From a virus: DNA of 38,690 bases. This document shows positions 1 to 38,690 of this stretch, in pieces (positions within the stretch are counted from its first letter, which is position 1; every line of letters starts with the position of its first letter). The notes under the pieces are model-generated. The model ran no database searches, was not told the DNA's origin, and saw only the letters and a list, made by a program, of their open reading frames with translations. The position numbers and the translations under genes are program-made. The DNA lies in the IMG/VR virus record IMGVR_UViG_3300046505_000047, positions 1 to 38,690 of that record. One strand, 5' to 3'.

Positions 1-174
1 CGTTCGCGTCGCCGTAATCGCCCATGCTCCCGATAGCCGCGCCGGCTGAGTCGATGACCACGAGCACCGTGCCTCGCTTGGCGATCTCCACTGAGAGCTG
101 CTCCGCGTCATCCGCGAGGGGCGCGGTGCAACGTCGGTAGGCGATGCGGGGAGGATCGAAGCCCATGCCGGTCG
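1..174. repeat. Terminal direct repeat, left copy (circle joint)
   Basis: Bases 1-174 match 38517-38690 except for one base: T at 47 against A at 38563. The repeat lies inside the helicase gene, and reading across it restores one continuous reading frame. It is therefore best explained as the overlap of a circular or circularly permuted genome opened at an arbitrary point, not as a biological terminal repeat. The mismatch is silent (Ser TCA against TCT), which suggests strain variation in the source population or a read error. Confidence 0.95.
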
Positions 175-1264
175 CGATCTTGCGGATCCGGTACTTGACC
201 GTCTTGGCGTTGGTCTCCCAGTCGAGGTAGAGCACCGGGCCGGTCATGGCCGGCGGGATGCCCGGGACGATCTCGCGACCCAGCTGGATGCTGAGTGCCA
301 GGGCGAGAGACAGGTAGCTCTTGCCCGTCCCTCCCGGGGCGTAGAGCACGGTCGGCTCTCCTCGAGGGGCGATCGGGTCGAGGGCGTAGGCGCGAAACTC
401 CGGGGCCTCGTTCCACCCGTCGATGTCGACGATGGGCTCGCCCCGGGCCTCCGCGATCAGGATCTCGACGTAGGACCGTTCGATGACGTCTTCCCAGTCG
501 ATGAGCTGGGCGCCCTCGTCGTGAGTGCGGCGCTGCAAGGTCCGGGCGAAGTCCATCCGGCCCTTCGGCGCGGAGAGGTTCTGGCGGCCCATCGAGAGCT
601 GCGAGCCCTTGAGGTTGAGCCCCGGCAGGGTGCAGGTGATAAGCACGTCCGCGGTCACGTCGCTCGACCGATGCTTGAGCTTGCTGAAGGCCAGCTCCAC
701 CTGCTGATCCGGCCAGGTGATGAGGTAGCCGAGCCCGCGCTTCTCGAGCCGGAAGTCCTTGGATATGGCCCGGTCGACGAGCCGGACGCGGGCCAGCTCC
801 GTCGTCGCTCGCTCGATCGCCTCTTCGACGTCGTTGCCGTCCTCGTAACCGATAGCCGCGATCTTGCCGGCAGCCCCGATTAGACGACGGAGCACGGCCT
901 TTCGCTGGACGAGCTTGGCGTATTGCGCAGCTTGGACTGACGTGGGGGTATCACTTCCGAGCGTCGAGAGGTAGCCGGACCCGCCGACCGCCGCCAACTC
1001 CCCAGCTCTCTCCAGCTCCTCCGACAGCGTGACGATGTCAGCCGGCACGCCTCGCTTGTAGAGCCGGACCATCGCCGAATAGATCAGGCCATGCCCTCGG
1101 CGGTAGAAGTCCTCCCCGCCGTCGCTGAGGAAGTCCATGACCTCTGCGATCGCGGTCTGGTCGATCAGGATGGAGCCGAGCACCGCGGTCTCGCTGTCGA
1201 GGCTCTGGGGCGGGAGCCGGTCAGCCGGAGGTTCGTCTGGTGGCCGGCGTGCCGGCGCGGTCAT
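1..1264 (-). CDS. Replicative DNA helicase, N-terminal part (DnaB-N domain plus RecA-like ATPase); continues at 38516
   Basis: This is the first part of a 926-residue protein that continues across the circle joint to 37000. Residues about 15-115 resemble the DnaB N-terminal domain (an SLDSETAVLGSIL-type start). A linker leads to a RecA/RepA-type ATPase core with Walker A GGTGKS at about residues 311-316 and Walker B VLVVIDSAG near 400-408. The DnaB-N domain suggests a hexameric replicative helicase, while the motor looks more like phage/plasmid RepA ATPases (AAA_25) than classical DnaB; this is a judgement by eye. The start is ATG at 1264, overlapping the stop of the upstream coiled-coil gene (ATGA), so translation is probably coupled. 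It is the last large gene of an operon with nuclease, gp3-like and HNH genes. The intein lies in the other half. Confidence 0.85.
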   Translation of the reverse strand, partial: MTAPARRPPDEPPADRLPPQSLDSETAVLGSILIDQTAIAEVMDFLSDGGEDFYRRGHGLIYSAMVRLYKRGVPADIVTLSEELERAGELAAVGGSGYLSTLGSDTPTSVQAAQYAKLVQRKAVLRRLIGAAGKIAAIGYEDGNDVEEAIERATTELARVRLVDRAISKDFRLEKRGLGYLITWPDQQVELAFSKLKHRSSDVTADVLITCTLPGLNLKGSQLSMGRQNLSAPKGRMDFARTLQRRTHDEGAQLIDWEDVIERSYVEILIAEARGEPIVDIDGWNEAPEFRAYALDPIAPRGEPTVLYAPGGTGKSYLSLALALSIQLGREIVPGIPPAMTGPVLYLDWETNAKTVKYRIRKIATGMGFDPPRIAYRRCTAPLADDAEQLSVEIAKRGTVLVVIDSAGAAIGSMGDYGDAN

Positions 1265-1497
1265 CGGGACATCATGAAGCGGGCGCGGATCTTGCGGACC
1301 TCCACCGCCAGATCATTCCGGCCGGCCATCTCCAGGCGGTTCTCAGCGGACTTGAGCGCCTCGGTAGCCTTCAGGTATTCGTCCTGCCGTTGGAGTGCCT
1401 CAGCGTCCGTCTGAGCGGCGCCCAGCTCGATGTCACGGAGCAGCCCGTTAAGCGGTGCGCGGCCGGTGATGTTGTCGGAGCGGATCGGGTTCGCCAT
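1261..1497 (-). CDS. Small coiled-coil protein upstream of the helicase
   Basis: Encodes about 78 residues rich in Glu, Arg and Ala that look helical and coiled-coil forming. Family not recognised. The ATG at 1497 (MANPIRSDN) is preferred because AAAGGGA lies about nine bases upstream; an in-frame ATG at 1518 has no visible ribosome-binding site. The stop overlaps the helicase start as ATGA. Position directly before a helicase raises the possibility of a loader or accessory factor, but nothing in the sequence proves this. Confidence 0.7.
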   Translation of the reverse strand: MANPIRSDNITGRAPLNGLLRDIELGAAQTDAEALQRQDEYLKATEALKSAENRLEMAGRNDLAVEVRKIRARFMMSR

Positions 1498-1524
1498 CGT
1501 CGTCGTCCCTTTCGTCATCGAACG

Positions 1525-1896
1525 CTAGACCGGAGAGTCTACTCCGGCGCCTTCCTTCTGCGCGATGTAATCGCGGATCTTCTGGCGGTACTTGGATGTC
1601 TCGACGCTGTAGCTGTTCGAGTGGTAGCACGCCAGGACGGAGTGCCGGCGGTCCAGTATCGGCTTATGCCCGCCTAGACCTTCCTTGACGTGCTCGAACG
1701 TCATGAGCTCCACGGCGTTCCAGGGGATGACCTCGCCGGCCCATTGGCCTTTGCAGACATGCCCGGGGACGAGCTGGGCCAGGACGCAGCCGCGGTCGCG
1801 GGCCCGGATGTGCTCGATCTCGATCGCCCTCTCGGCCGGCGTTTGCTTTCGGGGCTTGTCGGCGCGGCGGGTGCCAGCCATGACGAGGCGGCTCAC
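1525..1896 (-). CDS. HNH-type endonuclease-like protein
   Basis: Encodes about 123 residues. Residues in the order RDRGCVLAQL, then TFEHVKEGLGG, then HSVLACYHSN, then RDYIAQ match the layout of small phage HNH proteins that carry a (D/E)HV motif and a C-x-H or W-H-H motif near the C-terminus. A metal-dependent DNA nuclease is the likely activity. The GTG at 1896 overlaps the stop of the exonuclease gene as GTGA. An ATG at 1881 is equally possible, because neither has a strong ribosome-binding site. Catalytic residues are not fully canonical, so activity is uncertain. Confidence 0.6.
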   Translation of the reverse strand: MSRLVMAGTRRADKPRKQTPAERAIEIEHIRARDRGCVLAQLVPGHVCKGQWAGEVIPWNAVELMTFEHVKEGLGGHKPILDRRHSVLACYHSNSYSVETSKYRQKIRDYIAQKEGAGVDSPV

Positions 1897-2582
1897 GTGA
1901 GCTTCGGCAGGTACGGCCACTCGCGCCGGATGTTCTCCGGCGTGCCCTTCCGGGCGAAGTAGGCCTCCAGGCTGGCCCGCTGGGCGAAGCACCAACCGAT
2001 CTGGAGCTCGTGGAGCCGCTCCGGAGTCAGCCCCGCGATGCCCGGGTCGGCCATCTGGCGCACCGCTATCCGCGCGGCCATCAGAGCATCCGCATAGGCG
2101 CCGTGAGCCGTTCCTTCAGCGGGGACGTGGTAATGCTCGGCCACGTCGACGAGCTTGCGTGAGCCCCGTCTGAACTGATCCAGCTCTTTGTCGATGACGA
2201 ACGGGTCGATGACCAGGAGACCGTCGAAACTCAACCCGACGCCATGACGCCGGCACTCTCGGTCCAGGACAGTCAGATCGAACTGCGCGTTGTAGATGAC
2301 CAGCGGGATTGGAGTCACTGCGGCGACCAGGACGGCCCGGGCGATCTCATCCAATGCCTCGAATGGGTCCAGGCCGAGCGCCGCCGTTGCATCGTCGATG
2401 CCATGAATGGCGGTCGCCTCGGGTGGGATCGGTATTCCCGGGTCAATGAGCCAGTCCTGATTGATGGCGTGGAGAATATCGGGGCCGCGCTGGATGATCG
2501 CGGCAGAGACGATCCGGGCCTCCTCCGGGTCCGGGGAAGTCGTCTCCAGGTCGAGAGCCATGAGGCGATCGGTTGGGTTCAT
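1893..2582 (-). CDS. DnaQ-like 3'-5' exonuclease (DEDDh family)
   Basis: Encodes 229 residues with all exonuclease motifs in order: D11 and E13 in ALDLETTSPD (Exo I), D101 in YNAQFDLTVL (Exo II), and H159 with D164 in AHGAYADALMAAR (Exo III). The H-x4-D spacing places it in the DEDDh group with the polymerase III epsilon subunit. It would remove nucleotides from DNA 3' ends. No polymerase gene is visible, so it probably acts with host replication or in recombination. ATG at 2582 overlaps the stop of the gp3-like gene (ATGA). Confidence 0.85.
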   Translation of the reverse strand: MNPTDRLMALDLETTSPDPEEARIVSAAIIQRGPDILHAINQDWLIDPGIPIPPEATAIHGIDDATAALGLDPFEALDEIARAVLVAAVTPIPLVIYNAQFDLTVLDRECRRHGVGLSFDGLLVIDPFVIDKELDQFRRGSRKLVDVAEHYHVPAEGTAHGAYADALMAARIAVRQMADPGIAGLTPERLHELQIGWCFAQRASLEAYFARKGTPENIRREWPYLPKLT

Positions 2583-3541
2583 TCCGGCACCAGGATCGTC
2601 GCGGCGAGGCTCCAGCGTTCCGCGTCGGACAGATCGGGCAGGGCCTTGTTGAACCGGAGTCGCGCCTGCGAGCTACAGAACCCGAGATTGACGCCGTGCT
2701 CTTTGGCCATCGCCGTGAACTCGGCCAGGGTCATCCGGTCCTCCGGCGTGGCAGGCTCAACCAGCTCGCCCTCAACGACCTCCACTGACGCCCGCGGCGG
2801 GTCCGGGATCGTTGAGCCGGGGCCGATCTGGCGCACCTCCTCGCCTGATCCGAGCACCTGCTGGGGAGTCAAGTCCGGGATCTCCAGAACCGGGACGATG
2901 AAGTCTCGACGCTCCTCGCCGGGGCGCTTGACGATCCGGCGCTCAATCCGGAGCTGCGCGTTCACCGCGTAACCCTGTAGCGTGGCGGCCTCGAGCAGAT
3001 CGGCCATGCCGCCCAGCTCCACCGCGGCAAAGTAGCCGTGGCTCTCCAGCCTCCACATCCCGACACTCGGGAGCTTCGGCAGGAGCACGCGCAACCGGGA
3101 CGTCGGCTTGCAGGCCAGGCCCTTCTTGGCCAGCTCAGACCGCTCTTGCGGGTCGGATGGGCAGAGGCAGCGCCCGCGGGTGAGCTCCTCGAACTCGCCA
3201 TTGCATCGGCGCTGACAGCCGCCGGCCGCCCAGAGCTCGAAGCTGGACTCGTAACCGTTCGGCGGGATCATTACCTCAAGGAACGGCGCGGTGATGACGA
3301 CCTCCCACTGGCGGCCGGTCTGCTGCTCCGGGGCGCCCTCCCAGATCCCCGGCTGGCCACCGTAGACATCGGCGGCGGCGCGGATCGCCGTCTCATCGCG
3401 GGATGTCAGCCGGAACGTGTCGAGCTTGGCCGGGCGGTACTTCGTGACGCCGTCCTTCTGGTACGGCTCTTGAACGCCCATCCGGATGCGGCCGACCTCC
3501 CGGATCTGGGCCTGGATGGTGACTATTCGACGCGGCTTCAT
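2579..3541 (-). CDS. phiC31 gp3-like protein (recombination directionality factor-like family)
   Basis: Encodes 320 residues. The N-terminal PRRIVTIQAQIREVGRIRMG, the WAAGGCQRRCNGEFEE segment with later Cys residues (CLC, then C) and the MWRLESHGYFAAVELGG segment resemble the actinophage protein family to which phiC31 gp3 belongs; this is recalled, not searched. phiC31 gp3 controls serine-integrase direction, but relatives occur in phages without that integrase. None was found here, so a replication or recombination role is equally likely. The Cys cluster near residues 108-145 may bind zinc. It overlaps both neighbours by ATGA. Confidence 0.6.
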   Translation of the reverse strand: MKPRRIVTIQAQIREVGRIRMGVQEPYQKDGVTKYRPAKLDTFRLTSRDETAIRAAADVYGGQPGIWEGAPEQQTGRQWEVVITAPFLEVMIPPNGYESSFELWAAGGCQRRCNGEFEELTRGRCLCPSDPQERSELAKKGLACKPTSRLRVLLPKLPSVGMWRLESHGYFAAVELGGMADLLEAATLQGYAVNAQLRIERRIVKRPGEERRDFIVPVLEIPDLTPQQVLGSGEEVRQIGPGSTIPDPPRASVEVVEGELVEPATPEDRMTLAEFTAMAKEHGVNLGFCSSQARLRFNKALPDLSDAERWSLAATILVPE

Positions 3542-4584
3542 CGAACGCTCCTCTTCAGACTATCGCTCAGGTCCGGCATGATCCGCTCACCGATCACTCG
3601 GGCCGACAGGCCCCTCGGATGCAACGGTGAGGCAAGGTGGAACCGGGCCACCTCGCAGACGTTCAGGAACAGCGCGAATACCTCATCCGAAACGTCGGTG
3701 CCGTCCGGGAGGCGGTTGAGCCACTTGAAGGTGTAGTCCTTGTCGGTGAGCCAGAGCACCGCGGTCCGGTCCATCTTCGGCATCGGGATCGCCTGGCCAT
3801 CAGGCAGCCCGATCCAGTCGGCTCGTCGATAGGCCTCCGTCTGGAGAGCCACCTCCGGGTACACGGCCTTGTCGCCGCTCTTGTAGTCGGTGCAGATCGA
3901 GACCCACTTCCCATCGACGGGGATCTCGATGCCGGCGTCAGAGGTGCCGGCGTAGCCCAGATGGCTGAATACGCTGGCCTCGGTGTAGAGGTAGCGCGGG
4001 CCGAAGTCGTTGACCCAGCGGACAAAGTTGTCCATCCGCGGGGCGATCCACGGCTCGTACTTCGGGATGCGATCGGGCGGGATGAAGAGCCGGCCGTCAG
4101 CGTTCGTGTCGCCTGAGCGGATCAGGTCCGAGATCAGGTCGACGATCAGGTCCTCCGCCTCAGCGTGGACGGCGGAGCCGCGGTCACCGGCATAGTCGCG
4201 GTGTCGGGGAGCTGCGCCCTTGAGGTAGCGCAGACCCAGCTCGTCCTCGGTCATGTCGATGGCCCGGTCGATCGACGTCAGATCGCCGCCCTCTTGGAGA
4301 TCGGAGATCCACGTCAGGCCCCGGCTCGCCCACTCGCGGAGCATCGTTCGGGCACTGCGCCGGTCATGCTCGCTCATGTCGGTCCAGACGAGCTCCGCGA
4401 CCATCTTGGCGTAGTGAGCGTGGAGCCACTTCGGCATCCCGCCCGACAGGAGCGTGGTCACCGAGTAGAACTCCCGCCTGACCGGGCCGGGTACGAAGTC
4501 CGGCCAGGGGAAGTCCCAGGTGTAGGTTCGATCGCCGGACTCACTCGTTCTTGCGAGTGCCGGTCCCAGGATGCGGCGGGTCAT
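3538..4584 (-). CDS. Cas4/RecB-like PD-(D/E)XK nuclease
   Basis: Encodes 348 residues. Motifs in order are GSAVHAEAE near 137-145, TEAS near 202, GTSDAG with the first catalytic Asp near 216, TDYKSG near 232 (D-x-K of the PD-(D/E)XK fold) and Q-x3-AY near 248. This is the arrangement of RecB-family and Cas4-like exonucleases. It probably processes DNA ends during recombination or replication, next to a DnaQ-like exonuclease. The ATG at 4584 is preferred because it overlaps the stop of a 23-codon leader ORF (ATGA). An in-frame GTG at 4662 adds 26 hydrophilic residues with no motif. Confidence 0.8.
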   Translation of the reverse strand: MTRRILGPALARTSESGDRTYTWDFPWPDFVPGPVRREFYSVTTLLSGGMPKWLHAHYAKMVAELVWTDMSEHDRRSARTMLREWASRGLTWISDLQEGGDLTSIDRAIDMTEDELGLRYLKGAAPRHRDYAGDRGSAVHAEAEDLIVDLISDLIRSGDTNADGRLFIPPDRIPKYEPWIAPRMDNFVRWVNDFGPRYLYTEASVFSHLGYAGTSDAGIEIPVDGKWVSICTDYKSGDKAVYPEVALQTEAYRRADWIGLPDGQAIPMPKMDRTAVLWLTDKDYTFKWLNRLPDGTDVSDEVFALFLNVCEVARFHLASPLHPRGLSARVIGERIMPDLSDSLKRSVR

Positions 4585-4652
4585 CGGACCGCGTCCGTGA
4601 TCTCGCGCTGATGGTCGTAGGCCACCGTCATCTTCGCGTCGTTCGTCGTCAC
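4581..4652 (-). CDS. 23-codon leader ORF before the Cas4-like nuclease
   Basis: A GTG at 4652 lies about nine bases after AAGAGG and opens a 23-residue peptide, VTTNDAKMTVAYDHQREITD followed by AVR. Its TGA overlaps the nuclease ATG as ATGA. It is the first open frame after the promoter at 4684-4712. It may only deliver ribosomes to the nuclease start, or it may be a functional micropeptide. Its start region shares the GAGGTGAC-AAA-GTGAC layout with the genes starting at 35359 and 35862. Confidence 0.5.
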   Translation of the reverse strand: MTTNDAKMTVAYDHQREITDAVR

Positions 4653-4683
4653 TTTTCGTCACCTCTTGAGGAGTGGGGCCAGG

Positions 4684-4712
4684 AGCGTAACCCCTGGCAG
4701 GTTACATGTCTA
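4684..4712 (-). promoter_or_regulatory. Minus-strand promoter with a GTAACC-N7-GGTTAC inverted repeat
   Basis: Reading the minus strand, TAGACA (4712-4707) and TACGCT (4689-4684) are separated by 17 bases and look like -35 and -10 elements. The spacer carries the inverted repeat GTAACC (4687-4692) / GGTTAC (4700-4705) with a 7-base centre. The same design occurs at 8892-8920 and 34222-34251. It would drive the replication and recombination operon starting at 4652. The repeat is a natural operator for a repressor. Confidence 0.6.
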
Positions 4713-5339
4713 GCGAACCACTGGCTCCTCGGTCTCCCAGATCCTCACGCCAGGGATGGAGACTATGCCGCCTCGCACCGCCGCGCCGATTGCGACTTCA
4801 TTGACCGTCCAGTATTCCGCCGGTATCTGGGCCCGATCGGTTATCTCGAAACGTCGAACGGTCCGGAAGCCGACGTTTCCTTGGGTGCGGGCGGGCATCG
4901 GGACGCTGGGCATGAAGGCCGGCGGGGCGGGCGGCTCAAGACCACGCTCCGCGGCTCGTTCGACCGCCCGCTCCTGTCGGGCCTCGGCCAGCTTGCGGAG
5001 CCGTTCTTCTTCGGCCCTGGCGGCGGCCACGACATCAGCCCGATACTTCGCGGTCTTGCGAGCCAGGATCGTGTCGGCCTCCGACGCCGGCCCGGCCATC
5101 GCCTTGAAGTGGGCGTTGATGACCTTCACCTGATCGTTCAGCGGGCCCACGAAGCGGATGCGCAGAGCCTCCACCTGCTTGACGGCCTTGCGGGCTCGGC
5201 TGAGGAGCTCCAGGGCGGACGTGTTTGTGGTCTCGTCGACGATCTCCAGATCCCTCGCGGTGTCGGCGATCGTCCGGGCAGCGGTATCGGCCTCTTGGAC
5301 TTCGGCGTCGTCGAGGTAGGGTGCGATTGCGGCGTCCAT
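4710..5339 (-). CDS. Coiled-coil phage protein of unknown function
   Basis: Encodes 209 residues. The middle (about 40-130) is a long charged helix with LLSRARKAVKQVEALRIRFV, then VKVINAHFKAMAGP, then an Ala/Glu/Arg-rich stretch. The C-terminal domain has VRRFEITDRAQIPAEYWTVN and ends IPGVRIWETEE. This layout recurs in phage proteins often found near recombination genes, but I cannot name a proven function. The ATG at 5339 follows a GAGAGGAG ribosome-binding site. It is the last gene of the early operon, and its stop lies in the -35 of the next promoter. Confidence 0.75.
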   Translation of the reverse strand: MDAAIAPYLDDAEVQEADTAARTIADTARDLEIVDETTNTSALELLSRARKAVKQVEALRIRFVGPLNDQVKVINAHFKAMAGPASEADTILARKTAKYRADVVAAARAEEERLRKLAEARQERAVERAAERGLEPPAPPAFMPSVPMPARTQGNVGFRTVRRFEITDRAQIPAEYWTVNEVAIGAAVRGGIVSIPGVRIWETEEPVVR

Positions 5340-5343
5340 TGGT

Positions 5344-5643
5344 CTACTGGTCTCCTCTCAGGGCCGCTCGGTAGCGGGCCTTGATCTCTGCGGTCGGGGA
5401 GTCCTGCTCCTCGATCCGCCCGAAGTATTGGCGGCTGATGCCCATGCGCTTCGCCACCGTTGCCTTGTTCAGTCCGGCGGCCTCGCGATCCCTCGCGAGA
5501 TCGGCGCCGGTTGCCATGTCGGCTGCCAGTCGCAGCTCCCGAATTGCCGAGTCGAGATCACGCGGGATGCCGGGGCCGATCCATCGGGCGCGGGCCTCGA
5601 GGACGTGGTGGATTGCCAGGGTGATCGGATCGGTGATACTCAC
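5344..5643 (-). CDS. HTH (XRE-like) DNA-binding protein
   Basis: Encodes 99 residues. A helix-turn-helix is visible at about residues 60-80 (KATVAKRMGISRQYFGRIEE), the classical XRE/Cro pattern. The N-terminal half is helical and lacks a known domain. It is a candidate regulator of the early promoters or of the GTAACC-N7-GGTTAC sites, by inference only. Start is GTG at 5643, overlapping the stop of the previous gene as GTGA. Confidence 0.75.
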   Translation of the reverse strand: MSITDPITLAIHHVLEARARWIGPGIPRDLDSAIRELRLAADMATGADLARDREAAGLNKATVAKRMGISRQYFGRIEEQDSPTAEIKARYRAALRGDQ

Positions 5644-6098
5644 TCTCCACCTCCAAGGGCTCGGTCCAGGTCGGCGAGAGCGGCGCGGAGAAGCTCGGCT
5701 TGGTATTGCTCGACTGCCTTCCGCGCTACTTCGGCATCGTGAGCTTCGGCAGCGGAGGCTAGGTCGGCGAGGGACTTCTCAGCTTTACGCCAGGTGCAAT
5801 TGCCCTTCTCGTGCCAGGTCAGAGGGTCGGCGCAGAATTTGCATTGCGAGCCGTCATCCACCCGGAGACGGTAGGTGTCGGCGCCCAATACCTCGTCCAG
5901 CGCCTCTACCAGCGTGGCGATCTGTGCGGCCTGGTCGGCTCGGGCTTCGGTTTCGATGGCGAGGATGGCCCGCTCCGTCGCTTCGGTAATCCGCTGACCG
6001 AAGAGTTGACCATGCTCGCCGTCAGGTTTCTGACCGCCTACAGCAAGGTCGAGATCGGCCAGCAGTTCCCGCCCGGCTTGGGTCGTGGGCTCGTTCAT
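5640..6098 (-). CDS. Hypothetical protein with a possible zinc site
   Basis: Encodes 152 residues. Two helical, Ala/Glu-rich arms flank a short CKFC...H...C segment near residues 86-101 (CKFCADPLTWHEKGNC) that could bind one zinc ion. Family not recognised. ATG at 6098 overlaps the preceding stop (ATGA), so it is translationally coupled within the early operon. Confidence 0.65.
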   Translation of the reverse strand: MNEPTTQAGRELLADLDLAVGGQKPDGEHGQLFGQRITEATERAILAIETEARADQAAQIATLVEALDEVLGADTYRLRVDDGSQCKFCADPLTWHEKGNCTWRKAEKSLADLASAAEAHDAEVARKAVEQYQAELLRAALADLDRALGGGE

Positions 6099-6400
6099 CC
6101 AATGAACCTTCCGCGGAGGAGGATCTCTTTGCGAGCCCGGCGGAGGATGATCCCGTCGATGACCCGGTCCAGAATCTTGATCCTGACCGGGTGCCCTACG
6201 AGGTAGTCGGCCGGCCAGGTCTCCTGAGCGCGGAGCCGGATCTCGCGGTCCACGTCGGTCGGCAGGCCGAAGGCTGAGCCCGGGGCCGAGATGGTGAACT
6301 CCAGGGTCTTGCCGTGTGCCGGCGGGCGCTCATCGGTCAAGTCTGCGTGAGGTATCTCGAAGTGGGTCACGACGGGAAGGTGGCTAATTACTCGTCTCAC
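6095..6400 (-). CDS. Hypothetical early protein
   Basis: Encodes 101 residues, mostly predicted beta strand, with no Cys cluster or membrane segment and no recognised domain. Start is GTG at 6400, seven bases after a clear AGGAGA site. It overlaps the next gene by ATGA. Confidence 0.65.
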   Translation of the reverse strand: MRRVISHLPVVTHFEIPHADLTDERPPAHGKTLEFTISAPGSAFGLPTDVDREIRLRAQETWPADYLVGHPVRIKILDRVIDGIILRRARKEILLRGRFIG

Positions 6401-6445
6401 GGCGTTTCTCCTGTCTGGGGCCGTCTGACGGGCCCTCAGTGGCGG

Positions 6446-6748
6446 CTAGTAGGCTTCCCACCGGAACTTCCGGAAGGGGTCCTGGTCACGGTGGCAGAAC
6501 CGGCAGAGCGGATGGCCCTCAAGGGTGCCGCTGGCCGGCGCCTGGCAGTTTTCGCACGCGGGTCGACGATGCAGCGCGGGCGGAACCGGGTAGGGGATCG
6601 AATGGCCCGGCTTCGGCAGCATCAGCAGACAGGCGGCTCGCTCGAACGTGTCCATCAGGAGCACTCGCTCGACCGGCAGCTCCATCCACTCGGCGATGGC
6701 TCGGGTCTGGTCGTGGGTCTCGTCTGGGGAGAGAGCGTCATCGCTCAT
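6446..6748 (-). CDS. Zinc-ribbon-like small protein
   Basis: Encodes 100 residues. A four-Cys knuckle CENC...CRFCH at about residues 65-86 is the only recognisable element. The N-terminal half is acidic and helical. It may bind nucleic acid or protein, but no function can be assigned. It overlaps the ASCH-domain gene upstream by 11 bases. Confidence 0.65.
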   Translation of the reverse strand: MSDDALSPDETHDQTRAIAEWMELPVERVLLMDTFERAACLLMLPKPGHSIPYPVPPALHRRPACENCQAPASGTLEGHPLCRFCHRDQDPFRKFRWEAY

Positions 6749-7091
6749 CGACGTACTCGAACTCGATGCGGGTCACGACGGTGTCCTGGTCGCAGTGATT
6801 GGCTCGGCAGAACATCGTCACGAACTCATCCGGAGTCAGCTCCGGGAAACCCTCGGCGGCGGTCCCCGGCTTGCCCTCCTCGCGGATGCGCCAGAGGTAC
6901 TCGTAGGTCACGGCGACCACCCGGATCGTACAGATCCGCTTGACCTTCTCGCCCTTCTTGAGCCCCTGGCCCTTCTCGATCGCGTGGAGCATGGTCTCCG
7001 GCTGAAGGCCGAGCCATCCGAGTCGGCGGGTGACCGTCTTCTCGTGCCGGCGGACCGCTTCGGTGGTCATGCTGAAGCTCATCAGTCGCAT
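6738..7091 (-). CDS. ASCH-domain protein
   Basis: Encodes about 117 residues. The KTVTRRLGWLGLQPETML segment, GLKKGEKVKRICTIRVVAV and the late TRIEFEYV strand match the small phage ASCH (PUA-like beta-barrel) proteins, which are thought to bind RNA or modified nucleotides. The ATG at 7091 is chosen; an ATG at 7082 overlapping the upstream stop (TGATG) and one at 7109 are alternatives. No active-site claim can be made. Confidence 0.75.
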   Translation of the reverse strand: MRLMSFSMTTEAVRRHEKTVTRRLGWLGLQPETMLHAIEKGQGLKKGEKVKRICTIRVVAVTYEYLWRIREEGKPGTAAEGFPELTPDEFVTMFCRANHCDQDTVVTRIEFEYVDER

Positions 7092-7318
7092 CGTCGCACC
7101 GGCTCCCATCCGTCATGGCACCGACACTCGCCGTCTTCACAGGCGTCGTTCGGTCGGTTGGGGATGTCCTCCCCGCCAGACTTTGTGCATCGACACAGCT
7201 GGCAATAGGCGAGTTGGTAGTTGCCGGTCCGGGCGATCTGGATCAGGTCATAGGTCCGGAGTCGGCGGTGAACCGCGTCGATCAGCTCGGTGCTCGTCGA
7301 TGCGTCCAGGTGCGTCAT
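7082..7318 (-). CDS. Cys-rich small protein
   Basis: Encodes 78 residues. Six Cys lie between about residues 39 and 77 (CQLCRC, then C, C, C and a terminal C), a likely metal-binding or disulphide cluster. Family not recognised. ATG at 7318 overlaps the stop of the Ala-repeat gene (ATGA), and its own stop overlaps the ASCH gene. Confidence 0.65.
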   Translation of the reverse strand: MTHLDASTSTELIDAVHRRLRTYDLIQIARTGNYQLAYCQLCRCTKSGGEDIPNRPNDACEDGECRCHDGWEPVRRCD

Positions 7319-7872
7319 CGGACCATTTCCGGGAACAACTCACGGAGCCGATCCGCTTGCCAGGACCGCTCGGCGTAGGCGGCGGCGCCGGCGGCGGCGT
7401 AGTCGGCGTAGGCGGCGTAGGCGGCGTAGGCGGCGGCGTCGTCGGCGGCGGCGGCGGCGGCGTCGGAGGCGGCGTAGGCGGCGGCGGCGTCGGCGGCGGC
7501 GTAGGCGGCGGCGGCGTCGGCGGCGGCGGCGGAGGCGGCGTCGGAGGCGGTTCGCGCCGCTTGCTGCATCTCGGGCGAAGGGCACGTCACCCAAGCCCGC
7601 GCAGCCTCGATGGCTCGCCGTGGTCGCATGTCGTCGGGATACCGCTCCTCGAACTTCAGCAGGAGTCGCTCGGCGCAGTCGGCCGCGAACGCCACGAGTC
7701 GGGGCTTGTCAAGGTTCATGCCGTAAGCGTCTGCCAGCCATAGCCACCAGTCGCCACGTTCGAGCTTGGCGAATGCCTCGGACAGCGAGGCGATGTTGTT
7801 CTCTCGTGCCCACTGGTAGCCTGCCGTGCAGGGCTCGTGAGATTTCAGATCAATCAGCCAATCGGTTGTCAT
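7315..7872 (-). CDS. Imm-5-like protein with a long Ala-rich repeat
   Basis: Encodes 185 residues. Residues 1-95 (TTDWLIDLKSHEPC, then WWLWLADAYGMN, then AERLLLKFEERYP) resemble the domain called putative immunity or Imm-5-like in bacteria. Residues about 105-168 are almost only Ala with spaced Asp, Tyr and Ser, probably one long helix. Relatives often carry the same kind of degenerate Ala repeat. Function is unknown, and the immunity label is only a family name. ATG at 7872 follows GAGG, and neighbours overlap on both sides. Confidence 0.7.
   Translation of the reverse strand: MTTDWLIDLKSHEPCTAGYQWARENNIASLSEAFAKLERGDWWLWLADAYGMNLDKPRLVAFAADCAERLLLKFEERYPDDMRPRRAIEAARAWVTCPSPEMQQAARTASDAASAAAADAAAAYAAADAAAAYAASDAAAAAADDAAAYAAYAAYADYAAAGAAAYAERSWQADRLRELFPEMVR
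7372..7550 (-). repeat. GC-rich triplet repeat coding poly-Ala
   Basis: A low-complexity run of GCG/GCC/GTA/GTC triplets encodes the Ala-rich part of the Imm-5-like protein. It is prone to slippage and to assembly error, so its length may vary between isolates. Arginine- or glycine-rich open frames in the other frames over this segment are artefacts of the repeat. Confidence 0.9.
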
Positions 7873-8192
7873 CGGGTTGCCTCCTCTAGTTCATGGTGGA
7901 CGCGCTCGCCGAACTCAGCGACCGCGGAGTGGTATGGCGTGTCCTGGGCCTCCACGTCTTCCTTGTGGTCTCGGATCGGGCACCAGACAAGCATCTGGCC
8001 GTGGACGCCCGGCCGGGTCCTGAGGTAGCGGGTCTGGCCGCATCGGGGGCGGTCGGCGACCGGGAAGCCGGAGCCGCCCGGGATCATGGCCGGCTTGGAC
8101 AGCGGCGGGATGTGGCTCATGCACCGGAGTCCGGTGAAGGCTTGCCGACGGTAGTCCCGGACCTTCTCCGGGCGCGGGTCTCGGCCAGTCAT
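7869..8192 (-). CDS. Hypothetical early protein
   Basis: Encodes about 107 residues with CGQTRYL near the middle and a helical acidic C-terminus. No known domain recognised. The ATG at 8192 shares one base with the preceding stop (TGATG), which decides the start over an ATG 15 bases upstream. Confidence 0.6.
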   Translation of the reverse strand: MTGRDPRPEKVRDYRRQAFTGLRCMSHIPPLSKPAMIPGGSGFPVADRPRCGQTRYLRTRPGVHGQMLVWCPIRDHKEDVEAQDTPYHSAVAEFGERVHHELEEATR

Positions 8193-8551
8193 CAGTGACC
8201 ACCGCACCCTTCACACAGAGTCAGGTCTGGGTCAGGCGGGGCAAACCGCTTGGAGCTGGCCTCGTCCTGCGCCAGATCCTCAGCCCCGGGTCCGCCATCG
8301 AGCAGACAGGCCTCGCGGATCAGGTCATCGAAGTTGAGTTCACGGCGGCGCCGGTCCATGCACGCCAGTCGGGCGGTGCGGATCTTGCGGGCCAGCTCCG
8401 GGTACTCGCCCCGTCTCTCGCTCTCCGCCTCGGCCAGATGGCCGGCGGCATACCAGCGGTGGAACGGGTAACCGAGAGCGGCCTCGTCCATCAGGATCAT
8501 GGCTTGGGCGATGTGCTTGCGGGCGCAGTCCAGACAGCTACCGCGGCTCAT
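8192..8551 (-). CDS. Hypothetical protein with CxxC-ARKH N-terminus
   Basis: Encodes 119 residues. It begins with SCLDCARKHIAQAMILMDEA and later has GYPFHRWYAAGHLAEAESE, a pattern I recall in uncharacterised phage proteins. A final CEGCGGH could complete a metal site with the N-terminal CxxC. ATG at 8551 overlaps the stop of the gene above (ATGA), so a longer reading to 8593 is rejected. Confidence 0.65.
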   Translation of the reverse strand: MSRGSCLDCARKHIAQAMILMDEAALGYPFHRWYAAGHLAEAESERRGEYPELARKIRTARLACMDRRRRELNFDDLIREACLLDGGPGAEDLAQDEASSKRFAPPDPDLTLCEGCGGH

Positions 8552-8745
8552 AGCCGGAGCCCCTGCTCGATCTTCACCGCCACGGACTCGCACACCTCAG
8601 CGGTGTGGGCGAAGATGTCGGCCACGTCCGCCAGTTCCGGGCTGGCCTCTGCCTCTCGGGCATCGCGCCCTTGGACTCGGAGAATGGCCTCCACTTTTGA
8701 GGCCTCCTCACGGGTCAGCTTCACGTGGATCAATCCGGCCGGCAT
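8548..8745 (-). CDS. Small hypothetical protein
   Basis: Encodes 65 residues with a TREEASKVEAILRVQG helix and a helical C-terminus. Function unknown. The ATG at 8745 shares a base with the stop of the 35-residue membrane protein (TGATG), so it is read by reinitiation. A longer in-frame extension upstream is not supported. Confidence 0.6.
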   Translation of the reverse strand: MPAGLIHVKLTREEASKVEAILRVQGRDAREAEASPELADVADIFAHTAEVCESVAVKIEQGLRL

Positions 8746-8852
8746 CACATCCACCCGATCCGCATCCAGATCCGGTCCAGGCCGTTCTTTGCCACGGCGC
8801 CAACTAGCGCCATTGGCGGCAGGTAGATCAGGATCGTCACCAGCATGTTCAT
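8745..8852 (-). CDS. 35-residue single-span membrane protein, first early gene
   Basis: A short gene starting at ATG 8852, seven bases after an AAAGGA ribosome-binding site. It encodes 35 residues: MNMLVTILIYLPPMALVGAV forms one membrane helix, followed by a basic tail with Lys and three Arg. It is the first gene after the promoter at 8892-8920. Tiny membrane proteins made first could act in superinfection exclusion, but this is inference. Confidence 0.6.
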   Translation of the reverse strand: MNMLVTILIYLPPMALVGAVAKNGLDRIWMRIGWM

Positions 8853-8891
8853 CGTCTCGTCCTTTCGTCATCGGTTCGGGTTGGTAGCTAG

Positions 8892-8920
8892 AATGTAACC
8901 CCCGGCAGGTTACATTGCAA
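8892..8920 (-). promoter_or_regulatory. Early minus-strand promoter with GTAACC-N7-GGTTAC repeat
   Basis: On the minus strand, TTGCAA (8920-8915) and TACATT (8897-8892) are 17 bases apart. The spacer contains TGTAACC (8894-8900) / GGTTACA (8908-8914), a perfect 7-bp inverted repeat with a 7-base centre. The centre differs by one base from that at 4684-4712. It should start the early operon at about 8885. Confidence 0.65.
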
Positions 8921-9080
8921 GCGGTACTTTCGCCGTTCTCGGGGGTGAAGGGGGCGAAGCCCCATTCGTCCATTCTTGGATATACGTTTCTTCTAGAACC
9001 GGGGGCCGCGGGCCCGGTCTGGTGAGGGTGAGAGTATGAGAGAGGGGGACCAGGACAGGACAACAATATCTATAGCGATT

Positions 9081-9158
9081 GTCCCGGTGTCCCGCCTGCT
9101 CTCACGAGGGAACGGGACACGTCCCGGGACACTGGGCGGGACGTTCTGCGTTGTCCCG
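9081..9158. repeat. Cluster of seven GTCCCG/CGGGAC hexamers
   Basis: Seven copies lie at 9081, 9089, 9113, 9121, 9125, 9137 and 9153, two of them fused into the palindrome GTCCCGGGAC. An AT-rich patch (ACAACAATATCTATAGCGAT, 9060-9079) abuts the cluster. About 50 bases (9112-9160) closely resemble 25007-25055 inside the portal gene. In a gene-poor stretch this could be a replication origin, a partition site or a packaging site; none is proven. Confidence 0.5.
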
Positions 9159-9172
9159 ATCCGGGCATGAAG

Positions 9173-9208
9173 AAGCCCCTCCGGGCCGCCCAACGACCGG
9201 AGGGGCTT
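9173..9208 (-). terminator. Terminator of the late operon
   Basis: A perfect 12-bp stem (AAGCCCCTCCGG / CCGGAGGGGCTT) with a 12-base loop lies just after the stop of the holin-like gene. Read on the minus strand it is followed by CTTCTTC, a short pyrimidine run. It should end structural and lysis transcripts. Confidence 0.8.
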
Positions 9209-9223
9209 GAGGTGCAGGAGTGG

Positions 9224-9592
9224 TTACGCAGCGCGCCAGAGGACGGCCACCCGAGCGGGACGATACTCCCGAGATGCGGCGGCCGGGATCTCGAAGTTGA
9301 GATTGAACAGGCTCATGATGTACGGCACAAGCGCCGGCCAGATCTTCTGCTGCCAGATCGGAAGGATCACAGCGAAGGCCAAGACCGCGGCGTTGCCGAA
9401 CTCGGTGAGCCAGAGGTGGACGTTGGTGACGTCGACCGGGATATACCAGCCGAAGCCCTGCGCGAAGGCCCAGAGGGCGAGGACGGCGAGGATGATGGCC
9501 GCTTGGACGGCCGGCCAGAGCTGTTGCGCTCGAGCGTTGGAGAGCGGGCCCACGGCCCAGAGGTTGTGGAGGAAGGCGATGAAGCGTCCCAT
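9224..9592 (-). CDS. Holin-like membrane protein
   Basis: Encodes 122 residues with two clear membrane segments (about 28-50, VQAAIILAVLALWAFAQGF, and 65-83, FGNAAVLAFAVILPIW) and a third amphipathic stretch near 84-97. The C-terminus is short and basic. It is next to the peptidase and closes the operon, so a holin role is likely from context. ATG at 9592 follows AAGGGAGA. Confidence 0.65.
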   Translation of the reverse strand: MGRFIAFLHNLWAVGPLSNARAQQLWPAVQAAIILAVLALWAFAQGFGWYIPVDVTNVHLWLTEFGNAAVLAFAVILPIWQQKIWPALVPYIMSLFNLNFEIPAAASREYRPARVAVLWRAA

Positions 9593-9607
9593 TGGTTCTC
9601 CCTTGAG

Positions 9608-10561
9608 CTAGACGAGAATGACGTTGGCGGCTGGGCGGACGTAGAGCGGGCCCGGGATCCTCAGCCAGCCAGCTCCGGCCATCGGAGGAGTGGGCTGAAG
9701 GCCGACCCAGTTGACGGTCACGGTTGCGTCAGCCGTGGTGGCACTGAACCGCTTACCGAAGTGCATGACCTTGATCGGAGCTGCGGGGCGGCGAGGGCTC
9801 CAGCACTGGACGTTACCTGTCACCCGGACCTTGCGCGGGGCGGCGAACGGCGTGACGGAGAGCTGGGCATTCGGGGCGTCGGCTACTGACCACGCCTCCC
9901 ACGATACATCATGGAGGTAGGAGATCGGGAGCCAACAGAAACCCTTGGCGCCCCAGTTGCCCCAGCTATTCTGAAGCAGGATCGCGCCGCGGGAACCGTC
10001 TGGGCAGAGCATGTTCTGGTCGAAGCCGCACGCCTTGAGAGCATGCCCACCGTCGATCGAGTCCGGTCGAGGAAGGATGGCTCCCGGTCCCGGACGTCGC
10101 CAGGAATTCTGCCAGTTGACTCCGAAGTAAGCCCCGACGCCGTTGGCGACGATCGCCGCGAAGATCTGATCGGCGCTGTTCAATCGGGCATAGCCGCCGA
10201 GCAGGAGACGCTCAGGGTTAGCGACTCGGCCGCCCGTGGCAAGGATGCCGGTCTTGACCCAGACGTTGAGCACGTTGCGCATGACCGCGCCCTGCGACGT
10301 CCCGCCGGCCTTGGCGAACAGGTCAGTCTCGTTGAACGTCGGGAAGGTGGCGTCCTCCGCGTACTCGAAACTCTGCTCGAGGCCGGCGGCGGCGTAGGAG
10401 GTGCACTGAGGTGTCGGACCTTGGTTGAGGATCGGGCCGTTGTTCGGGGCCCGGTAGGCGGTCGGAACGGCGCCGGCAACGATGCCGAACCTCTCCGGCT
10501 CATAGTCGCGGTCATCGTCGGGGGAGAAGATGGCCCCGAGGCCGAGGACGGGCGTTTCCAT
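9608..10561 (-). CDS. Papain-like (C1A) cysteine peptidase, candidate endolysin
   Basis: Encodes 317 residues. The C1A triad and oxyanion Gln are all visible: Q47 and C53 in NQGPTPQCTSYAAA (the papain Q19-C25 spacing), H173 in DGGHALKACGF and N198 in LLQNSWGNWGAKGFCW. The residues after about 225 form a beta-rich C-terminal domain that may bind the wall. No signal peptide is seen. It sits between an XhlA-like/small membrane pair and a holin-like gene, and no lysozyme, amidase or other wall hydrolase was found, so it is the best endolysin candidate. A virion-associated protease is the alternative. ATG follows GGAGA. Confidence 0.8.
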   Translation of the reverse strand: METPVLGLGAIFSPDDDRDYEPERFGIVAGAVPTAYRAPNNGPILNQGPTPQCTSYAAAGLEQSFEYAEDATFPTFNETDLFAKAGGTSQGAVMRNVLNVWVKTGILATGGRVANPERLLLGGYARLNSADQIFAAIVANGVGAYFGVNWQNSWRRPGPGAILPRPDSIDGGHALKACGFDQNMLCPDGSRGAILLQNSWGNWGAKGFCWLPISYLHDVSWEAWSVADAPNAQLSVTPFAAPRKVRVTGNVQCWSPRRPAAPIKVMHFGKRFSATTADATVTVNWVGLQPTPPMAGAGWLRIPGPLYVRPAANVILV

Positions 10562-10576
10562 GTTCGTGTTCTCCAG

Positions 10577-10687
10577 CTACTTACCGAGCCCAAAGATCAG
10601 GTGGGCGACCAGGGCGAGGGAGTCGAGGATCGAGAAGACCAGGGCGGTCAGGAGAAGCCAGCGGGTGAGGCGGTCAGGATATTCCAT
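10577..10687 (-). CDS. 36-residue membrane protein in the lysis cassette
   Basis: A short gene starting two bases after the XhlA-like stop, with GAGG eight bases before ATG 10687. Residues about 9-34 (RWLLLTALVFSILDSLALVA and on) form one long or two tightly packed membrane spans. It may be a holin, antiholin or pinholin-type protein; context supports a lysis role but not which one. Confidence 0.6.
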   Translation of the reverse strand: MEYPDRLTRWLLLTALVFSILDSLALVAHLIFGLGK

Positions 10688-10688
10688 G

Positions 10689-10919
10689 TCAATGCCTCGT
10701 GAGGGTGATATAGAGACCGATCGCCGAGATGACGAGCCCGATGATCGACGTCCCGAGTAGCACCTTGATAAGCGCGAACGCGCCCTTCAGCTCGGAGCGC
10801 CAATTCTGGAGCTCGTCGACGTCCGTGCGCAGCTCGCGGACGGCCTGGCCCATTGTCCAGGGTGCGTCGTCGGCGTGGACGTTGCCGACTGATCTGAGTG
10901 GCTGGTCGGAGGCGGTCAT
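10689..10919 (-). CDS. XhlA-like lysis protein
   Basis: Encodes 76 residues. A helical region (VRELRTDVDELQNWRSELKG) precedes a C-terminal membrane segment (about 48-72, KVLLGTSIIGLVISAIGLYI) and a short basic end. This is the layout of haemolysin XhlA-type phage proteins, which act with holins. ATG at 10919 follows GGGAGAAG. Confidence 0.7.
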   Translation of the reverse strand: MTASDQPLRSVGNVHADDAPWTMGQAVRELRTDVDELQNWRSELKGAFALIKVLLGTSIIGLVISAIGLYITLTRH

Positions 10920-10931
10920 AAGGGCTTCTCC

Positions 10932-12530
10932 CTACTGGTCTGCGTAGAAGGTGATTGCGTCGAGAGCACACGACGTCGCGGTGCCCGTCGTCGGAACGAC
11001 GGTCCCGTCCGCCTTCACGTCGATGCGGGTCGTGCTTCCTGACGCGGCAGGGAAGATCAATTGCCCAGAGGGTCGATACCCCACTGGCAAGGTGAAGGCC
11101 GCCGCCGCCATCGTCCCGCTCTTGATCGTGCCGGCCAAATGGACGAAGCCCTGACCGTCCTTTCGATAACGGGCCGTCACATAGGGGGCGCCGTAGTAAG
11201 TCCAGCCGTTCTGATACCCGACCACGGAGCTCCAGACCTGATCCCCGACCGCCTGCTTGTGCATGATCTCGATCGAGCTGGCGTTGCCGAGAGTCGCTTC
11301 CTTGTGCTGCGCTTGCGGATCGGCCAATGGCGCGGCCAGGTCGACGGCTACTCGGACGAGCTCGTTGACGTCGTCCTCCGCGAAGGTCATGGCCACAATC
11401 CGAGCGGCGTCATTACTGCCGAGTGAGGTGGAGACGGCGCCCACGGTATCGCCCATGTCGAAGTCGATGAAGGCCCGGTAGACCGTCTCGCGGAACTCGA
11501 ACCCGACAGCGTTGGAGCCGCCCAGAGTGGCCAGGGTTCCATAGGCCTCCGCTTGCAGCGTTGCAGCATCGGCCGCGGAGGAGTCGCGGAAGTAGCCTTG
11601 CCTCTGACGAGCGACCGGGTTGTCATCGGTGACCACCGTTTGCGCCGCTCCGCTCCCCTCTCCGATCAGGGCCGATAGGGCATCAGACCAGTCGATCACG
11701 CGCTCCAGCTTGACGATGTCGGCGCCTTCCTGGAACACGACGGAGCCGGAAAGATCCAGCTGACCCGACGCAGGCATGCCGACGAGTTGATCCGGCGGGA
11801 TGAACCAGTTGTAGGTCAACGACTGGAAGGGCGCGGGCGATCCCTCCACGACCAGCCAGCCCTCATTCGCCTCCTCGAACTTACGGACAACGTCCGTCAG
11901 GAGGTTGTTGAACCGGTAACTGTTCGAGTAGTAGTTGGAGAACTCGGCTACCTGAAAGAAGCCCTCAGAGAAGGGCGTCCGGAAGAGCGGCGTCACGCCG
12001 TCAGCCATCAGGTAGTCGTTCGAGTTTTGGATGCAATCGGTTATCACCTGACCCGCCGGTGAGCCGTAGGTCTGGAAGTACGGCGATCCACCCGCGGGTG
12101 TGGCCAGAGTGAACCCGGTCGGCCAGACCAACCGATCCGCGAGGAGCTGCTGCACTCCCTTGCCGCTCACGGTGAACCAGAGACCGGCTGACTCCCGGCT
12201 GTCAAGGGTCTGGTGGAGCGTCTCGATGATCCAGACCGTCGTGCGGCCGCGGTAGGTCATCCATACGAGGTTCGGGCTCGTGTCCGAGTCGGACGGGTCA
12301 AAGAGGTTCGGGTGCGCAGCGAGGACCGGGTTTGGCCGGCCGTCCTCCATGACGGCGCGGTACTCGAGAGAGCCCATGCCAGGCCCGCCGATCTCCCGGC
12401 GGAAGGTGAAGTGCCGGAACGACTGCCCGGCGAATGGGTCGATCGAGCGATCCAGATAGGTGATGAAGTTGAGGCTCATGTCCGTGACAAAGGTTTCAAT
12501 CCATGTGCCGGCCTGGTCGATGAGATCCAC
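10932..12530 (-). CDS. Gp37-like minor tail protein with fibre-type C-terminus
   Basis: Encodes 532 residues. The first ~390 residues (early RREIGGPGMGSLEYRA, then RTTVWIIETL, then SGKGVQQLLADRLVWP) fit the ReqiPepy6 Gp37-like tail family, which sits at the tail tip. The last ~110 residues (WTYYGAPYVTARYRKDG, AGTIKSG, TLPVGYRPSG) look like a beta-rich receptor-facing fibre domain. Start is GTG at 12530, after GGGAG. It probably forms part of the baseplate that contacts the host. Confidence 0.75.
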   Translation of the reverse strand: MDLIDQAGTWIETFVTDMSLNFITYLDRSIDPFAGQSFRHFTFRREIGGPGMGSLEYRAVMEDGRPNPVLAAHPNLFDPSDSDTSPNLVWMTYRGRTTVWIIETLHQTLDSRESAGLWFTVSGKGVQQLLADRLVWPTGFTLATPAGGSPYFQTYGSPAGQVITDCIQNSNDYLMADGVTPLFRTPFSEGFFQVAEFSNYYSNSYRFNNLLTDVVRKFEEANEGWLVVEGSPAPFQSLTYNWFIPPDQLVGMPASGQLDLSGSVVFQEGADIVKLERVIDWSDALSALIGEGSGAAQTVVTDDNPVARQRQGYFRDSSAADAATLQAEAYGTLATLGGSNAVGFEFRETVYRAFIDFDMGDTVGAVSTSLGSNDAARIVAMTFAEDDVNELVRVAVDLAAPLADPQAQHKEATLGNASSIEIMHKQAVGDQVWSSVVGYQNGWTYYGAPYVTARYRKDGQGFVHLAGTIKSGTMAAAAFTLPVGYRPSGQLIFPAASGSTTRIDVKADGTVVPTTGTATSCALDAITFYADQ

Positions 12531-12533
12531 CGG

Positions 12534-13586
12534 CTAGAACTCCCAGACCCTAATCAAGCCGAGTGCACCCTGGCCGCCGGCAACCGCGGCCCCACCTGAC
12601 AGGATCGTTCCACCGGAGCCGCCGCCGCCGTAGGTGTGTCCGGATGAACCATCGCCCTGCGTCTTGCGCCCGCTAACCTGTCCGCCGATCTCACTCCCGC
12701 CGCCGGACCCGGAGAGTGCCTGGGCGGCTGCCAGGACGATCCCAGTGTCACCGTCAGCTCCGGCCGCGACAATATCCCCAAGCCCGCCCGCAGTCGGCCC
12801 ACCGGCCCCTCCAGCGCCTCCAATACGAGGGCCAGCTGCCACGGAGTCGGCCAATCCTCCGAGGCCGCCTTTGGCCGTGCAGATCGATGGCCCGGTGTCG
12901 AAGGTCGTGTCTCCACCGACGCCACCAGGGTTCGCTCCGACAGCTCCGGGCGTCCCACCGGCCCCGATCGCGACCGTGAAGGTTCCTTTGACTGCCGCTC
13001 CGGTGACCCACTTCGCGGAATAGGCCCCGGAGCCGCCGCCGCCGGCCGCCGCCGCGTTTGTGACCGCGGTCCCGCATCCACCGCCAGCTCCGCCGCCACC
13101 AATGCACTCGACGTAGAGCTGGGTCGCTCCGGCCGTCGGGGAGTAGGTCGCCATCCCGTAGAGCAGATCGACGACCTTGCGGAAGAGCCCCGAGTTGAGC
13201 CGCGTCCCGAGAGTGGCCTGTCCGCCTCGAGCGTCGACGAGCTCGCTCGGGGAGGCCGTGACGATGGTGCCCGCGGAATAGGTGTTGGTGAGGTTGACCG
13301 TCGTCGTGACGGAGACTCCTGCCTGAACGGAGCCGATCGTCTGAACCTCGTAGGTTCCGCCGACCGCACCGATCCAGATCGGCATCCCCGCGACAGCCCC
13401 GACCGTTGAGGTGCATGGCACGACCTTCTGGCCGGCTGAAGCGGTGCCGTTGGTCGTGGTCGTCCAGCCGGCGCCGGAGGTGATCGCATTGGAGATGGCC
13501 GCGTCGAGCTGGCCCAGAGGCGCCTCCATGTTGGCCGCGGTCAAGGCCATCCCGGTCGGATAGGGCGTGTGCTGGTTCGTGCTCAT
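12534..13586 (-). CDS. Glycine-rich tail fibre protein
   Basis: Encodes 350 residues. A helical N-terminus with LTAANMEAPLGQLDAAISNA, typical of fibre attachment ends, leads to a C-terminal half of repeated GGxGG and GGAGG blocks ending in LGLIRVWEF. Such Gly-rich domains form polyglycine-type bundles in phage adhesins and usually decide host binding. ATG at 13586 follows AGGA. Confidence 0.8.
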   Translation of the reverse strand: MSTNQHTPYPTGMALTAANMEAPLGQLDAAISNAITSGAGWTTTTNGTASAGQKVVPCTSTVGAVAGMPIWIGAVGGTYEVQTIGSVQAGVSVTTTVNLTNTYSAGTIVTASPSELVDARGGQATLGTRLNSGLFRKVVDLLYGMATYSPTAGATQLYVECIGGGGAGGGCGTAVTNAAAAGGGGSGAYSAKWVTGAAVKGTFTVAIGAGGTPGAVGANPGGVGGDTTFDTGPSICTAKGGLGGLADSVAAGPRIGGAGGAGGPTAGGLGDIVAAGADGDTGIVLAAAQALSGSGGGSEIGGQVSGRKTQGDGSSGHTYGGGGSGGTILSGGAAVAGGQGALGLIRVWEF

Positions 13587-13596
13587 CGGTCAGTCC

Positions 13597-14670
13597 TCAT
13601 GGGATGGTGGGGGTCCATTGGATGCGGGCCCGGTAGGGCCAGCCATAGATCGTGACTGTGGCCAGGCCGGGCCCGAACCGGAGCAGCTCGCCGCCGCGGT
13701 TCGCCGGGAACAAGCTCGCGCCGGACAGCATTGATTGCCATGCCCAGCTCGTCGCGGAGCCGGCCCATTCGAGCCGCCGCAGCCGGTTGTCCATGACGAG
13801 AAGGTCTGATCCCGCATGGAGATCGTTCTGCTGAGTGAACGCCGGCCCGGGCCCAGTGAAAGGCGGGGAATTGAGGAGCTTCCAGCCGACGGAACCGCTG
13901 CTGTCAGGACTATGGTGAGCGTAGTCGTAGATGCCGGATGGGACCGGAGCGCCTCCCGGCGTCCAGATGATGCCGAGAAACGACGCGCCCGGGTAAGTCC
14001 CCATGTAGCCGCTCAGCACATCGTTGCCGGTGCTGCCCTGATCGAAGGTCACCCGAATGTCATCGACCTGGCCGATCGAGCGAGTATCGAGCTGGAATGT
14101 GTGCTGCCAGCTGGTCGGGTAGATCAGGGCCTCGGCGGAGGAGTCCGCGAAGTATGGCCGCTCACCGATCGGTTGGGCCATCGCTCCGGTATCCGCGTAA
14201 ACCGGCGCCAGAGAGTCGGCGGTGAGGGTGCCCCAGTTGGTTCGCCACTGGGCGTCCATCGAGTCGAGGGCCACGGAGTAGAGCCGCTGCGGTTCGAGCT
14301 CGTCGGAGCTGGCAATCGAGTTGTTCGGGACCACGTTGACGTAGCGGGCGGTGCCATCCGGCATGTATTCAGTGAGCCGGACCGGGACGGCGATCGTCGG
14401 GTCGAACAAGCCCTGGAGGATGTCCATCGCCTGCCGGAACTCCGCATTGGTGCGGGCCCGAACGAAGCCCTGGAGAACCAACGGGATCGAGTCTCCGATC
14501 CGCCGGAGGTGCAGCCGGCCGGACCGCATCGGCAGGAAGTCCGACCCGCCGCGGACGGTCGGCATCTCATCGAGCCCGGACTGGATCCAGAACTTGAAAC
14601 CGTAGTCGGACGCGAAGTAGTTGGGCTGGTTCAGGTTCAGGTTCCCGAGGACGAGATCACCCGACGTCAT
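13597..14670 (-). CDS. Distal tail (Dit-like) protein
   Basis: Encodes 357 residues. The gene follows the tape measure, overlapping its stop by ATGA, and precedes the tip proteins, the place of the distal tail protein in siphoviruses. The N-terminal GFKFWIQSGLDEMPTVRGG and the RARTNAEFRQAMDILQGLF segment fit the ring domain of that family. Assigned on position and general pattern. Confidence 0.65.
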   Translation of the reverse strand: MTSGDLVLGNLNLNQPNYFASDYGFKFWIQSGLDEMPTVRGGSDFLPMRSGRLHLRRIGDSIPLVLQGFVRARTNAEFRQAMDILQGLFDPTIAVPVRLTEYMPDGTARYVNVVPNNSIASSDELEPQRLYSVALDSMDAQWRTNWGTLTADSLAPVYADTGAMAQPIGERPYFADSSAEALIYPTSWQHTFQLDTRSIGQVDDIRVTFDQGSTGNDVLSGYMGTYPGASFLGIIWTPGGAPVPSGIYDYAHHSPDSSGSVGWKLLNSPPFTGPGPAFTQQNDLHAGSDLLVMDNRLRRLEWAGSATSWAWQSMLSGASLFPANRGGELLRFGPGLATVTIYGWPYRARIQWTPTIP

Positions 14671-16742
14671 GCGGTCTCCATCACTGTCTTCTTGTTCATG
14701 GACGCCGCCAGGGGGCCCATCGTCGCGACACGCTGCGCGGCCCGGCTAATGTCGATCGGAGACTCAGCCCGGATGAGGCCCTGAACGTCGACGTGCGTGT
14801 GGTAATGCGTGTCTCCGCCGAAGGCCTGATGGTTCGGAATGATCGTGCCGGCGGACTTGGGCCAGTAGATCTCCGGGCCGTTCTCACCGACGACTGAGGG
14901 ACCGTTGATCGGGCCGCCGCGCTCAAGGGCCGGGATCTTGCCGATGCCAAAGCCGTTCCAGTCGAAGCCGATCGCCTGGCCTCCGAACTTGCCGAGCGGG
15001 CCGGCGTCAACCTCCGGGATCTTGAAATGGACGTGCAGTTGGATCGCGTCGAGGGCCCCGATCAGGATGTTGATGAACCCGATGACCCCATTTACCCCGC
15101 CCTTGATTATCCCGACAATTCCATCCCAGACCTTGCCGATGCCAGTTTTTATCCCGTCAAATACCGTTCCTACAACCCCAAAGGCTGATTTGAGGATATC
15201 GAACTCGGTCTTAGCGATGTTGACGGCGAAGCTGATCGCATCGCTGAAGGCCTTGAACACGCGCTTGCCGATCTCCTCCAGAGGCGGGAGGACGTTCTTC
15301 ACGATCCACCCGAACGCCGCCCCGAGCGGGGGCAGAACGTTCTTGGTGATCCAATCGAATTGGGCCCGGAGCGACGGCAGGACGGTCTTGGAGAAGAAGT
15401 CGAAGGCCTTGCTTACCATCGGCATGACGTTCTTGCCGAGCCAGTTGAGCACGCCCGTCTTGTCGAGGATGACAATCAGGGCGGCCACGGCGGCGCCGAC
15501 TGCGATGATCGGCCAGGTCGCAGCCAGAGTGGCGGCCGCCCACGCCAGGAAGGGCGGGACCACGAGGGCCGAGACCACCGTGCCGACGACCATGAGGGCG
15601 CCCGTCAGCGTGTCCTTGTTGCTGACGATGTCGTTGAGAGCGGCGGAGAGCGGTCCGACCGCCGCGTTGATAAGCGGAGTGATGGCGTCCTCGAGACCCT
15701 TGACCGCACCGGGCAGTGACTTGCCGAGCCAGTCGACGACGGGACCGACGACGTCGGAGACCTTCTGGAATCCGTCCTGCGCATCCTTGAGGACGCGGGG
15801 CAGGACGTCACCAATGTTCTTCACGATGGGGGCGAGAACTCCACCGACCTTGCCGGCCAGGTTGCCCACTCCGTCGATCAGAGGCGGGAGGAGTTGGAGC
15901 CCCGCTTCGGCAATCGGCATGGCCAACCGGACGAAGGCCTTTTCTGACTCGTCCACGCTGTTCTTGATCTTCGCCATCGCGCCAGCCGAGGAGTCCCCGA
16001 AGGCCTTGGCGGATCCACCGAACTCGGTGCCCAGCTCCTTGAGGATGAGCTTCTGGGCGCCTAGCAGATCGCCCGACTTCACCATCGCGGCGACCTGTTT
16101 CTTCTGATCCTCGGTGAAGGAAACGCCGACTCGCTTGAGTGCGGTCATGCCTGTGATCGGGTCGTTGAGCGCCTTGCCCAGCTGGATGGCCGCGGACTTG
16201 CCATCCTCGCCCAGAGCCACCGACATGTCCGTGACGGTCTTGGTCGCCTGGTCGAACACGTCGTTGCCCTTGCCCACCACGTTCTTGATGTTGGTGAACG
16301 TGAGCAGCATGTTCTCGGACTTCTTGATCGTCTCGTCGTCGATGCCGGTCAGCTTCATCATCGACATGGCCAGGTTGTCCACCTGCCCGGCGGAGACGTT
16401 CGCCAGCCCTCCGGTGGACTTGATAACGGCCTGGGTCTGCTTGTTGATCGCGTCTTCCTGGGCCGTGATCTCGACCGCGTGCTTGCCGATGTTGACGATC
16501 TCGTTCACTCCGCCGGCCATCATCATGCCGCCCATGACGGAGAACGCGCCTCCGAGCTTGCCCACTGCGGAGTGCATCAACCCGACGTGCTTCGTCCCCT
16601 CATCGAAGTGGCCAGACGCCTTCGTCATCGACGTTGACGCCTGGCCCTCGATGCCCTTGATCTCACGATTGACCGCGGCGGCGCCCGTCCGGGCCCCTGT
16701 CGGGTCGATCCCGAACTTGATCAGCAGTTCGGTAATGGTCAC
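14667..16742 (-). CDS. Tail tape measure protein
   Basis: Encodes 691 residues, long and helical with a hydrophobic middle (VGTVVSALVVPPFLAWAAAT and next IIAVGAAVAALIVI) and a repeated region of VLP/VMP and W(I/L)xK units at about 440-500. It sets tail length and helps DNA pass the membrane. The GTG at 16742 is chosen because AAGGAGA lies eight to nine bases upstream, and the stop of the GT chaperone overlaps it (GTGA). An upstream GTG at 16766 would place that site inside the gene. Confidence 0.9.
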   Translation of the reverse strand: MTITELLIKFGIDPTGARTGAAAVNREIKGIEGQASTSMTKASGHFDEGTKHVGLMHSAVGKLGGAFSVMGGMMMAGGVNEIVNIGKHAVEITAQEDAINKQTQAVIKSTGGLANVSAGQVDNLAMSMMKLTGIDDETIKKSENMLLTFTNIKNVVGKGNDVFDQATKTVTDMSVALGEDGKSAAIQLGKALNDPITGMTALKRVGVSFTEDQKKQVAAMVKSGDLLGAQKLILKELGTEFGGSAKAFGDSSAGAMAKIKNSVDESEKAFVRLAMPIAEAGLQLLPPLIDGVGNLAGKVGGVLAPIVKNIGDVLPRVLKDAQDGFQKVSDVVGPVVDWLGKSLPGAVKGLEDAITPLINAAVGPLSAALNDIVSNKDTLTGALMVVGTVVSALVVPPFLAWAAATLAATWPIIAVGAAVAALIVILDKTGVLNWLGKNVMPMVSKAFDFFSKTVLPSLRAQFDWITKNVLPPLGAAFGWIVKNVLPPLEEIGKRVFKAFSDAISFAVNIAKTEFDILKSAFGVVGTVFDGIKTGIGKVWDGIVGIIKGGVNGVIGFINILIGALDAIQLHVHFKIPEVDAGPLGKFGGQAIGFDWNGFGIGKIPALERGGPINGPSVVGENGPEIYWPKSAGTIIPNHQAFGGDTHYHTHVDVQGLIRAESPIDISRAAQRVATMGPLAASMNKKTVMETA

Positions 16743-17463
16743 TTGGGTTGATCTCCTTTGGCCCACGAGGGCAGATCTTCTACCGCTACCGCGCCGGGTA
16801 GGCTTGCGATCTTCGTCTCCAGAGAGACCGGGCCACCCTGGCCCCAGTGGATCTTGTAGCCGGCCGGATCGCCCGCCTTCTCCCCGAGAAAGAGTCTTGC
16901 GAACCGGTATGCGAGCCAGCTGAAGAGCTGGTCATCGCGAGCCTGCCCGATGGGACCGTAGAGGTTTTCGTGAGCGCCCCACTCGACGAACTCCGCCGAG
17001 CTGACGCGCTCCTGGCACTCTTCGATTGAGCAGTGGAGGGCGAGGCTCAGGCGGCGCCAGAGGGCTCGCTCAGGGAGTTTGGGAGGATGCCCATCAGCTC
17101 GTTGACGGCGGCCTTGTCGAGCCTGCTCGTGTCGGACGCCAGCTCCGAGAGCTCCTGAAGAACCGAGTCGTCCATGAGGGAGAGGGAGTCGATGTCCTTG
17201 GGCCCGAACACCCGCTGCCCGGCCTCGTTGACGACCGACATGGAGACGAGCCGCGCCCGGAAGTTGCGGATGCGGACGTTGCCGTCGTCGGCTCCCTGGC
17301 GCTGGATCTCGAGCAGATCCTCACGTTCCTTGCCGGTGATCGGACGCATCAGGAGCGTCTGACCGAGAGCCTTGACGAATACCGGTCGAGCCGGCTTTGC
17401 CTTGCCGGCCTGGAGGATCGCCTGCGGGTCGGTGAGGATGGAGGTTTGCGGCGTGCTTTCCAT
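16739..17463 (-). CDS. Tail assembly chaperone GT (predicted -1 frameshift product)
   Basis: Reading 17463-17077, slipping back one base on CCCAAAC and continuing 17077-16739 gives a 241-residue protein. The added 112 residues have no own start, begin LPERALWRRLSLALHCSIEE and contain SSAEFVEWGAHENLYGP, the pattern of GT extensions in actinophages. The product would bind the tape measure during tail assembly. Its TGA overlaps the tape measure GTG. Frameshifting is inferred from sequence; no protein data are available. Confidence 0.85.
17047..17463 (-). CDS. Tail assembly chaperone G
   Basis: Encodes 138 residues, the unshifted product, with KALGQTLLMRPITGKEREDL and an acidic helical C-terminus ending SEPSGAA. 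Together with the GT product it should coat the tape measure protein before tube assembly. ATG at 17463 follows AGGAGA. The place between tail tube and tape measure is diagnostic. Confidence 0.85.
   Translation of the reverse strand: MESTPQTSILTDPQAILQAGKAKPARPVFVKALGQTLLMRPITGKEREDLLEIQRQGADDGNVRIRNFRARLVSMSVVNEAGQRVFGPKDIDSLSLMDDSVLQELSELASDTSRLDKAAVNELMGILPNSLSEPSGAA
17077..17083 (-). promoter_or_regulatory. -1 ribosomal slippery site CCCAAAC
   Basis: On the minus strand the zero frame reads CTC CCA AAC, so the heptamer is C-CCA-AAC, a perfect XXXYYYZ site. It lies about 30 bases before the zero-frame stop. GC-rich sequence follows it and could form a stimulatory structure, which I did not fold. 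Confidence 0.85.
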
Positions 17464-17471
17464 TGGATCTC

Positions 17472-17903
17472 CTACGCGATGGTGGCGGGGCCGTCGACGG
17501 ACAGGGTGACCGCGGCGATCAGCTTGTCCTCTTCAGGCCACTTGGGGGCGAAGGCCGATACGTAAGCGGCCACCGACCAGACCACGGCATCGTGCGGGTT
17601 CGTGATCTGGTAGTTGCGGCGCAGCCCGTTCTGCTGGAGGGAGAGCAGGCCGGCGATGGCGTTGTGGGTTGTCTCGGTCGGGACGTAGCTGATGTCGAAG
17701 GTGATGTCCCCGACCGTGATCTTGGAGGGCTTCTGCTCCTCCGCCTTGCCCGGGCTCTGCTGGTTGAACACGGAGACCATCTTGGTCTTCATGCCCGGGC
17801 CGTTGATATCGTGGATCTCGGCGATCGCGGTATAGACCGTGCCGCCCGCGTCGGACACCTTGAGCGTGAAGCCCGGGCCGACTACCGCATTGGATGCGCC
17901 CAT
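17472..17903 (-). CDS. Major tail tube protein
   Basis: Encodes 143 residues, mostly beta strand, with IAEIHDINGPGMKTKMVSVF, ITVGDITFDISYVPT and a LLSLQQNGLRRNYQI segment. This is the pattern of small siphovirus tail tube subunits. Position just before the G/GT genes agrees. ATG at 17903 follows AGAAGGGAG. Confidence 0.85.
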   Translation of the reverse strand: MGASNAVVGPGFTLKVSDAGGTVYTAIAEIHDINGPGMKTKMVSVFNQQSPGKAEEQKPSKITVGDITFDISYVPTETTHNAIAGLLSLQQNGLRRNYQITNPHDAVVWSVAAYVSAFAPKWPEEDKLIAAVTLSVDGPATIA

Positions 17904-17930
17904 GCGCTGACTCCCTTCTGGCCTGTGGCC

Positions 17931-18320
17931 TTAGCTGAGCGGGACGGCGCCGATGACCAGGGCCGCGTTCGAGCAGGTGATGTAGACGTTGCCGTCTGTC
18001 TGCTGCCAGCCGGGGATGTCGACGATGAAGACGGCCGTGGCGTTCGCGGTCGTCGCGGCTGCCTGAGCGGCGACGGAATACGTGGTGATGTCGCCGGTCC
18101 GCATGTCCGGGTAGCTCGCCACAGACGTCACCGTGAAGGTGTACGGAGTTACCGCGGAGCTGTTGCGGATGTGGATGAGGGTACGGCCGGTGATCCGGAC
18201 CGTGTCGTAGGCGGCGGCCTGGGAAGCCGTCTCCACGAGGGCCAGGCTGCCGGCGACCGGCTGGACCGGGTTGAACCACGGACCCTTCGCCGTGGTGACC
18301 GTGATCGGGTTGTTCGCCAT
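17931..18320 (-). CDS. Beta-rich structural protein of unknown role
   Basis: Encodes 129 residues with beta-rich repeats (TLIHIRNSSAVTPYTFTVTS, then RTGDITTYSVAA, then PGWQQTDGNVYITC). Proteins of this look occur in head-tail regions of phages, but I cannot name the role. It could decorate the virion. ATG at 18320 follows AGGAGT. Confidence 0.65.
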   Translation of the reverse strand: MANNPITVTTAKGPWFNPVQPVAGSLALVETASQAAAYDTVRITGRTLIHIRNSSAVTPYTFTVTSVASYPDMRTGDITTYSVAAQAAATTANATAVFIVDIPGWQQTDGNVYITCSNAALVIGAVPLS

Positions 18321-18332
18321 GACGCTTACTCC

Positions 18333-18593
18333 TTAGTGGTCGATCTTGCGGTTGACGTGTTCCTCAGCCGCCTCGCGATCCAACGTCGCGAATGGGCAGG
18401 CTGAGCACTCGAAGTTGGGGAAGCCGCTCCAGACGGTTTCGATGATCTGGCCGTGCTGCCAGGGGCCTACCTGGGGCGCTAGGACGGCCGGAGCGGGCTC
18501 GGCGGGGTCCAGATCGGTAATCGGCTCACTCTCCTCGATCTCGTCCTCTACGGGCGCCTCCTCCGGCTCTTCGATCGGGTCGTACTTGGCCAT
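18333..18593 (-). CDS. Acidic protein with C2H2-like zinc finger
   Basis: Encodes 86 residues. The first half is very acidic (EEPEEAPVEDEIEESEPITD). The end carries C-x2-C-x12-H-x5-H (from ECSACPFATLD to HVNRKIDH), a C2H2-like zinc finger. It lies among head-tail genes, and its function is unknown. ATG at 18593 has GGAGGT six bases upstream; an ATG 15 bases earlier is rejected for lack of a site. Confidence 0.65.
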   Translation of the reverse strand: MAKYDPIEEPEEAPVEDEIEESEPITDLDPAEPAPAVLAPQVGPWQHGQIIETVWSGFPNFECSACPFATLDREAAEEHVNRKIDH

Positions 18594-18598
18594 GCGGG

Positions 18599-18973
18599 TT
18601 ACCTCCATATGACGAGCTCGACGCGGCGAGTGAAGAGCCCGGTGTCCGGATCCCGATCGTCCGGGCCGGCGCCAGTGTGGTGAACCTGTCGGACTGATCC
18701 GAACTGGTGGTACTCCAGGTCAGCGACGAGAGCATCCTCGAGGGCGAGCGCATCGTCGTAGGTCTTGCCCCGGCAGTCGAATTGGTAGCGGGGCTGAAAG
18801 AGCTTGCCGCCGGCCTGGTTCCGTCCGACCGGGTTGCTGACCCGGTGATAGGCGATGGCCGGCAGCTCCGACTCCTGGGGGATGGCCACCGGGTAGAGCC
18901 GCAAGCCGATCAGGGCCGCGGTCGCTGAGCCGGCGGTGGTCAGCATGGCGAAGAGGCCCGTCTCGACGCTCAT
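18599..18973 (-). CDS. Tail completion/terminator protein (DUF3168-like)
   Basis: Encodes 124 residues. An opening helix with ETGLFAMLTTAG, then LYPVAIPQESELPAIAYHRV and a late TRRVELVIW strand match the DUF3168-like tail terminator proteins that cap the tail tube. Position before the tail tube agrees. It overlaps the HK97 gp10-like gene by ATGA. Confidence 0.75.
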   Translation of the reverse strand: MSVETGLFAMLTTAGSATAALIGLRLYPVAIPQESELPAIAYHRVSNPVGRNQAGGKLFQPRYQFDCRGKTYDDALALEDALVADLEYHQFGSVRQVHHTGAGPDDRDPDTGLFTRRVELVIWR

Positions 18974-19428
18974 GCCAGGGCCTTCTTTACGAGCACGACG
19001 AGAGCAGCTCCGACCTCGCGAATGGCCTCGTCCTTGTGCTCGTCGAACGCCGGCCGGAGATAGGGCTTCGGCGGCTGATCGTAGTTGCGGCCCAGTGAGT
19101 CGCGCCCGGAGAAGCCGTACTCGATGCGAGCCGCGTACTCAAGGTCTGTGCCGATCCGGATGTTCACCCGCTGCGCGGACATTTCGCCCTTGCCGAGATC
19201 CTTGGCGTTGCCGAGACCGCCTGTGAGGGCCGCGTGGCCGCCGACATGGATGGAGCGGCGCAGTGTGCCAGTGACCACCGGAGCGTTGCGCTTCGCGGCG
19301 TTGACGATCTTGAGCGCCCCGGCGATGCCAGCGGCCTCGAGGCGCTCCGGAGTGAGCGCGGCTTCGAGCCGTGCCATCTTGGCGGCCAGGTTGGGACCGC
19401 CTTCGATCCGGATCGTCACGGTGCTCAT
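18970..19428 (-). CDS. HK97 gp10-like head-tail joining protein
   Basis: Encodes 152 residues. NAAKRNAPVVTGTLRRSIHV and YAARIEYGFSGRD...KPYLRPAFDEH are hallmarks of the HK97 gp10 family, which joins head and tail. The ATG at 19428 shares a base with the upstream stop (TGATG), so a long in-frame extension past it is not used. Confidence 0.85.
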   Translation of the reverse strand: MSTVTIRIEGGPNLAAKMARLEAALTPERLEAAGIAGALKIVNAAKRNAPVVTGTLRRSIHVGGHAALTGGLGNAKDLGKGEMSAQRVNIRIGTDLEYAARIEYGFSGRDSLGRNYDQPPKPYLRPAFDEHKDEAIREVGAALVVLVKKALA

Positions 19429-19829
19429 CAGACGCCCTGGTCCGCGACCGGGTTGAGCGCCCGGATCTTGAGGTAGGTCAGGGCCCCGGCGGAGTCGGAG
19501 TTGATGTTGACGATGTCCCACCGAACGCCCTCGAACAGAGCGCAGTCCTTGGAGCTGATCTGGGGGAAGTAGCCGGCCAGGATGATGTAGGCGTCGTTCT
19601 CTTCGACCACGGTGATCATCGGGGTGCGCTTCTCGGTGCCGCCGGCCGACATGGAGGGAACGCCCTTGCGGCAGGGGATCGCGTTGAGCCCCGGGCGGGT
19701 CGTCCACGCCGGCACGATTGAGCCGGTGGCCGTGCGGCCATCGGTCCGGGACTGGATGTCCACGAGCTTCGGGAAGTCTCTGGCAAGGCCGGGGACCATG
19801 CGCGGGTCCACCGTGGCACCGCTCTTCAT
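19428..19829 (-). CDS. Head closure/stopper protein
   Basis: Encodes 133 residues with a beta-rich core (WTTRPGLNAIPCRKG, ITVVEENDAYIILAGYFPQI, FEGVRWDIVNINSD), which fits head closure proteins of the SPP1 gp16 type. The assignment rests on order between adaptor and gp10-like genes. It overlaps the upstream gene by ATGA. Confidence 0.65.
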   Translation of the reverse strand: MKSGATVDPRMVPGLARDFPKLVDIQSRTDGRTATGSIVPAWTTRPGLNAIPCRKGVPSMSAGGTEKRTPMITVVEENDAYIILAGYFPQISSKDCALFEGVRWDIVNINSDSAGALTYLKIRALNPVADQGV

Positions 19830-20221
19830 GTCTGATCCTGGAGGCGGAGGAGCTGCTTGAGGAGCCGCTCCCGTTCGGTGAACTCGTCGACCACCTGCTC
19901 AGCCCAGTCGAACATGCCGGTCGGATCGTCGATGCCGGATGCCACCCGGTCCCGGTATGACTGCGCGATGGCGTGGAGCTGCTGGCCTTCCTGCACTCCA
20001 TCGGTGGTCAGGTCGAGCAGCTTGATCCGCTTCTGGACGTAGATCTCGTTGGCGGCGATCACGTCCAGCGCGGAGGCGGCGGCGAGCAGCGGGTTACTGC
20101 TTGAGAGGTTCAGGAGGGCGGTGTATTCCTCGTCCTCGAAGATCGCGTTCGGGATGTTGGTGTCCTGGCTCAGCAGACGTGTCACGCCGAGCAGGCTGGA
20201 CGGATCGTAGGTCTGCGTCAT
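19826..20221 (-). CDS. Head-tail adaptor protein
   Basis: Encodes 131 residues, mostly helical (NPLLAAASALDVIAANEIYV, then YVQKRIKLLDLTTDG), matching the small helical connectors that dock on the portal. The acidic loop NAIFEDEEYTALLNL is typical of the group. ATG at 20221 follows GAGG. Assigned on fold pattern and order. Confidence 0.7.
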   Translation of the reverse strand: MTQTYDPSSLLGVTRLLSQDTNIPNAIFEDEEYTALLNLSSSNPLLAAASALDVIAANEIYVQKRIKLLDLTTDGVQEGQQLHAIAQSYRDRVASGIDDPTGMFDWAEQVVDEFTERERLLKQLLRLQDQT

Positions 20222-20320
20222 CGGACTACCTCAAGGGGCCAACGGAGTGTCAGGGACCGGACCGAGCCACGCCGCGAGCAGGGCCGCGGTGCTTGGCACT
20301 CCGTTGGAGCCTGGAGAGGG

Positions 20321-20370
20321 CAGCCCGGGACGATCCTCCGGAGGAGGTTGAAGGATCGGAGCCCGGGCTG
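20321..20370. terminator. Hairpin after the capsid gene
   Basis: CAGCCCGGG (20321-20329) and CCCGGGCTG (20362-20370) form a 9-bp stem with inner ATCC/GGAT pairing and a TCCTCCGGAGGA palindrome. It lies in the ~150-base gap between capsid and adaptor genes. There is no T run, so it may be a partial terminator or an RNA-stability element that sets capsid excess. No convincing gene is seen in the gap. Confidence 0.5.
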
Positions 20371-20381
20371 GTTCATCGCGG

Positions 20382-21578
20382 TTACGCCTGGCCGGTGCCG
20401 TTGGAGGCGACGGACATGCGGTAGTCCTCGCGTGTTCCACCGAACACGTGGCGGACCTTGTAGCGGAGAGAGTCGGTGTCGAAGTCGCCGTCAAGCGGGT
20501 TGACGACTCCGCCGCCGCCGACGCGGACCGCGTTGGGTTCCTTCATGAAGACTTCCGGCTCGGGGTGGCCGCGGAGGAAGCCGATCTCGAAGGCCGGGCG
20601 CTGGCTGCCCGGGTTGGCCGTCAGTGTCCAGGAGGTTGAGCCGTTGGCGCTGGACGCCACGATCGGGATGTAGGCGTCCACGTTGAGATGGACGCGGTTC
20701 TTCATCCAGTTGACCGTGTGAACCTGCTGGTTGGTTGCCCCGCCAGCATCGTTCAGCCACAGCTCCGTGGCGTTGAGGATGTTCATGGCCGTCACTTCGA
20801 GGGCCGGCGGAACGACGAGCTCCACGGCCTCGACGACGATCGGCTCGCCTTCGGTGTCCTTCATGTTCACCAGGACGGTGAAGCCATCCTGGAGACCGGC
20901 GATCGAGAGCGCCGGGTTGTTCGTGAGGGCACCGTTGCCGGTGACGATCTTGTTCTTGTTGCCGGCCGTGTAGAAGCTTGCGTGCGGGCCGTTCGCGTCG
21001 AACATGAGCCCGGTGGCGAACTTCTCTTCGGAGCGACGAGCGGCCTTGCCGAAGCGAGCCGGGATGTCCTTGAGGGCATCCAGGTCGTCGTTGACCATCG
21101 CCTCCCAGGCGAACGGGATGGAGCGGCCGTACTTCGCGACCGCGTAGCTGTAGAGCAGATCCGAGAGCTTGGACTCCGGATATTCGCCCTGCTGCTCCAC
21201 CTGAGCGAGAACGGCCTCGGAGCCGTTGATCGCGAACCGCTTGACGGTGCGGAAGTCCGCGACCTGAGCGATCCGGCACCAATTCCGGTAGGTGGCTGCC
21301 GTCTCCAGGTAGTTGGCCAGGAGTTGCCGGTCGATGATGTCGCCGAAGAGATACGGGAAGTCGCTGGTCGTCATCGCTTCCTTGAGGCGATAGACGTCCT
21401 GATGGCTCCCGCGGCTCATGGCGTTGGACAGGAGGCGGGCCGCTTCTGCCAGTGACCGCTTGTACTCGTCGGTGTCCCGACGCATCGAGCGGACTGCGCG
21501 ACCCTCTCCCTTGTAGAGGCGATCGGTGGAGGCGTCCTCCGCCCGCATCGTCTCGAGCAATTCGAGGAACTCAGCCAT
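20382..21578 (-). CDS. Major capsid protein
   Basis: Encodes 398 residues. Features include LFGDIIDRQLLANYLETAAT, a KYGRSIPFAWEAMVNDDLDA segment and a beta-rich C-terminal half, suggestive of an HK97-fold shell protein and perhaps nearest to the Mu gpT-like group. Position after the protease and cement genes and before connectors agrees. ATG at 21578 follows AAGGAGA. The first ~60 residues are helical and may be a cleaved scaffold domain. Confidence 0.85.
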   Translation of the reverse strand: MAEFLELLETMRAEDASTDRLYKGEGRAVRSMRRDTDEYKRSLAEAARLLSNAMSRGSHQDVYRLKEAMTTSDFPYLFGDIIDRQLLANYLETAATYRNWCRIAQVADFRTVKRFAINGSEAVLAQVEQQGEYPESKLSDLLYSYAVAKYGRSIPFAWEAMVNDDLDALKDIPARFGKAARRSEEKFATGLMFDANGPHASFYTAGNKNKIVTGNGALTNNPALSIAGLQDGFTVLVNMKDTEGEPIVVEAVELVVPPALEVTAMNILNATELWLNDAGGATNQQVHTVNWMKNRVHLNVDAYIPIVASSANGSTSWTLTANPGSQRPAFEIGFLRGHPEPEVFMKEPNAVRVGGGGVVNPLDGDFDTDSLRYKVRHVFGGTREDYRMSVASNGTGQA

Positions 21579-21592
21579 GCGAGACGTCTCCT

Positions 21593-22396
21593 TTAGGTGT
21601 GGCTCATCCAGATGATGACGAGCTGGTTGCCGGTTTCGATGGTGCCCGCTGCCTTGGTGGCCTTGCCAGCGCCCGCGGCGTATTCACTCGTTCGATCGGC
21701 CACCGAAGCGATGGCGACCTTCGTGGTGAAGGAGAGAACGCTGACGATCTCGTCGGTCGCAGCCATGCCGGCCACGGTGACGTCCGTGGCGCCGATGGTG
21801 CCGTCCGCCAGGGTGACGTGCAGAAGGCCGGTCGGAAGCTTCGGGCCTGTGACAGCACCCGCTGCGATCTTCCCGGTCGTGACGGCCAGGTTGTTGATAA
21901 GCGCCGTGGTGATGGCCAGAGCGCCGATGTCCGCCGTGGTGACGGTGCCCGCGCCGATCGCCGTGGTGCCGATCGTGTTCAGCCCACCCGGAGAGGCGGG
22001 AGCCGGACCGATGCGGACTGCGATGGCCGTGGTGGTGACGCCTGCGACCACGAGAGTCGCATTGGCTGAGCCCACCTGAGACCCGGAGGCAGGACCAACG
22101 GCGGTCCCGTAGAACCGGCCCGCGGCTGCCTTCTTGGAGAGCTTGGGGGTGTCGGCATCGACGTAGTAGATCGAGTCTCCCACGGCGACGGCGCTGTTGC
22201 CGTTGTCGTCGGTGCCCGCTACCACGAGAGCGTAGACGCCCTCGAAGTCGACGGTCGTGCCGCTGTTGGTGTCGATGTCCACGAGGGCAACGCCCGGCAG
22301 ATCACCGACCCGGCACGGAGCGCCCGAAGTGGCGCCGCCGTTGGTCGGGTAGCTGTAGAACTGGCGCCCCAGCGCCTTGACGCGGTTGCCGGCCAT
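21593..22396 (-). CDS. Capsid decoration protein (DUF2190-like) with C-terminal extension
   Basis: Encodes 267 residues. Residues 1-120 (ALVVAGTDDNGNSAVAVGDS, YYVDADTPKLSKKAAAGRFY, GTAVG) match DUF2190 capsid cement proteins. The later part is Thr/Ala/Gly-rich with repeated ITTA and VTTGKI-type units and a beta-rich end, perhaps a head-surface fibre. It would stabilise the shell. Upstream SD is weak. Confidence 0.75.
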   Translation of the reverse strand: MAGNRVKALGRQFYSYPTNGGATSGAPCRVGDLPGVALVDIDTNSGTTVDFEGVYALVVAGTDDNGNSAVAVGDSIYYVDADTPKLSKKAAAGRFYGTAVGPASGSQVGSANATLVVAGVTTTAIAVRIGPAPASPGGLNTIGTTAIGAGTVTTADIGALAITTALINNLAVTTGKIAAGAVTGPKLPTGLLHVTLADGTIGATDVTVAGMAATDEIVSVLSFTTKVAIASVADRTSEYAAGAGKATKAAGTIETGNQLVIIWMSHT

Positions 22397-22399
22397 CGC

Positions 22400-24034
22400 T
22401 TACCGCCTTCCCGCGGCTGCGATCTTCGCGCCGCTTTCGGTCATGCCGAGAGCCCGGAAGCTCTCGTTCAGGCTGGCATCGACATCGACCGGGGCCGCGG
22501 TGCCGGCGCCGCCCATGCCGCGCACCTGGCCTGATCCGGTGATCTTGGCGAGGTAATCGACCTCGGCTGCGACGGACTCCTTGACGGAGGCCTTGAGGGC
22601 TTCCGCGTCGAGCTGGCCGTCTTTGACGGGCGGGTTCTTGCCGAGAGACTCGGTGAGCCGTCCCCGGGTGATGTCCGGGATCTGAGCCGACGCGAGCTCC
22701 GCGACAACGACGTCGCGAGCCTCACGCAAGATCAGCTTCTCCCGATCTCGTGCGCCTTCAGTGAGCGCCGTGTCGCGCTCCTTCTCGGCCGCCGCGAGCC
22801 GGGTCTGCGTTTCGAGCAGATCCATGTTCGAGACCTCCTGTGGGGGGACTGTGCGGCGACCCGCCGCTAGATCGGCGCCTGTGGTGGTCTCGCGAGCCTT
22901 GCGCCACGACTCCGCGAGGGAAACGATCTGACCGCCGGCTCCGGCGACAGTGACGAAGTCCACTGAGCCGAGTGGGTCAGCGATGATCCGCTCGACGATC
23001 GGCCCCTTCTTGCCTTCGGCCTCGCCCGACTTGAGCGTGCCCTTCATCCGGATGGACGTCCCGATGTTCGGCGCCAGCTCCTCGAGCAGAGGGGCGAACT
23101 CCCGGACCGGCTTGGCGGGCGCATACAGCCCGGGACCGGCGGGACCGGCCTCCTGGTACATCGCATCCGCGGCCAGAAAAGCGCCGATGTCCTTGAGCGA
23201 CCGCTCCGGCCGATCCGCCTCCTCGGCATAGCCCGGATGGTCAATGAACATCTTGGTGCCGGCGGTGAAGACCTTGGGCCCATCGCGGCGGAGCACGGCC
23301 TCACTGTAGTAGCCGGTCGCGCCCCAGCCGGGTTGGATCAGCTTGATATTCATCGTGCCATCCGGGCGGACCGCTGACTCGACGAGGGGAACGGTGTCGC
23401 CGAGCAGATCCGCGGCGGACTCCTCGAAGTCCGATGCCGGCGCTTCGCCGCTCTCGTCGTCCGGCCCGCCGATCTCACCGATCTCCGCGGTGACCCATGC
23501 CAGGACGGAAGGCACGACGGCCATCAGGCCCTCATAGGCCTTCTGGAGCATGGCCACCTGATCCGGCTCGTCTGCCTCGTCGGAGATGAGGTACAGGAGC
23601 GACTGCGCGGCGTACTCGATCGAGGTGACCACGCCGACACCGCGGGCCGCGTCGTTGGCCTCACCGGAGTAGGCCTCGGCCGCCTTGACGTCAGCGGGCG
23701 CCGGCTCGTCGCCTGAGTCGAGCGCCTTGAGCACGGAGGCGATTGCGGCGGCGGCGGTCTGGAGCTGCTTCTCGTTCGCGGAGGAGAGCACCCGGCCGAC
23801 TTCTACGAGGTTCAGGTGGGTCCGGTGAGCTTCCTGCATCTGGCCGGCCATCTTGGTCGCGGCCTTGCCGGCATCCGCCTTGGACATCCCGCGGCCGACT
23901 GCCTTGTTGGCCATCTTGACCCACGCGGCCTTCGCCTTGTCAGACCCCTTCGGCATCGCCTCGGTTGCATCGTCGGCGCTGAAGGCGGCGGCCTCTACGA
24001 CCGCGGCCTCCTGGAGCCATACCAGTTGTGACAT
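22400..24034 (-). CDS. Capsid maturation protease fused to scaffold
   Basis: Encodes 544 residues. The central part (about 235-390) has KMFIDHPGYAEE, NIGTSIRMKGTL and GSVDFVTVAGAGGQIVSL, resembling the His/Ser motifs of phage prohead proteases. The last ~130 residues form a charged helix (ETQTRLAAAEKERDTALTEG and on), as in scaffolds, so protease and scaffold seem to be one chain. The N-terminal ~200 residues include an AWVKMANKAVGRGMSKADAG helix of unknown role. ATG at 24034 shares bases with the MuF stop (TAATG). Confidence 0.75.
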   Translation of the reverse strand: MSQLVWLQEAAVVEAAAFSADDATEAMPKGSDKAKAAWVKMANKAVGRGMSKADAGKAATKMAGQMQEAHRTHLNLVEVGRVLSSANEKQLQTAAAAIASVLKALDSGDEPAPADVKAAEAYSGEANDAARGVGVVTSIEYAAQSLLYLISDEADEPDQVAMLQKAYEGLMAVVPSVLAWVTAEIGEIGGPDDESGEAPASDFEESAADLLGDTVPLVESAVRPDGTMNIKLIQPGWGATGYYSEAVLRRDGPKVFTAGTKMFIDHPGYAEEADRPERSLKDIGAFLAADAMYQEAGPAGPGLYAPAKPVREFAPLLEELAPNIGTSIRMKGTLKSGEAEGKKGPIVERIIADPLGSVDFVTVAGAGGQIVSLAESWRKARETTTGADLAAGRRTVPPQEVSNMDLLETQTRLAAAEKERDTALTEGARDREKLILREARDVVVAELASAQIPDITRGRLTESLGKNPPVKDGQLDAEALKASVKESVAAEVDYLAKITGSGQVRGMGGAGTAAPVDVDASLNESFRALGMTESGAKIAAAGRR

Positions 24035-24939
24035 TACGCGGCCTCCTGGGCTCTCTGGTAGAGGGCGGTGCAACGGCAGTTCGGGTGAACTGGCGCGTCA
24101 CCGTTGGGGAAGTCCTGGGCCGTCGGGATCCATCCGACGTCCTCGTTCTCCTGGCACTCCGGACACGGCGATCCGGCAGTGAGGAAGCTCTGCTCCATCT
24201 CCAGTCCGATGGCCGACAGGTCGTCGACCACGGCGCGGGAGCCGGCCTCGTATCCGAAGCCCAGCTCCGTCACGGCGATGACGTCCGCCCGATCGGTGAG
24301 GAAGGTCGGGATGCCCGGCTTGGCGGACGTCTCCCAGCCGTCATAGGTCTGGCGGATGGCCCCGGCGATCTTGCCGTATGAGTCGCCCGCTGCCAGCCCG
24401 TCAGTGATGACCTTTTCGAGCACCTTGCGGGTGGTCTCGTTGATCCCGACGACGCGCTCAGCTGCGCGACCGTCCAGCCACGTAACCGCACGAGGGTTAC
24501 TGAGCGTGAAGGTCTCGTCGATGTCGAGACTCATGGACTGCCAGGTGCCGCCGGCCAGCATCGCGGCCTCAAGCGCCGCCTGGATCGGATCGGTGAAGAG
24601 CGACAGCGTGGCGTCCGCCGCCTCATTGAAGGGGATGTCCCAGCGGGTCACGGCCTCCCGCAGACGGCGATGGATGTTCGGGGCCTCCAGCCGTGCGGCC
24701 TCATTGGTCGGGAAGCCCGCGCCGGTCTGGACGAGGTGGCTCAAGAAGGCCTTGCGCTGGGCGGTGAAGGCGACCCGGAGAGAGCGAGCCAGAGCCTTCT
24801 CAATCGGCGTGAGGGTCTTTACCTTGCCGGTGCGAGCGTTGGCCCTCTGCGCCTGTCCTACAGCCTCCAGCACGGCATCCAGCGCGTGATCCAGGTTCAC
24901 CGCGAGCCTGAGGTTGGCGAGGAGGAAGATGGCCGTCAT
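24034..24939 (-). CDS. MuF-like head morphogenesis protein
   Basis: Encodes 301 residues. The C-terminal part holds the MuF/SPP1 gp7 signature: DRADVIAVTELGFGYEAG, then SPCPECQENEDVG, then VHPNCRCTAL, where the two Cys pairs and His probably hold a metal. These minor head proteins sit near the portal and help initiate assembly. The start overlaps the portal stop (ATGA). Confidence 0.85.
   Translation of the reverse strand: MTAIFLLANLRLAVNLDHALDAVLEAVGQAQRANARTGKVKTLTPIEKALARSLRVAFTAQRKAFLSHLVQTGAGFPTNEAARLEAPNIHRRLREAVTRWDIPFNEAADATLSLFTDPIQAALEAAMLAGGTWQSMSLDIDETFTLSNPRAVTWLDGRAAERVVGINETTRKVLEKVITDGLAAGDSYGKIAGAIRQTYDGWETSAKPGIPTFLTDRADVIAVTELGFGYEAGSRAVVDDLSAIGLEMEQSFLTAGSPCPECQENEDVGWIPTAQDFPNGDAPVHPNCRCTALYQRAQEAA
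24482..24500. promoter_or_regulatory. Intragenic GTAACC-N7-GGTTAC site
   Basis: GTAACC (24482-24487) and GGTTAC (24495-24500) with a 7-base centre lie inside the MuF gene. The -35 position is not promoter-like, so this would be a binding site only, comparable in idea to stoperators. It could also be chance in a coding region. Confidence 0.3.
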
Positions 24940-26663
24940 GAGGCCACCGCCGCGGTCATGGCGCGGATGGCTTCCTTCAGCTCCCGGGACGCCTCTGCCA
25001 GATCAGGCGGGACAGGTCCCGGGACAACGGGCGGGACAATCGGCGGTGTCCCGATTGTGGCCGTGGCCAGCTCCTCGTTATCAGGGAAGAGCTCGTCAAG
25101 CATCTCGTCGATGTCCTCGAGACCGAGAGCAGAGAGGAGCAACCGGCTGACCGTCTTGAGATCCATCGTGCCGGCGAGGGTGCCCTGCGAGTTGCCCAGT
25201 GTGGCGGCGCGGACGATCGCGGAGATCCGGCCGTCAGTATCGCGTTCCAGGACGGACGGGAACTCGATGACGATGCCGCGGTCCATCGGCTCCCCACCTT
25301 CCTCGGAGGGATCGGGGTTCAGCTCCACCTTGCGCTCACCGGAGAACGGGTCGACGATGATGTGCCCGTTGAGCATCCCGTTCACTCGGATGGCCGCCTG
25401 GTCAATGACGTAGTTGAGGATGTCCACAAGGACGTCCGACCAGAAGGTCTGGCGGTTGCGCATCTTCAGCTCGGTCGGCCGGTCCAGTGACTTCGCCGTC
25501 GCGAGGTTGCCAGTGGACACGTCGCCGGACATCATCGTTTCGGGGATGCCCATGCCAGCGGAGGCCATGAGCCAGAGCCGCCGGCCCTCGTCCGGTGAGG
25601 CAGTGGCGCCGCTGGTCTTGACCGGGTTCATCTCCCAGCCCTCGGCACCGACGAACGTGGAGGCTGTCAGCGGGGGCGGGTTGCCCTCCATCCGCGAGCC
25701 GTCTGACACGAGGGTCGTGGAGAGCTTGTTCTTGGCGGCTGCCACTCCGGCCTTGCCGCCCTTGGTCGAGAGGCTCCAGGCGAAGCGCGAGAGGGCTCGG
25801 TGGATCGAGGCATAGTCCTCCAGATCCTCCTTGACGGCGCGGGCCCAGTCGATCGCGCTGTAGATCTCCGGCACGCCGAAGTCCATGTCGGCCAGACCAC
25901 CAGTCTTGACGTGGTAGATGGGCGCGTCCCAGTGGATGTCCAGCTGGCCGAACTTCGGGTTCTGCTTGTCAGGCTGGTATTTCCAGTCCGGGTAGTAGGC
26001 GCTCATGGTCTTGGTCGTGACGGTGCCCACGTCCGGGTCGACGTCCTTCACCGTCCAGGTGCGGTGGTAGAGCCAGGGCTCGTTCTTGTTCTCCGGGTTC
26101 TTGACGATGTCGCTGATCTCGTCGACGTTGATCGTGCCCACTCGCACGAAGCCGGTGCTCATGTTGGTGAACAGGACGAAGAAGAGGTTGGACTCGACCT
26201 GGAGCTGGCGCTCCCTCATGAGCCGGGCGGCATGGCCGGTGAGCTCCTGAGCATTCTGGCGGAAGTCGATGAATGCCTGGATCACGTCGTTGACCGGGTG
26301 GGCCTTGGCAGTGATGTTCACGCCCTGGCCCCAGACGTAGTTGGTCTGCACCTCCACGCCGTTGTGGATCAGCGGGTTCTTGAGGTAGGACAGCCGGGCG
26401 ATCCGGATGAGCTTCGCCAGACCGTCGCGGCTGAACTCCCGCTGCCCGGCGAGTGACTGGCGCATCCAGCCGGTGTCCTCGAGGGCCAGCTCCAACTCGG
26501 CGAACCGCTCCGAAAGCAGCTCGATCGTCGCGTCCGCCTGGTCGCGGACAGTCGCGACCTCCATCGTGGCGCGGGCGATCTCCGCGTGCATCTTCGAGGC
26601 GGGGACCATCTCCACGCCGCGGGCCTCGCGGGTTGCGGCAGGAGCGGTTCGCCGGCTGGTCAT
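24936..26663 (-). CDS. Portal protein
   Basis: Encodes 575 residues. After a long helix (about 25-65) it has LIRIARLSYLKNPLIHNGVE, VQTNYVWGQG and DIHWDAPIYHVKTGG, then a MMSGDVSTGNLATAKSLDRP segment, the layout of phage portals. The Pro-rich end (GTPPIVPPVVPGPVPP) is encoded by the GTCCCG-repeat segment. It forms the ring for DNA entry and tail attachment. The order terL - small gene - portal - MuF supports it. Confidence 0.9.
   Translation of the reverse strand: MTSRRTAPAATREARGVEMVPASKMHAEIARATMEVATVRDQADATIELLSERFAELELALEDTGWMRQSLAGQREFSRDGLAKLIRIARLSYLKNPLIHNGVEVQTNYVWGQGVNITAKAHPVNDVIQAFIDFRQNAQELTGHAARLMRERQLQVESNLFFVLFTNMSTGFVRVGTINVDEISDIVKNPENKNEPWLYHRTWTVKDVDPDVGTVTTKTMSAYYPDWKYQPDKQNPKFGQLDIHWDAPIYHVKTGGLADMDFGVPEIYSAIDWARAVKEDLEDYASIHRALSRFAWSLSTKGGKAGVAAAKNKLSTTLVSDGSRMEGNPPPLTASTFVGAEGWEMNPVKTSGATASPDEGRRLWLMASAGMGIPETMMSGDVSTGNLATAKSLDRPTELKMRNRQTFWSDVLVDILNYVIDQAAIRVNGMLNGHIIVDPFSGERKVELNPDPSEEGGEPMDRGIVIEFPSVLERDTDGRISAIVRAATLGNSQGTLAGTMDLKTVSRLLLSALGLEDIDEMLDELFPDNEELATATIGTPPIVPPVVPGPVPPDLAEASRELKEAIRAMTAAVAS
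24985..25053. repeat. Second GTCCCG/CGGGAC cluster, inside the portal gene
   Basis: Six hexamers lie at 24985, 25008, 25016, 25020, 25032 and 25048. The stretch 25007-25055 is nearly collinear with 9112-9160. It encodes the Pro-rich portal tail, so the coding constraint is loose. A related palindrome TTGTCCCGGGACAA lies in terL at 27367-27380. Confidence 0.5.
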
Positions 26664-26667
26664 TGGA

Positions 26668-27117
26668 TCAGGCCTCGCGGGCGGCGCGGATCATTCGACG
26701 AGCCTCGACCTTGGAGGTGCCCGGCTTGATTGCGATGCCGAGACCCTTGGCGATCTCAGTGAGCGCCGGCATCTTCAGCTCGGTCAGGTCGTCTACCGGC
26801 TCCTCCGCCGGCAGCTCGTCGTTGGCCTCGGGAACCTTCGGGTTGTTGATGGTGACGTGGACCTCGGTGCGGCCCACGGTTGCGGATGTCGCCGGCTCTT
26901 GGAGACGAACGATCTCGCCGCCGGTCGCGAGCTTCATGGCCTTCTCCGGCACGCACTTCGGGCAGCCGTTGTCCTGCTCGATGGAGTCGATGGAGCCGGC
27001 CTGGGCCTCGACGTGCTCGAAGGTCTGGCCGCACTCGGTTGTGATATGGCCCTTCTGATTGACACCGGAGATCCGATGCCACCAGTCCGGACCCTTGACG
27101 AATGGAGCTGTATCCAC
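26668..27117 (-). CDS. Protein with Cys cluster and HeH/SAP-like C-terminus
   Basis: Encodes 149 residues. An N-terminal metal-like cluster (TTECGQTFEH, then NGCPKCVPEK) is followed by an acidic linker. The end LTELKMPALTEIAKGLGIAI and then KVEARRMIRAA is a helix-extended-helix shape as in HeH or SAP modules. It may bind DNA or packaging proteins between terL and portal. Start is GTG at 27117, after GAGGAGT. Confidence 0.7.
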   Translation of the reverse strand: MDTAPFVKGPDWWHRISGVNQKGHITTECGQTFEHVEAQAGSIDSIEQDNGCPKCVPEKAMKLATGGEIVRLQEPATSATVGRTEVHVTINNPKVPEANDELPAEEPVDDLTELKMPALTEIAKGLGIAIKPGTSKVEARRMIRAAREA

Positions 27118-27128
27118 GGCGTTACTCC

Positions 27129-28604
27129 TCAGTAGGGGCTGATTTCAACTCGGTCGTCATACACGACACCCTGATCCTCATAGACAACCGGGGCTTGATA
27201 GAAGGCCAAGAGCAGGGCGTCAGCATCATCGGGCGAGCGGCCCAGTCGTTTGCGCACCTGCTCCTTGGCTTCAGCAATGATCCGGCCAGACCGGCGCTCG
27301 ATCTGGTACTTCGTGGCGACGAGCTGGGCGATCACGTTGTCATCCACGCCGGACAAGTCCCACTCCTTGTCCCGGGACAACTCCCGGCCGATCGTCCACC
27401 AGATCTCCGCCCGGAGGTTGACGAACCGCTCCGGGTCCGATGACTTCTCTGCCACGTTGACGCCGACGATCTCCACGTCCAGTCCGGCTTGCCGGCACAG
27501 ATCCCGGAGGTGGCCGGCGATGCCGTGGCCCACTCCGATCGTGTCGATGTTCACGACATGGGCGCCGGTCTCCCGGATGGCGAACATCACCTTCTTGACG
27601 ATGTTCTCCGGGTCCGCCGTGTGATCGGTCCACGTCGCGCCGGCCTTATTGCCCTTGCGCTCACGGATGACGGAGTAGTCCCCGCCGGCACCGACGTCCA
27701 CGCCGAGCACGGACGGGCCGGCGGACATCTCCTCATCCTCGAGGTGCTGGCAGGCGAGCACGTCCTGATACCGCACGAGGCTGTCAGCGGCGGCCACCGG
27801 GAACTCGCCCTTGACCTTGGACATGTAGAGCGGTGAGTCCTCGCCCCATTCCCTGCGCCGCTCCTCTACCCAGAGCTTGCTGACCAGCCCCTCGCTGACG
27901 ATCTCCGGGACCTGCTCGCCTGTGAAGTTGGGCGTGTCGAAGGCGCTGATCTTCATGACGTTCCACCCGCTGTCCGGTTTGCAGATGGTGGCGAAGTACG
28001 AGGCCGGATCGTCTGGGTTGCCGATCGCCAGGATGCGGCTGTCCTCGTTGGTCGTGAGGGTGATCGCCGCATCGAACAGAGACTTCGGCACGCCGCCGGC
28101 CTCGTCGACGATGACCAGGACATACCGGGCGTGGATGCCCTGAAAGGCGCTCTCGTCGTAGTCGTTCGGCTTGCGGCCCATGCCGACGAGCTCCTCACCG
28201 ATGTACCACTCGGTCTGATTGAGCCGTCCGATGAGGTGACCGCGGCGGTGCGCCTTGCCGATCTCTCGCCAGAGGATGACGCGCACCTGGCCGAATGACG
28301 GGGCGGTCGAGATGACGAAGGCGTCACCCGGCTCATGAGTGGAGAGCCACCAGGCGGCGATGCGGGAGGCGGTGAAGCTCTTGCCGGCACCGTGGCACGA
28401 CTGGACGGCCGTGGAGCGGTTGTCTCTGACGGACTGGGCAATGGCCGCCTGGGATGACCAGAGGTGCTCACGGAGCTTCACAGTGACCCACTCGACGGGG
28501 TTGGTAATCGGGGTCACTGAGCGGCGGAGCTTGATCCTTGCCGCTGCGAGGGCCAGGACGGTCCGCTGTGTCTCGTGAGGGAGCCTTGCGAGGGTGACGG
28601 TCAC
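27129..28604 (-). CDS. terL: Terminase large subunit
   Basis: Encodes 491 residues. Walker A is at about 70-77 (CHGAGKSF) and Walker B at 162-170 (VLVIVDEAGG). The nuclease has VDVGAGGDYS near 303, IDTIGVG near 356 and DDADALLLA near 466, supplying the acidic metal ligands. It pumps and cuts DNA during packaging. Start is GTG at 28604 without a clear ribosome-binding site, after a weak operator-like site. Confidence 0.95.
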   Translation of the reverse strand: MTVTLARLPHETQRTVLALAAARIKLRRSVTPITNPVEWVTVKLREHLWSSQAAIAQSVRDNRSTAVQSCHGAGKSFTASRIAAWWLSTHEPGDAFVISTAPSFGQVRVILWREIGKAHRRGHLIGRLNQTEWYIGEELVGMGRKPNDYDESAFQGIHARYVLVIVDEAGGVPKSLFDAAITLTTNEDSRILAIGNPDDPASYFATICKPDSGWNVMKISAFDTPNFTGEQVPEIVSEGLVSKLWVEERRREWGEDSPLYMSKVKGEFPVAAADSLVRYQDVLACQHLEDEEMSAGPSVLGVDVGAGGDYSVIRERKGNKAGATWTDHTADPENIVKKVMFAIRETGAHVVNIDTIGVGHGIAGHLRDLCRQAGLDVEIVGVNVAEKSSDPERFVNLRAEIWWTIGRELSRDKEWDLSGVDDNVIAQLVATKYQIERRSGRIIAEAKEQVRKRLGRSPDDADALLLAFYQAPVVYEDQGVVYDDRVEISPY

Positions 28605-28627
28605 GCCGCGGAGATTACTTCAGAAAA

Positions 28628-28647
28628 TGCACCCTGACAAGGTGACA
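28628..28647 (-). promoter_or_regulatory. Degenerate operator-like site upstream of terL
   Basis: TGCACC and GGTGACA with a 7-base centre resemble the GTAACC-N7-GGTTAC sites. It lies about 25 bases before the terL start. The -35 and -10 matches are poor, so promoter activity is doubtful. Confidence 0.3.
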
Positions 28648-28669
28648 TGGGTGAATTGAGCCCGTTTAT

Positions 28670-28816
28670 TCAGGGGGCGGTGGCAGTGGAGGCGGGCCCG
28701 ATCACCTGGAACGGTGCCGGCGTCGGCTGCGCGGCGGCCAGTAGATAGGTGAGGGCGAGCAGAGCCACGACCGAGAGGCAGAGGGCCCGATGGTGGAGAC
28801 GTTGCCGGCGGCTCAT
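28670..28816 (-). CDS. 48-residue membrane or secreted protein between terS and terL
   Basis: A short gene whose ATG 28816 overlaps the terS stop (ATGA). A basic N-terminus (SRRQRLHHR) is followed by LCLSVVALLALTYLLAAAQP, which fits a membrane anchor or signal peptide, and a Pro/Ala-rich end. Function unknown; a position inside a packaging module is unusual. Confidence 0.5.
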   Translation of the reverse strand: MSRRQRLHHRALCLSVVALLALTYLLAAAQPTPAPFQVIGPASTATAP

Positions 28817-29388
28817 GCCTTGCCCTCCGCCAAGATCCGCTCAACTTCAGCCATGACCTCGTCGACCGGTGCCCCGATGTCGGCGGCGATCCGGTCTACC
28901 TCGTGCTTCACGTCGATCGACATGTCCACTCGGACGTTGTCGCGGTACTTCTCCGGGCGGAGTGACTTCAGCAGGAACATCACCAGAAGGTCCGAGCCGT
29001 GGACGGCCGCCTGCACCTGATGGCCGTTGCCGTCGTACTGCGCTCGCTGGCCGATGGCCCGGTTCCGTGCGACTGCCTCCAGGGCCTCGATCGCCTCTTC
29101 CCTGGCCACGTCGAACCGAGAGGCGAAGGTCGGATCGGAGGCGAGCCACTCGTAGACCGACGTTCGAGGGACGTCCGCGGACTGGCAGCTCAGTCGGATG
29201 TTGCCTGTGTCAGCGAGCACCTTGAGAAAGGCGTCCTGATTGAGCCGACGCTTGGCTGCCATCGGGGTCTCTTTTTTGGGCGGTACGGCCTGGCGCGGAG
29301 AGCCTGGCGAGGTACGGGCCTTCTTGCTGGCCTGGCGTGTCGGTGTACTGGGCGCTGGGGTGTGTGGCGTGCTCTTGGGCTTTGTCAT
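28813..29388 (-). CDS. terS: Terminase small subunit
   Basis: Encodes 191 residues. A helix-turn-helix region (DAFLKVLADTGNIRLSCQSA, then VPRTSVYEWLASD) and a C-terminal SDLLVMFLLKSLRPEKYRDN segment match small terminase subunits that recognise the packaging site. The first ~42 residues are Pro/Lys-rich and disordered. ATG at 29388 has AGGTAGG five bases upstream; ATG 29262, after AAGAGA, would remove that tail and is an alternative. Confidence 0.8.
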   Translation of the reverse strand: MTKPKSTPHTPAPSTPTRQASKKARTSPGSPRQAVPPKKETPMAAKRRLNQDAFLKVLADTGNIRLSCQSADVPRTSVYEWLASDPTFASRFDVAREEAIEALEAVARNRAIGQRAQYDGNGHQVQAAVHGSDLLVMFLLKSLRPEKYRDNVRVDMSIDVKHEVDRIAADIGAPVDEVMAEVERILAEGKA

Positions 29389-29394
29389 TGCAAC

Positions 29395-29415
29395 CTACCT
29401 GACGGCGTGTAGAAT
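29395..29415 (+). promoter_or_regulatory. Plus-strand promoter with CTA-N12-TAG palindrome (site 1)
   Basis: CTACCTGACGGCGTGTAG (29395-29412) ends in the -10 TAGAAT (29410-29415), with TTGCAA about 16 bases before it. The -10 is only six bases from ATG 29422, so the transcript should be leaderless. The site also lies just upstream of terS on the other strand and may affect both. Confidence 0.6.
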
Positions 29416-29421
29416 AGAGGG

Positions 29422-29637
29422 ATGAACGACTACAACGGGTTCAGTGGTGCTCAGCGTACTAAGGCAGGGGCTTGGATCAGGGCCGAGAGGGCGGCCGGGC
29501 GTCTGCTGCCTCGTCCAACTGAGTGTGTGGCGTGTGGTCAGACGGGGCTGGCGATGGATGACCACGCCGAGGACTACTCGGAACCGTTTGGCCTCCATAC
29601 GATCGGGTTCCCTCTGTGCTGCAGATCTTGCCCTTGA
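29422..29637 (+). pseudogene. Truncated HNH-like phage protein
   Basis: Encodes 71 residues. NGFSGAQRTKAGAWIRAERA, CVACGQTGLAMDDHAEDYSE and FPLCCRSC match the N-terminal two thirds of a small phage protein family that normally continues with CH and an H-x-R-like end. Here the frame stops just after the second Cys pair. The 3' end overlaps the convergent PAPS-reductase-like gene by 161 bases. The promoter is intact, so a short peptide may still be made. Confidence 0.55.
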
Positions 29638-30085
29638 AGTAGCGGGCCAGGACGTGATCCATCTCGTACTGCGAATAGATCGTGCCCGGCTCGTCACCAA
29701 CGTCCGTGACCGCCCAGGACGGCAGCTGACGAACGTGCTCGCGGGTTTGGTCCCATTGGATGTATTCGCGGACATCGCCCAGCACAAAGAGGCTGGAGCG
29801 GAGCGGGACCGCGAACCACGTTAGGTCAGCCCAGTCGAGTTGGCGGTAGAAGTCCACGGTGTCGATGACCGACTGAGGGATCAGCTCCTCGTCGCGGAAT
29901 ACGACCTTGACGGGCAGAGCGCCGTATTCCTCTGCCACCTCCCGGACGAGGTGCAGGGTGACCAGTGAGTCCTTGCCTCCGCTGAACATCACGACCACGG
30001 TGTCGAAGAGATCGTAGATGTGCCGGATCCGGTCCTTCGCCGCGGTGAGGACGTCGATGTCGATGTACTTCTTCTGGCGGCTCAC
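29477..30085 (-). pseudogene. PAPS reductase-like PP-loop protein, probably truncated
   Basis: Encodes 202 residues. The PP-loop SGGKDS is at 35-40, followed by KVVFRDEELIPQSVIDTVDF and YEMDHVLARYFKGK, as in phage and DndC-like PAPS reductase proteins. After about residue 153 the chain changes to a Pro/Ser/Arg-rich tail that is simply the antisense of the HNH-like gene, so the true C-terminal half is missing. GTG at 30085 overlaps the ParB-like stop (GTGA). Confidence 0.7.
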
Positions 30086-30672
30086 TTGTCGGCCGCGATC
30101 GCGAGGTTGATCCGGAAAGCGTGGGTCTCGTTGGCCGCCTCCGGGTAGCGGCGGCGGAGCTTCTTGAGCCAGTCCTGCCAGGCTGCCTGCTGAGCCTCGT
30201 CGTCGAAGATCAGGGCGTACATGACGACCGGGTTGCCACCCGAGGCTTTCCAGTCGGCCTGAGCCATCCGCTCGTCGAGATCGCCTTGATCGTAGCCGGT
30301 GCCGGCGAGGCTCGAGGAGCTGGCGATCTCGGAGAGGAGCTCCGTGAGGAGAGACTCGTCGTAGGTGCCGAGATCCGCGGTCCGGTTGTCCGCGACCATG
30401 AAGGCCTTTGCCTCCGCGTCCGTCATCTTCACGCGGTTCACGGCGACCTCAGACCAACCGAGGGCGATCGCTGAGCGGAGCAGGTGGTTACCTGCCACCA
30501 CGAACCCAGACGAGTCCTGGACGACGATCGGCTTCTGCTGGCCGAACCTCTTGAGGCTCTCAGTGATCGCCCCGATGTCACCGTGTCGAGCGTTGCGAGG
30601 GTGAGGTTTCACTGATCCGATCGGCACGGCGAGGCCGGCGAGAGGGGGTGCGATATGTGAAGGCTTCATCAC
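30082..30672 (-). CDS. ParB/sulfiredoxin-domain protein
   Basis: Encodes 196 residues. PIGSVKPHPRNARHGD, ITESLKRFGQQKPIVVQ, FVVAGNHLLRSAIALGW and VADNRTADLGTYD are the boxes of phage ParB-like domains. The C-terminal ~60 residues may be specific. It forms a coupled pair with the PAPS-reductase-like gene, a combination I recall from phages and DNA-modification islands. The start is GTG 30672 or ATG 30669; AAGGGG fits both. The promoter region is shared with the plus operon. Confidence 0.75.
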   Translation of the reverse strand: MMKPSHIAPPLAGLAVPIGSVKPHPRNARHGDIGAITESLKRFGQQKPIVVQDSSGFVVAGNHLLRSAIALGWSEVAVNRVKMTDAEAKAFMVADNRTADLGTYDESLLTELLSEIASSSSLAGTGYDQGDLDERMAQADWKASGGNPVVMYALIFDDEAQQAAWQDWLKKLRRRYPEAANETHAFRINLAIAADK

Positions 30673-30682
30673 CTAGAACCCC

Positions 30683-30711
30683 TTGCATATCTACACGGCG
30701 GCGTGTAGTTT
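30683..30711 (+). promoter_or_regulatory. Promoter with CTACACG-N4-CGTGTAG palindrome (site 2)
   Basis: TTGCAT (30683-30688), 17 bases and TAGTTT (30706-30711) form a plus promoter for the operon starting at 30761. The spacer holds the best palindrome of the set, CTACACGGCGGCGTGTAG (30691-30708). The site sits between divergent transcripts and could regulate both. Confidence 0.65.
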
Positions 30712-30760
30712 GTGCGTGGCGGCCGGAGATGCCGGCCAGACACCCCGGAGGGTAGCACCC

Positions 30761-31069
30761 ATGAGCGTGACCGTGAAGCCCGAGCGCCGGACCCGAAACG
30801 GCTGGAGCAGCCCCTATGGCGACAGCCCGGAGCGGAGCGGTTGGTATGCCGAGATCGAACTGCTGATCCCTGAAGGCAAGGATGCCGGCAAGGGCGTGAT
30901 CTTCCAAGTCTCCAAGCTGGACGGCGAGGGGCCCTGGACGATCGACGCGGCTTTCAAGAGCAGCTCCTCCATGCCGATGTGGATGAACGGCTTTGGAGCC
31001 CGCTACCTACTGACCAAGACCCTGAACGCAGAACTGGCGGCCGACCTGGACCGCCTGATTGGAGCCTGA
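30761..31069 (+). CDS. Hypothetical protein, first of a plus-strand operon
   Basis: Encodes 102 residues, beta-rich, with GWYAEIELLIPEGKDAGKGV and ARYLLTKTLNAELAADLDRL. No domain recognised; it may be a small nucleic-acid-binding fold. ATG at 30761 follows GGAGGG by eight bases, and an earlier in-frame ATG is rejected. Confidence 0.65.
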   Translation: MSVTVKPERRTRNGWSSPYGDSPERSGWYAEIELLIPEGKDAGKGVIFQVSKLDGEGPWTIDAAFKSSSSMPMWMNGFGARYLLTKTLNAELAADLDRLIGA

Positions 31070-31070
31070 G

Positions 31071-31397
31071 ATGACGACGAACGCGCAGCTTGACGCGACC
31101 TTCGACCTTGCCGGCCTTGTGGCCGACGTGGCGGCCATCCCCGACGCGCCGATGGTCCCCGAGGCGGACGGCGTGAGCGGTCTCTGGCCCAACGAGCGCG
31201 CATATCTGAGCCTGATCCTGACCACGGTTAGCAAGCTGGCGACCATCTTCACCGAGACCGCCGATCGACCCCTGACCGGACGGATCGTGAAGGCTCTGTA
31301 CTTTGCGGCGATCCCGAAGCTGGGCGAATACCCGCCCGCGCAGCTGGCCGGCGTTGAGATCATTGAGGCCCGGATGGGCCAGAAGGGCGGCAAGTGA
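31071..31397 (+). CDS. Hypothetical helical protein
   Basis: Encodes 108 residues with a helical core (ERAYLSLILTTVSKLATIFT, IVKALYFAAIPKLGEY). Function unknown. ATG at 31071 is one base after the upstream stop, with TTGGAG ahead; its stop overlaps the next ATG. Confidence 0.6.
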   Translation: MTTNAQLDATFDLAGLVADVAAIPDAPMVPEADGVSGLWPNERAYLSLILTTVSKLATIFTETADRPLTGRIVKALYFAAIPKLGEYPPAQLAGVEIIEARMGQKGGK

Positions 31398-31975
31398 TGT
31401 ACAGCGGAGACGAGCTCTACGGAGACGACGTGACCAGCGGGCGCGCTGAGGGCGAGAAGTGGCCCGAGCGCCATCCCAAGAGTCTGGGCGCCTGCCTCCC
31501 CGGGATCACTGACGGAGGCGAGCCGGTGAAGGCTCTTTGCCCGAACTGCCAGGGCGAGCTAGGTCTGGACGAGCGGGTGAGCCGGACGATCGGCATGAAG
31601 CTGATCCGCCGGCCGGCACCCGCCGGCACGAGCGGGCCCGCGGCCGAGCTCCTCTATGAGCCCGACACTGACCGCGAGGATGAGACCTTCTGGGAGACGT
31701 CCGAGACGATCGGGCTGGTCTGCCTGAGCTGCGCCCGAACCTGGCCGCTGGGCCCGGCACAAGGCATCGAGGAGCTGATCGTTTCCCTGGCCGTGGAGAT
31801 CATCGTGATCGCCGACGACGGGGAAGATGCCGACCCGGACGATGAGCGTCCGTGCGGATGCCCGATTGACTACCACCTGGCCGACTGCCCGATCCGGACA
31901 GGACCGGCTGACGTCGATGACGTGGCGGACTACGACCGCCCAGAGCGAGACGACGACGAGAGCGAGGACGAGTGA
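31397..31975 (+). CDS. Zinc-ribbon-like acidic protein
   Basis: Encodes 192 residues. CPNC near 48-51 and CLSC near 108-111 may form one treble-clef or ribbon around an insert. The C-terminal third is strongly acidic, with CGCPIDYHLADC as a second possible metal site. Start is ATG 31397 (TGATG overlap); GTG 31394 is an alternative. Confidence 0.65.
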   Translation: MYSGDELYGDDVTSGRAEGEKWPERHPKSLGACLPGITDGGEPVKALCPNCQGELGLDERVSRTIGMKLIRRPAPAGTSGPAAELLYEPDTDREDETFWETSETIGLVCLSCARTWPLGPAQGIEELIVSLAVEIIVIADDGEDADPDDERPCGCPIDYHLADCPIRTGPADVDDVADYDRPERDDDESEDE

Positions 31976-31976
31976 C

Positions 31977-32336
31977 ATGGGCCTGACCGTGTACATCTTC
32001 CGGAGTGACTACGACTCCGAGCAAAACCTGTTCCATGGAAACCGCCAGCTGTGCATCGTGAACGTCAGCGGACCCAGCCATCCGGGCGAGGGATGCCCGC
32101 CGGCCATGCTGGTCCCCGGACACCTGCCCGGGACCATGCGAGTGGTGGCGGTCGAAGAGACCGGCCTTGACCAGTGGACCGAAGTCCGACCCGACCATTC
32201 CGCCGGCCCGATGTTCGGCGGGACGTTTGCCTACACCTCTGACGGTCGATGGCGCGGAGCCACCCCTGACCACGGACTCCTCGAGGCCGTGCCGATCCAT
32301 GACCGCTTCGAGATCCAGACGAGGAATGACCGATGA
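31977..32336 (+). CDS. Hypothetical protein
   Basis: Encodes 119 residues with a beta-rich N-terminus (GLTVYIFRSDYDSEQNLFHG). No motif recognised. It is one base after the previous stop, and its TGA overlaps the next ATG (ATGA). Confidence 0.6.
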   Translation: MGLTVYIFRSDYDSEQNLFHGNRQLCIVNVSGPSHPGEGCPPAMLVPGHLPGTMRVVAVEETGLDQWTEVRPDHSAGPMFGGTFAYTSDGRWRGATPDHGLLEAVPIHDRFEIQTRNDR

Positions 32337-32980
32337 CGTACCGAGAACGCCGCGAAGCCCGGGCCGAGCGGCTCCGGGGCTGGGCTGAGAAGAGCCAGGA
32401 GCGAGCTGACGCCGCGCTCAAGACCAGCGATGCCCAGCCGTACCGCCATGACATTGCATGGCTCACACAGCCCGGACATATCCCCGGGCGTACCGAGACG
32501 TTCGAGCGCGAACACCGCGCCTACCAGAGTCTCGACAAGGCGGCCTCGATGGAGGCCCGGGCCGCCGGCATCGAAGCCCAGCTCGACCGGGCGATCTACT
32601 CGGACGATCCGGACGCGGTCGAACGGCTCGAGGCCAGGGTCGCGGAGCTGGAGGCGAAGCGGGACACGATCAAGGCGGCGAATAAGGCAGCTCCGCGCCG
32701 ACGGCTCTACCCGCATGACGGACAGACGCCTGAGCAGATGGCTGAGTCAGACCGGATCCCGGCCTACGCGCTGACGAACCTCACCGCGGAGATCGCCCGC
32801 AACCGCAAGCGCCTCGAGCAGCTCAGGAAGGGACCGCCTGTGACGTGGTTCCACGCGAGCCGGCGAGACGCTGACGTCTGCTACAAGTGCGACTTCCGCC
32901 GAGCCGACCATGACCTCCACCCGCGGTCAGAGCTGCTGATCTGCCCGAACCCGGACGGGTCGAAGAGGGTGCTGAATTAG
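32333..32980 (+). CDS. DUF3560-like coiled-coil protein
   Basis: Encodes 215 residues. YRERREARAERLRGWAEKSQ and ASMEARAAGIEAQLDRAIYS resemble DUF3560 proteins of phages and plasmids. The C-terminus has VCYKCDFRRADHD and a later Cys, a likely zinc site. Function unknown. It ends the five-gene operon just before the next promoter. Confidence 0.65.
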   Translation: MTYRERREARAERLRGWAEKSQERADAALKTSDAQPYRHDIAWLTQPGHIPGRTETFEREHRAYQSLDKAASMEARAAGIEAQLDRAIYSDDPDAVERLEARVAELEAKRDTIKAANKAAPRRRLYPHDGQTPEQMAESDRIPAYALTNLTAEIARNRKRLEQLRKGPPVTWFHASRRDADVCYKCDFRRADHDLHPRSELLICPNPDGSKRVLN

Positions 32981-32982
32981 GC

Positions 32983-33011
32983 TTGCATATCTAAACGTAG
33001 GCGCGTAGAAT
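32983..33011 (+). promoter_or_regulatory. Promoter of the ParB-like gene with CTA-N12-TAG palindrome (site 3)
   Basis: TTGCAT (32983-32988), 17 bases, TAGAAT (33006-33011) is a strong promoter match. CTAAACGTAGGCGCGTAG (32991-33008) lies in the spacer and -10. The ParB-like protein downstream could bind its own promoter. Confidence 0.7.
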
Positions 33012-33012
33012 A

Positions 33013-33050
33013 CTGGCAAGGCCCCGGGGAATGAGACCCGGGGCCGCCAG
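33013..33050 (+). promoter_or_regulatory. 5' leader hairpin of the ParB-like gene
   Basis: GGCCCCGGG (33020-33028) and CCCGGGGCC (33037-33045) form a perfect 9-bp stem with an 8-base loop, extended by CTGG/CCAG. It begins only a few bases after the likely transcript start. It may be an attenuator or an mRNA stabiliser. There is no T run after it. Confidence 0.6.
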
Positions 33051-33064
33051 TGACGGAGAGCCCG

Positions 33065-33922
33065 ATGACAATGAGCCAGACGATGAGCACCGACGCCTTT
33101 CTGACCCTGCCGATTGAGCGGGTGTCCCCGAACCCCGACCAGCCCCGCAAGACCTTCGAGGTCGGACCGCTGGAGGAGCTGGCGGAGTCCATCCGAGCGA
33201 TCGGGATCATGGAGCCGCTGATTGTCCGACCGGTGGCCGGCGCCTACCAGATCATTGCCGGCGAGCGCCGATGGCGAGCAGCTGGCATCGCTGGACTGAC
33301 CACCGTGCCGGCGATCGTCAAGACCGGAGTGGTCTCCGATGACACCGCGTTTGAGCTGGGGCTGATCGAGAACGCCTTGCGCCGGGACATGAACCCGGTC
33401 GAGGAGGCGGAGGCGTACCAGAAGCTCCTCGAGACCGGGCTGACCGTTGAGGAGCTCTCGACGCGGACCGGCAAGAAGGCCGCCGCGATCCGGACCGCCC
33501 TGACCCTGCTGAAGCTGGAGCCCGGCATCCGCGAGCTTGTGGCCAAGAGGCACCTCACCGCCTGGGACGGCGGACGGCTTGCGACCCTGAGCTGGAGCGG
33601 TCAGACCCGGGCGCTTGACACGATCAACCGACACGGCCTGACCGGGAACGATCGGGACCGCGTGATCGGCCAGGTCTGGCTTGCGGAGCACGAGCAGCCG
33701 ATGTTCGGTGAGGGCGAGCTGGAGGCCCCGGAGACGAACCGGAGTGCAAACGTGCGGGCCGACATGGAGCGCGCGATGAGCGCCCTCCAGCGGGCGCGTG
33801 CGGCACTCCAGGACTGCATCCCCGACGCGCTGACCGTGGAGCTGGCCGAGGCGGCGAGCCGAGAGATCGGCGCGATCGTCAAGGTGACTCGGCAGGCGAA
33901 CGTGGCGAGGCTGCTGGTCTAA
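33065..33922 (+). CDS. ParB-like DNA-binding protein
   Basis: Encodes 285 residues. The ParB/Srx domain spans about 10-100 with LPIERVSPNPDQPRKTF, IAGERRWRAA and ENALRRDMNPVEEAEAY, the core boxes of true ParB (CTP-binding) proteins. HTH helices follow near 120-150 (LTVEELSTRTGKKAAAIRTA). No ParA is seen, so it may be a regulator or a partition adaptor. ATG at 33065 follows GGAGAG; ATG 33071 is an alternative. Confidence 0.85.
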   Translation: MTMSQTMSTDAFLTLPIERVSPNPDQPRKTFEVGPLEELAESIRAIGIMEPLIVRPVAGAYQIIAGERRWRAAGIAGLTTVPAIVKTGVVSDDTAFELGLIENALRRDMNPVEEAEAYQKLLETGLTVEELSTRTGKKAAAIRTALTLLKLEPGIRELVAKRHLTAWDGGRLATLSWSGQTRALDTINRHGLTGNDRDRVIGQVWLAEHEQPMFGEGELEAPETNRSANVRADMERAMSALQRARAALQDCIPDALTVELAEAASREIGAIVKVTRQANVARLLV

Positions 33923-33943
33923 CTAACTGACAGCGTGTAGGAT
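33923..33943 (+). promoter_or_regulatory. Promoter with CTA-N12-TAG palindrome (site 4)
   Basis: CTAACTGACAGCGTGTAG (33923-33940) directly follows the ParB-like stop and runs into TAGGAT (33938-33943), seven bases before ATG 33951. No clear -35 is seen. The transcript should be leaderless, as at site 1. Confidence 0.5.
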
Positions 33944-33950
33944 TGGAGCC

Positions 33951-34151
33951 ATGAACAAACGAACACCCGTGACCCTGGCAGAAGCGGCTGAGGCTCTCGG
34001 ACTCAACCCGTCCACGCTTCGAGTGCAGATCCGTAACGGCAGACTCAAGGCCCAGAAGATCGGAACCGCCTGGTTCGTGACCGGGGCGGAGATTGAACGG
34101 TATCGCGAGCAGAGTCTCGGGAACGCCGGCCGGCCGAAGGGCACCGCCTGA
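33951..34151 (+). CDS. Excisionase-like HTH protein
   Basis: Encodes 66 residues. TLAEAAEALGLNPSTLRVQI and LKAQKIGTAWFVTGAEIERY form the winged helix of HTH_17/excisionase (MerR-like) proteins. It could be an Xis, a Cro-like regulator or an operator-binding partner. With no integrase found, regulation is favoured. Ribosome-binding sequence GGAG is too close to ATG, in line with a leaderless message. Confidence 0.8.
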   Translation: MNKRTPVTLAEAAEALGLNPSTLRVQIRNGRLKAQKIGTAWFVTGAEIERYREQSLGNAGRPKGTA

Positions 34152-34167
34152 CCCCTCTAGACATACC

Positions 34168-34212
34168 GAAGCCCCCAGCGAGCCGGGTGGACAACCGGAG
34201 CCTGGGGGCTTC
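34168..34212. terminator. Bidirectional hairpin terminator
   Basis: GAAGCCCCCAG and CTGGGGGCTTC form an 11-bp perfect stem around a 23-base loop with inner CCGG/CCGG pairing. It separates the converging plus operon (ending 34151) and minus operon (ending 34240). Confidence 0.75.
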
Positions 34213-34221
34213 TGTCTGGTC

Positions 34222-34251
34222 AGCGTAACCTGAAGGCGGTTACTCGGTCAA
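34222..34251 (-). promoter_or_regulatory. Minus promoter-like site with GTAACC-N7-GGTTAC
   Basis: TTGACC (34251-34246), 18 bases and TACGCT (34227-34222) read on the minus strand, with GTAACC (34225-34230) / GGTTAC (34238-34243) between. It overlaps the stop of the resolvase gene and points straight into the hairpin at 34168-34212. Confidence 0.45.
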
Positions 34252-34731
34252 GAGGGGGAGCTGGGCGATCGGGGCGGCGCCTTCCTGGACCGTGATCTCC
34301 ACGCCGTTGACTCCGCGGACATACCGGAAGTCGACGACCCTGCCAGCTGATCGTATGAACCGGGTGGAGTCACCCGCGATGACGCCGGCCCGGACGAGCC
34401 CATCGGTGAGCGGCTTGCTCGAGGCGACGGCGTTGTCCCAGTCTCGCTCCGCCCGGTCCTCGACGATGAAGATCATCGAATAGTCCGAGACGTAGGGGAT
34501 CGGATCGGTGCAGCGATAGAGGGTCGGGACAGGCTTGCGGCGCCGACCTTCGGCAGGGATGCCAGGGCGATCGACCACGAGCGGCCACGACGAGCTGGCC
34601 ATCGCGTCCTGAGCCGCGAGTCGGGCGATCTCGACCCACTTCTCGACCCAGCGGGCCAGCTCCCACTTGTTACCTGGCCGGGCGTTCGGAGTCGGTGGCC
34701 GCCCGGGGATCTCGACGGTGAGGGTTCTCAT
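34240..34731 (-). CDS. RusA-like Holliday junction resolvase
   Basis: Encodes 163 residues. VEIPGRPPTPNARPGNKWE at the start and ERDWDNAVASSKPLTDGLV near 95-113, followed by GVIAGDST, contain the Asp set of RusA (D-x-D-N, D, D). It cuts four-way junctions before packaging. ATG at 34731 overlaps the previous stop (ATGA), which rules out a start at 34767. Confidence 0.85.
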   Translation of the reverse strand: MRTLTVEIPGRPPTPNARPGNKWELARWVEKWVEIARLAAQDAMASSSWPLVVDRPGIPAEGRRRKPVPTLYRCTDPIPYVSDYSMIFIVEDRAERDWDNAVASSKPLTDGLVRAGVIAGDSTRFIRSAGRVVDFRYVRGVNGVEITVQEGAAPIAQLPLLTE

Positions 34732-34931
34732 CGCTGTCGCCAGTCCATCTTCGGGCAGCGTTGACACTCGCGATATTCACGCGGCGGCCGGAAGAGGAGT
34801 ACGCCGTCCGCTCTCCTGAAGGTTGGGTTGGAGGGCTCAGTCGGATCGACTTCCCACTCACCCCAGTCATGCCCGATGAGTCGGCAGATCAGTCGACGCC
34901 GGCGTCGCCGGAGCTTGCCGCGGGTGCTCAC
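34728..34931 (-). CDS. Small basic zinc-finger-like protein
   Basis: Encodes 67 residues. A run of Arg (KLRRRRRRLIC), then GHDWGEWEVD, and a late RECQRCPKMDW give C, H, C, C as possible zinc ligands, as in small phage finger proteins. GTG at 34931 overlaps the upstream stop (GTGA). Its function is unknown, with nucleic-acid binding likely. Confidence 0.6.
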   Translation of the reverse strand: MSTRGKLRRRRRRLICRLIGHDWGEWEVDPTEPSNPTFRRADGVLLFRPPREYRECQRCPKMDWRQR

Positions 34932-35359
34932 GACACGTCCTCCATCGCCGTGTATGTCGCGATGGCCTTGCCGCAGGGCTTCTCGGGATCATGCTCGGTA
35001 GAGTCCGGGACGCCACAGAAGCGGCAGGGGTGATCGCCGCCGTCCATGCGAAGGACACGCCGGAGCGCCAGTCGGGCCTCAACCTGAGCGGCCTGCCGAT
35101 CCCCTCGCTTTCGCATCTCGTAGAACCGTCCGACCGTCAGAGCGTGCCATGCGATCGGGTCGTGGAGGATCGCCAGCTCCAGCTCGGGGTCACCGACGAG
35201 GGTTACCGCCTCCATGCTCGGGAACTCCTTGAGGATGGCGTCCGCGATGACGCTGGTCGTCTCGGGGCGGAGTCCGTAATCCCCGGAATTGACCGCGGCG
35301 GCCGTTACCGTTTTGATGATGAAGTCCCGGATATCCGGGGACTTGATCTCGTTCGTCAC
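34928..35359 (-). CDS. Hypothetical protein with C-terminal Cys cluster
   Basis: Encodes 143 residues. A helical N-terminal part is followed by HPCRFCGVPDSTEHDPEKPC, which could bind zinc. Start is GTG at 35359, placed after GAGGTGACAAA, the start module also used at 35862 and 4652. Family not recognised. Confidence 0.65.
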   Translation of the reverse strand: MTNEIKSPDIRDFIIKTVTAAAVNSGDYGLRPETTSVIADAILKEFPSMEAVTLVGDPELELAILHDPIAWHALTVGRFYEMRKRGDRQAAQVEARLALRRVLRMDGGDHPCRFCGVPDSTEHDPEKPCGKAIATYTAMEDVS

Positions 35360-35418
35360 TTTGTCACCTCAGAAGGGTGCGCCCGGCCAGTGTCCACTCC
35401 AGCCGGGCGCGGCGTGGT

Positions 35419-35862
35419 CTAGTTGACTGCGCGGAGCTGGCCCGGCAAGAGATCGCCGTCCTCTTCGTCCGCCTTGCGGGTGAGCTGATCCTCCATCGTG
35501 GTCTGATGGCTCTCCATGACCAGCTTGGCGTTGGTGCCGACCTTGGAGTGTGCCAGGAGGAGCGAGAGAGCCGGCATCGTCGTCTCGGGCGCCAGGAGCG
35601 TCATGAACGCTACCGGGGCGCCGTTGGCGTCGGTGCGGAACCTGATCCCCACGATGCTGTAGCCGTCGCCGAGGCCTTCCTGGGCGAAGGTCACGTCGAA
35701 TGAGTCGGAGTTGAGCTTGCCGGCCAGGGCGGCGGCCGACTCCGGGACGAGCTGGAACTGCACCTTGCCGGTCGCTCCGCTCTCCGTATTGCCCTTGGAG
35801 ACCGAGACCGAGAGGCACGTTGCCATGATCTCGATCTTGTCTGGAGACTTCAGTTCAGTCAC
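35419..35862 (-). CDS. Hypothetical beta-rich protein
   Basis: Encodes 147 residues, with VSKGNTESGATGKVQFQLVP, FDVTFAQEGLGDGYSIVGI and TLLAPETTMPALSLLLAHSK. No domain recognised. GTG at 35862 follows GAGGTGACAA. Confidence 0.65.
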   Translation of the reverse strand: MTELKSPDKIEIMATCLSVSVSKGNTESGATGKVQFQLVPESAAALAGKLNSDSFDVTFAQEGLGDGYSIVGIRFRTDANGAPVAFMTLLAPETTMPALSLLLAHSKVGTNAKLVMESHQTTMEDQLTRKADEEDGDLLPGQLRAVN

Positions 35863-35864
35863 TT

Positions 35865-35883
35865 GTCACCTCGTTTGGGTTAC
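35865..35883. promoter_or_regulatory. GTCACC-N7-GGTTAC operator-like site
   Basis: One mismatch from the repeated site. It overlaps the ribosome-binding sequence of the gene starting at 35862 and lacks promoter elements, so it could act on transcription passing through or be a by-product of the GAGGTGAC start module. Confidence 0.35.
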
Positions 35884-35900
35884 CTCGATGGACCGCGGCG

Positions 35901-36524
35901 CTAGACCATCGGCAACTCCTCCCCGATCAGGCGGCCGTGCTCTTCTCGAGGACCGCGGCCATGCGCGATGGGCCGGCCGTTCTTGTGCTCCAGCCAGAGG
36001 GATGCAAGCGCCTCGTGGGAGGCTGCTGGGGGGCTGTCAGACGCACGGAGCCGCGCGTTGCAGCTGCAAGTGAGCGTAGAGACCTTTTGCCTTTTCCCGC
36101 TCGCCAGACGGCGTGCGAAGCGGATAGCCTCGATGACGTGCGGTCGGCGGGCCAGGGCGGCGGCGCGGGCCAGGGCAACCGGTGACCCGGGCCCCATCTC
36201 GTACCGGACAGATCGTGCCTTCGGAGCTCGTCCGCGTGCCGGCGGCTTGCCGTACTCGCCGGGCCCGATGGCGCCCTTGCGGCGGAGGATCTTCACGACG
36301 TCATGGATCGTATTGGTCGTGGTCCCGAGAAACTCCGCGGCGCGAGCCTGGGTGCCAGTCGATCGAAGGGCCTCGAGGACTTCGGCTTGGCGGGGAGAGA
36401 GTGCGGCCGGTCCGATCGGCTTGATGACCAGGGGAGACGAAGCCCCTGCCCCGGAATGGAGATCGCTCCGTCGCTCCGAGGAAGCTCGACCGGCCGTGGT
36501 GATTGTCGTCTGAACGTCTGTCAT
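35901..36524 (-). CDS. HTH regulator (LuxR/sigma-type helix-turn-helix)
   Basis: Encodes 207 residues. ALSPRQAEVLEALRSTGTQA then AAEFLGTTTNTIHDVVKILR is a LuxR/sigma-70 region 4-type HTH near residues 40-85. The remainder is basic with CSC near the middle. It may control late or operon transcription. ATG at 36524 overlaps the methylase stop (ATGA) and follows AAAGGA. Confidence 0.7.
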   Translation of the reverse strand: MTDVQTTITTAGRASSERRSDLHSGAGASSPLVIKPIGPAALSPRQAEVLEALRSTGTQARAAEFLGTTTNTIHDVVKILRRKGAIGPGEYGKPPARGRAPKARSVRYEMGPGSPVALARAAALARRPHVIEAIRFARRLASGKRQKVSTLTCSCNARLRASDSPPAASHEALASLWLEHKNGRPIAHGRGPREEHGRLIGEELPMV

Positions 36525-37003
36525 CGTGCAACCGTCCTTTGGTATGTCCATCCCAGCTGGGCACGACGCAAGGCCTCAACCGCTGGGGCCCCGATGGCGA
36601 CCAGAACCGATGAGTGATCTGGCCGTCCTGTGAAGCCGTCTAGGCGGACGAAGTGAACCCGATCCTTGAGGAAGGTTATGGCGTCTGCCTTGTCCGCGAC
36701 CCGCTGCCACCAGCGCGTCTCCGTTCGGGCGGCCAGAAGCGAGATCCCGTTGGCGTGATCTATGAACCGCTCGATCCAGATGTCGATACCAGGACCATAG
36801 GGCGGGTTCATCCAGACGAGCCCCGACCACTCGCAGGCGAGCGCATCCTCCTCGAGCGAGAGGAACCGGCGAGCCGGTATCCAGGGGAGACCGCCAACGG
36901 GAGAGGCGACGTCGAGATCGAAGGTGACGCCGAGAGCATTGAAGATGGAGGGCGGCGTATACCACTCCGTCGTCGCCCCGACCTGTGACGTCCAGCGGCT
37001 CAC
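36521..37003 (-). CDS. dam: DNA N6-adenine methyltransferase (phage Dam type)
   Basis: Encodes 160 residues. TTEWYTPPSIFNALGVTFDL at the start, MNPPYGPG (catalytic NPPY) at about 65-72 and WWQRVADKADAITFLKDRV match the phage Dam family (DNA_N-6-adenine-methyltransferase). It may shield phage DNA from host restriction. GTG at 37003 overlaps the helicase stop (GTGA). Confidence 0.9.
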   Translation of the reverse strand: MSRWTSQVGATTEWYTPPSIFNALGVTFDLDVASPVGGLPWIPARRFLSLEEDALACEWSGLVWMNPPYGPGIDIWIERFIDHANGISLLAARTETRWWQRVADKADAITFLKDRVHFVRLDGFTGRPDHSSVLVAIGAPAVEALRRAQLGWTYQRTVAR

Positions 37004-38690
37004 TGCTCAGTCCCAGGCTGGTTCATCGGGATCGGTGCGTTCTCGGCAGAGAGCCAGTCACTGCCCATCCGGACGAAACGGCTATCACGGTTCAGCGACC
37101 GACGGACCGTGTCGATCGACGCCCCGAGCAGCTGGGCGATCATGGAGGTGGACATGCGCCCGGAGCCGATCGCTTCGAGCGCCCGGTCTGCCACCGATGC
37201 ACCTTGCCGGGAGCCGACCTCCGCGACGTAGTCCGCGGTCTCGAAGGTGGCCGTTTCAGGCGCCTGGCCTTCAGGGGACCAGACCAGTCGATAGGTGATC
37301 GGCCGGTAGATCTTGGAGTCGTTGACCTTCGCGTGGCGGAGTGAGCAGGTGACGTCATCCTCGCCGCGTGCGGCCTCGCGGAGCTCCCAGACGGACCGGG
37401 CCGCATTGACCTTGTACACGCTGTTGCCGTGGATCGCCATCCGACCGTCCAGGCGGGTGACATAGGCGCCCGAGGGAACGGTCAGGCAATAGACCATGCC
37501 CTCGTAGGGTACGAGGCTCGATGCTCTGTCCGGCCGGAACCAGGTCGAGCGTTTCTCCGTGATGCTGACGTGGTAACTCCGATACGGTGCGCCTTTATAG
37601 GTCGAGAGGCGAAGGTGCACGTCAGCGTGCAACCCGAGGAGGATGGCGAGTCGCTGGACATCGTCGGCGAGTCGTTCGGACTTCGTGGCATATGTCCAAG
37701 CCGCCGGACCGTTCTGGTGCCCATCGCCCTCCATGAGGGCATCCAGGAGCAGTCGTTGTTGCGGCAAGGCCCACCTGAAGACCTCGGGCGGTAGGAACTT
37801 TGAGCCAGCGTCAACACCGAAGGTACGCAGGCGAGCCACCAACTCCGGCTGTCCGTTAATCACGAAGTGAGTGATTGGCTTGCCCGGTCGTTGGTACGTC
37901 TTCTCCCAACCGTCCGGGAAGAGGCGCCTCAGGAGCGGTCGCATCCGCGATGCAAAGGGCTCCGTCACGCCCATCCGAACCGCCGATCCCGACGCCGATC
38001 CCTCCGCAATGTACCAACCAAGGAACGTGGCCCAGTCGCGATCTACAGCGGCGCCCGGCTCGTCTGGTGATTCGCCACTAGCCGCGAGCAGCCAATCGGC
38101 CGACGTGATCTGATCCGCTTGGACGAAACGCCAAGGTGATCCGATGGCGGACGGCCAGCCCGGCGAGACGATCATGCGATGGTTTGGGGTGACGAGAGCG
38201 TTGGACACCTTCGTCGACCACTGGTGAAGCTCGCCCGCGAACGGGTAGGCGTGGTAGGCGGTCGGTCGTTCCCATCGGTATTGGGTTGTCTCGGGATCGA
38301 AGGCCAGCACGTCCGTCTCAGGATCGAGTCGGTCATGGGTGAGCCATCCGTTCCGGGTCAGGACTTCCGTGTCGGCGGCATAGCAGCCGTATGGCCCGTC
38401 AGAGGGGGCCGGTCCGCCTCGTTTGGTGAACACCGGCTTCTTGACGTGGTCGATGACGATCACGGTCAGGTCCGAGCCCAGAGCCCGGATCGCCTCGAAG
38501 AACCGGAGGGCGCCCTCGTTCGCGTCGCCGTAATCGCCCATGCTCCCGATAGCCGCGCCGGCAGAGTCGATGACCACGAGCACCGTGCCTCGCTTGGCGA
38601 TCTCCACTGAGAGCTGCTCCGCGTCATCCGCGAGGGGCGCGGTGCAACGTCGGTAGGCGATGCGGGGAGGATCGAAGCCCATGCCGGTCG
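37000..38690 (-). CDS. Replicative helicase, C-terminal part with LAGLIDADG intein (continues at 1-1264)
   Basis: Completes the helicase begun at 1264; 38516 is followed by base 1 in the circle. In this half lie the Walker B region (VLVVIDSAGAA), the VIVIDHVKKP strand, and a 321-residue intein interrupting GPYG/SVYKVNAARSVW. That junction is in the loop after the Walker B strand, near a conserved G-S/T-x-x-W-like region of RepA-type ATPases. The spliced helicase would be about 605 residues, with a C-terminal winged-helix-like end (MSTSMIAQLLGASIDTVRRS). The stop overlaps the methylase GTG. Confidence 0.85.
   Translation of the reverse strand, partial: TGMGFDPPRIAYRRCTAPLADDAEQLSVEIAKRGTVLVVIDSAGAAIGSMGDYGDANEGALRFFEAIRALGSDLTVIVIDHVKKPVFTKRGGPAPSDGPYGCYAADTEVLTRNGWLTHDRLDPETDVLAFDPETTQYRWERPTAYHAYPFAGELHQWSTKVSNALVTPNHRMIVSPGWPSAIGSPWRFVQADQITSADWLLAASGESPDEPGAAVDRDWATFLGWYIAEGSASGSAVRMGVTEPFASRMRPLLRRLFPDGWEKTYQRPGKPITHFVINGQPELVARLRTFGVDAGSKFLPPEVFRWALPQQRLLLDALMEGDGHQNGPAAWTYATKSERLADDVQRLAILLGLHADVHLRLSTYKGAPYRSYHVSITEKRSTWFRPDRASSLVPYEGMVYCLTVPSGAYVTRLDGRMAIHGNSVYKVNAARSVWELREAARGEDDVTCSLRHAKVNDSKIYRPITYRLVWSPEGQAPETATFETADYVAEVGSRQGASVADRALEAIGSGRMSTSMIAQLLGASIDTVRRSLNRDSRFVRMGSDWLSAENAPIPMNQPGTEQ
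37423..38385 (-). other. LAGLIDADG intein in the helicase
   Basis: Intein residues 1-321. Block A is CYAADTEVLT with Cys1, and block B is NALVTPNHRM with TPNH at 66-69. LAGLIDADG-like helices are FLGWYIAEGS at about 121-130 and LLDALMEGDG at 213-222. Block F is GMVYCLTVPSGAYVTRLDG and block G is AIHGN followed by Ser+1. The penultimate residue is Gly instead of the common His. Both acidic endonuclease residues (E, D) are present, so homing activity may persist. The unspliced protein would have a broken ATPase. Confidence 0.9.
38517..38690. repeat. Terminal direct repeat, right copy (circle joint)
   Basis: Second copy of bases 1-174 with A at 38563. See the left copy; together they mark the joint of a 38516-bp circle inside the helicase gene. 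Confidence 0.95.

Follow-up and report, generated by a model that had tools for sequence, protein, structure and literature searches.

What reads a short DNA element that is repeated in four promoters of one phage, within reach of genes for both a ParB-like protein and a small helix-turn-helix (HTH) protein? The question is raised by a 38,690-nucleotide stretch of viral DNA, called the window throughout, for which an earlier note had proposed a ParB-like regulon, with either protein as possible binder and partition as a possible second function.

Four sites embedded in plus-strand promoters

The pattern CTA-N12-TAG occurs four times in the window, at 29395-29412 (CTACCTGACGGCGTGTAG), 30691-30708 (CTACACGGCGGCGTGTAG), 32991-33008 (CTAAACGTAGGCGCGTAG) and 33923-33940 (CTAACTGACAGCGTGTAG), all on the plus strand and each 18 bp long, exactly where the note had placed them. 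Only 0.88 matches are expected, and none of 100 shuffles reached four, so the element is not common in random DNA. The shared core also holds: the inner 12 bases agree on average at 7.7 of 12 positions, a level that none of 20,000 draws reached (random or TAG-anchored 12-mers give 3.3-3.6), and leave-one-out position weight matrices rank every held-out site first or second among ~77,000 positions. The four sites are real and far from chance. Their description as palindromes survives in part. The CTA and TAG ends are inverted, but further dyad symmetry is not established (11 of 24 pooled inner pairs against 7.6 expected, P = 0.09); matching pairs number 6/9 at 29395, 8/9 at 30691, 5/9 at 32991 and 4/9 at 33923. 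Only 30691 is a convincing palindrome, and the least symmetric site lies at the HTH gene's own promoter. Two classes, which the note had not set apart, can be distinguished, with the 30691 and 32991 promoters sharing TTGCATATCTA and those at 29395 and 33923 sharing AMCTAMCTGACRGCGTGTAG.

Every site occupies a promoter spacer, and its right-hand TAG forms the first half of the -10, as had been claimed: TAGAAT (29410-29415), TAGTTT (30706-30711), TAGAAT (33006-33011) and TAGGAT (33938-33943). Three of these promoters have a -35 of the form TTGCA(T/A) at 16-17 bp, namely TTGCAA at 29388-29393 with a spacer of 16 (promoter 29388-29415) and TTGCAT with a spacer of 17 in the promoters at 30683-30711 and 32983-33011; the -35 of the fourth (33923-33943) is weak. 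One site lies just upstream of each plus-strand unit, again in agreement with the note: a 71-aa open reading frame (ORF; 29422-29637), a five-gene unit (30761-32980), parB (33065-33922), whose promoter contains site 32991, and the HTH gene (33951-34151). The 71-aa product has a CxxC...CxxC pattern, HNH/Zn-ribbon-like by eye, with no family match and a weak coding signal. The five-gene unit encodes products of 102, 108, 192, 119 and 215 aa, the last with a DUF3560 domain.

Since the -10 ends only 6 nt from the ATG at 29395 and 7 nt at 33923, transcripts starting at the 29422 ORF and the HTH gene are probably leaderless. The 30691 and 32991 promoters are predicted to give leadered mRNAs with a hairpin at the start. 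That of the five-gene transcript (GGCCGG-AGAUG-CCGGCC, 30721-30737) folds no better than shuffles (z -0.8); that of the parB mRNA is a perfect 9-bp inverted repeat (GGCCCCGGG-N8-CCCGGGGCC, 33020-33045; -26.6 kcal/mol, z -3.7). A GC-rich hairpin 3' of the HTH gene (AGCCCCCAG...CTGGGGGCTT, 34169-34211), read directly from the sequence, is likely the terminator of the plus-strand module. Rfam and tRNA scans were empty.

A small winged-HTH protein

The proposed binder of the four sites is a 66-aa protein that matches Pfam HTH_17 (PF12728) at 44.2 bits (cut-off 27) and scores 26.7 against TIGR01764, just under the cut-off of 28.8; the latter model matches 9 of 9 members. The AlphaFold2 model (pLDDT 81) resembles Pukovnik Xis, BldC, RacA, RdfS and GlnR, all DNA-binding winged-HTH proteins; Foldseek gives probability 1.00 to Pukovnik Xis at an rmsd of ~2.2 Å, with weak E-values, as expected at 66 aa. 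By predicted fold it is thus a winged-HTH protein of the excisionase/MerR type. Excisionase function was rejected as the leading reading; integrases (PF00589 or PF00239) are missing from the window and most related records, PF00589 being found in 2 of 16. No relatives occur among known phages, and those in the genome collection are distant (34-42% identity).

Related putative operators upstream of the HTH gene in other phages

Searching viral records with the protein recovered relatives in G002 (49% identity) and in phages lacking a detectable portal homologue (57-67%). G002 contains a spacer palindrome, GTACGC-N6-GCGTAT, 443 bp upstream of its HTH gene and on the same strand, which is its sole match to TACnCG-N4-CGnGTA; a match to this pattern in G004 was discarded because it sits among clustered GTACCCG/GGGTAC repeats. 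Upstream of the HTH gene and on its strand, seven unrelated phages (G063, G064, G062, G057, G059, G060 and G065) have palindromes like CTACGC-N2-GCGTAG at a distance of 237-949 bp, each within a sigma70-type promoter. In the first six no other site in the record matches at 11 or more of the 12 positions; the background of such sites is 1 per 408 kb. The right arm opens the -10 in G002 and in all seven. Candidate operator DNAs for the G062 and G060 HTH proteins are CTACGCTGGCGTAG and CTACGCTAGCGTAG, respectively.

The association also runs from DNA to protein. A search of viral contigs with operator DNA alone (TTGACA-N4-7-CTACGC-N2-GNGTAG) matched 21, of which 10 are high-GC with enough downstream sequence. 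Nine of these ten carry an HTH gene 196-961 bp downstream, five of them new genes that the protein search had missed; the exception, L180, has the operator and no HTH gene. In 1.3 Mb of control loci the HTH model found nothing besides the window itself. The operator lies in the promoter of the HTH gene's own operon in all nine HTH-bearing records examined, the window's site being degenerate. Protein and DNA searches thus connect related spacer palindromes with this protein family in both directions, over many phages.

Conservation upstream of homologous genes, which the note had asked about, is divided. A related site is found in G002; none is found in the nearest relatives other than G002, which have neither gene nor site and lack the plus-strand module, and the window's own arrangement therefore has no orthologous test. 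Neither the exact motif nor its 1-mismatch form was enriched in 6 + 50 capsid/portal relatives, and a position-weight scan of relatives gave one meaningful top match, that of G002, which stands out because it lies at the HTH operon; its score, 13.0, would by itself be within chance. The window's own promoter form gave 13 matches in viral contigs, mostly in low-GC stretches and never more than one full match per stretch, which look like chance. The genome collection contained no capsid relative, and we found no paper describing the pair of HTH protein and operator.

The proposed switch

We consider it fairly probable that the four sites are operators of an HTH auto-repressor module, expanded here to four promoters, one of which drives parB. 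The right half-site, GYGTAG, would supply the first bases of the -10 in a sigma70-type spacer, so that an HTH dimer on the operator would block access of RNA polymerase. Besides its own gene, the protein would repress the 29422 ORF, the five-gene unit and parB through their promoters, and the outcome would be a self-limiting burst of plus-strand expression, probably early. Binding at the sites, repression upon binding, and reading of the N6 window sites in the manner of N2 sites elsewhere are what we infer from the comparative pattern, which favors the HTH protein over ParB among the two candidates that the note had named. The note's idea of one common regulon whose operators are fused to the -10 is supported. 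Precedent exists in the same HTH_17 group, where RdfS negatively autoregulates its own promoter (PMC11963761).

Half-site spacing and symmetry deserve separate mention. The window's N6 spacing, against N2 in the other phages except G002, and the poor symmetry of three of its four sites, count against reading them as HTH operators.

Alternative readings

Co-occurrence upstream of the HTH gene could also reflect another regulator of its operon: a different dimeric regulator, whether the product of a further phage gene or a repressor of the host, may sit on the palindromes, with the HTH gene a mere conserved operon member. What is conserved is an inverted repeat, yet minimal HTH_17 proteins mostly bind direct repeats, as do BldC (PMC5859096) and Apl (PMC7498355); the operon genes between operator and HTH gene also vary among phages. 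We nevertheless hold this reading unlikely. Of the genes lying within 4 kb, all these phages have just the HTH gene in common, and a host regulator would need to be common to the hosts of unrelated phages. Moreover, in the window and G002, the only two with N6 spacing, the recognition helix has the variant [VL]QIR, whereas N2 phages have QQIA; such covariation would be expected if protein and site are cognate, though n = 2.

Binding by the ParB-like protein, with the sites as operators and centromere in a KorB-like repressor and/or partition system, seems to us quite improbable. The 285-aa protein (33065-33922, plus strand) has both the CTPase-type N-terminal domain (ParB_N, 1.4e-29) and the HTH domain (HTH_ParB, 4.7e-16), with the GERRWRA and ENALRRDMNPVEEA motifs visible in alignment and Spo0J (1VZ0) as best solved relative; judged from its sequence the gene is genuine and its core intact. 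Its promoter itself contains one site, and KorB, of the same family, is a proven repressor (PMC11790492). Against this, the window has no match to a ParA-type ATPase (PF13614 or PF01656) and no parS (TGTTTCACGTGAAACA) within 3 mismatches, although a non-canonical centromere is possible; in the alignment the parS-reading helix RSTVANALRLL has become AAAIRTALTLL. No ParB gene was found in the closest relatives (6 + 50 capsid/portal relatives) or in the other HTH/operator phages tested, so that the window alone has one; many phages without ParB have related spacer operators, and no motif lies near the distant ParB homologues L001 and L002. Partition was rejected as the leading reading, ParB as the regulator of the note's regulon finds no backing, and we propose that parB joined the regulon rather than founding it.

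That no regulator is involved, the motif being the phage's favored sigma70 promoter sequence, duplicated or converged, is very improbable: GTGTAGAAT, part of the conserved block, is promoter sequence and recurs in similar form in an unrelated promoter of G003, but spacer bases not read by sigma are also conserved, further strong promoters from the same family of phages have a different spacer palindrome (GTAACC-N7-GGTTAC), and the element is associated with the HTH gene across phages.

Implications

A protein family labelled "excisionase" is now tied to a specific, searchable DNA operator. Most carrier phages have no integrase that such a protein could assist; the label is therefore probably mistaken in them, and transcription regulator is probably the better call. 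Because operator sequence predicted the HTH gene in contigs that protein search had missed, the pair can serve as a search tool for regulator-promoter switches in high-GC phages that have not been cultured. In the window, a one-operator autoregulatory loop may have grown into a four-promoter regulon, capturing a ParB-family gene.

Comparison with known systems

The recombination directionality factors RdfS, Xis and Apl (HTH_17, TIGR01764) are, like the window protein, small winged-HTH proteins with the same Pfam domain and fold, and Pukovnik Xis (4J2N) is the closest solved structure. RdfS and Apl double as transcription regulators (PMC11963761, PMC7498355). Unlike their systems, the window and most HTH/operator phages have no tyrosine or serine integrase, and the site here is an inverted repeat in a promoter spacer rather than direct repeats at an att site. 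BldC likewise has a single winged HTH without the MerR dimerization helix, in a similar predicted fold (6AMA), but reads head-to-tail direct repeats of AT-rich 9-bp units (PMC5859096), whereas the conserved operator here is an inverted CTACGC repeat.

MerR and GlnR offer dyad operators between or over the -35 and -10, as here, and MerR proteins are symmetric dimers on palindromes; unlike them, the window protein has no effector or coiled-coil region. Spacers of normal length (16-18 bp) favor occlusion over MerR-type untwisting activation.

KorA-KorB of the IncP plasmid RK2 similarly combines, in a single module, a ParB-family protein with a small HTH protein whose operators are embedded in promoters (PMC11790492); no OB-like site was identified in the window, and the HTH protein has no KorA homology. 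A phage circuit of this kind, in which the HTH protein sits on four promoter-embedded operators and ParB, made from one of these promoters and without ParA, acts as a CTP-driven sliding co-repressor that docks onto HTH protein at its operators and silences the promoters across several kilobases, is a long shot, and we give similarly low credence to the reading beneath it, that of an undescribed phage family of winged-HTH auto-regulators whose inverted-repeat operator is built into the spacer and -10.

Promoter-embedded sites

Exactly four 18-bp CTA-N12-TAG elements occur in the window against 0.88 expected (29395, 30691, 32991 and 33923, plus strand), as the earlier note had listed them, and each lies upstream of one plus-strand unit with its TAG opening the -10. 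Their inner 12 bases are similar far above random or TAG-anchored 12-mers, and each site, when held out of a leave-one-out matrix, ranks first or second of ~77,000 positions. The description of these elements as palindromes holds for the CTA/TAG ends but is weaker for the interior, where pooled symmetry is not significant (P = 0.09): matched dyad pairs number 6/9, 8/9, 5/9 and 4/9 in order, three sites being poorly symmetric and the least symmetric lying at the HTH gene's own promoter.

Two classes are apparent. The 30691 and 32991 sites carry TTGCATATCTA, and transcripts from their promoters would have a leader, starting at the predicted 5' end with a GC-rich hairpin (30721-30737, +; and, for the parB transcript, 33020-33045, +, a strong fold with z -3.7) that possibly stabilises the mRNA or is bound separately by ParB. 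The 29395 and 33923 sites carry AMCTAMCTGACRGCGTGTAG, with the -10 just 6-7 nt from the ATG, a spacing that suggests leaderless transcripts in the actinobacterial style.

Putative operators and HTH genes across phages

Gene 33951-34151 (+) encodes a 66-aa HTH_17 protein. Its homologue in the related phage record G002 (49% identity) lies within an operon whose promoter, TTGACA-N16-TATACT, matches sigma70 better than any other in that genome and encloses GTACGC-N6-GCGTAT, the sole TACnCG-N4-CGnGTA match there; the window's sole match is the 30691 site, with identical half-site spacing. A profile search found further HTH relatives, at 57-67%, in phages where no portal homologue could be detected. 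In every one of those examined, a promoter on the strand of the HTH gene, 237-949 bp upstream of it, holds a CTACGC-N2-GCGTAG-type palindrome in its spacer, and the right arm of the palindrome supplies the start of the -10. In six records this is the only site matching at least 11 of 12 positions (background, one per 408 kb), although kinship (G057, G059 and G060 are related; G063 with G064 weakly) reduces the independent contexts to about four or five.

The association also holds from operator to gene. A scan of 2.9 million viral contigs for TTGACA-N4-7-CTACGC-N2-GNGTAG, made without protein information, matched 21. Nine of these are low in GC, lack an HTH gene within 2 kb and are chance matches. 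Of the 12 high-GC contigs, two are cut off too early to be informative, and nine of the ten testable ones have the HTH gene 196-961 bp beyond the match, including five that the protein search had missed (L179, L183, L184, L189 and L194). The single exception, high-GC contig L180 (1159, +), has a TTGACA/CTACGC-N2-GCGTAG promoter and no HTH gene downstream. Control loci (1.3 Mb) searched with the same HMM gave nothing above background except the window's own protein. In contig L193 (3024, +; GC 49%), the pattern sits in a convincing promoter and a gene for a distantly related HTH_17 protein follows 3.3 kb downstream, which may extend the association beyond high-GC phages.

Candidate readers of the sites

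The sites, promoter anatomy and two-way association were computed directly, and together they make it fairly likely that the HTH protein is an auto-repressor with a four-promoter regulon in this phage. Of the two binders suggested earlier, the ParB-like and the small HTH protein, it is the latter that the recurrence of related operators upstream of HTH genes favors. It would bind all four sites, repressing its own gene and the other promoters of a regulon presumably expressed early, and N6 sites would be equivalent to N2 sites. The simplest way for it to act would be by occluding RNA polymerase, given that the operators overlap the -10 and sit in spacers of ordinary length (16-18 bp); a longer spacer is usually required for MerR-type activation. 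N6 spacing and the recognition-helix variant [VL]QIR occur together in the window and G002, most others having QQIA, which fits co-variation of spacing and helix on the strength of two proteins.

The main live rival is that a third regulator of HTH-bearing operons reads the sites; within 4 kb of the HTH gene, no other gene is shared by all records. The product of 33065-33922 (+) is a genuine ParB-family member (best solved relatives, Spo0J/ParB), but the window encodes no ParA and has no parS at three or fewer mismatches, the parS-reading helix aligns as AAAIRTALTLL against the canonical RSTVANALRLL, and ParB is absent from all 56 relative records searched (many of them fragments) and confined to the window among nine HTH-bearing records, so neither partition, raised earlier as a possibility, nor ParB as main reader of the sites is supported.

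Genome setting

The window is an IMG/VR virus record of 38,690 bases. Two relatives found via the portal protein are of nearly equal length (37,944 and 38,768 bases) and circularly permuted in gene order relative to the window, which is therefore probably a nearly complete phage genome. Its structural genes lie on the minus strand. The plus-strand module (29395-34151), absent with its ParB from the closest relatives, is split by a minus-strand pair of PAPS-reductase-like and ParB-nuclease-like genes (29477-30672) whose DNA resembles that of the corresponding genes in Salgado and other Arthrobacter phages, with terminase genes downstream in both. A 560-aa protein (37000-38682, -) contains a LAGLIDADG-like domain, probably an intein within a replication protein; its homologue in the related record G001 is a DnaB-like ORF.

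A second operator-in-spacer promoter family combines a (T/A)nGACA-like -35, a 17-bp spacer and the palindrome GTAACC-N7-GGTTAC, whose right-arm TAC begins the -10 (TACnnT), often with the start context GACGAAAGGACGARACGATG next. It is kept between the window (8889-8922 and 4681-4712, both -) and relatives (G001: 16833+, 12643-, 9717-, 5457-; G002: 2171+, 34345+). Another window copy (34225-34243), in a minus-strand promoter-like setting (TTGACC-N18-TACGCT), points directly into the hairpin that follows the HTH gene (34169-34211) and is its likely terminator, possibly producing a short terminated RNA.

Comparison with known HTH systems

Structure prediction gives a winged HTH whose nearest matches are Pukovnik Xis, RacA, BldC, RdfS and MerR/GlnR DNA-binding domains. 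BldC binds direct repeats (PMC5859096), as does Apl (PMC7498355), and this habit of such relatives is a weak point for the HTH model. TIGR01764 ("excise") matches all nine HTH members, yet no tyrosine or serine integrase was found in the window or most HTH/operator records, so a regulatory role is a better annotation than excisionase for the integrase-free ones. An HTH family with a spacer/-10 inverted-repeat operator at four promoters, parB's included, was not described in the literature searched, nor was such a family and operator found among 50,697 phage records. Autoregulated phage HTH/operator switches as such are a known kind: RdfS, of the same HTH_17 group as the window protein, is a negative autoregulator that binds its own promoter (PMC11963761).
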